64,000 nt of DNA, taken from contig JAGPYM010000005.1 in the NCBI GenBank assembly GCA_020736575.1, forward strand, positions 620,001 to 684,000, read 5' to 3'. The stretch is from Thelonectria olida (Eukaryota; Ascomycota; Sordariomycetes; Hypocreales; Nectriaceae). The position numbers and the translations under genes are program-made. This document shows, piece by piece, positions 1-64,000 of this stretch; positions within the stretch are counted from its first letter, which is position 1; every line of letters starts with the position of its first letter. The notes beneath the pieces are model-generated. The model worked only from the letters and a program-made list of their open reading frames with translations, made no database searches and was not told the DNA's origin.

Positions 1-513
1 GCGCCATCATGGTCACACACGAGGTCGTCCGAGACGTCGAGTCACATACCACGTCGTCAACGGCGGGGTCGGTGAGACAAGACCAATATTACGAGTCAAC
101 GGATAGACGCACATAGTCATGATGGAACAGAAATTCCAGCAGTGTAATAATTGAAAGGCCGATGTGTATATTCGATGGGGCCGGCCAGAGAAGGAAGGAT
201 ATTGTAGGTTACTCTAGATGCAGATCAAGTCCCCGTCTGATGGACATGTATATATGTAATACACAACGTGATATAGCTTATTTACGAGTGTCTGGTCCAT
301 GATCTACGAGCAAAAGGAAGACGTTATTATGTAAATGACCTGTTGAACGCGCATCTAGACGGGGCGCAAATCTTGGTATTAGCCAACACCAAGGCATTCA
401 GTCACATGAGGATGTGATAGTCTTCAGATTACGACGTAGATCGAAAAATAATGGAGCTTATCAGAATTCATACTTTTATCTAATATGAGGAAGAGCCTTC
501 AAACAATCCATCT
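1..513. other. intergenic, no gene seen
   Basis: AT-richer than the coding blocks. I see no convincing ORF, tRNA box or repeat. The right end is the 3' side of the orphan ORF on the minus strand. Confidence 0.5.
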
Positions 514-1290
514 TCATTCAGCCAATGCATTAGCACCCACGGCTGAGATCGAGTCCATCAACATCTCCATAGCCATGTTTAGCTCATTCTCCGCCTCTGC
601 CATCTCGGGAATCGAAGTCATCTGCAAGTTAGAAGAAAAATCAACCGAATTTGCGCAATCCAGGAGGACAAGCCACCTCCTGGCCTTGAAATCCATCACC
701 TGCTTTCGAAGGGTGGCTTCAGCCCGCCATACCCTGGCCTCCATTGCCGCCACCAAGTTCAAATCCGTGTTGAGAAGGCGGTTCGGAGACCTGCAGCCTC
801 TCTCCGTGTGTCTGATAGAATGCACGCTGCGTAGCATAGACACAGACCATGACAGCCGCGACAAAACGTCCAGGCTGTCTACAATCTCTCGACCAATCTC
901 GATGGACTCAAACAGGGACTCCCGCGCTGTCGCGCCCAACTCACAAAATTGAGGCAGGCCATTGGGGAAAATGTGCTTATCAATCGTTTCCATCCAATGC
1001 CACTTCAGCAGTTCTTGTTGGTGGCTCGTTGGCGGCGGGCTGGCCTGATAATAGCGATGCACGCTGGTTAGCATCTCGCAGGTTCCGACGTCGGGACACG
1101 GGCGCACCTCGTCCATGACCATGCAGCACTTGTGGTTCTCACAAGGCATGAGAGGGAATACGTTGGACTGCTGCTGCTCACAACTGCACTTCATGGGGCT
1201 CGCGAAGGAATCGACGAAGAACTGCTCGCCGTCCGAGACGACTGGGCGGACATCGCAGCTGAGGGTGTGGAAGAAGACGCGGTAACACAT
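514..1290 (-). CDS. cysteine-rich orphan protein, 258 aa
   Basis: Single-exon minus-strand ORF; I do not recognise the family. The first 90 residues are rich in Cys, with CSC, CC and isolated Cys between about residues 35 and 72. The remainder looks helical and charged, with a Trp/Arg-rich stretch near residue 200 and an acidic Met-rich C-terminus. No signal peptide or membrane segment is obvious. The N-terminal cysteines could bind metal but fit no named finger that I can identify. The start is the only ATG that keeps the Cys-rich head. The plus-strand ORF at 485-952 covers the same DNA and looks like its shadow. Because it lacks introns and known homologues, it could be a fast-evolving or lineage-specific gene, or spurious. 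Confidence 0.45.
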   Translation of the reverse strand: MCYRVFFHTLSCDVRPVVSDGEQFFVDSFASPMKCSCEQQQSNVFPLMPCENHKCCMVMDEVRPCPDVGTCEMLTSVHRYYQASPPPTSHQQELLKWHWMETIDKHIFPNGLPQFCELGATARESLFESIEIGREIVDSLDVLSRLSWSVSMLRSVHSIRHTERGCRSPNRLLNTDLNLVAAMEARVWRAEATLRKQVMDFKARRWLVLLDCANSVDFSSNLQMTSIPEMAEAENELNMAMEMLMDSISAVGANALAE

Positions 1291-1786
1291 GATGAGGGAT
1301 GTGTGTAAGCGCGGTAGTTGGAAGCAATGTCAAGGTATTATAGGACTGGAGTTCTCAGTAAGTGACCCGGGCGAAGGCGTAGATGTTTTGAGGTTGTGTG
1401 AAGCTGAATCGTTTGAACTTGGAAGGGATGGCTGAGGATACGTCTAACTCGACATCGTGCACTACAACATTATATATCATAATCGCAAGGTGTGTTCCTT
1501 ATGCCGGTGTCCTTGTGTCTTGCGATTGTTCTAGGAGCCATTGTATAATTGAACAAGCTACCAGTCGGAACAGCATATCTCAATCGAACAAAGAAAAAGA
1601 CACTGTCGACTTGAAGTTGCGTTGTCATTCGTTAGTTCATCAGAACACACGGAATCGCACTGTAAAATAAGAAGCCTGCCCTCGATCAACTCTGGAACAA
1701 TGAGGGAGGGAGATCAGCGAGCCGGAGCAACTGGGTATCCCATTAAGGGCGAAGATTCGTCGTGGGAAACGGCAAAAAAAGACGAT
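1291..1786. other. intergenic, promoter side of orphan ORF and tRNA terminator
   Basis: No credible protein gene. Positions 1774-1780 are seven A's on the plus strand, which read as a T7 run on the minus strand just past the tRNA-Phe 3' end. Confidence 0.5.
1774..1780 (-). terminator. Pol III T7 terminator of tRNA-Phe
   Basis: A run of seven T's on the minus strand starts 6 nt after the discriminator base of the tRNA-Phe gene. T4 or longer at this distance is the standard RNA polymerase III terminator. It supports the upstream tRNA being a live Pol III gene rather than a relic. Confidence 0.8.
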
Positions 1787-1917
1787 TGCGGTTTATGTGG
1801 ATCGAACACATGACCTTCAGATCTTCAGTCTGACGCTCTCTGTCAGTGAAGGTTAGTGATATGCTTCAAATGAGGCATTTGTTTGTTCGAAACGTACCCC
1901 AACTGAGCTAAACCCGC
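1787..1917 (-). tRNA. tRNA-Phe(GAA) split by a D-loop intron
   Basis: Minus strand: nt 1-20 lie at 1917-1898 and nt 21-73 at 1839-1787. Joined they form a canonical 73-nt tRNA. It has a 7-bp acceptor stem (one G-A mismatch at 5-68), D stem GCTC/GAGC, anticodon stem TCAGA/TCTGA, loop CTGAAGA with anticodon GAA, T stem ATGTG/CACAT and loop TTCGATC, discriminator A. The A box (TAGCTCAGTTGG) and B box (GTTCGATCC) are intact and a T7 terminator follows. The anticodon loop has no intron, although the usual tRNA intron sits at 37/38. Instead 58 nt (1897-1840) interrupt the D-loop between nt 20 and 21. No other cloverleaf fits, so the tRNA identity is secure; whether it is expressed is not shown. Confidence 0.93.
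1840..1897 (-). other. 58-nt spliceosomal-type intron inside tRNA-Phe D-loop
   Basis: On the minus strand the insert begins GTACGT, has CACTAAC about 12 nt before its end and ends CTGACAG. This is the pattern of the mRNA introns in this same window. Exact excision restores D-loop AGTTGGGA and the D stem. A tRNA-endonuclease intron would be at 37/38 with a bulge-helix-bulge, which this is not. A TTTCGAAC stretch near its 5' end resembles a B-box core. That it is spliced by the spliceosome is inference. Confidence 0.8.
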
Positions 1918-2529
1918 TCTTGGTTGGAGGAGTGAGTTCTTGTAGCAGTATGAGTATGCGCGAGATTAACGATCGTGTCTCTGATAATTGGCATCCAATG
2001 CAAAGGCACTTGCTGAAAGGGAACAGTTCAATTGATATAACTAATGCATTCCAACTAACTGAATCCTCACTGCTCTATAGATATTGTTCAATTGGCCATT
2101 CATCGGCAACAACTTCCTCAATCGTACTCTCGGCGTCCGGTGCTTCTAGCCCGATGGCAGAAAAGCCAACCGTTGCCCGAATTGGCAAATATCTGGACCA
2201 AATGGCCCACCGCAAAGTTCCCATGACCATCATTGAACTTCAGGCCCCTTGACCTTTTGTTGTCTGGGGAATAACCTCTAGAATTCTTATTCAAGAGGCC
2301 AATTGGGCTGTTTAGATCCTTGTCCTACTTATTATTGTCAATTGTAGCAACTCCATACTTTTCCCTCTCCCCAACTCCGCTCACCTACTATTGCTGCCTC
2401 CCCCCGCCGACTTCGCGCTCGCCCCCGGACTATGCGAGAACGGAGCTCAGGCCGATTGCGCGTAACCCATTGATTGCGCCGACTGTGTTATTTATTATAA
2501 GTCATCCCCATTGGGTTTCCTATCTCCCA
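1918..2529. other. intergenic, promoter of Zn(II)2Cys6 gene
   Basis: No supported gene. The last 200 nt are rich in C/T, as in many fungal promoters, before the ATG at 2530. Confidence 0.5.
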
Positions 2530-4567
2530 ATGGACAATTACCCAAAACGCAAGCAACGCACCGCTTGCGACATCTGCCGCCGGCGAAAGGTCAGATGCGA
2601 CGTCGCCTTTCAACCCTCCGGCACTTGTTCTAGCTGTCGCCGCAGCGGCACCGAGTGTTTGTATGCAGGCACCCTTCCAGCGTTGGAGCCAGAAAGCTGA
2701 CTTGCCGTCTAACTACAGGTCCACAACGAAATGGGCCACGGCGAGACGGTCCGTGACAGATGCAGCTCGAACACACCGGTCTGAAGATGACTTGCCAAGT
2801 GGTCCAAGCCAGCCCCGGCCTCAACTTGCAGAAGCGACAAATGAGGCCGAAGAAGCCCTGGTTGAGCCTATATCACCACCCGAGGCCCGCCATGAACCGT
2901 CTGCCAGCTCTGAGCAGGAGAAACTGGCACGCATCGGACTGGCACTCTTCCTCAAACACGGAGTTACCGACGACACTTGGGCTGTCTTTGACTCTCTCGA
3001 CAGGCTCCGCATCGCATATGTCGGAACTGCCGCCTCCAACATCAGCCACCTGGTGGACCTTCATCGATCCTCCAGACCTTCCGCCCTCTTACCCTCTACC
3101 ACGGCGGGCGAAGACGAGCATCTATTGGAGTCGTTGCTTAACCCCGACGCGCCCTGCAAAGAAGAAGACGCAACGAAGCCTCTGCACTATCCGTACCCTC
3201 CCATCCGCCAAAGCAAGGCCTGGACACCCAATGTCGATGTATTCGGCATCACCTCTGGTAAGAACCTTTTATCAGATGTCTCGTCCGTCCCCGAGCCAGA
3301 AATTAGAGACGCCCTGGTGTCTGCATACTTTGAACACATCCACCCCTTCTTGCCGTTTCTCTCCAAAGACGACTTCATCAACGCAGACTCGGGGAAGCGG
3401 CCACCTCTCCTCCTCTACCAGGCCGTCATGATGGCCGGCGCTCATGCGTGCTCTCACCCCATCGTTGCCGAGAACCGACACTGGTTAAAGAGCGTTCTCT
3501 TCCGTCGAGCCTCGATGCTTTTTCACATCCGCCATGAAACTGACCGCACCCATCTCATGCAAGCCGCTATCCTGTTTACCTGGTACACGGGCGACGGTGA
3601 TACTGTAACGGGCGGCCCGTACTATTGGAGCGGTATCGCCTCGAGAATCGGGTGTGGCTTGGGAGCGCACCGCCGTGGCACCAGGCTGCTAGCTCAAGAC
3701 AACCTATCCTTCAAGCTCTCTTGGTGGTCGGCTTTTGTCTGCGATGTCTTTTCCTCGTTGGACACTGGCCGGCCCAACTCGATACGGCCCGAGGAAATAG
3801 ATCAACTGAGGATAACGCTCGCCGACACCGACACGGCCAACAGCCCCGAAACATCACAATCCCAATACGAGATTGCGCATCTCAAGTTCCTCAAGGCCAT
3901 GGTGGATCTTGCCTACATTGGCATCGACATCATCGTAGCGAACGCGCCCTCCCAGGACCGGCAGTCCAGCGTCCAAGACATCGACGCACAGCTCGGCCTG
4001 TGGTCTGTCCAATCCGGCGTCTTTTCCGACACGGACAACGATCCGTGGACGTGTCAGTTGGGCATACATTACAATCTTTTGCTGCTTTACCTGCACCGCA
4101 ACAATTCCGAAGAGCTGGGTAGCAAGTCTGTTTGCTCCGTGGCAGCCCAGACGATCGTCAGTCTATTCGAGCAACTTCGAGCGAGGGATGGCCTAAAACA
4201 ATGCCACTTCACCGCAGCCAACGCCATCATCGCCGCGGGCATTCAGATAGTGAACGAAATACGGTCTACCATTGTCAGCGGGACGCACTCGGTCGCCATT
4301 GATGCCCTGGCTCGGCTGGCTCGGCTTTTGCGATCCGCCAAGTCGTTGGGCGAGTACTGGCTCAACATGGAGTCTGTCCATACCGTTTTCAAGGACCTCC
4401 ACGAGGAGTACGAAGGGTACGTCACGCAGTTTCTCCAAGGAAAGGGCGTTGTGGTACCTGAAAATTCGCCGGATTGGTGTGATTTGTTCACGGGTATCGA
4501 GGCGCACTCGAAACAGCCGAACAATGTTGAAGACTGGATGAGCATTATCGACTGGAATAATTTTTAG
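2530..4567 (+). CDS. Zn(II)2Cys6 fungal transcription factor, 659 aa
   Basis: Exons 2530-2660 and 2719-4567. The 58-nt intron starts GTATGC, has GCTGAC before its end and stops at CTACAG. It splits codon Leu44 right after the zinc cluster. The start at 2530 gives a basic lead-in and a binuclear cluster with Cys13, 16, 23, 33, 36 and 43 (CX2CX6CX9CX2CX6C), which binds DNA. Residues about 235-420 form a fungal_trans middle homology region, containing HPFLPFLSKDDF and YYWSGIASRIGCGLGAHR. Family members act as nuclear homo- or heterodimers at CGG half-sites. The domain layout resembles the cutinase-factor (CTF1beta) group, but the target genes are unknown. The neighbours are unrelated, so it is not a cluster regulator that can be linked to genes here. 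Confidence 0.88.
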
Positions 4568-5528
4568 GAAAAGGACGTGTAATTAACGGAATGGCGTTGT
4601 ATTTGGGTTGACATCACGAGGACGGGGCTTATTCGGTCGCTTGAGATTGGGAACAGGTTACATAGGTCCAGCAACGGACAGGAATATCCATTGAAGAAGT
4701 CGTCAGTTATTACATACAAGCAAGTATTGGGAACAGGACTAAGTCGACTCCGGAAAAGCTCCATCTGATGATCTGATAAGTCCAGTGCACCGGCAACCAT
4801 GGCTTGATTACCCACTTACTAAAGATCTCAGGCGTGGTCTGATCGATCTCACGGAGCAATTCTTATCACTACGTACTCCAACCTGAAGATTCCGATTCGG
4901 GCCCAACCTAGTGCCAGATCCTTTCTCGATCCGGGGCATAACTAGCACTCGCCCTGTTCTTTGCCGTCTGGGGCAACGACATGGACAGGTGCCCAACTGC
5001 CTTGGAGGACGTCCATATGCTACGCTCCACATTGAGCATGGAGTGCCTGTTCGTACAGGACAGAATGCAGACTAGGATTTCATCTTGATTGGGACTTTCT
5101 CTTGCCACTGCAGTCCTATCCAGCAATCCCCGAGTTGCCTGTCCGTTGATCGCCCTTGCTGCGTGCCGTATCGTGCGAGTCATGTCAAACCACGTCTTTC
5201 TCAACTGCCGGAGCCGCTCAACCAATGAGACTCTAGCAGTGTCAGTCTCTAGTCAATTGGACCCTGCTCAGTTGCTTGTCTATGTCCAGACTGTGTGAGT
5301 TGTCAGTTTTCTTGCAGAGACTAACAAACCCGAGTCCTTCTAGTCGACCCTCCCCTCCTCCTCCTCCTCTCAACCAACCTACCTACCCTTGATCAAAATC
5401 TTCCGAAAGGCCTTCCCAGCTCATCGGGATTTTGCAAGGGACGGAGGAATTTTGCGGGTTTGTGGGTCGGAGATACGCGAGCTTTCGATCCCAAATTCCG
5501 ATCAGGCGGGCGGAAGGGAAGAGGGAGC

Positions 5529-5553
5529 AAAAAAAAAAAAAAAAAAAAAAAAA
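5529..5553. repeat. A25 homopolymer
   Basis: An uninterrupted run of 25 A's in intergenic DNA. No target-site duplication or retroelement body is visible beside it. Confidence 0.9.
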
Positions 5554-8340
5554 GAATCGTCGATTTCCTCCACCCAAAGGCACCGACTACTGTACGTTGG
5601 CACTTTCATCTCACCTGCTGCAGGCTAACTATCATGTTCGGCAATGCAAGATTTGGTTCTATTGGAAGCTGGGGAATTTTGGCCTCCTGCTGCTGCTGCT
5701 GCCGCTGCAGTCAAGGATCCAGGATCCTCTGCAATATCGTAGATATGGAGTGGATGGAGTCTCAGGGGTGCATTCGCCATGATGCCTTAGCATGCGTTTT
5801 GGCTTTTGGACCTCAGGAATGCCAGAAGCAATGCTTATTTTAGCAACTTTGCACCCATGTCCCGTGGCGAGGTTCATTGACAATCACCCAGACCGACTCT
5901 TCCTCTCTTCAAGGTCAATGGACGGGATGGAGCCCGGGACTTGACGGCTACGCACAGTTCAGTTGAGACTGAAGACACAGTCGAGTCCCCTTGCTTTGTT
6001 CTGCGCCAACCCGGCGCCAAATACGGCGAGCGATATCGGGACGGTTGCGAGGGCTTGCTTGCTTGGTAACGCAAACAAGAACAGAGACTGTGCATGTGTC
6101 ACGCCCCTCATCCCAACAAATCCCGGTGAGATGCTGCCCGGAGGGTCTCGGCATGTCGACGGTGCAGCATCCGTGTGGTCCCCGTCCCGTCACCCAGCTC
6201 CTGTTGGTCCAGTTCATCTTGCGTTTGCTTGTTGGCTGTAAAGACCCGATCCCAGTGCGTCGTCGTCGCCGTCGTCGATGGACGAGGGGAAGTCTTAGTT
6301 CCCGTCTCATATAAACACCTGCATCCATACATACATGGGTGGTTGGAATCCGGCAGAAGCAAGAGAGGCGAGGGAGACCAGACGCAACTCGACCACAAGT
6401 AGGTACATCGAGGAAGGGTCCATATACTCCATACCGGCTGCCATCATGTCGCACAGTACCGTTTCACACATGGCGCTTGTGCATGTCACACAGGTTCAAC
6501 AATGCTCATGACCAAAAGAGGACACAGAGCCCAACGCAGGGAGACAACAACTCTCGAACAAGATAGGAGCCCCCGTAGGATCTACCGGCACGCCACCCAC
6601 TCCAGACCGGTGAAGTTAGGGTCTGGGTCTCAACAACTCCACGAGGTCAGCTGGGTTAACGGTCAGCAAACGCAGAGCAGTCGACGACAGTGATAGGCGG
6701 CTTGGGAGGCGTTATCTGGGGTGAACAGTAGCGTGACAAGTGAAAGAGACGTCGGCATGTGCGCCGCCGCCGGGGCTTCATCAGGCATCCCTGGTCCTGC
6801 AGAGGTGATCTCGGTGGATCACGGCCATGGTGAAATCTGACGGCGGGCTCTTCTCCGTGGATGGCTGACTGACCTTCAGAACCGGTCAAGAGCTGGGCGA
6901 CGAGACAAGACTCCAATTGACTGCATCCAGGCCCAATCTGTGGGTTTCCGGCCGGTGCAACTCTGTTCGTCTCATGCCTCGTTTGTATTTGCTGTTTTGC
7001 GCTGAGGCTGACGTCGGTATCCTGTCGGGACGAGGAGAGAACCCAGGCCACACACAAGCTTTTCGCGGGCGTCGCCTTGCATTTCTGACGAACAACGCAT
7101 ACATAGCCGCTGTTGATGACGTGAACCCAGCAGCTGCCTGCCTGCCTGGCCCTGCTGTTGCTGCAGGATTAATTAATCAATGGCCCTGCACTGTGCTGTA
7201 TTGATGCCTTGCAGCTTTCGGGTCGGGCCTGGGCCGTTGCTTTGGGTCTCTCTGTGTCTGTGATGATCCTTGCGGTGTGCGTTTGATGTTGACAGACAGG
7301 GAGGAGTGTGGGACAGCCCAGCCACTGCCGGAAAGCAGGGCGAGAGAGACAGTCAGTATGGATGGAGTACGTAACGTGGCTTCTGTCACCAGGGAAGAGT
7401 GAGAGAAGGGAGTGAGGAGAGAGACAAGACGTCTAGTCCTAGTCCTGCAAGCCATTTATTACTTCCAGAAATGAGGAAATCATCAACTAGGGGATCCCCG
7501 GGAGACGGCGCAGACGCCAGACAGCAAGCCACGACGGAGCACGCCCTACGCCAAGCGACCTATCACCAACGCGAGAGTTCGTAAGCAAAAAAATGATGCG
7601 CAGTTTGGCTGGACTGGCTCGTCATCGTGGAAAACAAGAAAAAAAGGGCGGCGGAGGCGGCGGGTCTCTTCTGGGGGAGGGAGATGGATCCGACAGATGG
7701 GAAAAACCAAGTTTATGGCGGCTGCAACTGCAACCAGATGCAACTGCAAGACGCACGTACCGGTATCGTAGCCGTTCACAGCATGGGTTTGCCGATTGAT
7801 GGCTGATCCGGTGTGTCTGGGGGAAGAATTGCTCGTCGGTTAGCACCGCCCGGAAGACCAAGACACGAGCCGGGAAAAGCAAAAGCTGCGGTGAGAAGAC
7901 CACAGCAGAGAACCGGCAGCGTCCCGGAGGACAGCAGAGTACTTTGCACGAGGATGTACTCCGTACAACGGTACGGCGGCGGCGATACCTTGTGTCATCT
8001 TGTCGAACCCTCGGCGACAAAGTCCAGCCCCCCGGCCATGACGCATCTCCCCAATCCCTGCCGTTTGGGGTCCAACGCCTCGGGAGATTTGAACTGCCTG
8101 TCGCGAGGCGCGCTTAGGAGAGGATACACGCTTATCCCTAACTTACTAGTCGTGAGCCGAGGGCTTGGTGAATACGGATAGACAGAGTGTCATGGAGATG
8201 ATTAAGCTGGGGTCCATGTGCCGTGGTGGAAGGACCATGCCCGATGGCTTCTCCTAGACTTTGTGTGTACATGGACTCCTTCATACGTACGTACATGCTG
8301 ACTGAGTGCATAATCGGAGGGAATGGCATGGACCGCTGCG

Positions 8341-8369
8341 GATGGATGGAGGGATGGATGGATGGATGG
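8341..8369. repeat. GGAT tetranucleotide microsatellite
   Basis: About seven GATG units with one GAGG interruption, in the gene desert. Confidence 0.85.
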
Positions 8370-10708
8370 CTGAGTGTCCAAGCGGATCTACATCTACATC
8401 TCCAATCTATAATCTACAATCTACGATGTCCCCGTTCCTCGGTACCAAGTCCAAGCTTGCAAAATGCAACAGCAGCATTCATCAATCACGATGCATCCAT
8501 GCTCAAAGGGAAAGAGAAAGAAAAAAAAGAGCAGGGGAAAAGCAATATGTAAAGCCATGCTACTGCGTAAGGCTCGGTCTAGTTAGTTTCAACCGCGCCC
8601 GCTCTTGACTCCGTCCGCTCCGTCGTCCGCCCTTCTTCCCCCGCTGGTCTTTGATACTACGTCGACTATAGTCTCTCCGGCAAATGCAAAGATTGGGCCC
8701 TAGCCTCGAGGCCTGCTAGTGATCGCTGCTCCCTCCACCCCCCTTGGCAAAGAAATAAGAAAAGATTTTTGTCTGCCTCCCTCCCTTGGAAAGAAAAGCA
8801 ACAAGTAGTAATTAGACACGAGCAAAAGGAATTCCCCGTTGCGGTGTCTTACCATACAAAGTACGAAGTAAAGGGGGCTCAGCTGGCCTCAGCCAAATTG
8901 CGTCCCGTCTCAGCAATCATCAATTGACAAGGTACCCAGCTCGCCTCGCTAATAGCTCACCCATGCCGTTTATTAGAGGCTTGACGTGGCCGTCGTTCAT
9001 CTTAACCTCAGCTGGAGCGGGTTGATTGCTAGCTCCAGAAGATGTTCTCTCCGCTCTTCTCCAACCCGTCATGGCCTTTCCATTTCCCATTGCCGTGGTG
9101 CCTGCGTCAAGATGCAAGTTGAATAGCTATGAACCGACTGATCCCCAAAGACCCTGCACATCATGTCATCATTGTGCCCAACGCACCTCGTTCCAATTGC
9201 CTCGTCTCCCGCCCGTTGGGCGTGTCGTCATGGGCGTGCCTCTAGCTGGACATCCAGACATTGTTCTCTCTGTCTCTCCCTCGCTGAACATCTCTTCTTT
9301 CCTCTCTCTGACTCTGGACGGACGTTTCCTGCTCATCACGCGGTCCCTCCCTCCCTCGTCAATTCTTTCCGCCTCACTTTGCTTTTGCAATGCCATGCTG
9401 GCTCATTTTCGCCAGCGTTTGTATCGACTCGTCGCGTGCCAATCCCGGGCTCCCCCAAGCAACAGACCTACCCTTTGCTTTTTTTTTCCCTTTCTTTTTC
9501 CCCATCTAATGGAGCATAGACCAGCCTTTCCCAAACAATGCCTACCGCATGCGCGGCGCATGGACATTACGGAGCACGCACATCCTTGATCACACAACCC
9601 TGCATTGGAGAGAGTGAGAGCGAGTGTGAGACTGAGAGCACAAGCAGCGTTAACTAGGTTTGCTGCACGCCCCCAGCTCTTCCGGCTGGCCTCCCTGGAA
9701 GTCGTCTCGTTTGCTTGCCCATGGTCATGGCCCGTAGCCCAAACAATGAACCAACCGCATATCCCCCTATCCTTGTTCGTCCGGCGAGCCTCTCGCCATC
9801 AACGCCCAAAGACGTCCGTCCCTCCCAGCTCTCTCTCTCTCTTCCTCTCCCTCCCCAGTAATCAATCGTACCGCTCCGCTCCGTACCCGCTCCCGAAGTC
9901 CCGACCAACCGGCCCCTGCAGCCCGGCCCTTTTTTTTTGTGCCCAGGTTTCCATCTTGATCCACGCCTCTTAAATCCCCACGCCCAAAAACTTCGATTTC
10001 CGCCGTGTTGCTGAGCTTTACCCGATGTGCCAGATCCCACTCTCTCTCCTCAAGGGGGGGAGCCAGTTGGCCAGGACTCAGGAGGGAAAAGAAAGCAAGA
10101 CGGCGAGAAAAAGCAACTTCAAGCCCTGGCCCAGCTTGCCTTCGTTACGCCGTAGTTTACTTGCTAGTCGAGGCTTCGTTCCTTCTTTTTGAGGAATCCG
10201 TTGCGTTTGTCCCTCCCACGTCGAGACCTCGTCCGCCTTGCTTGTGGCTGATAGTCTCCTTTTTTCCTCTTCCCTCCCTCCTCTCTCTTTCTCCGTAACA
10301 TCTTTCCCTCCCTTTTCTTATTTATTTGCTGCACTCAGCCGCTCGTCATTCCTAAAAGGCTGCCCGTGTCCTGCAACCTTCCAGGGCAAACAATTCGCTG
10401 GGTCCCGCGTAAACCATCCATCCTGTCCTGTCCTTGACCTACATCCCGTCCCCGTTTGACGGTACCTAATCGCTTTCTGCCACATCACAATTCGCACGCC
10501 CAACCATTCCCGAGCCTGTCTATTTGCTTGCCTCGTCCTACTGCTGAGGCCCGTCGGAAAGACACACACGACCACTTGGCAACCAAACGCTGGCCGCCGT
10601 GACTTTCAGGGTTTGCCGTTGCTGCTGTCATCCTCGCACACCCCACGCCACGCCCAAGCATTCCCAAGGCCTTCTCTCTCTCAGACGACTCCAAGCTGCC
10701 CGTGTCCA

Positions 10709-10777
10709 TATAAGTCGGAGCTTCGCCCTTGGACTTGACTAATTCACCTCCACCGCTCCATCGCCACGCTCTTATAA
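10709..10777 (+). promoter_or_regulatory. two TATA-like elements before the dsRNA-binding gene
   Basis: TATAAG at 10709 and TATAA at 10773 lie about 130 and 65 nt before the ATG at 10840, in C/T-rich DNA. Either could set transcription start; no direct proof. Confidence 0.35.
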
Positions 10778-10839
10778 GCAATCTCTCAACGGCTCACTAC
10801 AACTTATTCAGCCCACTTCGTATCATCCATCACTTCACA

Positions 10840-11228
10840 ATGGATTTGCAACCCATCTCTTCCATGGGCCCCTGGCAAGAGCGCCTTGAGGGTGAGCTCC
10901 TACACCACTTCACCACTTCGAATGGTACCTAATTGATATCCAGTGGCTTGTCGCGATTGCCAATTGCGTCCCCCTGTTTTCCAGATCGTATCCGATCGCC
11001 GTGGTAAGAAACACACACCCTCCCATGACCTATAGTCGTCTAACCGAGTCAGGTGGTCGCACTGCGTGGTCAAGTCGAGTGACGGTCAAGGGCAAGACCC
11101 TCGCCGCTCGGTACTGGTACGACGGCAAGAACCTCATGAACGCGAGGGAGGATGCCGCTGAGTGTGCCTTGAATTGGCTGAGCCAGGCTCAGTCCAGTTC
11201 CCCAACAGAGTCTTGGGCCGGCTGGTAA
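10840..11228 (+). CDS. small dsRNA-binding-domain-like protein, 95 aa
   Basis: Three exons: 10840-10891, 10944-11003 and 11053-11228, with introns of 52 and 49 nt (GTGAGC...CCAG and GTAAGA...TCAG). Splicing yields one compact domain: helix 1 (WQERLEVACRDCQL), strand PPVFQIVSDRRG, then RTAWSSRVTVKGKTLAARYW, then a closing helix AREDAAECALNWLSQ. This helix-strand-strand-strand-helix order, with Ala-rich helix 2 (A-x-x-x-A-A-x-x-A-L), matches the double-stranded RNA-binding motif. The KKxAK-type lysines of classical RNA binders are replaced by the acidic NAREDAAE, so RNA binding may be weak or lost. No other domain exists. The role is unknown; related fungal proteins are usually called hypothetical. 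It sits alone after a 6-kb desert. Confidence 0.75.
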
Positions 11229-12872
11229 ATAAGACATTTGCCGAGACGCCTCACGGCATATCGATGGGTTTGACACATGACGGCGCACTGTTCTGGTTGC
11301 TCATCGTGGCATTTTGCGCTTCTTTCCGCGTCTCTCTTGATCAAAGGCTGGAGTTATATCATTTTTGTCGCGCAATCTTTAATCATGTGGGAGTGAGTTA
11401 TCATATCAGGAGTTGGGAAAAGGGATACCGGGCAAAAACAAAAGGGCGCGCTGCTTCAACTGACAGACCGGGAGCGAGTGCTGCGTTTCACTAACGCTGC
11501 TGGAGCACATTTCTTCAAAAACAAAACAAGAGGCCGAGAACGAAAAGGGTCTCGCGGTACCGATCTTTGAGGCATTGGCCTGGAACTGGGCGACTTGTAT
11601 TAGGGCATTGCGTTTTGAATAACTTGGCTTTTCTTTGGCTCAAGAGAGCTTACTTGGATGACAAGTGTGTCTTATCTATTACTTTGGGAGATGGTATTTC
11701 AACGAATAAAGAAGATGAACTATATGCAAGAACCGTCAGTGAGCTCACATCTTATGTTGCCATTATGACTTCGAGCCACGATGTCTCAATTCCTTAGTCC
11801 ATACGCAAACTACGTAATGAGAGCCCCTCTGCAAACGACAAATCACATTCAGGGTAATCATTGCAGACGCCTATCACGGATAAGACTGGGCCGCCCAGGG
11901 AGCACTCCCATGCCAACTAGGTACCTTGAACCGTCACATGCTCGCCTCTGGCTCCCGTCCCACGAACGAGGACCAATGTGACGACTAAGAGGAAGCACCT
12001 GAGCATCTATTTAGCGTGTGTGTCTTTGCCATCGGAACCTTGTCTACCGAACCCCCACCCTTGAACAGCCACGGGCTGGTAGGGGGAAGTAAGCACGGCC
12101 GATCGCTGGGTTCAAAAGCAACCAAAGACGACAGCAATTGGCCCTCTTCGCCGCCATCGGACAGGCTTCTCTCGTTTCCGTACTAGGAATAGCCCAAGTC
12201 GGTGGGTGCCGAGGGAACCACTGGGATTACTGTCGGAAAGCCACGACAGAGGTGCAGATGCGGTGACTGGAGACTCTTCTCCAACAACGACACAGGATCA
12301 ACGTCCCCCAGGGCGTTGGGAGAGGGGCCGAGAAAGCCGCGTGGGGATGTTAGACTGACTACCCCAGTCTGGTGTGCCATTGCACTGACACTCAGAATGT
12401 CTAAACTCACTCCGTCGTGGAGGGAATGGAATCGGTTGGAGGTGTTGACGGCTAGGAATGCAATGCCGTGGGGGGGAAATAGACAAGATAGATAGGAGTC
12501 AGACCGGCAACTGCCGAAGGGCATTCGCATTACGCAAGTCAGAGATAAGTAGGAGACTGAGGAATTGCACAGGATATCTGCTACGCAACATGAGTTCCTC
12601 TACTAAGTATCGTCCTATTCGACATGTTCAAATTGCCTAGCTCAGGTGTTGCTGGTGCATGTATTCAGCGATGGCACAAGACGCTCCGTGAGTGGATGAA
12701 TAGACGGGTTATGTAAGCAGGTCTTTAGGTGGGGATGGAGCTCTGGTCCGGAATATTATTATTCCACACAGCTCAACTCGCCGGCAATTTTCATCACCAA
12801 TTTACTACTGACCTCAAAGCCAAGAGGCCTAAATACCCTGCTCACACGTTGCCAGCGACGCGGAGCTCAGCC
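11229..12872. other. intergenic, no gene seen
   Basis: The ORFs here (for example the minus ORF 12183-12530) lack conserved features. The last 150 nt form the promoter of the uS7m gene. Confidence 0.5.
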
Positions 12873-14045
12873 ATGTCTCCAAGATTGAGGATCTGGGGCG
12901 CATGCAGAGCTCTCGCAATTCGATCGAGACCTGCTGCCCCCCGAACGACGCCCTTTGTCAACTCAATTTCCCACTCACGATGGTACTCGAACGAGGGAGA
13001 CAACCAACCCTCGAAACCAATTGCCAACTCCAACGACGTCGAGAAGCCCCAATCGGAAGCTATTTCGAAGGACACGGATGCTGTTGAGGAATCCCCTGCG
13101 CAGGAAGATGCTGAGGTAGGAATTGGCATCTGGGAATGAATGGCCGAGGGCTAACGGATTTCTAAGGTGACTTCAGACGGTAGACACGCCGAGGCCCTGG
13201 ATGATGCGACTCTGGAACAACTCTTCTTTGGCGGTCGTAAATCGACTCCCCAGGGTGAAAGTGCCCTAACACCAGCCCAGGAGGAAACCCTCTACCGCGA
13301 GGGCCAGATCCCTTCTCCCGAAGTGGCAGAAGCTCTCAATGCAGCAGCAGAACAGGCCGAGGAAGAGCTCGAGTTGGTGGAAGAGGAAGAGGAGAATGGT
13401 GTTCAGAACCCAGGCCACAAGTTTGGTATGCTTCGGGGACCTTGGCCTGAGGGCATGAATCACAAGAAGCGATACCACCCCGTTCTGGAGCAGATCACGC
13501 GACTGCTGATGCGGGATGGCAAGCTGAGCGCTGCCCAGCGAGTATGTGCTTTCTCAAGTAACGCGCATGCAATCGACTAACTTGTAATCCAGAACGTGGC
13601 CCACGTCATGAACTTTCTCCGAACCGCACCCGCGCCCATCTACAGCCCGAAATTCCCCCTCCTACCTGGCACCCCCCCGGCCTCCTACCTTCCTCTCAAC
13701 CCCACTCTGTACATTACCGTCGCCATCGACTCAGTGGCACCGCTCATCAAGGTTCGCAATGTTGCCGGCGCCGGCGGCGGTGGTCGTGCCCTCGAAGTGC
13801 CCATGCCGCTGGCCCTCCGACAACGTCGCCGAGTCGCCTTCCAGTGGATCCTAGACGTGGTCAACAAGAAGCCGTCCAAGGGCAGTGGAAAAAAGCAGTT
13901 CCCCATCAGAATAGCAGAGGAGATTATCGCTGTGGTGGAAGGACGGTCGGCTGTGTGGGAGAAGCGCAAACAGGTGCACAAGCTAGGCACTTCGTCCCGA
14001 GCCAACGTCCAGTCTGGCAGGCGCAAAGTCAAGAAGAGAAAGTAA
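12873..14045 (+). CDS. RSM7: mitochondrial small-subunit ribosomal protein uS7m, 356 aa
   Basis: Exons 12873-13115, 13167-13541 and 13593-14045; both introns are 51 nt and phase 0. The N-terminus is Arg/Ser-rich with few acids (a likely mitochondrial presequence, about 40 residues). An acidic linker rich in Glu follows. From about residue 170 the S7 fold begins with HPVLEQITRLLMRDGKLSAAQR and NVAHVMNFLRTAP, and it ends in a basic tail (SGRRKVKKRK). uS7 binds the 3' major domain of small-subunit rRNA and nucleates assembly of the mitoribosome head. At 356 aa it is longer than bacterial S7 (about 155-180), as usual for fungal mitochondrial forms with N-terminal extensions. The start at 12873 keeps the presequence; an upstream in-frame ATG at 12729 lies in the leader. 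Confidence 0.92.
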
Positions 14046-16339
14046 GGGATGAAGGTTTTGCATCTCAGTTGTACATTAGCATGTGTTAAAAATGTGTAAC
14101 TATATCGGCCTTGGATAGAATGATGTGTTTCTACGTTGCACGTTTCGGCCAACTTCAACTCACTCCAACACACGCAACTTCAGCCTCGTTCAATCTCGGG
14201 ATCCTACGATTGCCAACACCGGGAGAAGACGGCTCACTCGCACTGGGCTCCACTGATGAGAAAAGTCAGTCGCTGTTGTTGGCTCTTGTGCAGTTGTTGG
14301 GAAGCTGGATGCGTTCATGCAGTTGGCGCATCTGTAGGGTAAAGAATAGGCGGGATATTCAGTTGGGGCACATCGGGGAACTGATGAGGTGCTTCCGAGG
14401 CTACAGACACGCCATTGTAAGTGGTCTGGTGATGGAGGATGCAAGTTGTTGAGAGCCAACGGGTGGTAGTCGTCGGGTAGATGTAGGAGAGGGGACAGGC
14501 GACTTTCGTAAGTGAGGCAAAGTCCCAATGAGGCCGACAAGGACTCGTTGTTTCATACTGGTTATTCTGGGAGCTCGGAAAGGCTCAAGAAGATATTTGC
14601 TTATTCCTGCGGCCCCTTATGCATCCAGGGTTTGACCGCGTGTTGGTCAGATCGACCTCGCCTGATGATGGCAACGTTAGACAGATTCGGTCACGGGAGG
14701 GATAGAATTTGAAGAAACTGACAAATCGGCATTCATGTGGGCTGATAATCAAAAGAAAGAAGAATCAGGGCATTCCTCATTACAGGGAGCTGTCTCGGGG
14801 ATATATATCATTAACAAGATCTATATGGAAGACAAGAAGAATTATCCAATGGCGAGGGAGCAATCAAGGCTTGGTAAGACCTTCACATGACACCGAGCGA
14901 GAATTGGTGAGGATCGACAAGCCGGACTATCAGAATTCAACAGCAAAAAAAAAAAAAAAAGGAGTGGTTTTAAACAAAGTCAAGGTTGGCTAGCAGATCT
15001 GAGCCTGAGATGGCGAAACTGGGTAGATCTCACATTTATTGCGGTGACGAGTAAAGTACGAATAGTTTCCATATCCGGGTCTCATGATTTTCTGCCCCGG
15101 ATGCTACGTTGACTATTTGCCGAAAAAGGCTTCATCTCTGGAAGCGGGGGAATGAAGAATCTATTTGTGGAGAGCGGTTTTGTTTCAGGCCTTTTTCTGA
15201 ACGCTCTCGAAATAGAGGCATTCACAGACACGCGCTTTCGGTTGTCGTATTCACAGTCGCATTCATTCTGAGCGCTGATTTTGAGTTGAGGCGCCAACGG
15301 TAGCGCCTGCAATGGGTGTGTGGGTGGTGGTCTTGTGGCGAGAAAGGTTCTAGGTGAATCTGGAGCATGCCCACGATGCGTTGAAATATGCAAACTGCGA
15401 AAAATCTCCGAAAAAATACAAGGGAGTGGAAAACTTAGAGAAAATGGATTTGGGTATCAAGAAGTGAAAAGATGTTGGGCAACAGTGGACCTAGACGTAA
15501 TTTCATTGATATTTCTTATAGATACCATAGATGGGAGATCGTCATGAGCTCCATGACTACTAGTTATCGGTAAGGGAGTTACGTTGCAATTTAGCTCAAC
15601 GTTAGGTTAAGGTGAAGCGCTGCAGACGTCGTAGCGTCTTGAGTGTCAGCAGCAGCCCCTCCTTCTCCCCACTTTGCTCCTCGGGCGCCCACTGAGCGTG
15701 TGAGCCCAGAGCCACTGACAACTTTTGCCCCAGCCTCTCCACGTCCCACGTCGAGACTGAGGTGCCCTGCATTCTTCTTCTTTCCCAAACCCTTCCAGGA
15801 CAAGTTGACAGCGTCAATCGTCACCCGACCGACTTTTTTTTTCTTCTTTCAAATTCTTCATCGATACATAGCCAAGCCTCTCCAGCCATCGCCATCTGTC
15901 TGCCAAGTCAAGTCAAAATATATACTCTCCTATCATCTTCAATCAACATACGGATACGGACCGACATATAGCACAACCAACATCCGCACCCACACACACT
16001 CAATCTGCGCCATCGCTCGTTTGCGCCATGATCTAAAAAGCGCCAACTAATCCCCCGAGTCACCCTTTGCCGTTGGGAATAGGAATCTTACTCGACCTGC
16101 CTCGACTTTAACGCCTCTTTTGCCAAAAGTCTGCCATTCAAGTTATCCTCAGGCGCACCGACGACTTCTGCACCTCCTTCCTTGGTTACGCCAAACCCCA
16201 TCACCTGCCGAATTGATACTACGATTGGCCTCCCCGCTCCCCGCATTCGTACGCGAATACCTCCGCCTCGTCAACTTCTTCTCTACAACGACTCCAAACA
16301 CACATCGCAAGCGAAGGGATTGGTTGAATAGCTTGCAAT
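14046..16339. other. intergenic, promoter and leader of USP gene
   Basis: Contains an A16 run (14945-14960) and, from about 15.65 kb, C/T-rich DNA typical of a fungal promoter and 5' leader. No protein gene is supported. Confidence 0.5.
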
Positions 16340-18549
16340 ATGTCGCACAATCAACCCATGAGCATAGAGGCCATGATGGACATGGAGCGTAGGGAAGTCC
16401 TCGCCCTGCTTGAGAACAGGCCTATTGCTGCGTCCAACCCCAGTGCGTCTCCAGACCGAATGCGATCTGCCTCGCCATATTCGATCCCCCGATCGCCCGT
16501 CCGAAGTATGCTTGACGTTGACGACCCTCCCCCCGCGGCTTCCACTTCTCCTCGACAACGACCCGTGCGGAGCATGCTTGATACTAGCTCCCCGCCTCCG
16601 CCAAGTGTGAGGAGCATGCTGGATCTCGACAGTCCCGTACCTGGTCCTTCAAAAGCTGCTGGTACCAGTACTACTCCTAATTCACCAGTCAGTCGCAAGG
16701 CTGAACCCGTCAGGGCCCAAGGTGCACCTGGCTCGCACATTAGGAGCTTTTCCGATGCATCCCAAAACCCTGTCGACTTTGGACCGCGAGCTTCGGCCGA
16801 TCCAACTGCTGGCTATCAATTCTCAGGATTCCTCACCCACAACGCTGGTGGTCAACACTTGCCCAAGAGAAACACTCAAGGCGGCAAGAAGAAGGACAAT
16901 TCCGGAGCTCTCGCCGAAGCGCTCAGAACTGGCGACCTGAGCGGCCTCCAAATCCCTGGCGAACGTAGACGACTTGGTGCAAACAAGTCGAAATCCCCCG
17001 ACAATCGACTTAGCTCTCGCTCGAGGTCCCCTGCCTTGACCATGACGCCTGGTAAGGCCATGCTTGATGATGGTCAGATTGTTGACCTCAGCAACGCTTA
17101 TCGCCGGCTATCTAACACTCGCCTTGCATATTCCGGAGGGACTCTGTCACAGTTGCCCACGCGGAAGCGGGATGAGTCAGCGCAAGGCCATGGAAGATTG
17201 ATCAAGGATTACATGGGACCGGATGGCGAGCATCTTGGATCGAGTGAAGACGATGAGCCGGTTTCCTCCGATGACGAGGATCGAGGTCGTAAGAAGGCGC
17301 CCCGGTCCCTTAATCCAGATGCCAAGGGCGAAAGTGGTGATGATGCAGAGGGCGAGAGTTCCAAGAAGGGTAAAAAGACAATGAGTCTTCTTGCGGCCGC
17401 AGAGGAAGAACGCAAGTACAATGTCAAAATTCGCTTTGAGGATATGCTAACAAAACGCAGGTACGAAAGTCGCCTCTGAGCGGCCTGTATATAAATACCG
17501 ATCACTCCTTGATGAACCTGAAATCAAGGTTACGAATCCTGCTGGCGACAACGTCAAGCCCACCAAATCATCTGTGCACCCCAACACCAGCTATGATCTG
17601 CCAGGCTCGGCAACGGCTTCAATGATTGACTCGGATGAAGAAGCAGACATGGATGATATCAAGAGGGCTCAGAAGCTTGGGTTTTCCATGACTAACATTA
17701 TGACCAGTCCCGAACATCACCGTGCTATTCGCATCATCTACCGAGGCGAGTACGCCAAAATCGCCCAGGCGGCTGAGGACGAGCATCATACGCTACGAAA
17801 ATATCTATGTGCTACGGATCTCAGCGATGAATCGACCCATGCCCTCGAATGGGCGATTGGTACCGTGCTGCGAGATGGAGACACACTACTTGCAATTTAC
17901 TGTGTGGATGAGGAGGCTGGAATCTATGGCGACGCCGCTCTGGTACCAGATGACCCTAAAGCCATGAAGGAGCAGGCTCTTGCACTCAACACGGTTACTA
18001 ACGCAAAGGGCCAAGCACCTGCCATGGCATCGGTTCCGGACTTTGTGCGCAGTTCATTGCGCGGTGACTCAAGGTCTGGCACTCCAAATACGTCGCCTGC
18101 GCCTTCAAGCCGAGCGGACCGTGGAAAGGCGGATGAGGAACGGCGTCGCGCCGTGAAGGACATCACCGAGCGCGTGAACCGCCTCTTGCGCAAGACAAGC
18201 TTGCAAGTGCGAGTCATTGTGGAGGTACTTCACTGCAAGAATCCCAAGCACCTTATAACAGAGGTGATCGATCTAGTCAACCCGACTTTGGTGGTCATAG
18301 GAAGTCGTGGCCGAAGCGCGTTGAAAGGGTACGTATATGTTCATTTCGCACCGGGTGCATAACTAACGGTGGGATAGTGTTATTCTTGGATCCTTCTCCA
18401 ACTACCTCGTGACGAAGAGCTCAGTTCCTGTCATGGTGGCGAGGAAGAGGCTACGGAAGCAGGGCAAATACAAGAGAGCCGACATCAAGCAGATCAACAA
18501 CTTGAGCAACCCCGCAGCCAAGAGTTTAGCAAACGCAAAGATTGACTAA
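16340..18549 (+). CDS. universal stress protein (UspA) domain protein, 689 aa
   Basis: Exons 16340-17369, 17461-18328 and 18378-18549. The first intron (GTAAAA...GCTAAC...GCAG, 91 nt) is needed to join GESSKKG to TKVASERPVYKYRSLL; the second is 49 nt. The N-terminal half is disordered, Ser/Pro-rich, with three VRSMLD repeats near residues 55-97. Residues about 450-660 form a UspA fold: YLCATDLSDESTHALEWAI at the start and a nucleotide loop GSRG-x9-GSFS at the end, so the ATP-binding class is likely. An insert rich in Ser/Pro interrupts the domain. Such proteins are widespread in filamentous fungi and are linked to stress responses; the exact role is unknown. Retaining intron 1 would end the protein before the USP domain. 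Confidence 0.88.
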
Positions 18550-19339
18550 GGGGACCTGAGATTTTTGCATTAGACTGGGTGCCATGATTCGATGGCACAC
18601 ATGATCCAGGGAGTTGCGATGGACTTTGTTGGCTTATTTTCGTTGCACGGGGCGCACAAGTTGGGTGAACTTGGAGTAGGTATCATGATTTTACGTACAG
18701 CGGTTTGGTGGAGGAAGAAGAGGTTCGAGTATACGGGTGTAGACACATGGCTCGCTAGCACTTTCTCAGTATGAGTATCTTGAAATGAACAACGACAGCG
18801 TTTATAGACGAATTACGAGATGACCAGCAGCTCAATCACGCGCATGTGCATCGTACGTGCATACATGGCACAGACTCTCGTCCTATTGCGGCACACGATG
18901 CGTTGCGGCTGGTTGCGAATGCATCACGTGTCCGACTCTAAAAGAATGCTTTATTTCAACCACGTTCCAGTTGTCAGCGGGGATGATTGCAAGGATTTTC
19001 TTTGTGGGTTAGTCTGCCTATTTATAAATCACACCCTTCATGCAACAGGCTTTTAGCTCTCCCGCTGACGTCGATTGCGCAGTGGGCATAAGGCTGTGAG
19101 AGACTGCCAGCCTGTGAAAGCCCTGTGGAATGCGCGACAGTGGCCGGGGCGGGCCACTTGGGGTTGCCCGGCCTAACTTGGAAAGGACGTCACCGTGACC
19201 ACCACTGAGCTGAAACAGAGGCGATGAAACGACTTGTCTCTCCTTTCTTCCACGCCCGTTCGCCAATTCCTTCTGCGAACGTGAACCGCGTCTCGTGTCC
19301 CCGCGCCTGCGTCTTTCCTTTCCGTGAGAAGGCGTCGTC
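18550..19339. other. intergenic between USP and HET genes
   Basis: 3' region of the USP gene and promoter of the HET gene. Nothing else is supported. Confidence 0.5.
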
Positions 19340-21313
19340 ATGAGACTAATCAACACCAGGACGCTGGAGCTGGAGACGGTGGGGGACAACCCGGGCAAGT
19401 ATGCCATTCTGTCGCATACGTGGGGCGCCGACGAGCTGCTCTTTGACGACCTGCGCGACCCCGAGAAACTGCGTGATGTGCGATGGAGGAATACGAATGG
19501 CTATCGCAAGGTGGCCACGACGTGCGAAATCGCCCTCAAGCAGGGCATGACTTATGTCTGGGTCGACACCTGCTGCATCGACAAGTCCAGCAGCGCGGAG
19601 ATGTCCGAGGCCCTCAATTCCATGTTCCGCTGGTACAGGGACGCCGCCGTCTGCTTCGCCTACTTGTCCGACGTGACGCTGCACCCCGACGCCGTCGCAG
19701 ACGGCTTTGACACAAGCCGCTGGTTTTCAAGAGGATGGACGTTACAGGAGCTTCTGGCGCCCGACGACATCGAGTTTTTCAGCCGCGACTGGGTCTTGCT
19801 GGGGACGCGGGGTAGTCTGTCCCCCCGCATCAGCCGCATCACGGGCATCGGCGAGAATCTGCTCAGGGGGAGACAGCGCAACGTTGCGCAGCTGCTGCAC
19901 CAGGAGAATGTGGCGACGAGGATGGGATGGGCCGCGCACAGGGAGACGCTTCGGAAGGAGGACATGGCCTACGCCTTAATGGGCATATTCGGCGTCAACA
20001 TGCCCATTCTCTACGGCGAAGGGGACAGGGCGTTTCTTCGACTTCAGGAGGAGATTCTCAAGACGTCCCAGGACCAGTCAATACTCATCTGGAGGAATCC
20101 GGCGACCGATGACGGATCACAGTCGCAGCGCCGGATGCACTTCCTCGCCGATTCGCCAAGACACTTCAACCTACGGACGTTTGGGGGCCAGGAGAACCCG
20201 GCGCGGTTCGGTATGAGGATGACGAGCCAAGGCCTGGAGCTGCGCGTCTGGAAATGCCCCTGTCGGATAACCTACTCTACCCGGACCGGCGGGACCGAGA
20301 AGGGTGAGCAGAGCCGCCAGTGGCTCGCCGTCCTCGACTGCAGTCTGTCGTCGGACACGCTCGCGCGCGCGGCCGTCCTCCTCGAAGCCAGTGCCAGCGG
20401 GGACGTTGCGTTTAGGAGACTGCATCCACATGTGATAATGATTATCGAGCCCAAGCGGTCAGGATTTCTCATGGTCGGCGGCGACATGCCGGGCCATCGC
20501 AACAGTGAGTACTTTTACGACGAGATGATGCTTTTTTTGTTTTCAAGGAGATGACGAAACACAAGGGTTCAAATCAGTGCTAATGCGACAGCGGCGGGAG
20601 TAGAGATTCAGTCGGTAGAATATGATCCAGGGGATCTGAAAAAGGAAACGATCACGCTGGAGAGTGCTCCAGATGGACCAGGAGCTAGAGGAGTATTCCC
20701 CTTTAAGCTCACGCTGCCACCCAAGAGTGCAATGATCCATCAGAGGGCAGCATACACGGGGTCACGGAGATACATCATCTCGGAGCACATTGCCTTCATG
20801 TCCATGGACAACCCCATCTACGGCGTCGTGTTCCTCAGCGCAGGCCGCGGGCGCGAGTTCCTGATCTGGTGGGGCCTGGTCGAGGTCGGCGGCAAGATGT
20901 CGCTGATGCAGCCCAGCGACGACCGCGGATCGCCGCGGCTCTGGGACAACAGCGTGCCCGTGTGCTTCGTGCAAGCATGGACAAACTTGACGGGATCGCC
21001 CGACTTCCACCCGGAGCTGGCGGAGCAGCTGGCGGTGGACGTGCTAAACGAGGAGATCCGGCTGCCGTGGCTGACGGGGGGTGCGGCGCCCAAGGTGGTG
21101 GACGTCGAGGACGGGCTGGACCTGGGCCCGCCGTCGCCGTCGAAGCGGCCCATGATTTCGACGTCGGTGATAGGCATGTTTATGCAGAGGGCGCGGCCGA
21201 CGGGTGAGGGCATGTGTGCGGGAGTCAAGGTGAGGGCGAAGATGAAGCGGGCCGAGTTTCTGGGCCGGCTTGCGTGCGAGATGGAAGTCGAGGTAGTAGA
21301 AAATGAGAGGTGA
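19340..21313 (+). CDS. HET-domain (heterokaryon incompatibility) protein, 628 aa
   Basis: Exons 19340-20504 and 20592-21313, joined across an 87-nt intron (GTGAGT...GCTAAT...ACAG). The HET domain covers about residues 20-160, with its three signatures: YAILSHTWGADELLFDD, VWVDTCCIDKSSSAEMSEAL and SRWFSRGWTLQELLAPDDI. A conserved downstream block follows (RKEDMAYALMGIFGVNMPIL, YGEGDRAFLRLQEEILK), as in HET-D/E-type proteins. The C-terminal half has no NACHT, WD40 or other domain that I recognise. HET proteins mediate cell death on fusion of unlike individuals; many paralogues have no known partner. It stands alone, with no NLR, HeLo or allelic partner beside it, so a role in allorecognition is inferred from the domain only. 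Confidence 0.93.
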
Positions 21314-21545
21314 AAAGGGGGAGCAAAGTGAAGTGGAGTGAAGTGAGGTGCAGTGTTAGATGTCGGTGTAGTGTAATCTATTGTCTACATACATGTATTT
21401 GTGACTTGAGATGCTCGCATGGCTACCATATTGGTGGTATAGGATATGAGCCAGTTTCCCTTGACTTGGTCAACATGGGCAGAGTTGCGGTGCATCCGGC
21501 TTGAAGCAGTGGTACAAAGATGTTGCCGAGGTTAGATTCTGTGCA

Positions 21546-21673
21546 GCAGCTGGAATTGAGTTGCAGAAGCTATAATTGCAGTGCAGAGCTCAGCCATCAA
21601 TCCGCGCAACTCACCTCGCTTTCCTCTCTTTTGACCAGCAGCTTTAATTCAGCGGCAGCGGCTATAATTGCAA
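21546..21673. repeat. two-copy 36-nt degenerate direct repeat
   Basis: Copies at 21546-21581 and 21638-21673 match at 28 of 36 positions by hand count, both ending GCTATAATTGCA. They are 92 nt apart. Function unknown. Confidence 0.6.
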
Positions 21674-23095
21674 CGAAGTTCAGCCCTAGGACACCTTCCT
21701 TATCGCAAGCCTTTTGGTCTTTTGCCTATCCGTCCCATTTAGACCGAGCTTAGGGGTGGGAGGCTTGAGTTAAGGAGAATGCTGCCTGACTGCCGTGAGC
21801 TTGGACGCGGTGTTGTCTGCCCCCCTTGCAATGGTCTTCTAGGGATTGTCTTCTAGGCTATAATACGGCTCTGAATAATTAATTGATGACCGTCTCAGTG
21901 CGTTCCAACATCTATTGAGGACTAGACGTGCGACATGCCCGGGGCACACAGGTGGAATCCCTGTGGCGCCAAAGTGTGTCAAAGAGGCTGAATCACAGTG
22001 CTGACTTGAGGATAATGCTATCCCTTTACGGTTTTGTCTTGACCAATTTGAAGAATGTGGCTCGCTCTAGGAGACGCATGTTGCAATTTCCCGGCATGTC
22101 AAGCGAGTAGTGCAGTGGAACGGGACGGGATCCTACATGAGGCAGAGGAGATCAATGCTGTACGCGAGAGTTCATGCGATGTGGGAGACCCCCCAGAGGA
22201 GAAGGAAGAGGGGGAGGCGGGGGGGTGGGAAGGACCCGGATAGAGCAGAGGGTCGAGGAATGGTCTCGCGAGAGGGATGGACGGGAGACACCGAGATAGC
22301 CCAGGCGGTGGAGAAGGGACTGGGAGGGACTAATCGGAGCCGGGCCGCGTGGGGACGTTGACGGGCAGTGGCCAATAGTGGACGCATCACTGACAGCGTA
22401 TCAACGACGAGAAACGAGGAAACGAGAATAACAAATGGACAGCACATGACAATAACAACACGTCTTTGGAGTGGTCACGCCTTTCTTGTTCGCGTTTGCT
22501 TCATAAAAATCGTCTCCCCTTTTTTCTTCTTTTTCTGGCGGTTGCCTGGTTGTACGTAGGAAATGGAAAAACAATGTCGTTGTTCTCAGAGGTCATGGCT
22601 CTTCTCCCCCTCTATCTAGCCTCCGTCAGATAGTCAATGCATTGGATCAATCTGCCCCCCTCATCAATCAAATCACTCGCTCCCTCATGTGACCCCAACT
22701 GCGGCCACCACCATCCCATCGGCCAAAAGCGGGGATGCCTTGCGCATCAGGCCACCGCCAGTCCGTCACGCACGGCCACGACGCGTATCCAACCAGCGTG
22801 TAAAGTGGTTCGGGCGGCCCCGCATCGCCCTCCCAACGCGTACTAGCGCGGGGTCTCCGAAACGGTCTGCTTCTGGCAGTTGGCCAACGGTGATTGGGCC
22901 GTATTGGCCGGCAGAGACGGTTTGACGGTGTGTTCTCCTCCCCAACCTCTTTGATTTCGCACTATTTCCAGTCGTCAGTCAGTCTATCGCTTTAAGGGAA
23001 GAGAGAGCAGAGAGAGAGGTCCTGAATTAAGGGAGGGAATTTGATAATGCAATGAAGTGAATGTTTCATGTTCTTCTCTTCTCCTTCTTCTTCTG

Positions 23096-23124
23096 CCCCC
23101 CCTCCCCCTCCCCCCTCCCGTCCC
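23096..23124 (-). other. G-quadruplex-prone tract upstream of membrane gene
   Basis: On the plus strand C-runs of 7, 5, 6, 3 and 3 are separated by one or two bases. The minus strand therefore carries five G-tracts of three or more, a textbook G4 motif, about 290 nt before the ATG at 23415. Confidence 0.6.
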
Positions 23125-23414
23125 TTTCCTTCTTCATCCTCCCAACTTGCACTTTCTTGTTTGTTCTGACTTGTAACTCGGTATCCTATTGCTCGCATCT
23201 CGTCTGTGCCTGAGACAGGATACTCCCATTCTCCTAATACAACTTATCAGTGGCTGCAGTCACAACACACTTTCTTGTCGCACACCATACATATCTACCT
23301 TGTCTCTCATCGCTCGCTCTCCCGTCTCTGTCTCTATTCCCTTTCTGGTTGTTCACTGCACCTAGTTGGCGGCGCAAGACAGAAACAGGAAGTGAAACAC
23401 GGCGCAAAAGGGCC

Positions 23415-24275
23415 ATGAATTCATTCCTCACCGTCAATAACAACGTCTCCCTCATCAGCATCTCCATCGCCCCGACCACTTTTCTCTTTACCGCCGTCAT
23501 CTTCTTCGTCTTTGTCGCCGTCTCTATCCCGCGCCTCTATTCTCTTGGTCTCCCGCGGTTCGGCCTGCCCTTCTTACCCAGCTTCGCATCGCTCGTGCGC
23601 CCCTTCACCACATCGTCCTCGCCCGCAGACAATCAGGCCCTGCCGCCCGGTCGCATTGACAAGGCCCTGCCCGAGCTCCCCTACAAGGCCACCAGTCATC
23701 TTGTTCTCGAGGACCAGCACCAGCTCGTCATTTCCGGCCAGGACATTGTGCTTGCGCGCCGTCGCCACCAGCTGAGACAGCAGAAGTTGCTTCGACAGCA
23801 GCAGCAGGACGAGGAAGAGAGAGAGCTGCAACTCCTGCTCGCGCAACAGCAGCAGTCGTCAGAGCGACGTCATCGTCGACACCACTCTAAGCCTCACGAG
23901 GCTCTCGAATACTACTCGGTCGAGGCTGCGCCGCCATCGTCTCCTGAACCCGAACGTCGCAAGTCCCCCACCAAGGCCTTGACCAGCCGTCTCTACCCCC
24001 CGCGCACCCCCGACAAGAAGAGGCACCACCAGCGCACCAACTCACAGCCCCTCCATGATGACAGCGACGACAACCGATCGCCTCGAAGGTCTTCTCGAGG
24101 CGTCTCTGCGGGACTTCGAACACCCGCCAAGCCCGTCGCTGCACCACTCGGCCCTGCAGCGCAGCGAGGCGGCGATGACGGAGGTCGACGAGGATCTCGA
24201 GGACTCGGAGATCGCTTCCGTCGGTGGGTACTCGCCCCCGGCGTGGCGGAGACTCGGAAACGGCGACAGGAGTAG
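23415..24275 (+). CDS. membrane-anchored Gln-rich ORF, probable N-terminus of the next gene
   Basis: The ORF begins with a hydrophobic segment (about residues 16-38, TTFLFTAVIFFVFVAVSIP), then a Pro/Ser linker, a coiled Gln/Glu-rich stretch (RQQQQDEEERELQLLLAQQQQ, about residues 132-152) and a basic Ser/Pro region. Up to about nt 24050 its codons strongly favour C in the third position, so it is truly coding. After that the plausible coding frame is the +1 frame (the next entry), while this frame runs on with Arg/Gly-rich shadow-like sequence to a stop at 24275. I infer one gene interrupted by a frame change near 24030-24070: a sequencing indel, an unrecognised intron of 3n+1 nt, or two overlapping genes. 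No intron with a good donor fits. Confidence 0.55.
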   Translation: MNSFLTVNNNVSLISISIAPTTFLFTAVIFFVFVAVSIPRLYSLGLPRFGLPFLPSFASLVRPFTTSSSPADNQALPPGRIDKALPELPYKATSHLVLEDQHQLVISGQDIVLARRRHQLRQQKLLRQQQQDEEERELQLLLAQQQQSSERRHRRHHSKPHEALEYYSVEAAPPSSPEPERRKSPTKALTSRLYPPRTPDKKRHHQRTNSQPLHDDSDDNRSPRRSSRGVSAGLRTPAKPVAAPLGPAAQRGGDDGGRRGSRGLGDRFRRWVLAPGVAETRKRRQE

Positions 24276-25939
24276 CGGCTTTTGGAGAGGTCCTCACGAC
24301 GTCCTCGCCGCCCTGCCGCCCTTGCACGAGGACGTCGACTTTGACGATAGCGAAGATGACCTCATCTTGGAGCGCGCAATCCGCACGAGGCTGCCCGCGG
24401 GGAGCAAGAGCCCTGATAAAGGACGGAGTCCGAGTCCAAGCAGAACCGAAGATAGAACAATTGATGCGAAGATGCAGAATCACCAGAGTCCCGTACTAGC
24501 GAGGCCAACGCCAGCAGATTTGGCTGTAAGAGAGGTGCCACCAGATAATTGTGCGCCCCGACAATGCTCAGCCCTCTTGCTCTCTGGTTAATTGACTCGT
24601 CTAGATATTCGTTTTGCAGTTCGCGCCGAAGTCCAACATCGCACCGAACCCATCGAAGCCGCCATCAACTTTGTCAGCTACCACTACACAACCCTCACCC
24701 GCACCTGGGCCTCGACCTTTACCACCCTCATCGTCGCCCTCTTCTCCATTTCCGCCTTCAAGTCGCTGCTGCAGCCCGCCGCGAACCGTCCCACCGGCGA
24801 TCTCGTCAAGGTCGCAGGACTCGCCCGCTCCTTTGAGCCATTGATCTACTATTCCGAACACGCCGTCGCCCAGGTCCACGACTTACAAGCCACCAGTGTC
24901 GCCGTCTGGGACCTCGGCGAGAGCGTGCGCACAAGCGATATGCGCGATGCGCAAAGCATAGTCACCGATTTAGATGCATTGAGTGAGACGATGAAGACGT
25001 TGGCCATTGAAATGACCAAGTTCTTTGCCCGAGTAGACGGCGATATTGATGGGTAAGTTGCAACAGCACACAAGAGATAGATATATCCAACTCCTCCTTC
25101 TCGCTCCCCTCCCCTCCCCGTTTTCCTTTAAAACACAATCTCACATCTGTCTTCTCCCAATATCCAGAATCCTCAACGTGATGGACTGGGCAAAGATGCA
25201 CCTCCACCGTCTCAACTCCTCCCCCGCCCCCTCTACCTTCTCCTCCGCCTACGACAACCTCCACAACCTCCTCTCCCAAGCTTGCATCCTCGAGGACGCC
25301 GCCGGCTCGCCCACCGCGCTCGGTCGCATCACCACCCACATCTTCGGCCTCTCCAAGCCCCAGCGCGAGCAGCGCATGGTCCAGCTTCTCTTCACGGAGT
25401 TCATCGCCGTCCTCGAAGACTCCATCCAAACCGAGCTCCAGCACTCCGTCACCCTCTTTGCCCTCTTCGAAGCCGTCGACTTCCACTTTCTCAACCTCGC
25501 CCGCACCGTCGTCCGCGAGTCCTCCGCTCAGCAGGAGCTGCACGACGATCTGCTCGCCAGCCTCTGGACCCGCCTCCTGGGCACCCGCGCTGCCGAGCTC
25601 CGCAAGTTCGAAAAGAACCGCCTCCTCCTGCGCAACGTCCGCGACAAGACAGTCCGCAACAAGGGCATCCTCGTCGAGCACAACGGCAAGCTCCTCACCC
25701 TCAAGGCCTCTCTCGAGACCCTCCGCAGCAAGCTCGTCTCCCCGCTCGTCCGCGGCGTGAACTCGTCCACCCTCACCCTCGACGACCAGATCCGCGGCAT
25801 CAGCGACGTCAGCGACTACCTCGGCAGCGTGCGCAAGGCGCAAAAGGGCAAGGTCATGGAGACGCTGTTTGCGAGCGTCCCGGGCAAGAAGTACATGATT
25901 GAAGATGGCCACGAGACCGTCCGAGGCGACATTTTGTAA
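24055..25939 (+). CDS. conserved fungal protein of unknown function, 571 aa visible
   Basis: Exons 24055-24550, 24605-25052 and 25168-25939. Intron 1 uses donor GTGCGC and acceptor TAG and joins PPDN to YIRFAVRAEV; intron 2 (115 nt) joins DGDIDG to ILNVMDW. The N-terminus contains DRLEGLLEASLRDF and ASVGGYSPPAWRRLGNGDRS, blocks I recall from homologous hypothetical proteins of Sordariomycetes. A short hydrophobic stretch (TLIVALFSISAF) may be a membrane segment. The rest is helical and probably coiled-coil, with many Leu heptads and Arg-rich patches. I do not know the function. If the preceding ORF is its first part, the full protein would be near 780 aa with a membrane anchor at the N-terminus. 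Confidence 0.7.
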
Positions 25940-26763
25940 ACAGCGCAAATCCAATTGTCGAAATCAATTTCGCGGGCGTCACCAAGGGATGGGACGGCAT
26001 CATTTTTCAGGGTTGTCCATGTATCAAACGTTGGTATATATGCGGGTACGAGGCGGCGTTGGCTAGACAAAGGCTGGAGGTCTGCCTGCGCAAGGCATTG
26101 GTTTGCATTTTCGGCGTTACTTGACTTTCCAGGATTGTTCCTAGGTAGGTGGGCAGGCATTCATCATCGTTAGGTAGGTAGGCAGGTAGGTAGGTAGTCA
26201 TTGATTTCCTAGGATAGCAACTTCAGCATAGAACCAGTCAACTTTATCTCAATGCAACTGCATTCAATCAAATCTCTCCGACTGTCTCTCCTCCCCTCTA
26301 CAACACTCACTCATCACACATGACAGAACATCAAGTAGTGTTAAACATTTCTCTTCATTAAACGTCCGTCCGCATAAAACCTCTGTGTTGATCATGCCTG
26401 TAAGAGGACCATCGGTGGGGGTATAGGCCAACAGGCAGAGTATCAGAAAACCATCAACGCCGGGTGGATTCTCAATCATTTCCCGCCGCAGCCATCATTT
26501 CTAAAACGACGGCCCGCGTCAAGAAATACCAACCACCGGTAAAAACCCCCTAAACTTTTGTTCCTCCCTTCCTGAGAAGAAATAGCAACCAAGTCTATCT
26601 GTACATAAGGCACCACTCTATTCAGTGGTACGAAGTAGCAAATGATGTTGCTTAACCGATACCATAAACGCCGTCGAGGCGTACGTGTCTCCGGGGTGAG
26701 GATTCAATCAGTCGTGTAACCGTTACAAAGGAAATCTGATGCTCGGAGGAATTCGGGCTAGGC
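25940..26763. other. convergent intergenic spacer with TAGG array
   Basis: 3' regions of the unnamed protein (+) and PABP (-). Contains the TAGG-type tandem array at 26171-26197. No gene seen. Confidence 0.5.
26171..26197. repeat. TAGG tetranucleotide array
   Basis: Six to seven TAGG/CAGG units; a shorter copy lies just upstream at about 26142-26156. Confidence 0.85.
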
Positions 26764-29074
26764 TTAAGCCTTGGTCTCGTCCTCCTTCTTGGGCTCACCA
26801 CCCTCGCCACCTTGAGCCTTGAGGTACTCATCGTAGACGGCAAGGGCCTCGTCGACCTTGGCCTTCAAAGCAGCCTCATCCTCAATACTATGAAATGTTA
26901 GGATCGTAAGACTTGTACAAATATGGGTTCACTTACAGGTTGACAAGCTCCTGGTTATCCATCTCCAAAAGCATGCCGGTAATCTTGCCAGCAAGCTCCG
27001 CGTTGATCACCTGGATCTTGGGGAAGATCATCTCGCCGAGAATCTGCTTCTGCTGGGCGGGAGGGGCAGTAGCTAGCTGAGACTGGAGGACGCTGGAAGG
27101 GTTCGCGCCCTCAGCAGCACGGGGCTGGTTGGCGTTGCCGTTACGACCAGCGTTGGGGCCACCGCGGCCAGCACCCTGCTGTCGGTTGTTGGGAGGGAAG
27201 CCGGGCATGCCACCTTGGCCAGTCATGTTGGGAGGAACGCCAGGCATGCCCTGAGGGCCACCGCGGCCACCCTGAGGAGCACCACGACCGCCGGCGAGAG
27301 CAGCCTGCTGGGCCTGCTGCATGGCAGCCATGAACTGTGGGGTACCAGGTTGACCGTACTGGGGAGGGAACTGGCCAGGCATGCCATACATGTTGGGGGG
27401 GATCTGCTGGGGAATGGCACCGCGGCCACCCTGCTGAGGGTAGCCAGGGAATTGACCAGGACGGCCACCCTGGACATTGGGCATGCCCATGCCTGGCTGA
27501 GGGAAAGGCATGCCTCGGCCACCCTGGGGCATGAAGCCGGGCTGCTGGCCGGGAGCATAGAAGACAGGGGGCTGCATGAACTGCTGAGGCATGCCGGCGG
27601 CAGCGGCGGCTTGCTGCATGCGCAGCTGGTTGCGAGCCTGGATGCTGGCCTCAAGCTGGCTCTTGCGGACATCTTTTCGCTGAGCCAGAGCGACATAGAG
27701 AGGCTTGTTGCTAACCATGCGCTGATTCATCTCGGCAACAGCCTTGGTGGCATCGTCGGGGTTGCTGAAGCAGACGAAGCCGAAGCCCTTGCTCTTACCG
27801 AGCTTCTTGTCAGTCTTCTTCTCAGTCTTCTCGGCGCCCTCTTCGGTCTCGCCCTCCTTGGTCTCGCCCTCCTTGGTCTCCTTGTTCTCCTTGTCCTTCT
27901 CTTCTGACTCCTCCTTGGGCTCGTCACCCTCACCAGGAGTGTCGCGCATCACCTTTGCGGAAGTGATGGGGCCAAACTCGGCAAACATTTGGCGGAGCTT
28001 CTCATCATCGACGTCGTCATCGAGGTTCTTGATGTAAAGGTTGACACCCTGGTACTTGTTGGCCTTCTCCAGGCGAGCAGCCTCATAAGACTTGCGGAGC
28101 TCCTCCTCACGCTCGTGCTTCTTCTGGGCTCGGCCAACATAGAGATCTTGACCACGGAAATCATTACCGTTAAGGTCTTCAACAGCCTTGGAGGCACTAG
28201 TATGGGTAGTGAAGTTAACAAAGCCAAAGCCTCGGGCCTTGCCCTCCTGGTCACGAGCCAGAGAAGAAGAGGTGACGTCGCCGAACTTTTCAAACAGAGC
28301 GCGGAACTCGTCTTCAGTGACGTCTGGAGCAATGTTCTTGACGTAGACGTTGGTGAAGTTGGCCTTCATCTCCTCAAACTTGCTCTGGCGGTCCTTCTTG
28401 GCGATGTGGTGACCGACGTAGACCTTCTTCTCGTTCAAAAGCATACCGTTAACATGCTTGATGGCCTGAGCAGCAGCCTCATCGGTCTCGTAGTGGACAA
28501 AACCGTAACCCTTGGAGTTGGCGTTCTCGTCTTGGGCAACCTTGCAGCTCAGAATGTTGCCGAAAGCGGCAAAGGTGTCATGCAGAGCCTTGTTGTCGAT
28601 GGCGGGATCCAGGTTCTTGATGAAGACGTTACCCTGACCATTCTTGCGGAGGGCAGGGTCACGCTGTGACCACATGATACGGCAGGGCTTGCCCTTGATG
28701 AGGGTGTAGTTGAGCTCCTCGAGGGCCTTCTCGCCATCGGCGGTGGAGTTGTAGTTGACGTAGGCATAACCGAGGGAGCGGCGAGTAACGGCATCACGGC
28801 AGACACGGATAGAAGCAACGGCACCGATCTGGGAGAAGAGCTCGAAAAGCATGGCCTCGGTGACGGAGGGGTCAAGCTCGCCGACGTAGAGAGAGGCCGA
28901 GTTCTGGGGGTGAGGGGCAGCAGAGCTGGGAGTCGGGGCACCGGCATCATCGGCACCGGCAGCAACAGCGGTATCAATGGCAGGGCCCTTGGCGTCGCCG
29001 CTGCCATTGAGGGAGGTGTTGCTGAGGTCGTTGGCGAGCTGATCAACAGCGCCGGAGCTAGGGTTGGAGGCCAT
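26764..29074 (-). CDS. PAB1: polyadenylate-binding protein, 753 aa
   Basis: Minus strand, exons 29074-26937 and 26887-26764, joined across a 49-nt intron (GTAAGT...CATAG) inside the C-terminal domain (NQELVNL/IEDEAAL). Four RRMs lie at about residues 60-138, 148-226, 241-318 and 344-468. A Pro/Gly/Met/Gln-rich linker follows, then a PABC (MLLE) domain at about 650-725. RNP motifs include [24 protein letters not shown] and KGFGFVCF. The protein coats mRNA poly(A) tails and links them to eIF4G and deadenylases. RRM4 is split by a 45-residue Lys/Glu insert (about 381-425), a feature I recall from other Pezizomycotina. The ATG at 29074 begins MASNPSS; the ORF upstream of it is leader, interrupted by a likely 5'-UTR intron. 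Confidence 0.97.
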
Positions 29075-31070
29075 TGTGATGTCGGTGTCTCGAATTAACG
29101 ATGAACCTATTGTCAGCAAGCGCGTTAGCGATGATTCGGGAAATATTTCGATAATCAAACCGTGGTTTGAGAGAGAGAGAGGGCAAAGGTTGAGAGTTGT
29201 AGCAGCCTTGGGGAGGTGAAGGTGGAGAGGGGGCGGGCACAAGAGAACGCACCTTTCAAAAGTCAATGGCGGACGAGGTTCGCGGGGTTGTTGAACCGAG
29301 CGAACAAAGACGGGCAGCTAACGACGAGTAGCAGCCACGACAAGTAGTAGGCAGTAAAGACCAAGCGGGCTCAACAGAAAAGTTGAGGTGATGGTCAAAA
29401 TTTGTCGCTCGAGCGGTGTCGCGAGAGAGACAAGGAGGGACGTTGGATGGGGGAGGGGTGGTGGATGTGGATAGCGAGATGGCGAGGGTTGATTTTGGGG
29501 ATTTTTCAAGTTTTTTTTGTGGTTTTGTTTGTTTGAAAGAAGTGAGCAGAAACAGAGACTACGTACGAAGACCGTACCTCTGGACTGACTCGACTTATGT
29601 GTTTTGGGGGATGGTTTGATAAGGGTCGTTTGTGCGGTTGAGAAGAAGGAAAAGAGAAATTTCGTCGACTGGACGTGATATTTTTTTTGCTTGAACCTAG
29701 CGATGCGGTGGAGGGCCACTTCTACTGTGCCACTGTGATTGTGAGTGGTGGCTACCTTTGGGGAGTGGAGCGAGCCTGCCGGGTGTGAGGTGTGTGAGTG
29801 TGTGAGTGTGTGTGCCAGTGTCACTAAGGAGTCTGCCACTGTGCAACGTACAGTACATCAACTATTTCGTACGAGAAATGGAGGACAAGGTACCGCAATG
29901 ACCACCTCATCACCCAGCAAACCACGGCATTCTGCTCTGATCTCGTTGGGGTATTCTTCGGTCGACGCCGAGGCTGTGTATTTATCCGTGCGGAATGTTA
30001 GCCCTGGCGGGAGAAGATGGATGCATCACTAACAGTCTTCCACGTGCATCTCCATACTTTGCCATTAGCAGCCGCCGACACGTGCCACGCCACCACCATC
30101 TAGCCAGTGGCCACAGTACTTCGGCTGTTCAGCCTGGCAGTGGGGAACTTTAAGAGAAATTGATTTTGCCCACAAACTGTCGCCTGTCCATAAACGAACC
30201 ATTATCCCAACTAACATGCGGAATGGCCACTGCGGTTCGTCCTGTCCGCGTTCTTTTGATAAGATACGGCAAAAATTTCCATCAGGGGCAATCTCCAGTA
30301 ATGATGCTAGCCATGGCTTTAATGCCATTGCTTCACCGTTATTATCGTGTCTCAAAACATAAATCCGCCTTGTCAACAATAGTGGGCAAAATCTGCGGGG
30401 GAATCAACCAAAATGCCCTCAGAAAAAGAAATTATGCATGTGACGACATTCAACAGTCCTGAGTTGGAGGCTTCGTGAGTCTCTTAGACACGTACACCTC
30501 GACCACGCCATCAATCAATGCGTTCTCCCAACGCATAATGGCAGCCGTCTCCTTTGTAGGCTGATCAAGCCGCTTAATACTGTTTCTCTTCCCTAAGTAC
30601 GGTATGGACACAGTCGTTTGTGTGCCGATAGACGACAGTGTCTTTAATGGGCAGATGTACAGTGTTACGCCTCATTGTCTCACACTGTCAGGCAAACTCG
30701 CACCTTCTTCTTCAGGTCCCCAATCTTCTTCGCGCATGGACCATGTCCGTCCGCCAACTTCCATCGCTCTGGCGGATTTTGAACATGGCAGTGCAGTCTT
30801 CCAATTCTTCCGAGAAGGGACGTGCCTGCTTTCTCATCCTTGGCGCTAGCTTATCTTATCGCAACGCCTCCGGTTACGTATCCTGGCTGCTGAGTGACCT
30901 CACCTCTGAATCCCCACTAAGACACGAACCTATCCCCGTCGCTGCTGACTGAATTCAAGGTTGAACCTTCTAGAAAGCCTACCACCGTCCGTGTTCGGCT
31001 GGCATAGGCAAGAGGATGCATCTTTCTGCCTCACTTACCCTCCCTCAACATCCACTACAACCTCGGCATC
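29075..31070. other. divergent promoter region PABP / HECT ligase
   Basis: About 2 kb between divergent starts. It contains the PABP leader, a GTGTG-rich stretch at about 29782-29814 and no supported gene. Confidence 0.5.
29107..29252 (-). other. probable 5'-UTR intron of PABP
   Basis: On the minus strand AAG/GTGCGT at 29252 and GCTGACAATAG ending at 29107 enclose 146 nt, with GCTAAC and GCTGAC branch candidates. It lies 32 nt before the ATG. Leader introns are frequent in fungal translation genes; splicing itself is not shown. Confidence 0.55.
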
Positions 31071-34000
31071 ATGTTTTCGACCTTCACCGGTAATTCCAGG
31101 CGCCCACGCAACGTCAACCTGAGCGGCCAGGCCGGTAACCCCTTTGCCAACACATCATGGAGTCCCTCTGCCGCATCCAATACTGCGAAGACTGTATTGG
31201 ATGCTCAAGCCGACCGCGAGAAACGGAAAGCAGAGCTACATCGAATCAAGGCCGCGGCTAAGATCCAGCGAACATGGAGGGGTCATCGAGCCAGGACGAA
31301 ACTATACGAGTCTCAGCGAGCTATCTTTGATGAGCTATACGACGCCGCTTCTACAATCGACTCTGCCCAACGACTTCCTCGAGCCTTCACGCTGCTCTTG
31401 TCATTCCTCACATGCCGAAGGACGGACGATATCCAGAGGCTTGTCATCTACGCCCGCGAGTCTAATTCAGTGGACCTCCGTTCTATTGCTCCTACTGGTG
31501 TCCATCAGTCACGAATTCAACGACTAGTCCGATTGCTCATACAGGCGTTAGAAAGCAGTGCTTCAGATAGGTGCGTTATATGCAGATGAAAGACGCCATG
31601 GTCAGGTTCGCGCTAACCGTAACCTACAGAGATGCCTCAACCAACACCCAACCCTTCTTAACCCTCCTCATTCGAATAATATCATCCTCACCCGAAACGA
31701 TATCCTCATCGATTGATCGATACTACAGCAGCTTAGCCAAGTTGTGTCAAAATCAGCATGTGGCGGAGGAGTTTCAGGACCTGCTTCTCAGAGCACTGGC
31801 TACTCCTTTAACTGTCAATATTGAAGATGGTATGTTGCTCATCCGACCCCTAGGGCGTGCCGACCATATGTCACTAACTAGTTTTCCATGTAGCATATCA
31901 AATATACCACGCATTCGCCTTTTCATTCCTGACTCGCGGGCCGATCTCTCTTTTCGAGGAAAACATTCCACAACTCTCAGCAGCAGTATCAGCACCCAGT
32001 TTGTCAAACGCCATAGTCCGAGAACTTTTATCGCCATCAGTCAACAAGCACCCGAAAGACGACCTCCTATGGTTGCTTGCTCACTTCATCGATTTCGGCC
32101 GTCTCTCATCGGATGCATCAGATAAGTTTGACTACTTTGACTCTCTGTACACCCAGCTCGCCATTCTTTGCGAGGAAATCAACTTCCGAACCACGATCAA
32201 ATCATTGCCAGAGCAGTCCGATTCAGACGAAAATGACGACGACAATCTTTCACAACCCTTACACCCATACGTCTCCAGCAGGCTATTATCCTTAGTGGAG
32301 GATGGTGGGATCTCGAGGCTTTTGCAAGACTTTTCGATGAAATTGGCCATCTCAACAACCCAGGAGTTTCACGGCACAAGTGTCTTGGCTGGTCACATTT
32401 TAACACTCCTCCAATGCTTTCCATCAAGCGGCGACGACATCCGAATGCGACTATTTCTAGAGCAAATACCGATTGCATCTGGAAATGTTCCCACCATCAA
32501 GTTCTTATGGCAAATCATGCAGCAGACAACTGTGTTCCGTAAGCTGACAACGGGGTCGGAACGGCCGTTGGACATATTACACAGACACTTGCACGTTACT
32601 TCTGATACCTTGAATAGCACTGAGGAGCAGGAATGGCGGGTTATTCTGCTTTTTCTCGATCTATACGTCTTCATCCTGAGGTTGAGTGACGATGAGGACT
32701 TTTTCAGTGGCATATACCCTCAAGTCGTGCAAACCAACACATCCACGTCACGTATTCGAGCTTGCAGTCTATCTCTCAAGGAGGTCGAAATTCTAACCGT
32801 TTTCCTCAAGAACACGGCCTTTACACTTCACTACAAGTCCCAAGCTCTTGTGCAGTCCCCGGCAGTCATGGAAGCAGCGAGCAGATCACGAATGGGCTCC
32901 TATTTTGCCTCTACCGGTTCAGTCCGGGAAACCCAAAGCACCGCCCCTTTGAGTCCAACCGCTGGAAGTGACCTCGAAAGTCTTCGAAACATCGTGACGG
33001 TAGCAGTAAAGATGCTATACGAAAGGGACTCCCGAAAACAATTTCTCCCGCAGGACCATTGGCTCATGACCAAGGAATTGAACAGAGATGACTTTGTCAG
33101 TGCCGTTATTGCGGAAGAGGAACGACAAAACGAAGAGAGCGACGAGGGGAGCGATGATGAAGACCTTGATTCTGAGAGCCTTGGTCCCAGCAATGGCCTA
33201 TATTCTACCGTTGCTGCTCAAAGACTCTCACACCACGCAAGAATGGAACGATTTAAAGCTCTACAGTTGCGCCTGCAGCGGGAGCGGCGACTAGCAGAGC
33301 TGGGCCCCAAGTTGGAGATTCTCAAGCACATGCCATTTGTAGTTCCTTTCGAGACTCGAGTGGTAATCTTTCGTCAATTCATCCAGCTTGACCGCGCACG
33401 CAGATTTGGGAGTTTCATTACAATTCAACCGTTTTCGAGGCATCACGCCCACATCCGTCGCAATAAGGTGTTTGAAGATGCCTACAGGCAGTTCTATGAG
33501 CTTGGAGACGGCCTGAAAGATCAGATTCAGATCACGTTTGTGGACCAATTCGGAGCCCCAGAGGCTGGTATCGACGGAGGCGGCGTTACCAAGGAATTCC
33601 TCACCAGCATTACTTCCGAAGCTTTTGGGAACGAGACGACGATGAAAATGTTTGCCTCAAATGAGCAAGGTCTCCTCTATCCTGATCCGACGGCTTTTGA
33701 TGCGCTTCGCGAATCAATGCGAGCGAAAGGGAAGTCTGAGTCGACTCTGGAGTGGAAAGAAAAAATGACGAACCTTCAAAAGCGCTTCGAGTTTTTGGGA
33801 AGAATTGTCGGGAAATGTCTGTATGAAGGCATCCTGGTGGACCTGGCATTTGCGAGGTTCTTCCTCCTGAAATGGACATCGTCTGGTGCCGACGACCAGA
33901 ACAGCTACAAGGGTAGCGTCAACGACCTACGCGACCTGGATGAAGGTCTGTACAAGGGCATGCTCGACCTGAAGAACTATACCGGCGACGTATCAGAGCT

Positions 34001-34634
34001 GGGTATCGACTTTACAGTCACGGACCAGATCTCGCAGCCGGGAGAACCGACCAAGACTGTGACAAGGAAACTAATCGCCAACGGAGATCGGACATTCGTG
34101 ACCAACGACAATCGGCTTTTGTTCATCTCCTACGTGGCTCGTCATCGCCTGGTCGTCCAGCCATTCACACAAACAGCTGCGTTCCTCCGTGGTCTCCGCT
34201 CCATTATCCGGCCCTCGTGGCTTTCCATGTTCAACCAGTCTGAGCTCCAACGTCTTGTTGGCGGAGATTCATCCGACATTGATCTTGCAGACCTCCGCCG
34301 CAACACCCACTACAGCGGCCTGTACGAGATTGGCGACGACGGAGAGGAGCATGACACCGTCAAACTCTTCTGGAAGGTCATGGACAGCTTCACCGATGGA
34401 CAACGTCGCGACGTGCTCAAGTACGTCAGCTCAACGCCTCGCGCACCGTTGCTAGGCTTCTCACAGCTTAAGCCCAAATTCACCATCCGTGATGGCGGGA
34501 CCGATGAAGACCGATTGCCGAGCACCAGCACTTGTGTCAACTTGTTGAAGCTGCCGAGGTACACAACGGAGCAGACGCTGCGGAAGAAGCTGCTTTATGC
34601 CATTACTTCCAACGCAGGATTTGACTTGAGTTAG
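31071..34634 (+). CDS. HUL5: HECT E3 ubiquitin ligase, Hul5/UBE3C type, 1146 aa
   Basis: Exons 31071-31570, 31630-31829 and 31894-34634. Introns are 59 and 64 nt with GTGCGT and GTATGT donors. An IQ-like motif (AAAKIQRTWRGHRAR) lies at about residues 61-75, as in UBE3C/Hul5. The HECT domain fills about residues 790-1146: QFGAPEAGIDGGGVTKEFL, FLGRIVGKCLYEGILVDLAF, then the active-site loop STSTCVNLLKLP with catalytic Cys1114, and the terminal NAGFDLS. The family extends ubiquitin chains on substrates held at the 26S proteasome and clears misfolded protein. Length fits filamentous fungal forms (yeast 910, human 1083). An acidic patch (EESDEGSDDEDLDSESL) precedes the catalytic half. It is convergent with the GH125 gene, with 161 nt between stops. 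Confidence 0.93.
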
Positions 34635-34795
34635 TCGGAGATTGACAATTGGGATGATATGAATGATGAGGTGTTACGGTGTTAGCGACAGGGTAAGTTG
34701 TTCGCCTCGGTGATAACGATATCATTATACACGGTTTAGCTTTATTCAAAACAAAGGCGTTGTTCTACATTTTCATACATTTTCCGTGCATTCGC

Positions 34796-36530
34796 TCATG
34801 TCCCATCGTCTTGATAACTCCTAGCAATTAACTCTGGCTTTCGTTTCTTTAGATCTATAATCATTTGCCCAAACAACCCATTCGCCCATGCAAACCTGAA
34901 CAAAATAATTAGTCACGTCAAGGGTCGTACAAATGGAGTAATACGTGCCATGATCTCGTCCATTTCTTCTCATCATGGCTATTCACCGTCTCATGGATCA
35001 GGCCGAGCCCGCTCGTTGATCCCATCAGCTGTCTAATGCCATCGACAATCTCGTCGTCATCGTCGCTCGTCATGATCTGGATAATGAGGCCCATGGGCCA
35101 GGCCATGCCCGGGCCGAGGTGAGGGCCACCCGTGGCGTTGAGGACAGGGCCGCGGGCGTAGTAGGGGTTCGAGGAGCTGAGGACGAAGGCGCGGGTGTTG
35201 TCGTAAATGTGTTGTGAAGCAGGCTTGTATCCCATGTGAGGAATGCTAAGCAGGGAGGGGAGGTTTGCGTCGTCCTAGACTCGATTAGCAGAATGCTCGC
35301 AGCTAAGGCTCGTGGGTGTGCAGTACCATCAGGTTGTAAGATCCAAAACCATCAACCTCGTAGGCGTACATGTTGCCAAACTTGGGATGGGGAATAATGG
35401 CATATTCGTTGATGGCAATCTCAATCCCCGCCGCCAGATCCTCCATCTGGCGCGCAACTTTTTCATCAAACCCGCGCATGATGTGCGCGCACGACGTCAG
35501 ATACCTGGCGAACATCATGTTGGCCGGTATAAAGTACTGGTAGATGCACGCATCGTCTGACGGGCGGAAGAAGCTCCGCACGAGTCCAATGTGGCCCTTA
35601 ACGGGGGCGCCGCGACCATGGTTCGAGACAGTTTCGGAAGCGCTGTCTGCGTTGCGAAGCCAGGTGTAGGGCGACATGCGAACCTGGCCGTCGTCGGTGT
35701 AGGTGCCCTTTTGCATCTCCCTCGCGACATCGAGGACCCTCTTGACGGCGTCGACCCAGCCAAACTTTCCAAAGAACTCTGCGTCGTCGCTCTCTTCGTA
35801 GTAGTCCCAGGACAGTTGCAAAAAGGCGGCGAGCGAATCGAGTTCGTACTTGCACTCGAAGACGACGTCGGGGTTATACTCAGGATGCACAGTATCGCGG
35901 GGTCCAACGGTGCGCCTCGTGAGCTTGGACTTTGCTTCGGGGGGCGGTTTGAAGGCGTTGCAGTAGGGCGCGGTTCGAATGTAGCGTCCTTGGAGATTGA
36001 TGGCCCCTCGGAAGAGAGAAGCGATGTTGTTTTCTTTGTCGGCGTTGGAGGCGGGCTTCGAGATGACGGATTTGTAGGATTGGAGTTGGTTGGCGCTGTC
36101 GCGGAGCCACATGGCATCAATGTCGCCGGTGGTGATGAAAGCGAGCTGAACTCGGAAGAGAAGTAATCAATAAGGCGTCTTTGGTATGCGACTACACAGG
36201 CGCTGTCACGACATGTAAACGCACCTCCTCATCCGCATTGTCGGCTGAAACGCCAGTCCAGCGAACTGTGGTGTCGACGGTGTTCGGCCAGGTGTTCTGG
36301 AACAGCTGATACAGATCGGGGTCGCCAATTGCCTCGGGCATCTCCTCGTAAATGGCGTGCTCGACGGCGGGAACGCTGTAGGTTCTACATTGCTTGCTCG
36401 GGCGCTGGAAGGGGAAGGCGTATCGGCCGGACGAGGAGGGTTCGTGACGATCGCGGGCGTATTTTTCGTAGCTGGGGCAATCTGCCGAGACTGCTACGGC
36501 CAGCAGAAGCAGTGAGAGGAGCTGGGACAT
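34796..36530 (-). CDS. secreted GH125 exo-alpha-1,6-mannosidase, 516 aa
   Basis: Minus-strand exons 36530-36225, 36145-35327, 35274-34949 and 34895-34796; introns 79, 52 and 53 nt. The last intron begins GC, not GT (TCATG/GCACGT), with branch CTAAT and acceptor TTCAG. Only this choice restores the family C-terminus [15 protein letters not shown] signal peptide ([16 protein letters not shown]) starts the protein. GH125 blocks are [47 protein letters not shown] and [16 protein letters not shown]. Characterised family members remove non-reducing alpha-1,6-mannose from N-glycans or cell-wall mannan. The Asp/Glu-rich motifs match, but I did not assign catalytic residues by alignment. Secretion or vacuolar location is inferred. 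Confidence 0.92.
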
Positions 36531-37615
36531 TGCGAATGGTTGGTGCCCTCTGGCCTCTTGAATGCGAAAGAGGAGGCAGGCATTTGAAGTGGCCCCTGAA
36601 TGGAAGCTGCCAAAGACGGGAGCTTCGTCAAGGGATGACGATCCATTTCTGGGGTAGCAAATGCTATAGGGCTGATGGTGGCTTGAGGGTGCAAGTGTGG
36701 CTCAGCAACAATGGACAACTTGAATCATGAAAGGATGAACAACAAGACAGTATCCTGTGTAAAAACTATATGGAAAAAGAAACATGTACTAGATTAGCAA
36801 TTCCTAACTATACACGCTTTCTAAACCTCAGCTGCTTCGACTACGAGTTGATCTGCTCAACCGCAACACCAATCCAACTCATTGCCCATCGCCGTAACCA
36901 TGATGGACATGCAGTAGTCACCCTCGATCCTCCATTAACAACACTCAAATCCTTAATGCTTACGTCCCCTTGTTCGGGGACATGATGCAAGTGTAACCAG
37001 AGTTGAAGTGCGTTCCATCAAAAGCCGGCGATAATCACAGTTGAGTTAGCTTCAGATGGGGCCGCGGCGTGGCGGCGTCTGAAAATGCTTGGCGGCTACA
37101 AGGGTATGAAGATGCCTTTTTCAAGGGAGCTTGTATTTGTTATTTATCGCACGGATCCCGGGATTCTATTCTGTTTTGTTCCAAAACGTCCACGGAGGCC
37201 CAGGAAACAAAGAGGCTGGTGGTGTCTGGGCTTAAAGGATTCATGTTACCGGTCGCCTTGCCGCCCGCTAATTACGCCCAGCTGAAACAAAGCCACTCTC
37301 AGCTTTCAAGCGGCAAGCCTTGCTCGAGCATCTATATATCCGTATCCGCAGAGGCTGAGATGCTGTGGATTTATGGTGCTTCGACGGCCAATAACGACAA
37401 TTATTTCCGTCCCTTGGCATGCAAAGTGCAGAATGCAGACTGATGGTAGCCCAGCCCAGCCCAACAAGGCACTCAGTCACTCACCCCATGCACACAGCCC
37501 CCTGCAAGGCAAAGGGCAGCCGTGATGAGGCTCTTGAAATTGTAATGTGGAATAATAAAATCTTCAACCTTGCATCTCCTGCTTCCCTTGGCCGTGACAA
37601 GACAGGACGCCCACC
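36531..37615. other. divergent promoter region GH125 / CorA-like gene
   Basis: About 1.1 kb. The plus ORF at 37069-37443 (124 aa) has no recognisable features. No other gene seen. Confidence 0.45.
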
Positions 37616-39217
37616 ATGTCAGTCCCTCTCAAGCAGCTTCCTCCTCCTCATCCTCCTCCGCCGCCGCCTCCTCCTCCTCCTCAACATGTGGCTCCGGCGA
37701 CGGTGCTGGCCCCAGCATCCACCACGACATGGACAACCACAGCCGTGGGCGACCTCCTCAATGTCCGTATCCTATCAGCCATCTAGCCAAAACACTCCAG
37801 CTAACTATAACCCAAGGCCAAACCTACTAAGTTGCCGGAGACTTGTTACATGTAAGAACCACTAAACGGAAAAGAATAAACGAAAAATTCGGCTCAACTC
37901 TGTGTAGATTCTGCGACAGAAAAGGCTTCCCATGGGACGCGGAGAATGACAGTGAATTGGACGGCGAGGTGGCTCGAAGGAGGATTCTCGATCCCTTCGA
38001 GGTCCCCAGTTTCCTAAGCACCAAGGAGTGTGTCATACACAATGGCTACTTTGGTTGCCAGCCGTCTTATAACGACAACAGCGGCAAGTTGAACAAGATG
38101 AGTACGTCAGAGAGCCTTGGCCACAACCATGTGAAAAGAACGGCTTTACTAACAAAATACACAGGCACTTGGTTCCGCATCTTGGTCAAGATGCTCTTGG
38201 AAAACGGCGAGCGAACGCCTGACGGGAAGAGCTATGTCTGGTACGAGATGGCCTTCTTCACCCGTTGGGAGGCGCCCAACAAGCACCGCATCCTGTGCGT
38301 GGATGTCCCGGATGGGTTTCGAAAGGGCCTTAAGAATGCCTTGGAAATGAATCCTCCAAAGCTCGTGGACCCTTTTGCACTGCACACTGCTCTGATCGAC
38401 GAGATTGTGAAGCTTCAAGACAGGTCCGTCTGGAGACTCCGGAACCCAGTCCGAAGCATCGAGAAGGTATTCCTTTCTCTCCCCAACTACTCCTCTCCTT
38501 GTTTAATCAACCTAGTAACTTACTAATGATCATCATCTCAGAAACGAGAGAAACAAGGCGTCAAGGCCGTCAACTTCAGCACAATGCACGAAGTGTCCCG
38601 GCACGCAATCCACATCTCCGAGGTCCTCGCTGTCACCACCGACACGTTCGAGAACCTCCTCAGACACATAACGGCCCTCTACGGGACCGGAACTGACTTG
38701 CCCGCTACTCTCACGAAGACCGACCGCCACCAGGCCTTGGAACATTTGAGCTTCCAGGTGCAGATGATCAAGAGTCTCAAGCTGCGCAACGACTCAAACT
38801 ACGAGAGACTGAAGAGCGAGGTCCAAGTGGTAAGATGTCAGGTACTCGCGTCCTTTCTTCCATGGCTAACTTGATACGTAGGCGTATAATACCATCGCAC
38901 AGCAAGACAACACGGTGATGAAGTCCATCGCCCTATTGACGATGCTATTCCTCCCGGCAACTTTCGTTTCCGTTCGTATTCCATCAGCCTGCTCGGCCAT
39001 TAGAACCCCTCTCGGCTAACCATGACAGGCCTTCTTCAGCACGACCTTTTTCAATTTCGGCGACGACAAGGTATGGAGGGTCACAGGCAAGATCTGGATC
39101 TACGTTGTCGTCACTGTTCCCGTCACAGTACTGTCTCTGTATATTTGGCGTCTTTGGGTAGGCGGTGGACTTCGCAAGGAGAAGTTCAAGCTAAAGAGAT
39201 CATCCTCCAGGGTATGA
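37616..39217 (+). CDS. CorA-like Mg2+-transporter-family membrane protein, 414 aa
   Basis: Seven exons: 37616-37762, 37817-37851, 37908-38101, 38165-38466, 38542-38829, 38882-38971 and 39029-39217; the total divides by three. The start has a good context (CACCATGTC) and begins a Pro-rich head encoded by CCT/CCG repeats. The middle is a soluble alpha/beta region. The end has two membrane helices: LLTMLFLPATFVSAFF and, after a short FNFGDD loop, IYVVVTVPVTVLSLYIW. This is the fungal CorA-like layout, but the GMN signature that defines true CorA/Mrs2/Alr Mg2+ channels is replaced by a TTFFNFG-type loop, so transport is uncertain. The 35-nt second exon rests on splice consensus and phase alone. 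It is convergent with the DUF84 gene. Confidence 0.75.
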
Positions 39218-39510
39218 TGACCGGCCTTGCTTCGCCATCAAGAGGAGAAACCTGGAGATCTCTTTTGACCATATGTGAGCCAAGCGCGAGCAAAGTGGAG
39301 GACAAGACTGTCAGTTTGTCATTATATATTATGACAGCGGACAAGGCACACGTTTGTTCTAGTTTGGAAATCTTATTTCAGGGAATTCTTTCTTTGCATC
39401 TAATTTACCCCAAATTGCATTCCGTCTTGCGACTGGTATATCTACCTAGACCACGAATTTTTTTTTTCATCACTTGCATTTATAGCCTCTGTCTCACACT
39501 ACCTCTCAAA

Positions 39511-40833
39511 TCACCACGAAACTTCCATAGCAGCCACAGCTTCCGTCAGGAGCTCGTACCGCGAAGTCCCAGTGACAACCTTGTGCCAGTCCGCCTTGTC
39601 CAGACCGGGCACATTTGCCGCCAGAATCTGGCCAACAGTGACTCGTCCATGGCTCCGCTGAGCGTCGTCGAAGCCGAAACGCTGTGCGCGCTCAACATAG
39701 GCCGGCGGCACAGTCACGCCTCGCGAATAGACCATGCGCGAAACATTGGTGGTGTGGTTGTGGAAGGCGACGACGCCGTAGTCGGTTGGGCGCTCGACGT
39801 CGTCGGTCTGGATGTAGTTCTCAATGGAAGCGACAATGACGGTGCCAATCTCCCACTCCTTCATCTTCTTCTGGCTCTCCTCCGATAGCAGCTGCTCAAG
39901 AGCACTGTTGATGCGCTGGCAAGCGCCAGTGACACCGGCCTCGTTGTAGGGCTGCTCGCCCACGCCCGAGTCGGCGGGAACGACGAGAGTGTGCAGCTCC
40001 TTGTCCTCTGGCAACTCCTTCTCAAACTTAGACTTCAAGAGCCCGGCCTTGAACACATTCTTGGTGGGGATGACCAGGAGGACTTTGTTACCGTAGTTGG
40101 GGAGGGCAATCTTTGAAATAGACGCCGGAAGGGGCTGCTGTTGAGGAGCCAGGACGATGGATTCGGTTCCACGCATGGCTTCGACATCTTTCCAAAGGTC
40201 ACTGCCGATGCCTCGAATTATCTCCTCGACGTAAGCCACAACGCGATCCGTAGCAAGCTTCTTCGACGCATCGATCTCGTCGTGATTCTTGTATTTGCAG
40301 ATTCCACCCACGCCCACTCCCTGGAAAGAGGTTGTATCACGGACGAGCTCATGGAAGGTCTGAGGCTCGTCAGAAACAAAGTGGGTGTCGTAGGAGTAGT
40401 GAATCTCGCACGGCGAAGCCTCTAAACTGTTCAAGAGCCAGTGGGCGTTTGAGCCGATCTCCTTGCGCAGCACGTCGACTGCGCGGCCGACGATACCACG
40501 CGGGGTGGGAGATGGCCGACCAGAATACCCATGTAGAGTGACGACGATGTCTCCAACGCTGCGAGATTCGTTACGCGCGTCCTGGTTCAAGCCTGCGATA
40601 ACGACACCGTCAAGATAGTTGCTTGGGTCAGGCATTTCCTCTCGAGCGCGCTTTAGGTCGCTGTAGCGGGCCATGACAACATCGGTCGATCCGATGCGGA
40701 GCGAAGAAGCCGCCGCCGCACCTTGGCCGGTCTTGTTGAGCACCGAGGATGCGACCGCCTGGAGATCAGGGTGGGTGCACTGCAGGCAGACGCGTGCGGC
40801 AGGAGGAGTGAGAGATGAAGTAGGAGACGCCAT
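39511..40833 (-). CDS. DUF84 (non-canonical purine NTPase-like) protein, 440 aa
   Basis: Single-exon ORF. The C-terminal half (about residues 245-435) has the DUF84/YjjX pattern: NKVLLVIPTKNVFKAGLL, then PADSGVGEQPYNEAGVTGA, VASIENYI, TDYGVVAFHN, SRGVTVPPAYVERAQRFG and TVGQILAANVPG. Bacterial YjjX and relatives hydrolyse ITP and XTP; PRRC1 uses the fold for another purpose. The N-terminal half (VCLQCTHPDLQAVASSVLNK...) is a domain I do not recognise, with conserved-looking SYDTHFVSDEPQTFHELVRD. Start 40833 (MASPTSS) is preferred; an in-frame ATG at 40980 would add 49 Ser/Thr/Gln-rich residues that look like leader. Function could be purine sanitation, or only the fold may be kept. Confidence 0.72.
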   Translation of the reverse strand: MASPTSSLTPPAARVCLQCTHPDLQAVASSVLNKTGQGAAAASSLRIGSTDVVMARYSDLKRAREEMPDPSNYLDGVVIAGLNQDARNESRSVGDIVVTLHGYSGRPSPTPRGIVGRAVDVLRKEIGSNAHWLLNSLEASPCEIHYSYDTHFVSDEPQTFHELVRDTTSFQGVGVGGICKYKNHDEIDASKKLATDRVVAYVEEIIRGIGSDLWKDVEAMRGTESIVLAPQQQPLPASISKIALPNYGNKVLLVIPTKNVFKAGLLKSKFEKELPEDKELHTLVVPADSGVGEQPYNEAGVTGACQRINSALEQLLSEESQKKMKEWEIGTVIVASIENYIQTDDVERPTDYGVVAFHNHTTNVSRMVYSRGVTVPPAYVERAQRFGFDDAQRSHGRVTVGQILAANVPGLDKADWHKVVTGTSRYELLTEAVAAMEVSW

Positions 40834-41391
40834 TTTCGGGTCGAGTTGGTGGTTGAGTGTCTTGGTGTTGAATGAGAGGGGAGATGATGTCTCGGGTCGG
40901 TTAACGTGTTGCTGTTGGTATGTAGTTGTGCTGATTGTTGTGCTGAACTTGTGGAATGACTGCAACCTATGCGATTGCAACCATCTACTTATACCTGCGA
41001 CTGACTATCTGTTCGTAGGAACGCAGCACAGATAGGTGTCGCAGTGTTCGGCGGTGTCGTTGCTGGCTATGGTCGTTCAGCCGGACGTTGAAAGTGACAA
41101 GGGAACAAAGGGCAAAAATATTTGATTCAAGCAGCGCTGTTCTCCCTCGGTTCTTAAGAAGGCGATGGACGAGGCCTCCTCTCTGGGCTGTTCATAGGAT
41201 TATGCCCTGCAACGAGGGTGTGACGCTTGTATGAGGTATGAGGCAGATAAATCTCATCATGCGCAGCAGCAAATTGTGGCACCGCCATTCCGCCTAACGA
41301 ACAACTATGTATGCACACTTCATTCATGACCATTATAGCCACACAACAAAGAAGCTAAAATCTCCCATATATAATTACAATTGCGACTCCA
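40834..41391. other. intergenic between two minus-strand genes
   Basis: Promoter of the DUF84 gene and 3' end of the FMN dehydrogenase. Nothing else supported. Confidence 0.5.
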
Positions 41392-43014
41392 TCAATAGTT
41401 GCCAATATTATCCCCCCTCTTCAAAATCTTTCGTGCGTACGGATGTCCGCCTCTAATTACATACTTGTCAATGTCAGAAGTATTCACGTACTCCGGGCTC
41501 GCATGCTTCATCAGGTCGCTAATTCCGCAAAGCCTCATGGCCGTTTCCATCTCGTCTCGAACAACTAGTTGCCAGGTGTAAGCTAACACATTCAAAGAAT
41601 AGACACCAGTGACTTACTGTTCAGTGCATGTGCCACACCGTCTGTCCCGTAGTTGACCGCATAGAACAGCGGTCGACCAACGCCCACAGCAGACGCACCC
41701 AGGCAAATCGCCTTGACTGCATCAGACCCTCGTCTGAACCCGCCGTCAATCAAGACCTCCATCGACTGGAACACTTCAGGGCAGTTCATGTGCAGCTCCA
41801 ACAAGAGCAAGATCGCTGGTTGAGCAGTGTCCGCAGCCCTACCTCCGTGGTTGCTGAGCACGATGCCCTCACACCCGTGTTCCATCGCCAGCTTCGCATC
41901 CTCCCATCGCTGAATGCCCTTGACCACGATGGGGAGACTCGTCAGAGTCCGCAGCCACGCGACGTCCTCCCACTCGAGCGACGGGTCGATAAACGAAGCA
42001 GCCTGTCGCGCCATCCCAGCGCCTTTCCAGTCCTTCTTGAGCGTCGGCTGGCCATCGTTCGAGGTCGGGATCAAATCCTCCGGCTTGGCCCTCTCGTCCT
42101 CCTCGCGCTTGGAGATCACGGGCGAGTCGGCCGTGACGAAGATGGCCTTGATCTTGGGCGACTGTGTCACCATCTTCACGAGCATCTCGCACCTCGCGCG
42201 GTCCTTGAGCACGTAGAGCTGGAAGAAGGCCTGCTCGGCAGTGGCTTCGATGACTTCTGCGTACGGGTAGGCAGACGGCGTGGCAATGCACTGCACAACG
42301 CCAGCTTCCGCCGCCCCCTTGGCCAAGGCCAACTCTCCCTCGACCCCGGCGCTCTTGACGCCGCCCATCGGAGTAACGTAGACGGGAAAGTCGAGGTCGC
42401 ACCCGAAAAGTCTAGTCTTGGTGTTGATGGTTGAGACGTCGCGCATGACAGAAGGTCGGAACCAGATCCTTTGTAGAAAGTCAACGTTTGCATCCCGCGT
42501 GATGCAGTCGTTTGACGCCGAGCTGATGTATGCCCACGACTTCTTGGAGATTGTTTTAGCCGCCGCATGTTCAAAGTCGTAGAGGTTTATTATGCTGCTC
42601 AGTGGAGGTTTTGCAGTGTCCTTGTCAGGGGCATCAGGTTGAACGAGAGGAACAGCATGGCTGCCATTGCTCCCGTTTGTGTCTTCAGCCGACGTTTCAT
42701 TCTTCTCTGGAATACTAGACGGATCGATGTCACCAATATGAAATTTCTCATCCAGCGATTTCCGTATCAATGACGGGGCATGCACAGCGTTGCACATATC
42801 AGAGGCATCACGTCCCGCATAACGATAAATGACTTTCACCTATTAGCATCTTTCTCCTAACAACAAGGTCGTCACTTCTCAACTTACTATCAGGCCCTCC
42901 GGGGTGCACGGGGGCAAAATCTGTCATGTCGTAAACCGAGCCGTTCACTACGATCCAAATGTCGTCGGTCTTGTCGTGTTGAGACACGTCGGTGAACGCA
43001 AGCGTCTGTGTCAT
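41392..43014 (-). CDS. cytochrome b5-FMN dehydrogenase, L-lactate dehydrogenase (cytochrome b2) type, 504 aa
   Basis: Minus-strand exons 43014-42888, 42832-41618 and 41564-41392; introns 55 and 53 nt. Residues 1-75 form a cytochrome b5 domain with haem ligands His37 (HPGG) and His60. Residues about 120-490 form the FMN-dependent alpha-hydroxyacid dehydrogenase barrel: PVYVTPMGGVKS, VTADSPVISKRE, GIVLSNHGGR (active-site His about residue 368), LIDGGFRRGSDAVKA and ALGVGRP-like GASAVGVGRP. It should oxidise L-lactate or a related 2-hydroxyacid and pass electrons by haem. The protein starts directly at the b5 domain, so unlike yeast Cyb2 no mitochondrial presequence is seen. After HGGR the usual QLD is AAD. 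Start is the ATG at 43014; upstream codons use non-ATG starts. Confidence 0.88.
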
Positions 43015-43339
43015 TCTTGATTTCAATGGAGAGAATACCGACCGCTGGGTTCAGTATTGCTAGAGTCCCAGTAACTCTGAGGGTCTTTTGAAGTATTATA
43101 CAAACTATCATCATCTCATATCGCGCAATCTCGGTCATCCTGCGCAAGGGGGGTGGTACCACTTGTTCCACACCCGTGAGAAGGACACATTCTGAGAATG
43201 TCACTAGAAGCAGATTCACCAATCATATTAACAATAGTAGGGGATTCATTGTCGTGCCTGACTCATTCAGCTCACGCGTGGCAGTAGGTCATTGCTATAG
43301 AATGCGTTTTGGAATAAGTGCGCGGCGCGAGGTCATATC
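43015..43339. other. intergenic, promoter of FMN dehydrogenase
   Basis: About 325 nt between tandem minus-strand genes. No feature stands out. Confidence 0.5.
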
Positions 43340-44272
43340 TCATCTCAACGGGAATTCAAGCCGTCTATGTAACCGACTCACAATCTCAACATAATCCTTC
43401 TCATTCTCGCTCGTCAAGATCCCATGCCGCACAAAAAAGTCGAGCATAACCAAGGCCGAGTTTGGCTTAAACTCCCTTCTCTTCAGCGCTTCCTTGACCT
43501 CCTCCACGGTGTAGAGGCGAAACTCTTCTGCCTCTCCGTCGTTTGTCGTGCACACGACGTCAGGCGGCAACGGAAGATCGAAAACAAAATTGCCCTCGGG
43601 TTGAAAAAGTCCGACTTCACCGCCGGATCGATGGTCGCGGACGTAGAAGTTTGTGATTATGCCTGATGCTCTGAGTCTCTGGCTGATGACATCCGGGGGC
43701 AGCGAAGCCTCCTCCTCACATTCGCGGAGAATCGTCTCGAGTGGTGTGTCGCCAGACGCAATCCCGCCCGCGGCCGAGCTATCCAGCATTCCGCCAAACG
43801 TCTGCTTCGAGCGGGCTCGTCGCGAGATCCAAATCTTCATCTCCCCGTCTGGTAGAAGCGGCGGAACGTAAGCTATGGCGTGCGCGCCATATGTCACAAC
43901 TCCAAATAGCGGGCAGGCGCATCGCTCGATATGTAGGAGCACTTCTCTGTTGGGTCCGAAAATGGGGAACGTTTCGTTGCGCCAACTTTTAAGGATTGAG
44001 ACGTCGTTCTTCGCACGCATCAACAGCAGGCCCTCTTTGACCAGTGTGCTCCTCTCGTCTACATCGCGGCCGCCCATTAGGGTAAGAGCATGTTGCGAGT
44101 CGTCGACCTCTAAGCCTAGAATGCTGCTGCTAAGCTTGTCTGCGACTGACGGGAGAACGTAGCCCAGCGTTTGGGGAATGCCGACCACTTTGAAGCGATA
44201 GAGGCCGCCGGCAGCATCTTCGGAGTAGGGAAAACTATCACCGTCGTTGATTGCGTCGACATAGGAGACCAT
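43340..44272 (-). CDS. DUF4743-Nudix hydrolase, thiamine-pyrophosphate-related, 310 aa
   Basis: Single-exon ORF. The N-terminal DUF4743 part starts SYVDAINDGDSFPYSED. The central Nudix box is GGIASGDTPLETILRECEEE followed by ASLP, with the REcxEE core intact and Asp in place of the usual first Glu. The C-terminal part contains EAEEFRLYTVEEVKEALK and a closing helix. Family members (yeast YJR142W, plant NUDT20/24) have been described as hydrolases of damaged thiamine diphosphate forms (oxo- and oxy-thiamine diphosphate). An in-frame ATG at 44356 would add 28 residues (MAGPFYTRG...); I prefer 44272 because family members begin close to the SYxD motif. It lies tandem with the FMN dehydrogenase but no functional link is evident. 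Confidence 0.87.
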   Translation of the reverse strand: MVSYVDAINDGDSFPYSEDAAGGLYRFKVVGIPQTLGYVLPSVADKLSSSILGLEVDDSQHALTLMGGRDVDERSTLVKEGLLLMRAKNDVSILKSWRNETFPIFGPNREVLLHIERCACPLFGVVTYGAHAIAYVPPLLPDGEMKIWISRRARSKQTFGGMLDSSAAGGIASGDTPLETILRECEEEASLPPDVISQRLRASGIITNFYVRDHRSGGEVGLFQPEGNFVFDLPLPPDVVCTTNDGEAEEFRLYTVEEVKEALKRREFKPNSALVMLDFFVRHGILTSENEKDYVEIVSRLHRRLEFPLR

Positions 44273-46035
44273 GACGAAGAGGCTCTCGTGTACTTGAGTT
44301 GTGGGTTGACCGTGAAGAGGCGCGATGTGACCACGGGTATAGAACGGGCCAGCCATTTAACCCGCCATTGTGTCAATTCCCCACCGTCCTCTCCAAGTAA
44401 TTTGCTTGTGCATGGTTTTCATGGACGATCGGAGTCGGAGCCGGGCTGTTGTAGACATCCGGCCACGAGTTGGCATTGAGCCGGGATACTCTGTCAGGGA
44501 TCAATTCCTGAGTCGGTGAGGTTTCGGTGTGCGTTCGGTGAAAGCGCAGCGCACGGATAAGGAAAATGGCACCTCTAGGGTAGGAACATTCTCAAGAGAT
44601 TTAGATCAAGAGTCATCTATCTATGCAGTGTTCGATGACGTGAAATTGGGGTTCTGTTGTGTTTAACATGTCGTTATTTAATATGCAATGTCATTGTCTC
44701 CTGCTTTTTATCTTGTTCAATCAAGCGGTGTGGGATTTGCTGTTTTGCTATTGGATTATCGTCATTGGACACCACATTTTGGGTATGCCTTCAGTGGAAT
44801 GACTTCAGGAATCACAATCAACCAAGGCAACATCAAACACTAACATGGTATTTATCAATGAATCGAGTCATAATGTGCCTCGTTTCCCCAAGTACAAGTA
44901 ATCCGGCAAGTAACGGCGTGCTCGTCGAAACCCGAGTCTCGACGGGAATGCACCTATTGACTCGCCGAGTTGAGATGTTCTTAGGAGACGGCAAATCCGT
45001 CGCCATGTCCTTCCGAATCCGGCGGCAATTCAGATGGCCTTCTATCAGACGGTGTCGGCTAGAAAACCCCGATAAGGGTCTGCCTCCAGTCACCCTCACC
45101 CCACCCTTGAAATAGATGCCATGAAGAACACAGCGATCCCGACGGCTGTCAGCCACACTGGTTTGCTCAATGACGAAAAGAATCAATGGCCCAGAGATCG
45201 TTCCTGCATGAGAAAGCCCTATGATGGCACGCAAGTAGGTAGCCGAACTGTGCACGTAAAACAGCTCGGCTCCTGGGCCGAAGCAATGCGGCAATACCCA
45301 AGAAGAAGCCGAAGGCAGGAATCGGCCAAGACGACTAATCCCGAACGCTTGGGGTACGATTGACGTAGGTGACTTTCAAGCTTGTGACAGTCTGACAGAA
45401 TGACCCAACGACCCTGGACTTGACCCTCGGTACCAGCTACCTCGTTCCCAGTTCGGCTATGGAATCCCGACCGCCGATAAAGCACATACTGCGAATAAAG
45501 GGACAAGGGACATGGGAGGAGCTGCTGCTCCACAAAGAAGCGTCACAAGTTACCCAGGCAAAATTCGGGAAACTGAGTGCGAACTTGAAAAAGTGACAAA
45601 ACCAGCGTGGAAAACTGTCGTGCGTCTTCACTCATTCAATCGGCTGCAAACAATGAAGAAGCCGTGGGAATCTTCAACAGCTCAAGCCGGTTTCCTTTCC
45701 CCTCCATTCTCCAACCCCACTCCCCACTCTCCAGCCAATTGCCGGCCAGATAATTGTCAATCCGACAAGTTCCATTTTCACGACTCCTCCAAGCTCCGGG
45801 TTCCCCCACCAACATCCCGGTCACCGGCATTGGAGCTTTTTCGCCATTGATTACTCCAAGATAATATTTAGCTTTCCCTAGTCGCTGTTCGTCTTCCGTA
45901 TCTCCAGCTACGGTGATCTTTTAGCTTCTCGCCTCCCCATCCTCCTTGTCTCCGACTTCCTCCCTAACAAGGGCACAAGGTCTCTTGAGTTCAGAGCATC
46001 GCAAGATTCCTTCTGCCATCCCGCCCCTCCCAACC
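44273..46035. other. divergent intergenic region, no gene seen
   Basis: 1.76 kb between the Nudix gene (-) and ETF-QO (+). ORFs such as 44657-45115 (+) lack protein-like character. The right end is the C/T-rich leader of ETF-QO. Confidence 0.5.
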
Positions 46036-48017
46036 ATGTCCGCTCCCAGCCCTGTCTCCCGGTGCGTACAACGCAGCTCCCGTGTTCTGTCACGGGCTCA
46101 ATGTCGGCCGCGGAATAATTTCTGCCCGTCATCAGCTTCTATCTCAAGGACCGTATCACGACGTTCTCAATTGGCCTGGCCTGTCACGAGAATACCTTTC
46201 GCCGGAGCCAGGAGTTTTAGCAACACCGTCCGCCGACGCTCCGACGACGACGATTCCTTCGATCCCAAAGACATTGAGCGCGAAGCCGATGAGGTTGACG
46301 TCTGCATCGTCGGCGCCGGCCCTGCAGGACTGAGCGCCGCCATACGGCTCAAGCAGCTTGCCAACGAAGCCGGCAATGAGGACTTCCGAGTCCTGGTTCT
46401 CGAAAAGGCCGGTGACCTCGGCGCCCACATCCTCTCCGGCGCCGTTATCCAGCCTTCCTCGATCAATGAGCTCATCCCCAACTGGCTCGACGAAGACAAC
46501 CCCGATCGCTTCGAGCACGCGACCCCGGCCGGCACAGATCGCATGCGCTTCCTCACCAAGACGGCCGCCATTCCCATCCCTGCGCCCCCGCAGATGAGCA
46601 ACCATGGCAACTACATTGTTAGTCTGAACCAATTCGTCAAGTGGCTAGGCGAGCGCGCCGAGGAGGTCGGAGTCGAGGTCTACCCGGGCTTTGCTGCCTC
46701 TGAGGTCGTCTACGACACTGACGGATCTGTCAAGGGTGTAGCTACCAATGATCTGGGCATTGGCCGTGATGGAAAGCCCAAGGAGGCGTTTGAGCGCGGT
46801 ATGGAGTTCCATGCGAAGGTGACCATGTTCGGCGAGGGCTGCCACGGAAGCTTGAGCAAGCAAGTCATTCAGAAGTTTGATCTGCGCTCAGACAGCCAGC
46901 ACCAAACCTATGGTCTGGGCATTAAAGAGGTGTGGGAGATTGACCCGGAAAAGTTCGAAAAGGGCCAGATTGTGCACTCAATGGGCTATCCGCTACCCAA
47001 GGATGTTTACGGCGGCTCCTTCATGTACCATTTTGGCGAGAACCTCGTCAGCCTCGGTCTTGTCGTGTCCCTCGACTATGAGAATCCGTGGCTCTCACCT
47101 TACCAGGAGTTCCAGAAGCTCAAGCTCCATCCTCTCTTCAAGAATGTCCTCGAAGGCGGAAAGTGCATCTCTTATGGTGCTCGATCCCTCATCGAAGGTG
47201 GCTTTCAGTCCATCCCCAAGGTTGCCTTCCCTGGCGGCGCGCTCATTGGCGATTCGGCAGGCTTCGTCAACGTGCCCAAGGTCAAGGGTACCCACAACGC
47301 TATGAAGTCGGGTATGCTGGCCGCCGAGGCCACATGGACGGCCCTGGCCGAGAACACTGAAGGCAGCGTATTCCTCTACGACTACGAGGACAAATTGCGC
47401 AAGTCGTCCATCTGGAAGGAACTCCGTGAAGTGCGCAATATGCGACCCTCGTTCCACACGCCCCTTGGGCTCTACGGTGGAGTTATGTACTCTGGCCTCG
47501 AGGCCTATTTCCTCAAGGGCCGCGTGCCATGGACGCTCAAGCACAAGACGCCCGATCACGCCAATACGAAGCCCGCCGATAAGTTCCCCAAGATCGAGTA
47601 CGACAAGCCCGACGGCAAGATCACCTTTGACCTCCTCACGAGCGTCTCTCGAACTGGCACGAACCACGAGGAGGACCAGCCCGTGCACTTGCAAGTCGCC
47701 GACTGGGACGCACACACTGAGGAGACATACCCCAAATACAAGGGGCTCGAGAACCGCTTCTGCCCTGCTGGCGTGTACGAATACGTTGAAGATGATACCA
47801 AGCCACATGGCGTGCGGTTCCAAATCAACGCTCAAAAGTAAGTTTTCCATTCCATGAGTTTCGATTTCCATTGTTGAATGGTTTTACATGGGAACTGTCT
47901 CTAACATAAGCCTTCAGCTGCATTCACTGCAAGACTTGCGACATCAAGGCGCCAAACCAAGACATCAACTGGCAAGTGCCGCAGGGAGGTGAAGGCCCCA
48001 AGTACTATATGAGTTGA
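46036..48017 (+). CDS. CIR2: electron-transfer-flavoprotein:ubiquinone oxidoreductase, 633 aa
   Basis: Exons 46036-47837 and 47918-48017, with an 80-nt intron before the iron-sulfur Cys cluster. The first 60 residues are Arg/Ser-rich without acids, a mitochondrial presequence. The FAD-binding motif [19 protein letters not shown] sits near residue 90. Typical blocks follow: [30 protein letters not shown] and [22 protein letters not shown]. The C-terminal 4Fe-4S cluster is held by Cys576 (FCPAGVYEY) and Cys602, 605 and 608 ([10 protein letters not shown]). The inner-membrane enzyme takes electrons from ETF, which is reduced by acyl-CoA and amino-acid dehydrogenases, and reduces ubiquinone. Length matches human ETFDH plus presequence. 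The start at 46036 has context ACCATGTC; the ORF extends upstream without another ATG. Confidence 0.97.
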
Positions 48018-51000
48018 AAAGTCATGATCTGGATTCCAACCTTATTTGATATGTTTTGCGTTTGTTTATTTTGTATGATACCTGATTGTATATCTGGCTA
48101 CGCGTGTAAATGCATGACCTCGGCGCGAAAAAGGAACAAGGAATGGGGGCTGTCGGTCGCAGTGCGGAGAGGAAGAGATGGTAGGAACGGATACAGCATC
48201 GGTAGGCATGGTGTATATCGGCGTCGGCGATGGGTATCCATATTAAAAATTCCCAAGAAGATATTGTCTCCATCGTGGTATTCACGGCATTGACGAACCT
48301 TTCGGCGACGTGAACATGTTCGTGAGGTTTGCTTTTTCCTCCTTTCATGGAAGGTGAAGGGGCTTACGAGAGCCAAAACGTTGAGGAGCTACCAACGGTC
48401 AGACCGTCAGTTTGTCATTATGCGAGCGGATGGAGACAGAATAGAATCTAGAACGGAACAAGTGGAGAGTGATTCGATCCCAAAAGCCCCTTTGCTAGGG
48501 AAATGGAACGGCAGTGGATTCAAATGCAAACAACGTCGATGCAACACAAAGGGGACAATCTCCCGTCAGAAAAGTGAGGCTGTGCTGGTGCTTTCGTAAC
48601 AGAATTCTTTTCAGTGCAGCGCATGACTTGTGCAACCCATATGTTGCAGTGAAGCAGTGTTTGAGCCCTGTTTTGGGTGTCGAGGAATGCTGGTACGACA
48701 CTCGAATCCTTGCAAGAGATTATTCTCTTTGACACATGTGAAACTGGGTATTTTTGGGCGCGCAAGGCCGTGGCACAGCCAGTCTGCTCACCCATCGCGT
48801 CTGAATTGAGTGATGGATCGAATTACAACTCATCATTACGTGCGGAGAGAGCTGAACTCATCAGATCAGCGCATCCGATGACAGCGGGGAAAGCAGGGAA
48901 GGATGAGAGAATCCTGGATGTGATTATGGGGAACAATCAATGAGAGTCTTATCGCAAGTCGCACCCCCTGCTTGATGCATTTCCACAAGAGACCCGGTTC
49001 GGCTCAAATGGGGGAAGAGGAGATTGGAACGACAGGGGTGAAGATTCCGAGGCTGGACGACTTGGAAATTGTTAGTGCGGTACTTCGGCGAGAACGGACC
49101 CGCATCTCGCGGCGCTGGTTTCTTTCGGAAAGGGTAGCTTGATTCGGCGACCCATCGTCTATCAAAATTTTCGCGTCACCACTTGGCGCAAAAATGGCCG
49201 CGACACGGCGATGAGAACGTGTCCTTGTTGGAAGTTCCGCAAACTGGGGAGAAATTGGAGGAGAGGCATAGACTCCCGAGGGTTTACGATGAGATTGTGA
49301 GCGAAGACGCGACAGCAGAGAGGAGAGAGGAAACACGAGGATGAGATAGGATCAATGCGAAGCGAAACAAAGAAGGAAAAGAATGCGACGCGAGCTTTGC
49401 GTCAAAGAGAAAAGAGCGTGCGCGAGCATGGAGAGAAAAGTTGGAATGAGCAATGGTGCGTGCGCAAGGGCATGAGCGTGAAGCATGGAACCTCAGCGAG
49501 CGCGTGAGGGCTGGGCGCCATGCCAGGGTGGCCCCCGGGCGTCCCACCAGTCAGCGGCCGCAAATGGCCAGCCTCCTTACGGCGCAAACAGGCTCATGCC
49601 AGCCCGACGCTGGTTGGTGGCAGGGCCATGACTCACACTTGGGAGGGGACAGAAAATGGAAAAATGCCCACAAGTCAGTTTGTCGCCCCCTCCCGAAAAC
49701 TCTGTGAGCCTCACTGGGAGCCGCGTAAATGGCCTGTTCTGTCGCCACAGCCAAGCGGAAGCTGAGTCGTGACCATGATACGTGAACGGGTTTCTTCTCA
49801 TGGCATGACTTGCTTGATTCTGATGCTGAGACGCTGGTTGCGACACGGGCTACACTCAGAAGCGCAAGGGACTGTTGCTGGGATGGTGAGAGAGGACGCG
49901 TCGCAAGGTTGGGATAAGCCGTCAGCAAAAACGAGAGTGGGGGAGTCCGTGTTTCAGGGAGTCCGTCTTGATGGTGGTGGTGTTGGTTGGGGTTTGGGCG
50001 AGGAAGGAAAAAAAAAAAAACCTGGAAAACAGACGAGACGACGTCCCACGGGGGCAAAGAGCGAGTTTGACAGGGCGGACTTGGGGATGGAATATGCTGG
50101 AAGAGTGGATGCTTGAACCAACGCGAAGGGGAACGACACCGTCTGCAGTGGACTGGGATTTGACTCATGGCGGGACGATTGGGCGGTTTCGGGGCGGCTG
50201 GAGGCGATGATGAAGGGGGCGGGCGTCGTTGTGAGCGAGGGAGGGGGCAATGGAGTCGGATGCGCAATGAAAATCCCAAAAAGCAACCAACCAAACCATC
50301 AGCCCAGCCCCGGTCCATAATTCCCAGTCCGTCCCCTCCATCCACACGCGCTGTGACGCTGTTGAGAGAACTTGTGTCGGTTGGATTGCGTGCTGCTGGA
50401 GCCTGCGAGTGAATGCCGGAGCCTGTCCGGAGCCCGTTACTGCCCGTCGGTCAGAGTGAGGCCAGCCCAACCCAACCCAGTCCAGGGCAAGGTCAAGTCC
50501 GGTTCGTTCAGCCCACAACCAGCCATCTTGCCGCTCACTGTGTGAATGCTCTCGTAGTTGCCGTCGTTTTCGTAAAATCCACCAGACCGTCTGGTGTCGA
50601 TGCCGATATTGCCCGCTGTCGCTGATGTTGCCGTATCGTCCTTGTCGCATGTCCTGGGGTATCGTATATCGTCATCGCCATCGTCGTTTCTGAATCGAGC
50701 CGTCGAGTTTTCGAAATGTCCTTATCGTCTTTGACGCTGTGTGTGATGAGCGGAGGAAGATGCAGAGGATGCTGCGTTCTTGCTGTGGTGGGTTTGTTTG
50801 ACGGAGGAAGAAGAGGGGGGGACAGGAGGAAATCCGAGCGGGACAAGTGATGACGACGCTTGGAAGCACCTGCTCGGCTTTGGGCAACTGTCGCTCAGCC
50901 ACTCGCTCCACAAAGAAACTCATTCCCTTCAGGACACAGTGGCAAGCCGAGGCTCTTGTTTAGTGCTCGCAGACCCGGCGCCAGAGGTCTCAGGCCCCAG

Positions 51001-52257
51001 TGATGCATGGAGCACAAATATTTGCGGCGCGCATGGATGTCTTGCTATCGGAACTCCTCATCTGCTATCGCGGTACTTCAGGGGCTTGCGACCTCGACTG
51101 GGGTGCATGGTGAAAAAAAAAGGAGATACAATCACCTCGGCCGCCACCGCTGATTGGCCGCATTAGCGTTAGCGCGCACGCTAAGCTTGGCCAAGCCTGC
51201 CAGCTTCGACGCCACAGCCAGTGTTGTTGCCTGGGGCGCCCTCCCCGAGCGCACTGCGGCCAAAATTATAAAGAGCCTGCACTCCCCTCACCCGCCTGTT
51301 TCGAAAGTCTTGCGCGGAAGTCCCGACCGACGGCCCTACGTACTTACCACTTACGTCCGGCCTCTCTTTTCACTGCTATCCCCCACGACGTCACACCCCA
51401 CCATTCGGACTTTACTTGTCCCATCACCCACACCTCACCTGCCATTGCACTCTGGACACAAGACGCCTTGCGCATCTCGTCTCCAACCAAAGGCATCGTC
51501 CCTTTCCTTTCCCTCCCCTTTCATCGTCTCACTGCTTCGTCTCTTCGACGTAAGCCCGCTCTCTTTGTGTGTTGGAACAGAAGGATCCGGTAGCCGACAC
51601 CACATTGCCACCGGGGCCAAAGAACTGGAACACGTCTTTGCCCTCCGCTCCTTGCGCACAACGACCTCGTTGCTCCCGACGAAGACCCGGAACGCGAACA
51701 CCGCCGTTGCACTCCCCGTCGCCGTCGCCATCAGGTCGTTTGTGTCTGTGTAGACTCAAATAAAAGAAGTTGTGAAGTGCAAGAGACCAGAGGTTATCGC
51801 ATTCTCGTGGTTCATTCGATCAACAATCCCCCAACGACCGCTCAAAACCCGAACGATTCACCTCGGTTCTATCTTGAATCGCCTCCGCTCTTCAAGATCC
51901 AAACACAACTCAAATTATAGTTGCCTGAACAACTTTCTTGTAGGGGAGACATTCACTTGTTCATCTCCCACGCGACTGGTACGTCGTCCTGTTGGCGCTG
52001 ACTCACTGCACCGCCACACTCCCCACCTATATAAACTCCATTTCTCGCCCAATTTCTAAACTTCCCTCCTTCATCAACATTCGGTGCGCAAGCCCAGTGC
52101 CCGAAAACAACACCACAACACAGCATCGTCGCATCGCTCAGCCTTTTTGGTGGGCTACTTCATGATTTTATTGAGTACGCGAAGCTAACCCGCTGGCTGG
52201 TCAGATCTGTTCAAGGCACTTTGAACTCGTTCGCGTCCCCAAATACCGACTCCAATC
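48018..52257. other. 4.2-kb intergenic region, leader of TBP gene
   Basis: No protein gene supported; the long minus ORF 49551-50345 is low-complexity Pro/Ser/Gln. From about 51.2 kb DNA is C/T-rich. A TATA box at 52028 and a possible leader intron (donor GTGCGC about 52084, GCTAAC, acceptor GTCAG about 52204) precede the TBP start. Confidence 0.5.
52028..52035 (+). promoter_or_regulatory. TATA box of the TBP gene
   Basis: TATATAAA lies 223 nt before the TBP start codon in C/T-rich DNA. It would place transcription start near 52060. The gene for TATA-binding protein may thus respond to its own product; this is inference. Confidence 0.4.
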
Positions 52258-53189
52258 ATGGAAGGCATTCAGACGCACCCATCCAACGCGGCGCAAGCCA
52301 AGGCCTTCACTGCGCCTGGGTCGCTGTCGTTTCCCGGGGCCACCAACGAACTGACGCCGCCACCAGCGGGCCAAGGTGATGCTGTTCAGCGACCTTCTCC
52401 CAACGGTCAACAGTCGACGAATGGAAATGGGGTGACTCCCGCAACTCCTGCTGCGACACCTGGGGCTACCCAAGGACCTAGTGGAATCACTCCCACCCTG
52501 CAGTATGTATCCTCCTGAGTGATTTTGACTTGCTCAGTGGGACTGAACTTGCTATTTTTCAAGAAACATTGTGGCCACGGTCAACCTTGACTGCCGCTTG
52601 GATCTCAAGACGATCGCCCTTCATGCGCGAAACGCCGAGTACAACCCAAAGGTACAAAAGACCAGTCCTCTGTATCTTTGAAATACCTTGCTGACCAAAA
52701 TAGCGTTTTGCTGCTGTCATTATGCGAATTCGAGAACCTAAAACCACCGCCCTCATTTTCGCCAGTGGTAAAATGGTCGTCACTGGAGCCAAGTCCGAGG
52801 ATGACTCGAAGCTGGCCTCGAGAAAATACGCTCGTATTATCCAAAAGCTTGGCTTCAACGCCAAGTTCACCGACTTCAAGATCCAGAACATTGTCGGTTC
52901 TTGTGATATTAAGTTCCCTATCCGACTTGAGGGTCTGGCTTCGCGCCATCACAACTTCAGCTCTTACGAGCCCGAATTGTTCCCTGGTCTTATCTATCGC
53001 ATGATCAAGCCTAAGATTGTGCTTTTGATTTTCGTCAGTGGCAAGATTGTCTTGACTGGTGCCAAGGTCCGTGAGGAGATCTACCAGGCTTTCGAGATGA
53101 TCTATCCTGTGTTGCAAGGTTTGTTTTCACTCGCTATTCTTATTTAATCGCCTAAGCTAACTCTCTCATTAGATTTCCGCAAGGTTTAG
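52258..53189 (+). CDS. SPT15: TATA-binding protein TBP, 254 aa
   Basis: Four exons: 52258-52502, 52564-52651, 52704-53118 and 53173-53189. The last has only 17 nt and encodes the final DFRKV. Introns are 61, 52 and 54 nt. A variable Pro/Thr/Gly-rich N-terminus (about 80 residues) precedes the saddle made of two repeats: [20 protein letters not shown]...[19 protein letters not shown] and [17 protein letters not shown]...[18 protein letters not shown]. These contain the two Phe pairs that kink the TATA minor groove. The core is nearly invariant in eukaryotes; TBP nucleates TFIID, SL1-type and TFIIIB complexes for all three polymerases. Start 52258 gives the typical MEGIQTHPS head. Confidence 0.98.
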
Positions 53190-54277
53190 ACGCACTCCAG
53201 GAGGATCGAGGCGTAACAACCTCAATTCACCGAATCCCAATTTTCTATCGACGTGTATGATTAGAAAACCGTCACGATACCACGATTGCTTTTTCTCTCT
53301 TTCTTACCCATACCTCTTGGTTGTTTGGTCTTCAACCGACAAACAATCAGATTTGCGTTTGTATCATTTTTGAATTTCTTTTTCGGCTGCATTGCACAGG
53401 CGTTGGCGAGGACGGTATGGAAAGTCATTTTTTTCCGGAAGGACACGGGCACGGGGGGGCGGTGGGACAAAAGATCAAGACTACTCATCCCGCGACGCAC
53501 AACATAGATTGCTCGCGCCAGTCTTTGATGAGCGCAAGCGCTCACTTGACTCGAGCGCATTTAATTATATCAAAGGGAAGTGTTGAGTGGAGGGGTGGAG
53601 ATGGAAGAGCGAGCATCCGAGTTGAGCCAAGAGATGCTGGTAGGAGGGCTATGAGCCAGAGAAAGAAACAAGACCGTCTGATACACCAGATTGTCTCAAA
53701 ACAAGAGAACAGGTTGCCGTAGCATAGCTATTGGCGATTGGCGTGACCTGAGCCTGGAGGCCAGGAAGAGAGACTGGGCCGAGAAGAAGAGGCATCGTTG
53801 CATTTTCCTACGCCAGTTTCTAGTTAGTCACCAATCTCAACTTTTACTGTTCTCCAATTTCTTGTTCCGTCATGTCCATGAATCGTTGATGTCTCGTGAA
53901 CTGTTTGCCATAACTCTTGTGAAGCTCCACAACCCTACAGCCACTCTTGTCTCGGGCGAGTCCAATAATGCTCGTCGGGTATGTAAGGCTCAACGAAGCC
54001 TTCGTCGGTCTGTGTAGCATGTGGAGATGCCTCGTTAGCCCCGATTCTCGGCCTATGTCGACGGCCTAATCCAGGCTCATGCACCCTGCCATCGGCCATC
54101 GCCGTGATCGGGACGCGATAACCTACTTGAAAATTCGGTGGCGTGGAGAAAAGAGGTCGGCTGCCAGGTCCGATAGCTCGTGAAGAAACAGAATTCTCGC
54201 TTTGCAGTTCCTCTGGCGTCTCAATTGTCTCTTGTTGTCCCTTCAGCGTCCCATCGTAGACCGCCATAGCTTGCGCA
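53190..54277. other. intergenic between TBP and FAD oxidase
   Basis: 3' region of TBP and promoter of the oxidase. A 110-aa minus ORF (53935-54267) begins 10 nt from the oxidase start and is not accepted as a gene. Confidence 0.45.
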
Positions 54278-55702
54278 ATGGATCGTACTCAACCTCCCTC
54301 ATCTATCTTGATCGTCGGATCTGGCGTCTTTGGCCTCGGCACGGCCTACGCTCTTACCCAGCGAAAGCTGTTCGACCACACTTCCATTACGCTTGTCGAC
54401 TGCGCCCATGGCCAATTCCCTCCCGAGGATTCTGCCAGTGTAGACTCGTCTCGAATCGTTCGCGCCGACTACTCAGACCGCCACTACGCAGCTCTCGCGG
54501 CCGAGGCGCAGGAGGAATGGCGGAAGCAAGGTGACAACGAAGTCGGTGGCCAGGGACGGTATTCCGAGGCGGGCCTTCTCTTGTGCGCAAACACACCACC
54601 GGAGGATTATTCGTACAAGAAGTCGGGCATGGACTACACCAAGGAGAGCTATAAGAACGTCATGGAAATTGCCCAGGAGACCGGCCTGCCCCAAGACAAG
54701 ATCCAGAAGCTCGAAAGCACAAAGGCCATCCAAGAATACATCAAGACCGACGGCTACCCCGGCGATTGGGGCTATATTAACAACTTGTCTGGGTGGGCTG
54801 ACGCTGGCAAGGGGATGAAGTGGCTCTATGCTAAGACCAAGGCCACTGGCAGAATCAACTTTATCGACGCAAAGGTGAAGGAATTGGTGACTGAAGGCGA
54901 TCGGGTTGTCGGCGCGCAGCTGGCAGATTCAAGGGTCCTCACGGCGGACCTAGTCTTCGTTGCCGCTGGTGCTTGGACTGGTTCTCTCGTTGATCTTCGA
55001 GGCCGCTCTGAGGCCACTGGACATCCTGTGGCGTACGTCGGCATCAGTCCCGAGGAGGAGAAGGCGCTGGAAAAGTTACCGGTCGTACTGAACCTCAGCA
55101 CCGGCTTGTTCGTCATCCCCCCTCGTGACGGCTTGCTCAAGTTTGCTCGCCACGACTTTGGCTATGTCAACCCAGTCAAGATCACTCGAGCCTTGCCAGT
55201 CTCTCACACCCTTCCCCGTGAGGATTTTGTCGCCTCGCAACCCTTCACCTCGCGTGAAGACGCCTCCGACCCCTTCCCCGCCGAAGCCGACGTGGATCTC
55301 CGACGGGCACTTACAGATCTAATCCCTCTCCGAGGCCTCGAGAACCGGCCTTGGAAGAAGACACGCATCTGCTGGTATGCTGACACTCGCGACGGCGAGT
55401 GGCTTATCGACTGGCACCCTGGCTGGAAGGGCTTGTTCGTGGCCACGGGCGACAGTGGACACGGATTCAAGTTCCTGCCCAACCTGGGCGACAAGGTGGT
55501 GGACGTTCTTCTGGGCGAAGGCGGCATTTTTGCGGATAAGTGGCGTTGGAAGGAGATGCCCTCTGATGGCGCTGGACGCGAGACGGACGGCGTCTACAAA
55601 GGGCTGATCACAGAGGATGGCAGTCGGGGAGGGTCCATGTTGGTGTTGAAGGACGAGCTGGCCAAGGGCCGGGCTCTGAACGTTATCAAGGCCAAGCTAT
55701 GA
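54278..55702 (+). CDS. FAD-dependent amine oxidase (sarcosine / fructosyl-amino-acid oxidase-like), peroxisomal, 474 aa
   Basis: Single exon. The dinucleotide-binding motif ILIVGSGVFGLGTAYAL lies at residues 10-26. A DAO fold follows, with SSRIVRADYSDRHYAALA (the conserved Arg-x-x-Tyr region near the covalent-FAD family signature), VFVAAGAWTGSLVDL, and WHPGWKGLFVATGDSGHGFKFLPNLG near the end. The enzyme should oxidise a secondary amine such as sarcosine, saccharopine or a fructosyl amino acid with O2 and release H2O2; substrate is not readable. The C-terminus is AKL, a canonical PTS1, so import into peroxisomes where catalase removes H2O2 fits well. The gene is intronless. Confidence 0.9.
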   Translation: MDRTQPPSSILIVGSGVFGLGTAYALTQRKLFDHTSITLVDCAHGQFPPEDSASVDSSRIVRADYSDRHYAALAAEAQEEWRKQGDNEVGGQGRYSEAGLLLCANTPPEDYSYKKSGMDYTKESYKNVMEIAQETGLPQDKIQKLESTKAIQEYIKTDGYPGDWGYINNLSGWADAGKGMKWLYAKTKATGRINFIDAKVKELVTEGDRVVGAQLADSRVLTADLVFVAAGAWTGSLVDLRGRSEATGHPVAYVGISPEEEKALEKLPVVLNLSTGLFVIPPRDGLLKFARHDFGYVNPVKITRALPVSHTLPREDFVASQPFTSREDASDPFPAEADVDLRRALTDLIPLRGLENRPWKKTRICWYADTRDGEWLIDWHPGWKGLFVATGDSGHGFKFLPNLGDKVVDVLLGEGGIFADKWRWKEMPSDGAGRETDGVYKGLITEDGSRGGSMLVLKDELAKGRALNVIKAKL

Positions 55703-56056
55703 TGAACATGATTTGACAACGATGACCCATTGTCGGCAATGAATAGATATTGTATGGAGGTGGAAAAGATCTCGAAGTAGCATTTGAATTAACTTGAGAA
55801 CATTTTGGACAGATTTATCCAGCTGGACAAATCGGATGTAGACACGGACCGATGACACCGAGTACCTTTACACGGGCGCTGGAGGCTCCTGTATTCTTGT
55901 AGCGAGGCGTATGCAGCAATGAGCCACTGGAGTTTCACTGAGCAACTACCAGCGCTCCCAACACAGCTACAACTCGAGCCGAGACTACGGATCCTCCACG
56001 TTCAATTAAAACCCCAGCAATGCCCTGAATCAGCAGAACCAACCGACTCCCCAACT
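55703..56056. other. intergenic, promoter of SURP/CID gene
   Basis: 354 nt; includes an in-frame upstream ATG at 55919 that would extend the next protein by 46 residues. Confidence 0.5.
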
Positions 56057-58477
56057 ATGTCCTCCGGCAAGGGCTTCTCCGAGTTCCCGGACCTCGAAGC
56101 CAAACTCCAAAAGCCCACCAAGCAATCCGCCTTCGAGCGACAAAAGGCTGAAGCCGAGGCCAAGCGTCAGCGAGAAGCCGCCGAGACCGCAGCCGTTTAC
56201 GATGAATTCGTAAAGTCCTTCGACCGCGATGACGACGATGCCGGCAATCATCACCCACACGATAGGGACGCTCACCATCAGCGCCCGCGCCCAGCGGGCT
56301 TCGGCCAAGGGCCGCCTGCTCCTGGGACGGGCAAGCGACATTTTGGGACGTCTGGGCTGAAGAGCGGGCCAGGGAGTTTGGGTCCTCCACCGTCTTCGTT
56401 TGGCAAGAAGCGTTCGTTCCAGGACTTTGCCCGACCTGCAAGAGAAAAGAGCGGGCTGGGTTACGATGATGGGGACAAAGGGAACAGTGGCGCAGGGTCA
56501 CTCTCGGTCCCCCGGGTATTTCACTCGAGCGACGATGAAGATATGGAAGAGGCAAAAGATCGGGCGGAGGAGAAGGCTATTGCAAAGCCCACGCTGCGTC
56601 TGTCAAGCATGCCGCCTGGTACATCGCCTGCCATGATCAAAGCGATGATGCCCGAAAACCTGACGACCGAGAATGTGAAGATGGTGCCACCAGATGGACT
56701 AGGGGGTTCTGAGAGGAAATCAACGGTTGCAATCGTTACACTCTCCCAGGACACGCCAGCGAACGAGATTGACCTGGCTGTCAATGCACTTCAGAATCGA
56801 TATTTGGGTTACGGATACTACCTATCTCTCCATCGACATCTCTCTTCCGCAGTTTCCACCTCCACATCCCTACCTAATCTCGGGTCGTCTGCAGCGTCAC
56901 AACCATTTGGAGCAAAGCCCGTGGAGCGACCTAAAGCACCAGAAGATGCATCGACTCTTGAGGGGTTCCGACGGGGGTTTGCACCCCCACCATCGTACGG
57001 CCCCCCAGGCGCGTCTGTGAACCGTTCCAACCTCTTACACGTGCCTGTAAAGCCGCCACAGGATGTCCGGATACTCCAGTTGGTCAGCAGGGTCATCGAA
57101 GGCCTTCTTGAGCATGGACTGGAATTCGAGGCGCTGCTGATGTCAAGACCAGAGGTGCAACGAGAAGAGAAGTGGGCGTGGCTCTGGGATGCCCGTAGTC
57201 AAGGCGGCATTTGGTATCGGTGGAGGTTATGGGAAGTGATTACAGGCTCACAATCAGCGAAACAAAGAGGCAAATACGTGCCTCTCTTTGAAGGGAGCCA
57301 TGCATGGAAGACACCCGAGAAAGACCTTCCCTTTGAGTACACTACGAACATCGATGAGTTTGTATCAGATTCGGAGTACAATTCTTCCGAGGACGAAGAT
57401 TTTGAAGACGACGGGAAACGAGAGGATCAGCCTGCGGAAAGCGACAAGACCTTTCTTAATCCGTTAGGAAAGGCTAAACTTACTCACCTCTTGGCACGGC
57501 TACCGACATCATTGTCTAAACTACGCAAGGGGGACATTGCTCGAGTGACGGCATTTGCGATTGAGCATTCCAGTCGCGGGGTTGACGAAGCTGTGGATAT
57601 GATTGTGTCCAACGTTGCGAAGCCATTTGCGCTCACTGGAGCGAACCCGGACAAGAAGTCTGAAAGCAAAGACACACAACCGAGTGGTGGTCAAGATGAG
57701 TCAACTACGGGCGAGGGTATTGACGTGAGCGCGGCAAGCCTAGTGGGCTTGTACGTTGTTAACGATATCTTATCATCCTCTTCAACATCTGGAGTGCGTC
57801 ACGCGTGGCGTTTCCGGCAACTTTTCGAAACAGCATTGAAAGAGGGCAAGATATTCGAGACATTGGGTCTGATGGCCGAGAGGCTTAAATGGGGCCGCTT
57901 ACGAGCAGAGAAGTGGAAGCGAAGCGTTAACCTGATTCTCAATTTGTGGGAAGGATGGTGTGTCTTCCCAAACGAGAGCCAAGAACTGTTTGTGCGCAGC
58001 TTTGAGGATCCCCCATCTCTTAGTGTTGAAAACAAACCGGACGGCGTGGAGAAGAGAGGGAAGTGGAAGGTTGTGGATGTATCACAGGCAGAAGAAGGTG
58101 ATGCTGGTGCTCATCCTGAGCGGATGCTCCCCGTCTCAGCTAAGGAAGTCGATGTACCCGGTGAGCCAATCGACGAAGATGATGTGGCTGGAGAGCCAAT
58201 TGGAGACGACGACGTGGAAGGTGAACCTATTGACGAGGACGACATCGAGGGAGAGCCAATCGACGATGACGATGTTATAGGGGAGGCGATGGATGAGGAT
58301 GAGCTCCTTGCCGCAGACGCTCCTTCTCCAGTACCAACAAGTGACGCAACAGAGGAGAAGGCAGGATTTAAGCTGGAAAGAAGCGAAGATTCGTCGAGGG
58401 CTGGAGGACCGCCGAGAAAAAGGATGCGTGCGGCGGATATGTTTGCGGATTCTGATGACTCGGATAAGAACTCTTGA
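56057..58477 (+). CDS. SURP-CID splicing factor, U2SURP/SR140-like, 806 aa
   Basis: Single long exon. The N-terminus (FSEFPDLEAKLQKPTKQSAFERQKAEAEAK) is Lys/Glu-rich coiled coil. Residues about 215-265 (STVAIVTLSQDTPANEI...) correspond to the region after the RRM in SR140; a normal RRM is not seen. A SURP module lies at about 335-395 (ILQLVSRVIEGLLEHGLEFE, WLWDARSQGGIWYRWRLWE), which binds SF1-type helices. A CID follows at about 474-634 (LTHLLARLPTSLSKLRKGDI, LVGLYVVNDILSS, WEGWCVFP), which in other proteins binds RNA polymerase II CTD. An acidic five-copy repeat (58160-58309) and an Arg/Lys tail end the protein. U2SURP associates with U2 snRNP. Start 56057 is preferred over 55919 because the conserved block starts at once. 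Confidence 0.87.
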   Translation: MSSGKGFSEFPDLEAKLQKPTKQSAFERQKAEAEAKRQREAAETAAVYDEFVKSFDRDDDDAGNHHPHDRDAHHQRPRPAGFGQGPPAPGTGKRHFGTSGLKSGPGSLGPPPSSFGKKRSFQDFARPAREKSGLGYDDGDKGNSGAGSLSVPRVFHSSDDEDMEEAKDRAEEKAIAKPTLRLSSMPPGTSPAMIKAMMPENLTTENVKMVPPDGLGGSERKSTVAIVTLSQDTPANEIDLAVNALQNRYLGYGYYLSLHRHLSSAVSTSTSLPNLGSSAASQPFGAKPVERPKAPEDASTLEGFRRGFAPPPSYGPPGASVNRSNLLHVPVKPPQDVRILQLVSRVIEGLLEHGLEFEALLMSRPEVQREEKWAWLWDARSQGGIWYRWRLWEVITGSQSAKQRGKYVPLFEGSHAWKTPEKDLPFEYTTNIDEFVSDSEYNSSEDEDFEDDGKREDQPAESDKTFLNPLGKAKLTHLLARLPTSLSKLRKGDIARVTAFAIEHSSRGVDEAVDMIVSNVAKPFALTGANPDKKSESKDTQPSGGQDESTTGEGIDVSAASLVGLYVVNDILSSSSTSGVRHAWRFRQLFETALKEGKIFETLGLMAERLKWGRLRAEKWKRSVNLILNLWEGWCVFPNESQELFVRSFEDPPSLSVENKPDGVEKRGKWKVVDVSQAEEGDAGAHPERMLPVSAKEVDVPGEPIDEDDVAGEPIGDDDVEGEPIDEDDIEGEPIDDDDVIGEAMDEDELLAADAPSPVPTSDATEEKAGFKLERSEDSSRAGGPPRKRMRAADMFADSDDSDKNS
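58160..58309 (+). repeat. five-copy 30-nt coding repeat (GEPIDEDDV)
   Basis: In-frame imperfect tandem repeats of ten residues, consensus GEPI-D-E-D-D-V-x, inside the SURP/CID protein. They form a long acidic track before the C-terminus. Copy number may vary between strains. Confidence 0.9.
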
Positions 58478-60868
58478 GATGACGGTGTGGCTCGAGTTAC
58501 CTCAGAAAGCACTTGTAGACTAAACTACCTACCTATGTAATGTTATAATGCTATGTAAATGAGTTATTGGCTGTGTTAGTTTTTGTTCTAGTATTAGCTC
58601 GCGAAGAATTGATATTGGCAGTGAGGGAACCAGTCGATGTGTACGAACGAAGTCGAGTGAGTTGGGGTTACGCAAAGATTGGTGAGGTGAGGTTTGGGTT
58701 ATAGGCCGGGAATGAGTTTTTTCCGCATATCGTAGCAAAGACATCGAAGCTTACACTGGGGTTTTCTGCGATAACCTGGTAAACCTGGTGCCGAATCTGA
58801 CCTTATGATGCGGCTTGTTTACTCATAGTCGAGAGGAGAACCTTAGGGAAGAACCGTTGGCTAGGTATGGCTTTCAGGGATCGTGAAGCGGGAGGTAGTG
58901 CACGGGGTAGTTTGTTGGGCCCAGATTGAGGACTCCTCCTCGACGAGGCGAAGGTGCGGGATCAACAGCACAGGCCGTTGGCATCTCATCCCAGGCCCAA
59001 GGCAGATGGGCCATAGTTCTGACAAAACCCATGCCCATCTCGGATATTGAGAGTGGACTAAGCCATGGATCATGGATGAGCATGGATGCCGGTGGTGGTG
59101 TTGATGCGCCGTGAGCCAATGGAAACTTGCTCACTCGGCTGGGTTGGCCTGATGGAGACTGGATGGACTGCGGCTCGGTTCTGCAGGTGGGGAGAGGAGC
59201 GAGGTGAGGAACAAGAAAAGAACTGATGAATGTGAGAACAGGACGTATAAAGAGAGGGAAAAAGGCGAGACAAACCAGTCAAGGAAGTAGTGGAAAGGAA
59301 CATGCTAATGAGATGCCCGAAGCCCGTTTGTCAGTTAGCTATTGACAAGGTTTCATGGCCCGACGGCCAAATTGTTCGCAGGTGAGGTTTGCCCCAATTG
59401 CGTCGGCGGCGGTTTACCCTATGCGTCCTAATTAGTAACCCACCTGCCACGGAGTATGGAATCCAAGGCCCTTAGAGGAGTGTCTCTTTGTTCCGTATGT
59501 ACGAAGAGGCGCCTGTGACATCGGTGTGGCCTAGTCTGGTAGTGGTGGGATATTGGAGACGAGGCTTGCTTTGGAGTTGAAGTGGTCCATTTACCGTTGC
59601 GGCTCTTGGCTAATTCGAAGGTAGTTCACCGTGGAAGTCCTTCGCACAACTACCGTAGATCTTGGCTTAGGCTTTGAAACGGCTTCGGAACTGTATCGGA
59701 AATGCCACAGCTAAGCCTGCCGCTTGATGCTTTCTGTGGATTGATAATCCAGCATCGGATGGAGGGACGGAAGTGGAAATTCAAGGGCCCAAGAGCCGGG
59801 TCCTGAATCGCAACATGGTAAGCCAGCAATAGGGAATTTTAGTTGGCTTGTAGTGCAGAGCAAGTGCCTACTCGGGCTTAGCTGACCCGTGATGAAGAAC
59901 GATAGTTGACCCCTCGCATGTGGGGGTGGATTGGATCTGTTTGTGGTTGGTTGCCTTTTGGTGACTGGAAAACTGGTGAAGAAGAGCCGGATGGGACGTG
60001 GTCTGCGGGCGTGTGCGTGGTGGAGGTTGTGGCATGTGGTTGGTGGTGAGATTCGTGTACGTTGCTGTACTGTAGATACCTACCTGGTAGGTAGGCAGTG
60101 AGTGTAGGATGCCCTGAAGGATGTACATGTGGATGTGGTTGGGCTGGTGGTGGTGGGTGGCATGTTTGGTGTAATGTTAGAGCGACGGTCATCGCGAAAG
60201 CCGTGGGTTGGAAGTGAAGTGCGAGTGGGTGCCATTGGTGGTGGGCTTAGTGGAGGAACTTGGCGGGCAATTGTCTTCATGCCTGCTCCTTCCCGCTCGT
60301 CGCCTTTTGCCTCCATGCCCCGACCTCCAGCCTCCAGGGCGCTCTCCTGCTGAGCTGAGAATACCTGACTCCTACAGTTCTAAGCCGAGTTCGACCTCTG
60401 CAACATTTCCACCTTTAATTTCTTACTTTGCCATCTCTTCTTACGTCTCACGAATCGACGTCACGACCCGGCTCCTTTCAATCGTGCCCAGCCGCCGGGC
60501 TCCCACGTTCGCTAATTGCTCCCTGTTCTACGTTTCGCGCGCTGCCCGCCCTCCCGCCTCGAGGCGCTGTCGACTCCTCCCCGGCTACCCGGCGCTGTGC
60601 CTTCATTCCTCAACGCAACCATCACCGAAAATCGCCGTACACTTTCGGCTTTTGCGTCGCTGGAACCTCGCTCTTCGATTTCGCTCGCATCGCCGCGCTG
60701 ACGACGCTCTGATCGCCTGGATGTTGACCAGAGACGGTCGCCGACCCATTTCTTCGCAGGCTTCTACATCAACAGGCACCACCATTGCAGCAACCGCTTC
60801 ACCTTAAGCCACCTGCGTCTATTCCGTCTTGGAATTCTTCAGACGGGTCCTGCGACCCCAATTCTGCC
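58478..60868. other. 2.4-kb intergenic region, leader of copper-fist gene
   Basis: No supported gene. It holds a TACCTACC/GGTAGGTA inverted repeat (60077-60093) and, from about 60.28 kb, C/T-rich leader DNA. The plus ORF 60208-60807 is leader shadow. Confidence 0.5.
60077..60093. repeat. 8-bp inverted repeat with 1-nt spacer
   Basis: TACCTACC, T, GGTAGGTA. The half-site recurs in other spacers of this window (near 5376, 26142-26197, 58523). Confidence 0.6.
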
Positions 60869-62551
60869 ATGCCTCTCATTAACGGGCAGAAGATGGCCTG
60901 GTATGCCCTTTCCCCTTCTTTACAAATGCTTCGCTTTGTGTGAGCGCATGTGTATAGTGGTACTGACTGTAGGGCTTTTAGCGAGCCTTGTATTCGCGGC
61001 CATCGCTCAACCAAATGCACACACGCCGACGAACGATTGATGGTCCCCGTACGGAAACCAGGCCGTCCGTTAAGCATCTGTCCTCATCCTCCTTCTCGCC
61101 CGTGCCCCTGTTCCCAGGTCACTGCCGCCATCCCGAGGAAGCAGAAATGTCGTTGCGGCACCGAGCCTGCTGAATCGTCGAAAGCAAAAAACGAGACCAG
61201 CAACTCGTCCGAGGCCACTCCGCAGAGCCCCTCCAAAGTCACGACCCCATCTTACCGAGTGCAAAAGACAAGCAACAAGAATGGTGCTTCAAACCCAAGT
61301 CGGCGACAGTCTGTTGATCCCACCGCAATCGAAAGGATGGATCCCAACCTACTAAATGTCATGCCCGCCTACAGTGGCGTGCAGCAAACTCCAGCACCAA
61401 TTCCTGACATGTCTGCCTTTAGTGCAATGGGTATGATACCAGCCGATACCCCGTTTGGACCCATGGTGTATCCTATGTTCCCACCACAGATGCCATCACC
61501 GATGATGACCCCAGATACTACGAATGGTATGTCTAATGGGCGTACCACGCCTATGGCAAATGGCGAGACCCGGGAGAAGATTGAACCCCCAATACCCAAG
61601 GTTGGGTCTTGTTGTGGTGGAAGCGGAGGCAGTAACAGTTCCACGACAGCCCCTCCAACAGCTCAGTCGCCAACAGCCGCCGCTAGTCCGGTGGGAGCGG
61701 ACGAGCCTAAAACGAAGAGTTGCTGCTCTCCTGAAGTCAGCTCACCAAAAGAGGACCAAAAACCCGATGCATTGCCTGCATCTGATGTTTCGACACCAAA
61801 CGGCTTTATGATGTCGCCGTTCCCAACACCTATAGTTATGCCAAATGGCATGTATGGATACTACCCTCAACCGACAGTCTTCACCTACCCACCGCAGTAT
61901 GGTTCTTATCTACAGCCACTTCAACCAGACCAATGGAGACAGGTCATGGCTTCGATGACCTTTGCTGCGCAAGGCGCGATGCCACTTCCGTATGGTCTGC
62001 CTCCTGGCGCAATCCCTTACCAACACCAGAATGTACCTCCTTCGACTTCGGGCACGTCTCATCAGTGCAGCTGTGGTGCATCTTGTCAATGTGTTGGATG
62101 CGCAGCACACCCCTACAATGAGGCAACTCAGAACTACGTGCGATCCGCGTGGGAGAGTATGATGGACGACGCCCAAAACCACCCAGGACATACGAATGGG
62201 CCCTCTGACCACAACCATGTTAACGGCCATGCTAATGGCCACCGGGAGAATGGGACGAATGGAACAGTGGCTAGACAGGATTCAGCGAACCATAAAGCTG
62301 CGCCTTTTGCCGGTTCCTTGGATGGAAATGCATCACCACCTGCTCCACAAACACCGTCGGATGCCGCTTCAGGAGTGAGTGAGGAGCAAGCACTCTCTGC
62401 GAGCGACTTCTTCTTTGTCACCTATCCGTTTGGAGATTCGTGCGCTGGTGATACCGCAAGTTGTCCCTGTGGTGACGATTGTCAGTGCATCGGTTGTGTG
62501 ATACACAGCAACCCAAACCCGGCCACCGAGGATGGGGGCCAGGGTTCCTAA
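60869..62551 (+). CDS. copper-fist transcription factor, GRISEA/Mac1/Cuf1-like, 533 aa
   Basis: Exons 60869-60900 and 60982-62551. The 81-nt intron (GTATGC...CTGAC...TTTTAG) splits Cys11 of the copper fist. The N-terminal domain is MPLINGQKMA-CEPCIRGHRSTKCTHAD, with zinc ligands Cys11, Cys14, Cys23 and His25, and a KPGRP minor-groove motif at residues 36-40. More Cys pairs follow (CPHP, CPCS, CRCG). Two C-terminal clusters, CSCGASCQCVGCAAH and CPCGDDCQCIGCVIH, fit C-x-C-x3-C-x-C-x2-C-x2-H, close to the Cu(I)-sensing repeats of Mac1, Cuf1 and GRISEA. These factors switch copper-uptake genes on when copper is low. A mid-protein CC pair and SCCSPE are also seen in the AceA/CRF1 copper-detoxification group, so the direction of response is open. 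Confidence 0.92.
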
Positions 62552-63311
62552 GGGTATTTCCTTGTAATAACAGCTGCGAGTCGAGCTGATCCCAATGTGG
62601 ATGAAAACACGATATTGGTTCCGAGCTGGCTGGGATGGTGAAAGGCCTGATGAGTTGTTATAGTTCTAAAAGCACTGTACTATCGGAGACTTCCTCAGAA
62701 AAGATGGAAGAGTGACGATAAAGTCCTGAATGCTTATGGAAGCAAAGCATGTTTAGGAGGTGGGGAAGGCAGGTTGTTTGACATTATGATACCCCCTAGA
62801 GACATGAAATGAGGATCGAGTGGCACGATGTAAAAAAGAAAGGAATGACCACAGAAGAGACCCAGGATCAATACAAGAACTCCCCTACCCAACGCCTGGC
62901 AATCATTTCTGGAGATGGCTTGTTCTCTTCGCAACAGTTCGCATCTTTGTGTCTCATCCTATTTGTTGATAGGCTCTATGGTCTCAATCACAGGATGCAT
63001 CGATATTTCCCCAATGCTGTGGCTGGATCATTCTCGGCCGACAATTATAATGTGGCCCTATGTATCTGTAGGAAAGGATACCTTTGCCAGCCGAGTTCAT
63101 GATTGTAGTGAGAGGACAAGAATAGTGGGAGACTGAAAAGTGGAGCGCACTGTGTGGTGTCCTCGACAGCTATTAAGCTTGTCCCTTCTCAGACTCAAGC
63201 TCAGACGAGTTTTGCTCAGAACATAATATCATCAACACAACTCTTTAGCGAATCGCTTCGCATTCGCCAAATTAATGCAAGTTCAATCCACTCGAGAATC
63301 AAGCGCTTCCA
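62552..63311. other. intergenic, promoter of RS-rich gene
   Basis: No gene seen. A TTTTGCTCA at about 63206 resembles a Mac1/GRISEA copper element but a single copy is expected by chance. Confidence 0.45.
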
Positions 63312-64000
63312 ATGGATCACCGGCGTGGCTTCCGTCAGAGATCCCCGCCTCGCGAACATGGATCACGCGAACGGGGTGACGGGAGAAACCAGGATCGCGA
63401 CACACGACGAAGGGATTCCCGCTCACGATCGCCAGAACACAGAAAGACCAAGACGTCATCATCGCGCCATGATAGGCAGCCACGAGAGTCGGGTCGGCAT
63501 CATTCATCTTTAAGGCATCACCATTCATCCCATAGGCATCGTGAACAAGGCGGTCGCGCAAGTGAGTCGGGGGCGAATCCAGACCTACCTTTCTCAGCAA
63601 GGCCACTGCTCAAGGCGGACTTGCCGGTCTTTGAACCACTATTTGCCAGGTATCTGGATCTTCAAAAACAAAAGGACATTGATGAAATGGATGACCGAGA
63701 GGTGAAGGGAAGATGGAAGAGCTTTATTGGCAAGTGGAATCGCGGCGAGTTAGCCGAGGGCTGGTATGATCCAGACTTGTTCGCACGCGTCAAAGAAGAA
63801 GGACCGGAACGCTCTCGGGCCAGGCAAGCGATGGCCAAGGTTGAAGAAGAGGACGTGAAGGATCACGGTGAAGATGGGGGAAGAGCCGGAAGTGATGAGG
63901 ACGACTATGGGCCCACCCTCCCTGCTTCAGGTTCCAACCGCCGCGCAGGCCCCGGTATTCCTTCGCTTCAAGATCTCTCCCTTCGCGCCGAACTAGACGA
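63312..64000 (+). CDS. RS-rich nuclear-type protein, 5' part only
   Basis: ATG at 63312 opens an ORF that runs off the right edge after 229 codons. The N-terminal 100 residues are Arg/Ser/His/Asp-rich (RDSRSRSPEHRKTKTSSSRH), an RS-like low-complexity region. A well-structured block follows: YLDLQKQKDIDEMDDREVK, then GRWKSFIGKWNRGELAEGWYDP. I recall this block from fungal proteins often labelled RNA-helicase HEL117-like, but no helicase motif is visible. An acidic linker and the motif DDYGPTLP come next. RS content and the block suggest a nuclear RNA-processing role; this is inference. Part of the downstream sequence is missing, so size and domain content are unknown. Confidence 0.7.
   Translation, partial: MDHRRGFRQRSPPREHGSRERGDGRNQDRDTRRRDSRSRSPEHRKTKTSSSRHDRQPRESGRHHSSLRHHHSSHRHREQGGRASESGANPDLPFSARPLLKADLPVFEPLFARYLDLQKQKDIDEMDDREVKGRWKSFIGKWNRGELAEGWYDPDLFARVKEEGPERSRARQAMAKVEEEDVKDHGEDGGRAGSDEDDYGPTLPASGSNRRAGPGIPSLQDLSLRAELD

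Follow-up and report, generated by a model that had tools for sequence, protein, structure and literature searches.

The window analysed here, a stretch of 64,000 nt from a contig (C111) of the assembly of Thelonectria olida (Hypocreales, Nectriaceae), carries near one end a minus-strand tRNA-Phe(GAA) gene whose D-loop is interrupted by 58 nt bearing the signals of a spliceosomal intron. The features of this locus, in window coordinates, are the following:

1787..1917, minus strand: interrupted tRNA-Phe(GAA) gene, 131 nt (20 + 58 + 53), which ARAGORN recognises as tRNA-Phe after removal of the insert
1898..1917, minus strand: 5' exon, tRNA nt 1-20, the same in all seven tRNA-Phe genes found in the genome
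1899..1910, minus strand: A box TAGCTCAGTTGG, entirely within the 5' exon
1840..1897, minus strand: D-loop intron of spliceosomal type, 58 nt, GTACGT..CACTAAC..CAG
1892..1897, minus strand: donor GTACGT, fitting the GTNNGT present in all four interrupted copies
1852..1858, minus strand: branch-site sequence CACTAAC, with the presumed branch A at 1853; CTAAC in all four copies
1840..1856, minus strand: 17-nt intron tail, also present in the interrupted copies on contigs C79 and C35
1840..1842, minus strand: acceptor CAG, as in all four copies
1787..1839, minus strand: 3' exon, tRNA nt 21-73, with G57 lying within GTTCGATCC (A57 in each of the three intact copies)
1799..1807, minus strand: B box GTTCGATCC, 91 nt downstream of the A box
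1774..1780, minus strand: run of seven T, the presumed Pol III terminator

When the exons are joined without the 58 nt that follow nt 20, a 73-nt cloverleaf results that ARAGORN calls as tRNA-Phe(GAA), which confirms the tRNA-Phe gene with a D-loop insert of the original prediction; the intact A and B boxes and the T7 terminator that it described are likewise where they should be. Its statement that all stems are present holds for the cloverleaf as a whole, with the exception of a G5/A68 mismatch in the acceptor stem. This mismatch consists of the same two letters in all seven tRNA-Phe copies of the genome, intact ones included, and Neurospora tRNA-Phe has it as well. In its unspliced form the locus receives no ARAGORN call in the window, and Rfam at gathering scores gives no match in the window, while a lax Rfam search retrieves the 3' part of the gene alone (22.8 bits). 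By inspection the intron junction can be drawn in two registers, GT..AG or, one base leftward, GG..CA.

One protein encoded in the window matches a T. olida protein with 100% identity over 97% of the query, and for a second one the best named matches are Fusarium relatives at 85%. The whole assembly (52.5 Mb, 165 contigs) was searched for further copies in two ways, with the joined tRNA as a query and with a pattern for the anticodon arm, and both recover the identical seven tRNA-Phe genes, three of them intact and four interrupted. The nine matches of the joined-tRNA query comprise the three intact genes, four 3' parts spanning nt 20-73, one separate 5' part, which belongs to the gene on C35, and a place of 82% identity that ARAGORN calls tRNA-Cys; the anticodon-arm pattern gave no match in its control. 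One intact gene is found on C75 and two on C79. The interruption always falls between nt 20 and 21, with inserts of 58 nt on C111 (the window), 54 nt on C79, 54 nt on C86 and 53 nt on C35, and the exons of the four interrupted genes are identical over 73/73 nt. Their 500-nt flanks are unrelated, sharing only short matches of at most 27 nt, barring overlaps inside the cluster on C79. In that cluster (C79:491222-501221), three tRNA-Phe genes stand in tandem inside some 0.5 kb, in the order intact, interrupted, intact. That the insert is an assembly artefact, a possibility the original prediction had itself raised, is unlikely, because the inserts differ among the four loci, each on a contig of its own, and yet occupy one and the same site. 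With introns allowed in the anticodon loop, ARAGORN calls all three intact genes and none of the four interrupted ones, and since it misses all four here, other such genes may be overlooked.

The four inserts, 53-58 nt in length, share a constant set of signals. Their donors (GTACGT on C111, GTATGT on C79, GTGAGT on C86 and GTACGT on C35) all fit the fungal consensus GTNNGT, each contains a CTAAC branch site whose A lies 13, 13, 12 and 13 nt before the intron end, respectively, and all end in CAG, satisfying the acceptor YAG. When each insert was subjected to mononucleotide shuffling, donor, branch, distance and acceptor appeared together in 0, 0, 0 and 1 of 400,000 shuffles. The intron bodies align no better than chance would have it: for the six possible pairs, the fractions of 300 shuffles scoring as well were 0.46, 1.0, 0.09, 0.94, 0.55 and 0.21 (9-100%). 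A 17-nt tail from CTAAC onwards (CTAACCTTCACTGRCAG) nevertheless recurs, with a single change, in the introns of C111, C79 and C35, that of C86 being different at this place, and the introns are thus not four independent cases. Gene conversion entering from the 3' exon could maintain branch and acceptor, and either gene conversion or structure could account for the shared tail.

The tail exceeds the needs of splicing, and pairing between it and the anticodon arm of the 3' exon is possible. The predicted duplexes reach -15.8, -14.0 and -15.2 kcal/mol in the three introns that share it (1.2-2.6% of 500 tail shuffles being as good) and -10.8 kcal/mol in the C86 intron (11% of shuffles). A meaning for this pairing was considered and dropped, since one of seven control mRNA intron tails paired better (-16.8 kcal/mol, 0.2%).

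A comparison with the mRNA introns of the window places the inserts in familiar company. A strict intron scan found nine stretches in the window (mean over 20 Markov sequences, 2.3), whereas a loose scan returned 32 against a mean of 29.25 and thus no excess. The tRNA insert itself accounts for one of the nine. Of the remaining eight, seven give an open reading frame when their flanks are joined, the exception being a stretch at 5295 that is not established as an intron. Three of the seven joined frames presumably encode, judging by the C-terminus, ETF-QO, PABP and a universal stress protein, and four of the seven introns are supported by the open frame alone. These seven mRNA introns are 49-80 nt long with branch distances of 10-16 nt, ranges within which the tRNA introns fall (53-58 nt and 12-13 nt); as the strict scan required splice signals, these are shared by construction, and the independent part of the likeness consists of the lengths, the distances and the open joined frames. 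The resemblance to the mRNA introns of the window that had been noted at the outset therefore holds in length and branch distance. Fungal mRNA spliceosomal introns and the tRNA-Phe introns are alike in donor, branch, acceptor, length and branch distance; they differ in that the former reside in Pol II transcripts with a cap and a tail, whereas the latter would be removed from a Pol III transcript offering a 5' exon of 20 nt and a short leader. Four copies, divergent introns and constant signals strongly support a spliceosomal-type intron in a tRNA gene, and this part of the original interpretation stands.

Introns of nuclear tRNA genes are otherwise the business of the tRNA endonuclease (TSEN), removal being carried out by a protein endonuclease and a ligase according to PMC3400036 and PMC3978253. 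The four introns might accordingly be of that kind, with GT, CTAAC and AG present by coincidence. Both sorts sit in a nuclear tRNA gene and have to be removed for a working tRNA to arise, and anticodon-loop introns do occur in other tRNAs of this genome: a genome search with the Rfam tRNA model gave at least 61 matches (63 scored of 1484 candidates), and ARAGORN, which seeks introns in the anticodon loop only, called a tRNA at all 58 of the 61 places that were examined, 19 of them with such an intron. According to PMC3978253, nuclear tRNA introns lie exclusively at 37/38 and are BHB-like, the exceptions being Cyanidioschyzon merolae and a nucleomorph, that of Guillardia theta, which have introns outside 37/38 as well. 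In C. merolae such introns occur in the D arm: a tRNA-Ile intron at 12/13 is described in PMC9602550, and permuted tRNAs with introns, of which some lie in the D-loop, in PMC3978253. BHB formation is possible at the junctions of these permuted tRNAs, and the junction of one of them falls exactly at 20/21. The same text describes many G. theta introns as being without a defined BHB, and in what it says of C. merolae and G. theta no set of donor, branch and acceptor appears, unlike the situation in T. olida, where introns of 53-58 nt with spliceosomal signals lie at 20/21 and not at the 37/38 of TSEN. Moreover, the anticodon-loop introns placed by ARAGORN measure 10-36 nt.

Structure is of limited help in this matter. 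A four-pair BHB central helix between nt 15-18 and the intron end, with two or three G-U pairs, can be drawn in three of the four introns (four pairs of four on C111, C79 and C35, three on C86), in a test that discriminates poorly, as canonical introns with a known joined form (n = 3) have four (Asp), two (Lys) and three (Thr) of the four central pairs. None of the seven mRNA introns of the window reaches four (1-3 each), which speaks a little for TSEN; on the other side, the three introns with the full helix are those that share one tail. In a strict BHB test in the GT-AG register, the outer exon helix has one of four pairs in all four introns and the outer intron helix 1, 1, 2 and 1 of four, although skipping A14, which the strict test disallows, would by eye let the D stem take the place of the outer exon helix. 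Predicted folds of the precursors show no preference for the cloverleaf, with minima of -33.9 to -37.4 kcal/mol versus -24.1 to -28.4 kcal/mol with the cloverleaf pairs forced (z-scores -2.08, -1.80, -2.84 and -1.16, and -0.66 for the joined tRNA); folding is, however, a poor guide, because the joined tRNA itself gives -19.2 versus -18.2 kcal/mol with the cloverleaf forced. What an endonuclease intron leaves unexplained is the constancy of GTNNGT, CTAAC and CAG in diverged bodies. These signals, as read in the sequence, carry most of the argument, and on balance we regard a TSEN intron as very unlikely.

All seven tRNA-Phe genes have an A box in the 5' exon and a B box in the 3' exon, followed by a T-run 5-7 long (6-7 in the four interrupted genes) that starts at +7 to +10, and CAA occurs within 20 nt in the leaders of six of the seven, being absent from the interrupted copy on C79. 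The gap between the two boxes widens to 86-91 nt in the interrupted genes, a distance that TFIIIC tolerates. None of the four interrupted copies lacks an A box, a B box or a T-run, which supports their transcription by Pol III, as had been proposed from the window alone.

The three intact genes bear on how much the interrupted ones matter. With them present, the interrupted genes need not be essential, the cell may not depend on them, and selection on splicing could be weak. That other intact tRNA-Phe genes supply the cell, with only unspliced RNA or none coming from the interrupted locus, had been named beforehand as an outcome that would speak against the intron, and half of it is found, in that these genes exist. 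The interrupted copies could then be dead, an old insertion duplicated along with the gene and never spliced, and routine annotation lends them no support, given that ARAGORN calls none of the four. Yet at each of four places whose flanks and intron bodies show no likeness, the exons, both promoter boxes and the T-run have stayed intact, and a dead insert would be expected to have lost its signals too, which makes this explanation less probable still than the endonuclease intron. Alternatively, the copies may serve as TFIIIC-binding or chromatin-boundary elements, their RNA being irrelevant. Intact A and B boxes and the extra-TFIIIC loci of other fungi would agree with such a role; since sites of this type would presumably require neither an anticodon arm nor an acceptor stem, branch or splice sites, it is the explanation to which we give the least credence, bordering on none.

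A precedent for splicing of a Pol III RNA lies in the same genome. The U6 snRNA gene (C122:777140-777309, minus strand; the only match among 47 scored of 2792 candidates) is split after ACAGAGAAGAT by a 71-nt intron of spliceosomal type, with GTCAGT, GCTAAC and CACAG, inside which a B-box-like GTTCGAACC is located. A B box within the intron is likewise found in the U6 gene of S. pombe, and Rhodotorula-type yeasts have an mRNA-type intron in U6 snRNA. Like those described here, the S. pombe intron is short, of the GT-AG type and part of a Pol III gene; the difference is that U6 is part of the spliceosome and has its intron near the catalytic bases, whereas the host RNA in the T. olida case is a tRNA. 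It is that location which prompted the idea of reverse splicing, as set out in PMC10484740. Because the U6 gene of T. olida is split, it can yield U6 only if the spliceosome already acts on an RNA made by Pol III. The SRP RNA match, 302 nt for a 293-nt model, is too short to contain an insert of this kind. The sole 5.8S rRNA match (C133:1964649-1964779; 39 scored of 1534 candidates) is a degenerate-looking fragment of 52.7 bits, and no proper rDNA unit was matched in that search.

Taken together, these are very probably working spliceosomal introns in tRNA-Phe genes transcribed by Pol III, and we infer transcription, spliceosomal excision and use of the product in translation from DNA sequence. 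A U2-type (GT-AG) intron would sit between nt 20 and 21 of four genes that Pol III would read from the A and B boxes as far as the T-run; the spliceosome would find its signals in the precursor (the donor, the CTAAC branch site and CAG), the intron would leave as a lariat, and the resulting 73-nt tRNA-Phe would undergo the same end processing as the tRNA from the intact genes. The best reading of their history is that the introns were gained once or twice and retained while the gene copies dispersed; they may have arisen by reverse splicing of an mRNA intron, as the original prediction suggested. Base 57 is G in the interrupted genes (GTTCGATCC) and A in the intact ones (GTTCAATCC), so that, among the seven genes, G57 is a single-base marker of the product of splicing. 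The G57 tRNA-Phe isodecoder thus probably exists only by way of the spliceosome, which would link part of the tRNA supply to spliceosome activity and, together with U6, make two Pol III RNAs dependent on it. If this is true, one class of RNA can be a substrate of both splicing systems, and an RNA made by Pol III and folded as a tRNA is open to the same splicing as an mRNA. The four loci also offer a way to study how an intron persists in a tRNA while its body diverges. Text searches of open-access papers on tRNA introns and U6 introns brought up no nuclear tRNA with a spliceosomal intron.

Among the other tRNAs covered by joined-tRNA queries and by ARAGORN on the 58 places, no further D-loop split was found. 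The first set of queries gave at least 50 matches (40 scored of 45 candidates), one of them a 5' part only, and the second at least 45 (40 scored of 55 candidates), with splits at the anticodon loop. The second set included nine yeast tRNAs, of which Val matched and Ala, Glu, Gln, Gly-GCC, His, Trp, Tyr and Ser-AGA did not. A pattern for interrupted tRNAs, which requires CTAAC, A21 and C25 and which variants could therefore escape, gave seven matches (control 8), namely the four tRNA-Phe genes and three places not tRNA-like by eye; a near-exact pattern had no match in viral contigs. A tRNA-Ile copy (C78:1627380-1627560, minus strand) has an anticodon-loop intron and about 41 extra nt between anticodon stem and variable loop; these lack CTAAC and may fold back on themselves, and the gene is perhaps a dead copy. 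By eye, both tRNA-Ile and tRNA-Thr(CGT) also have copies that are truncated or degenerate.
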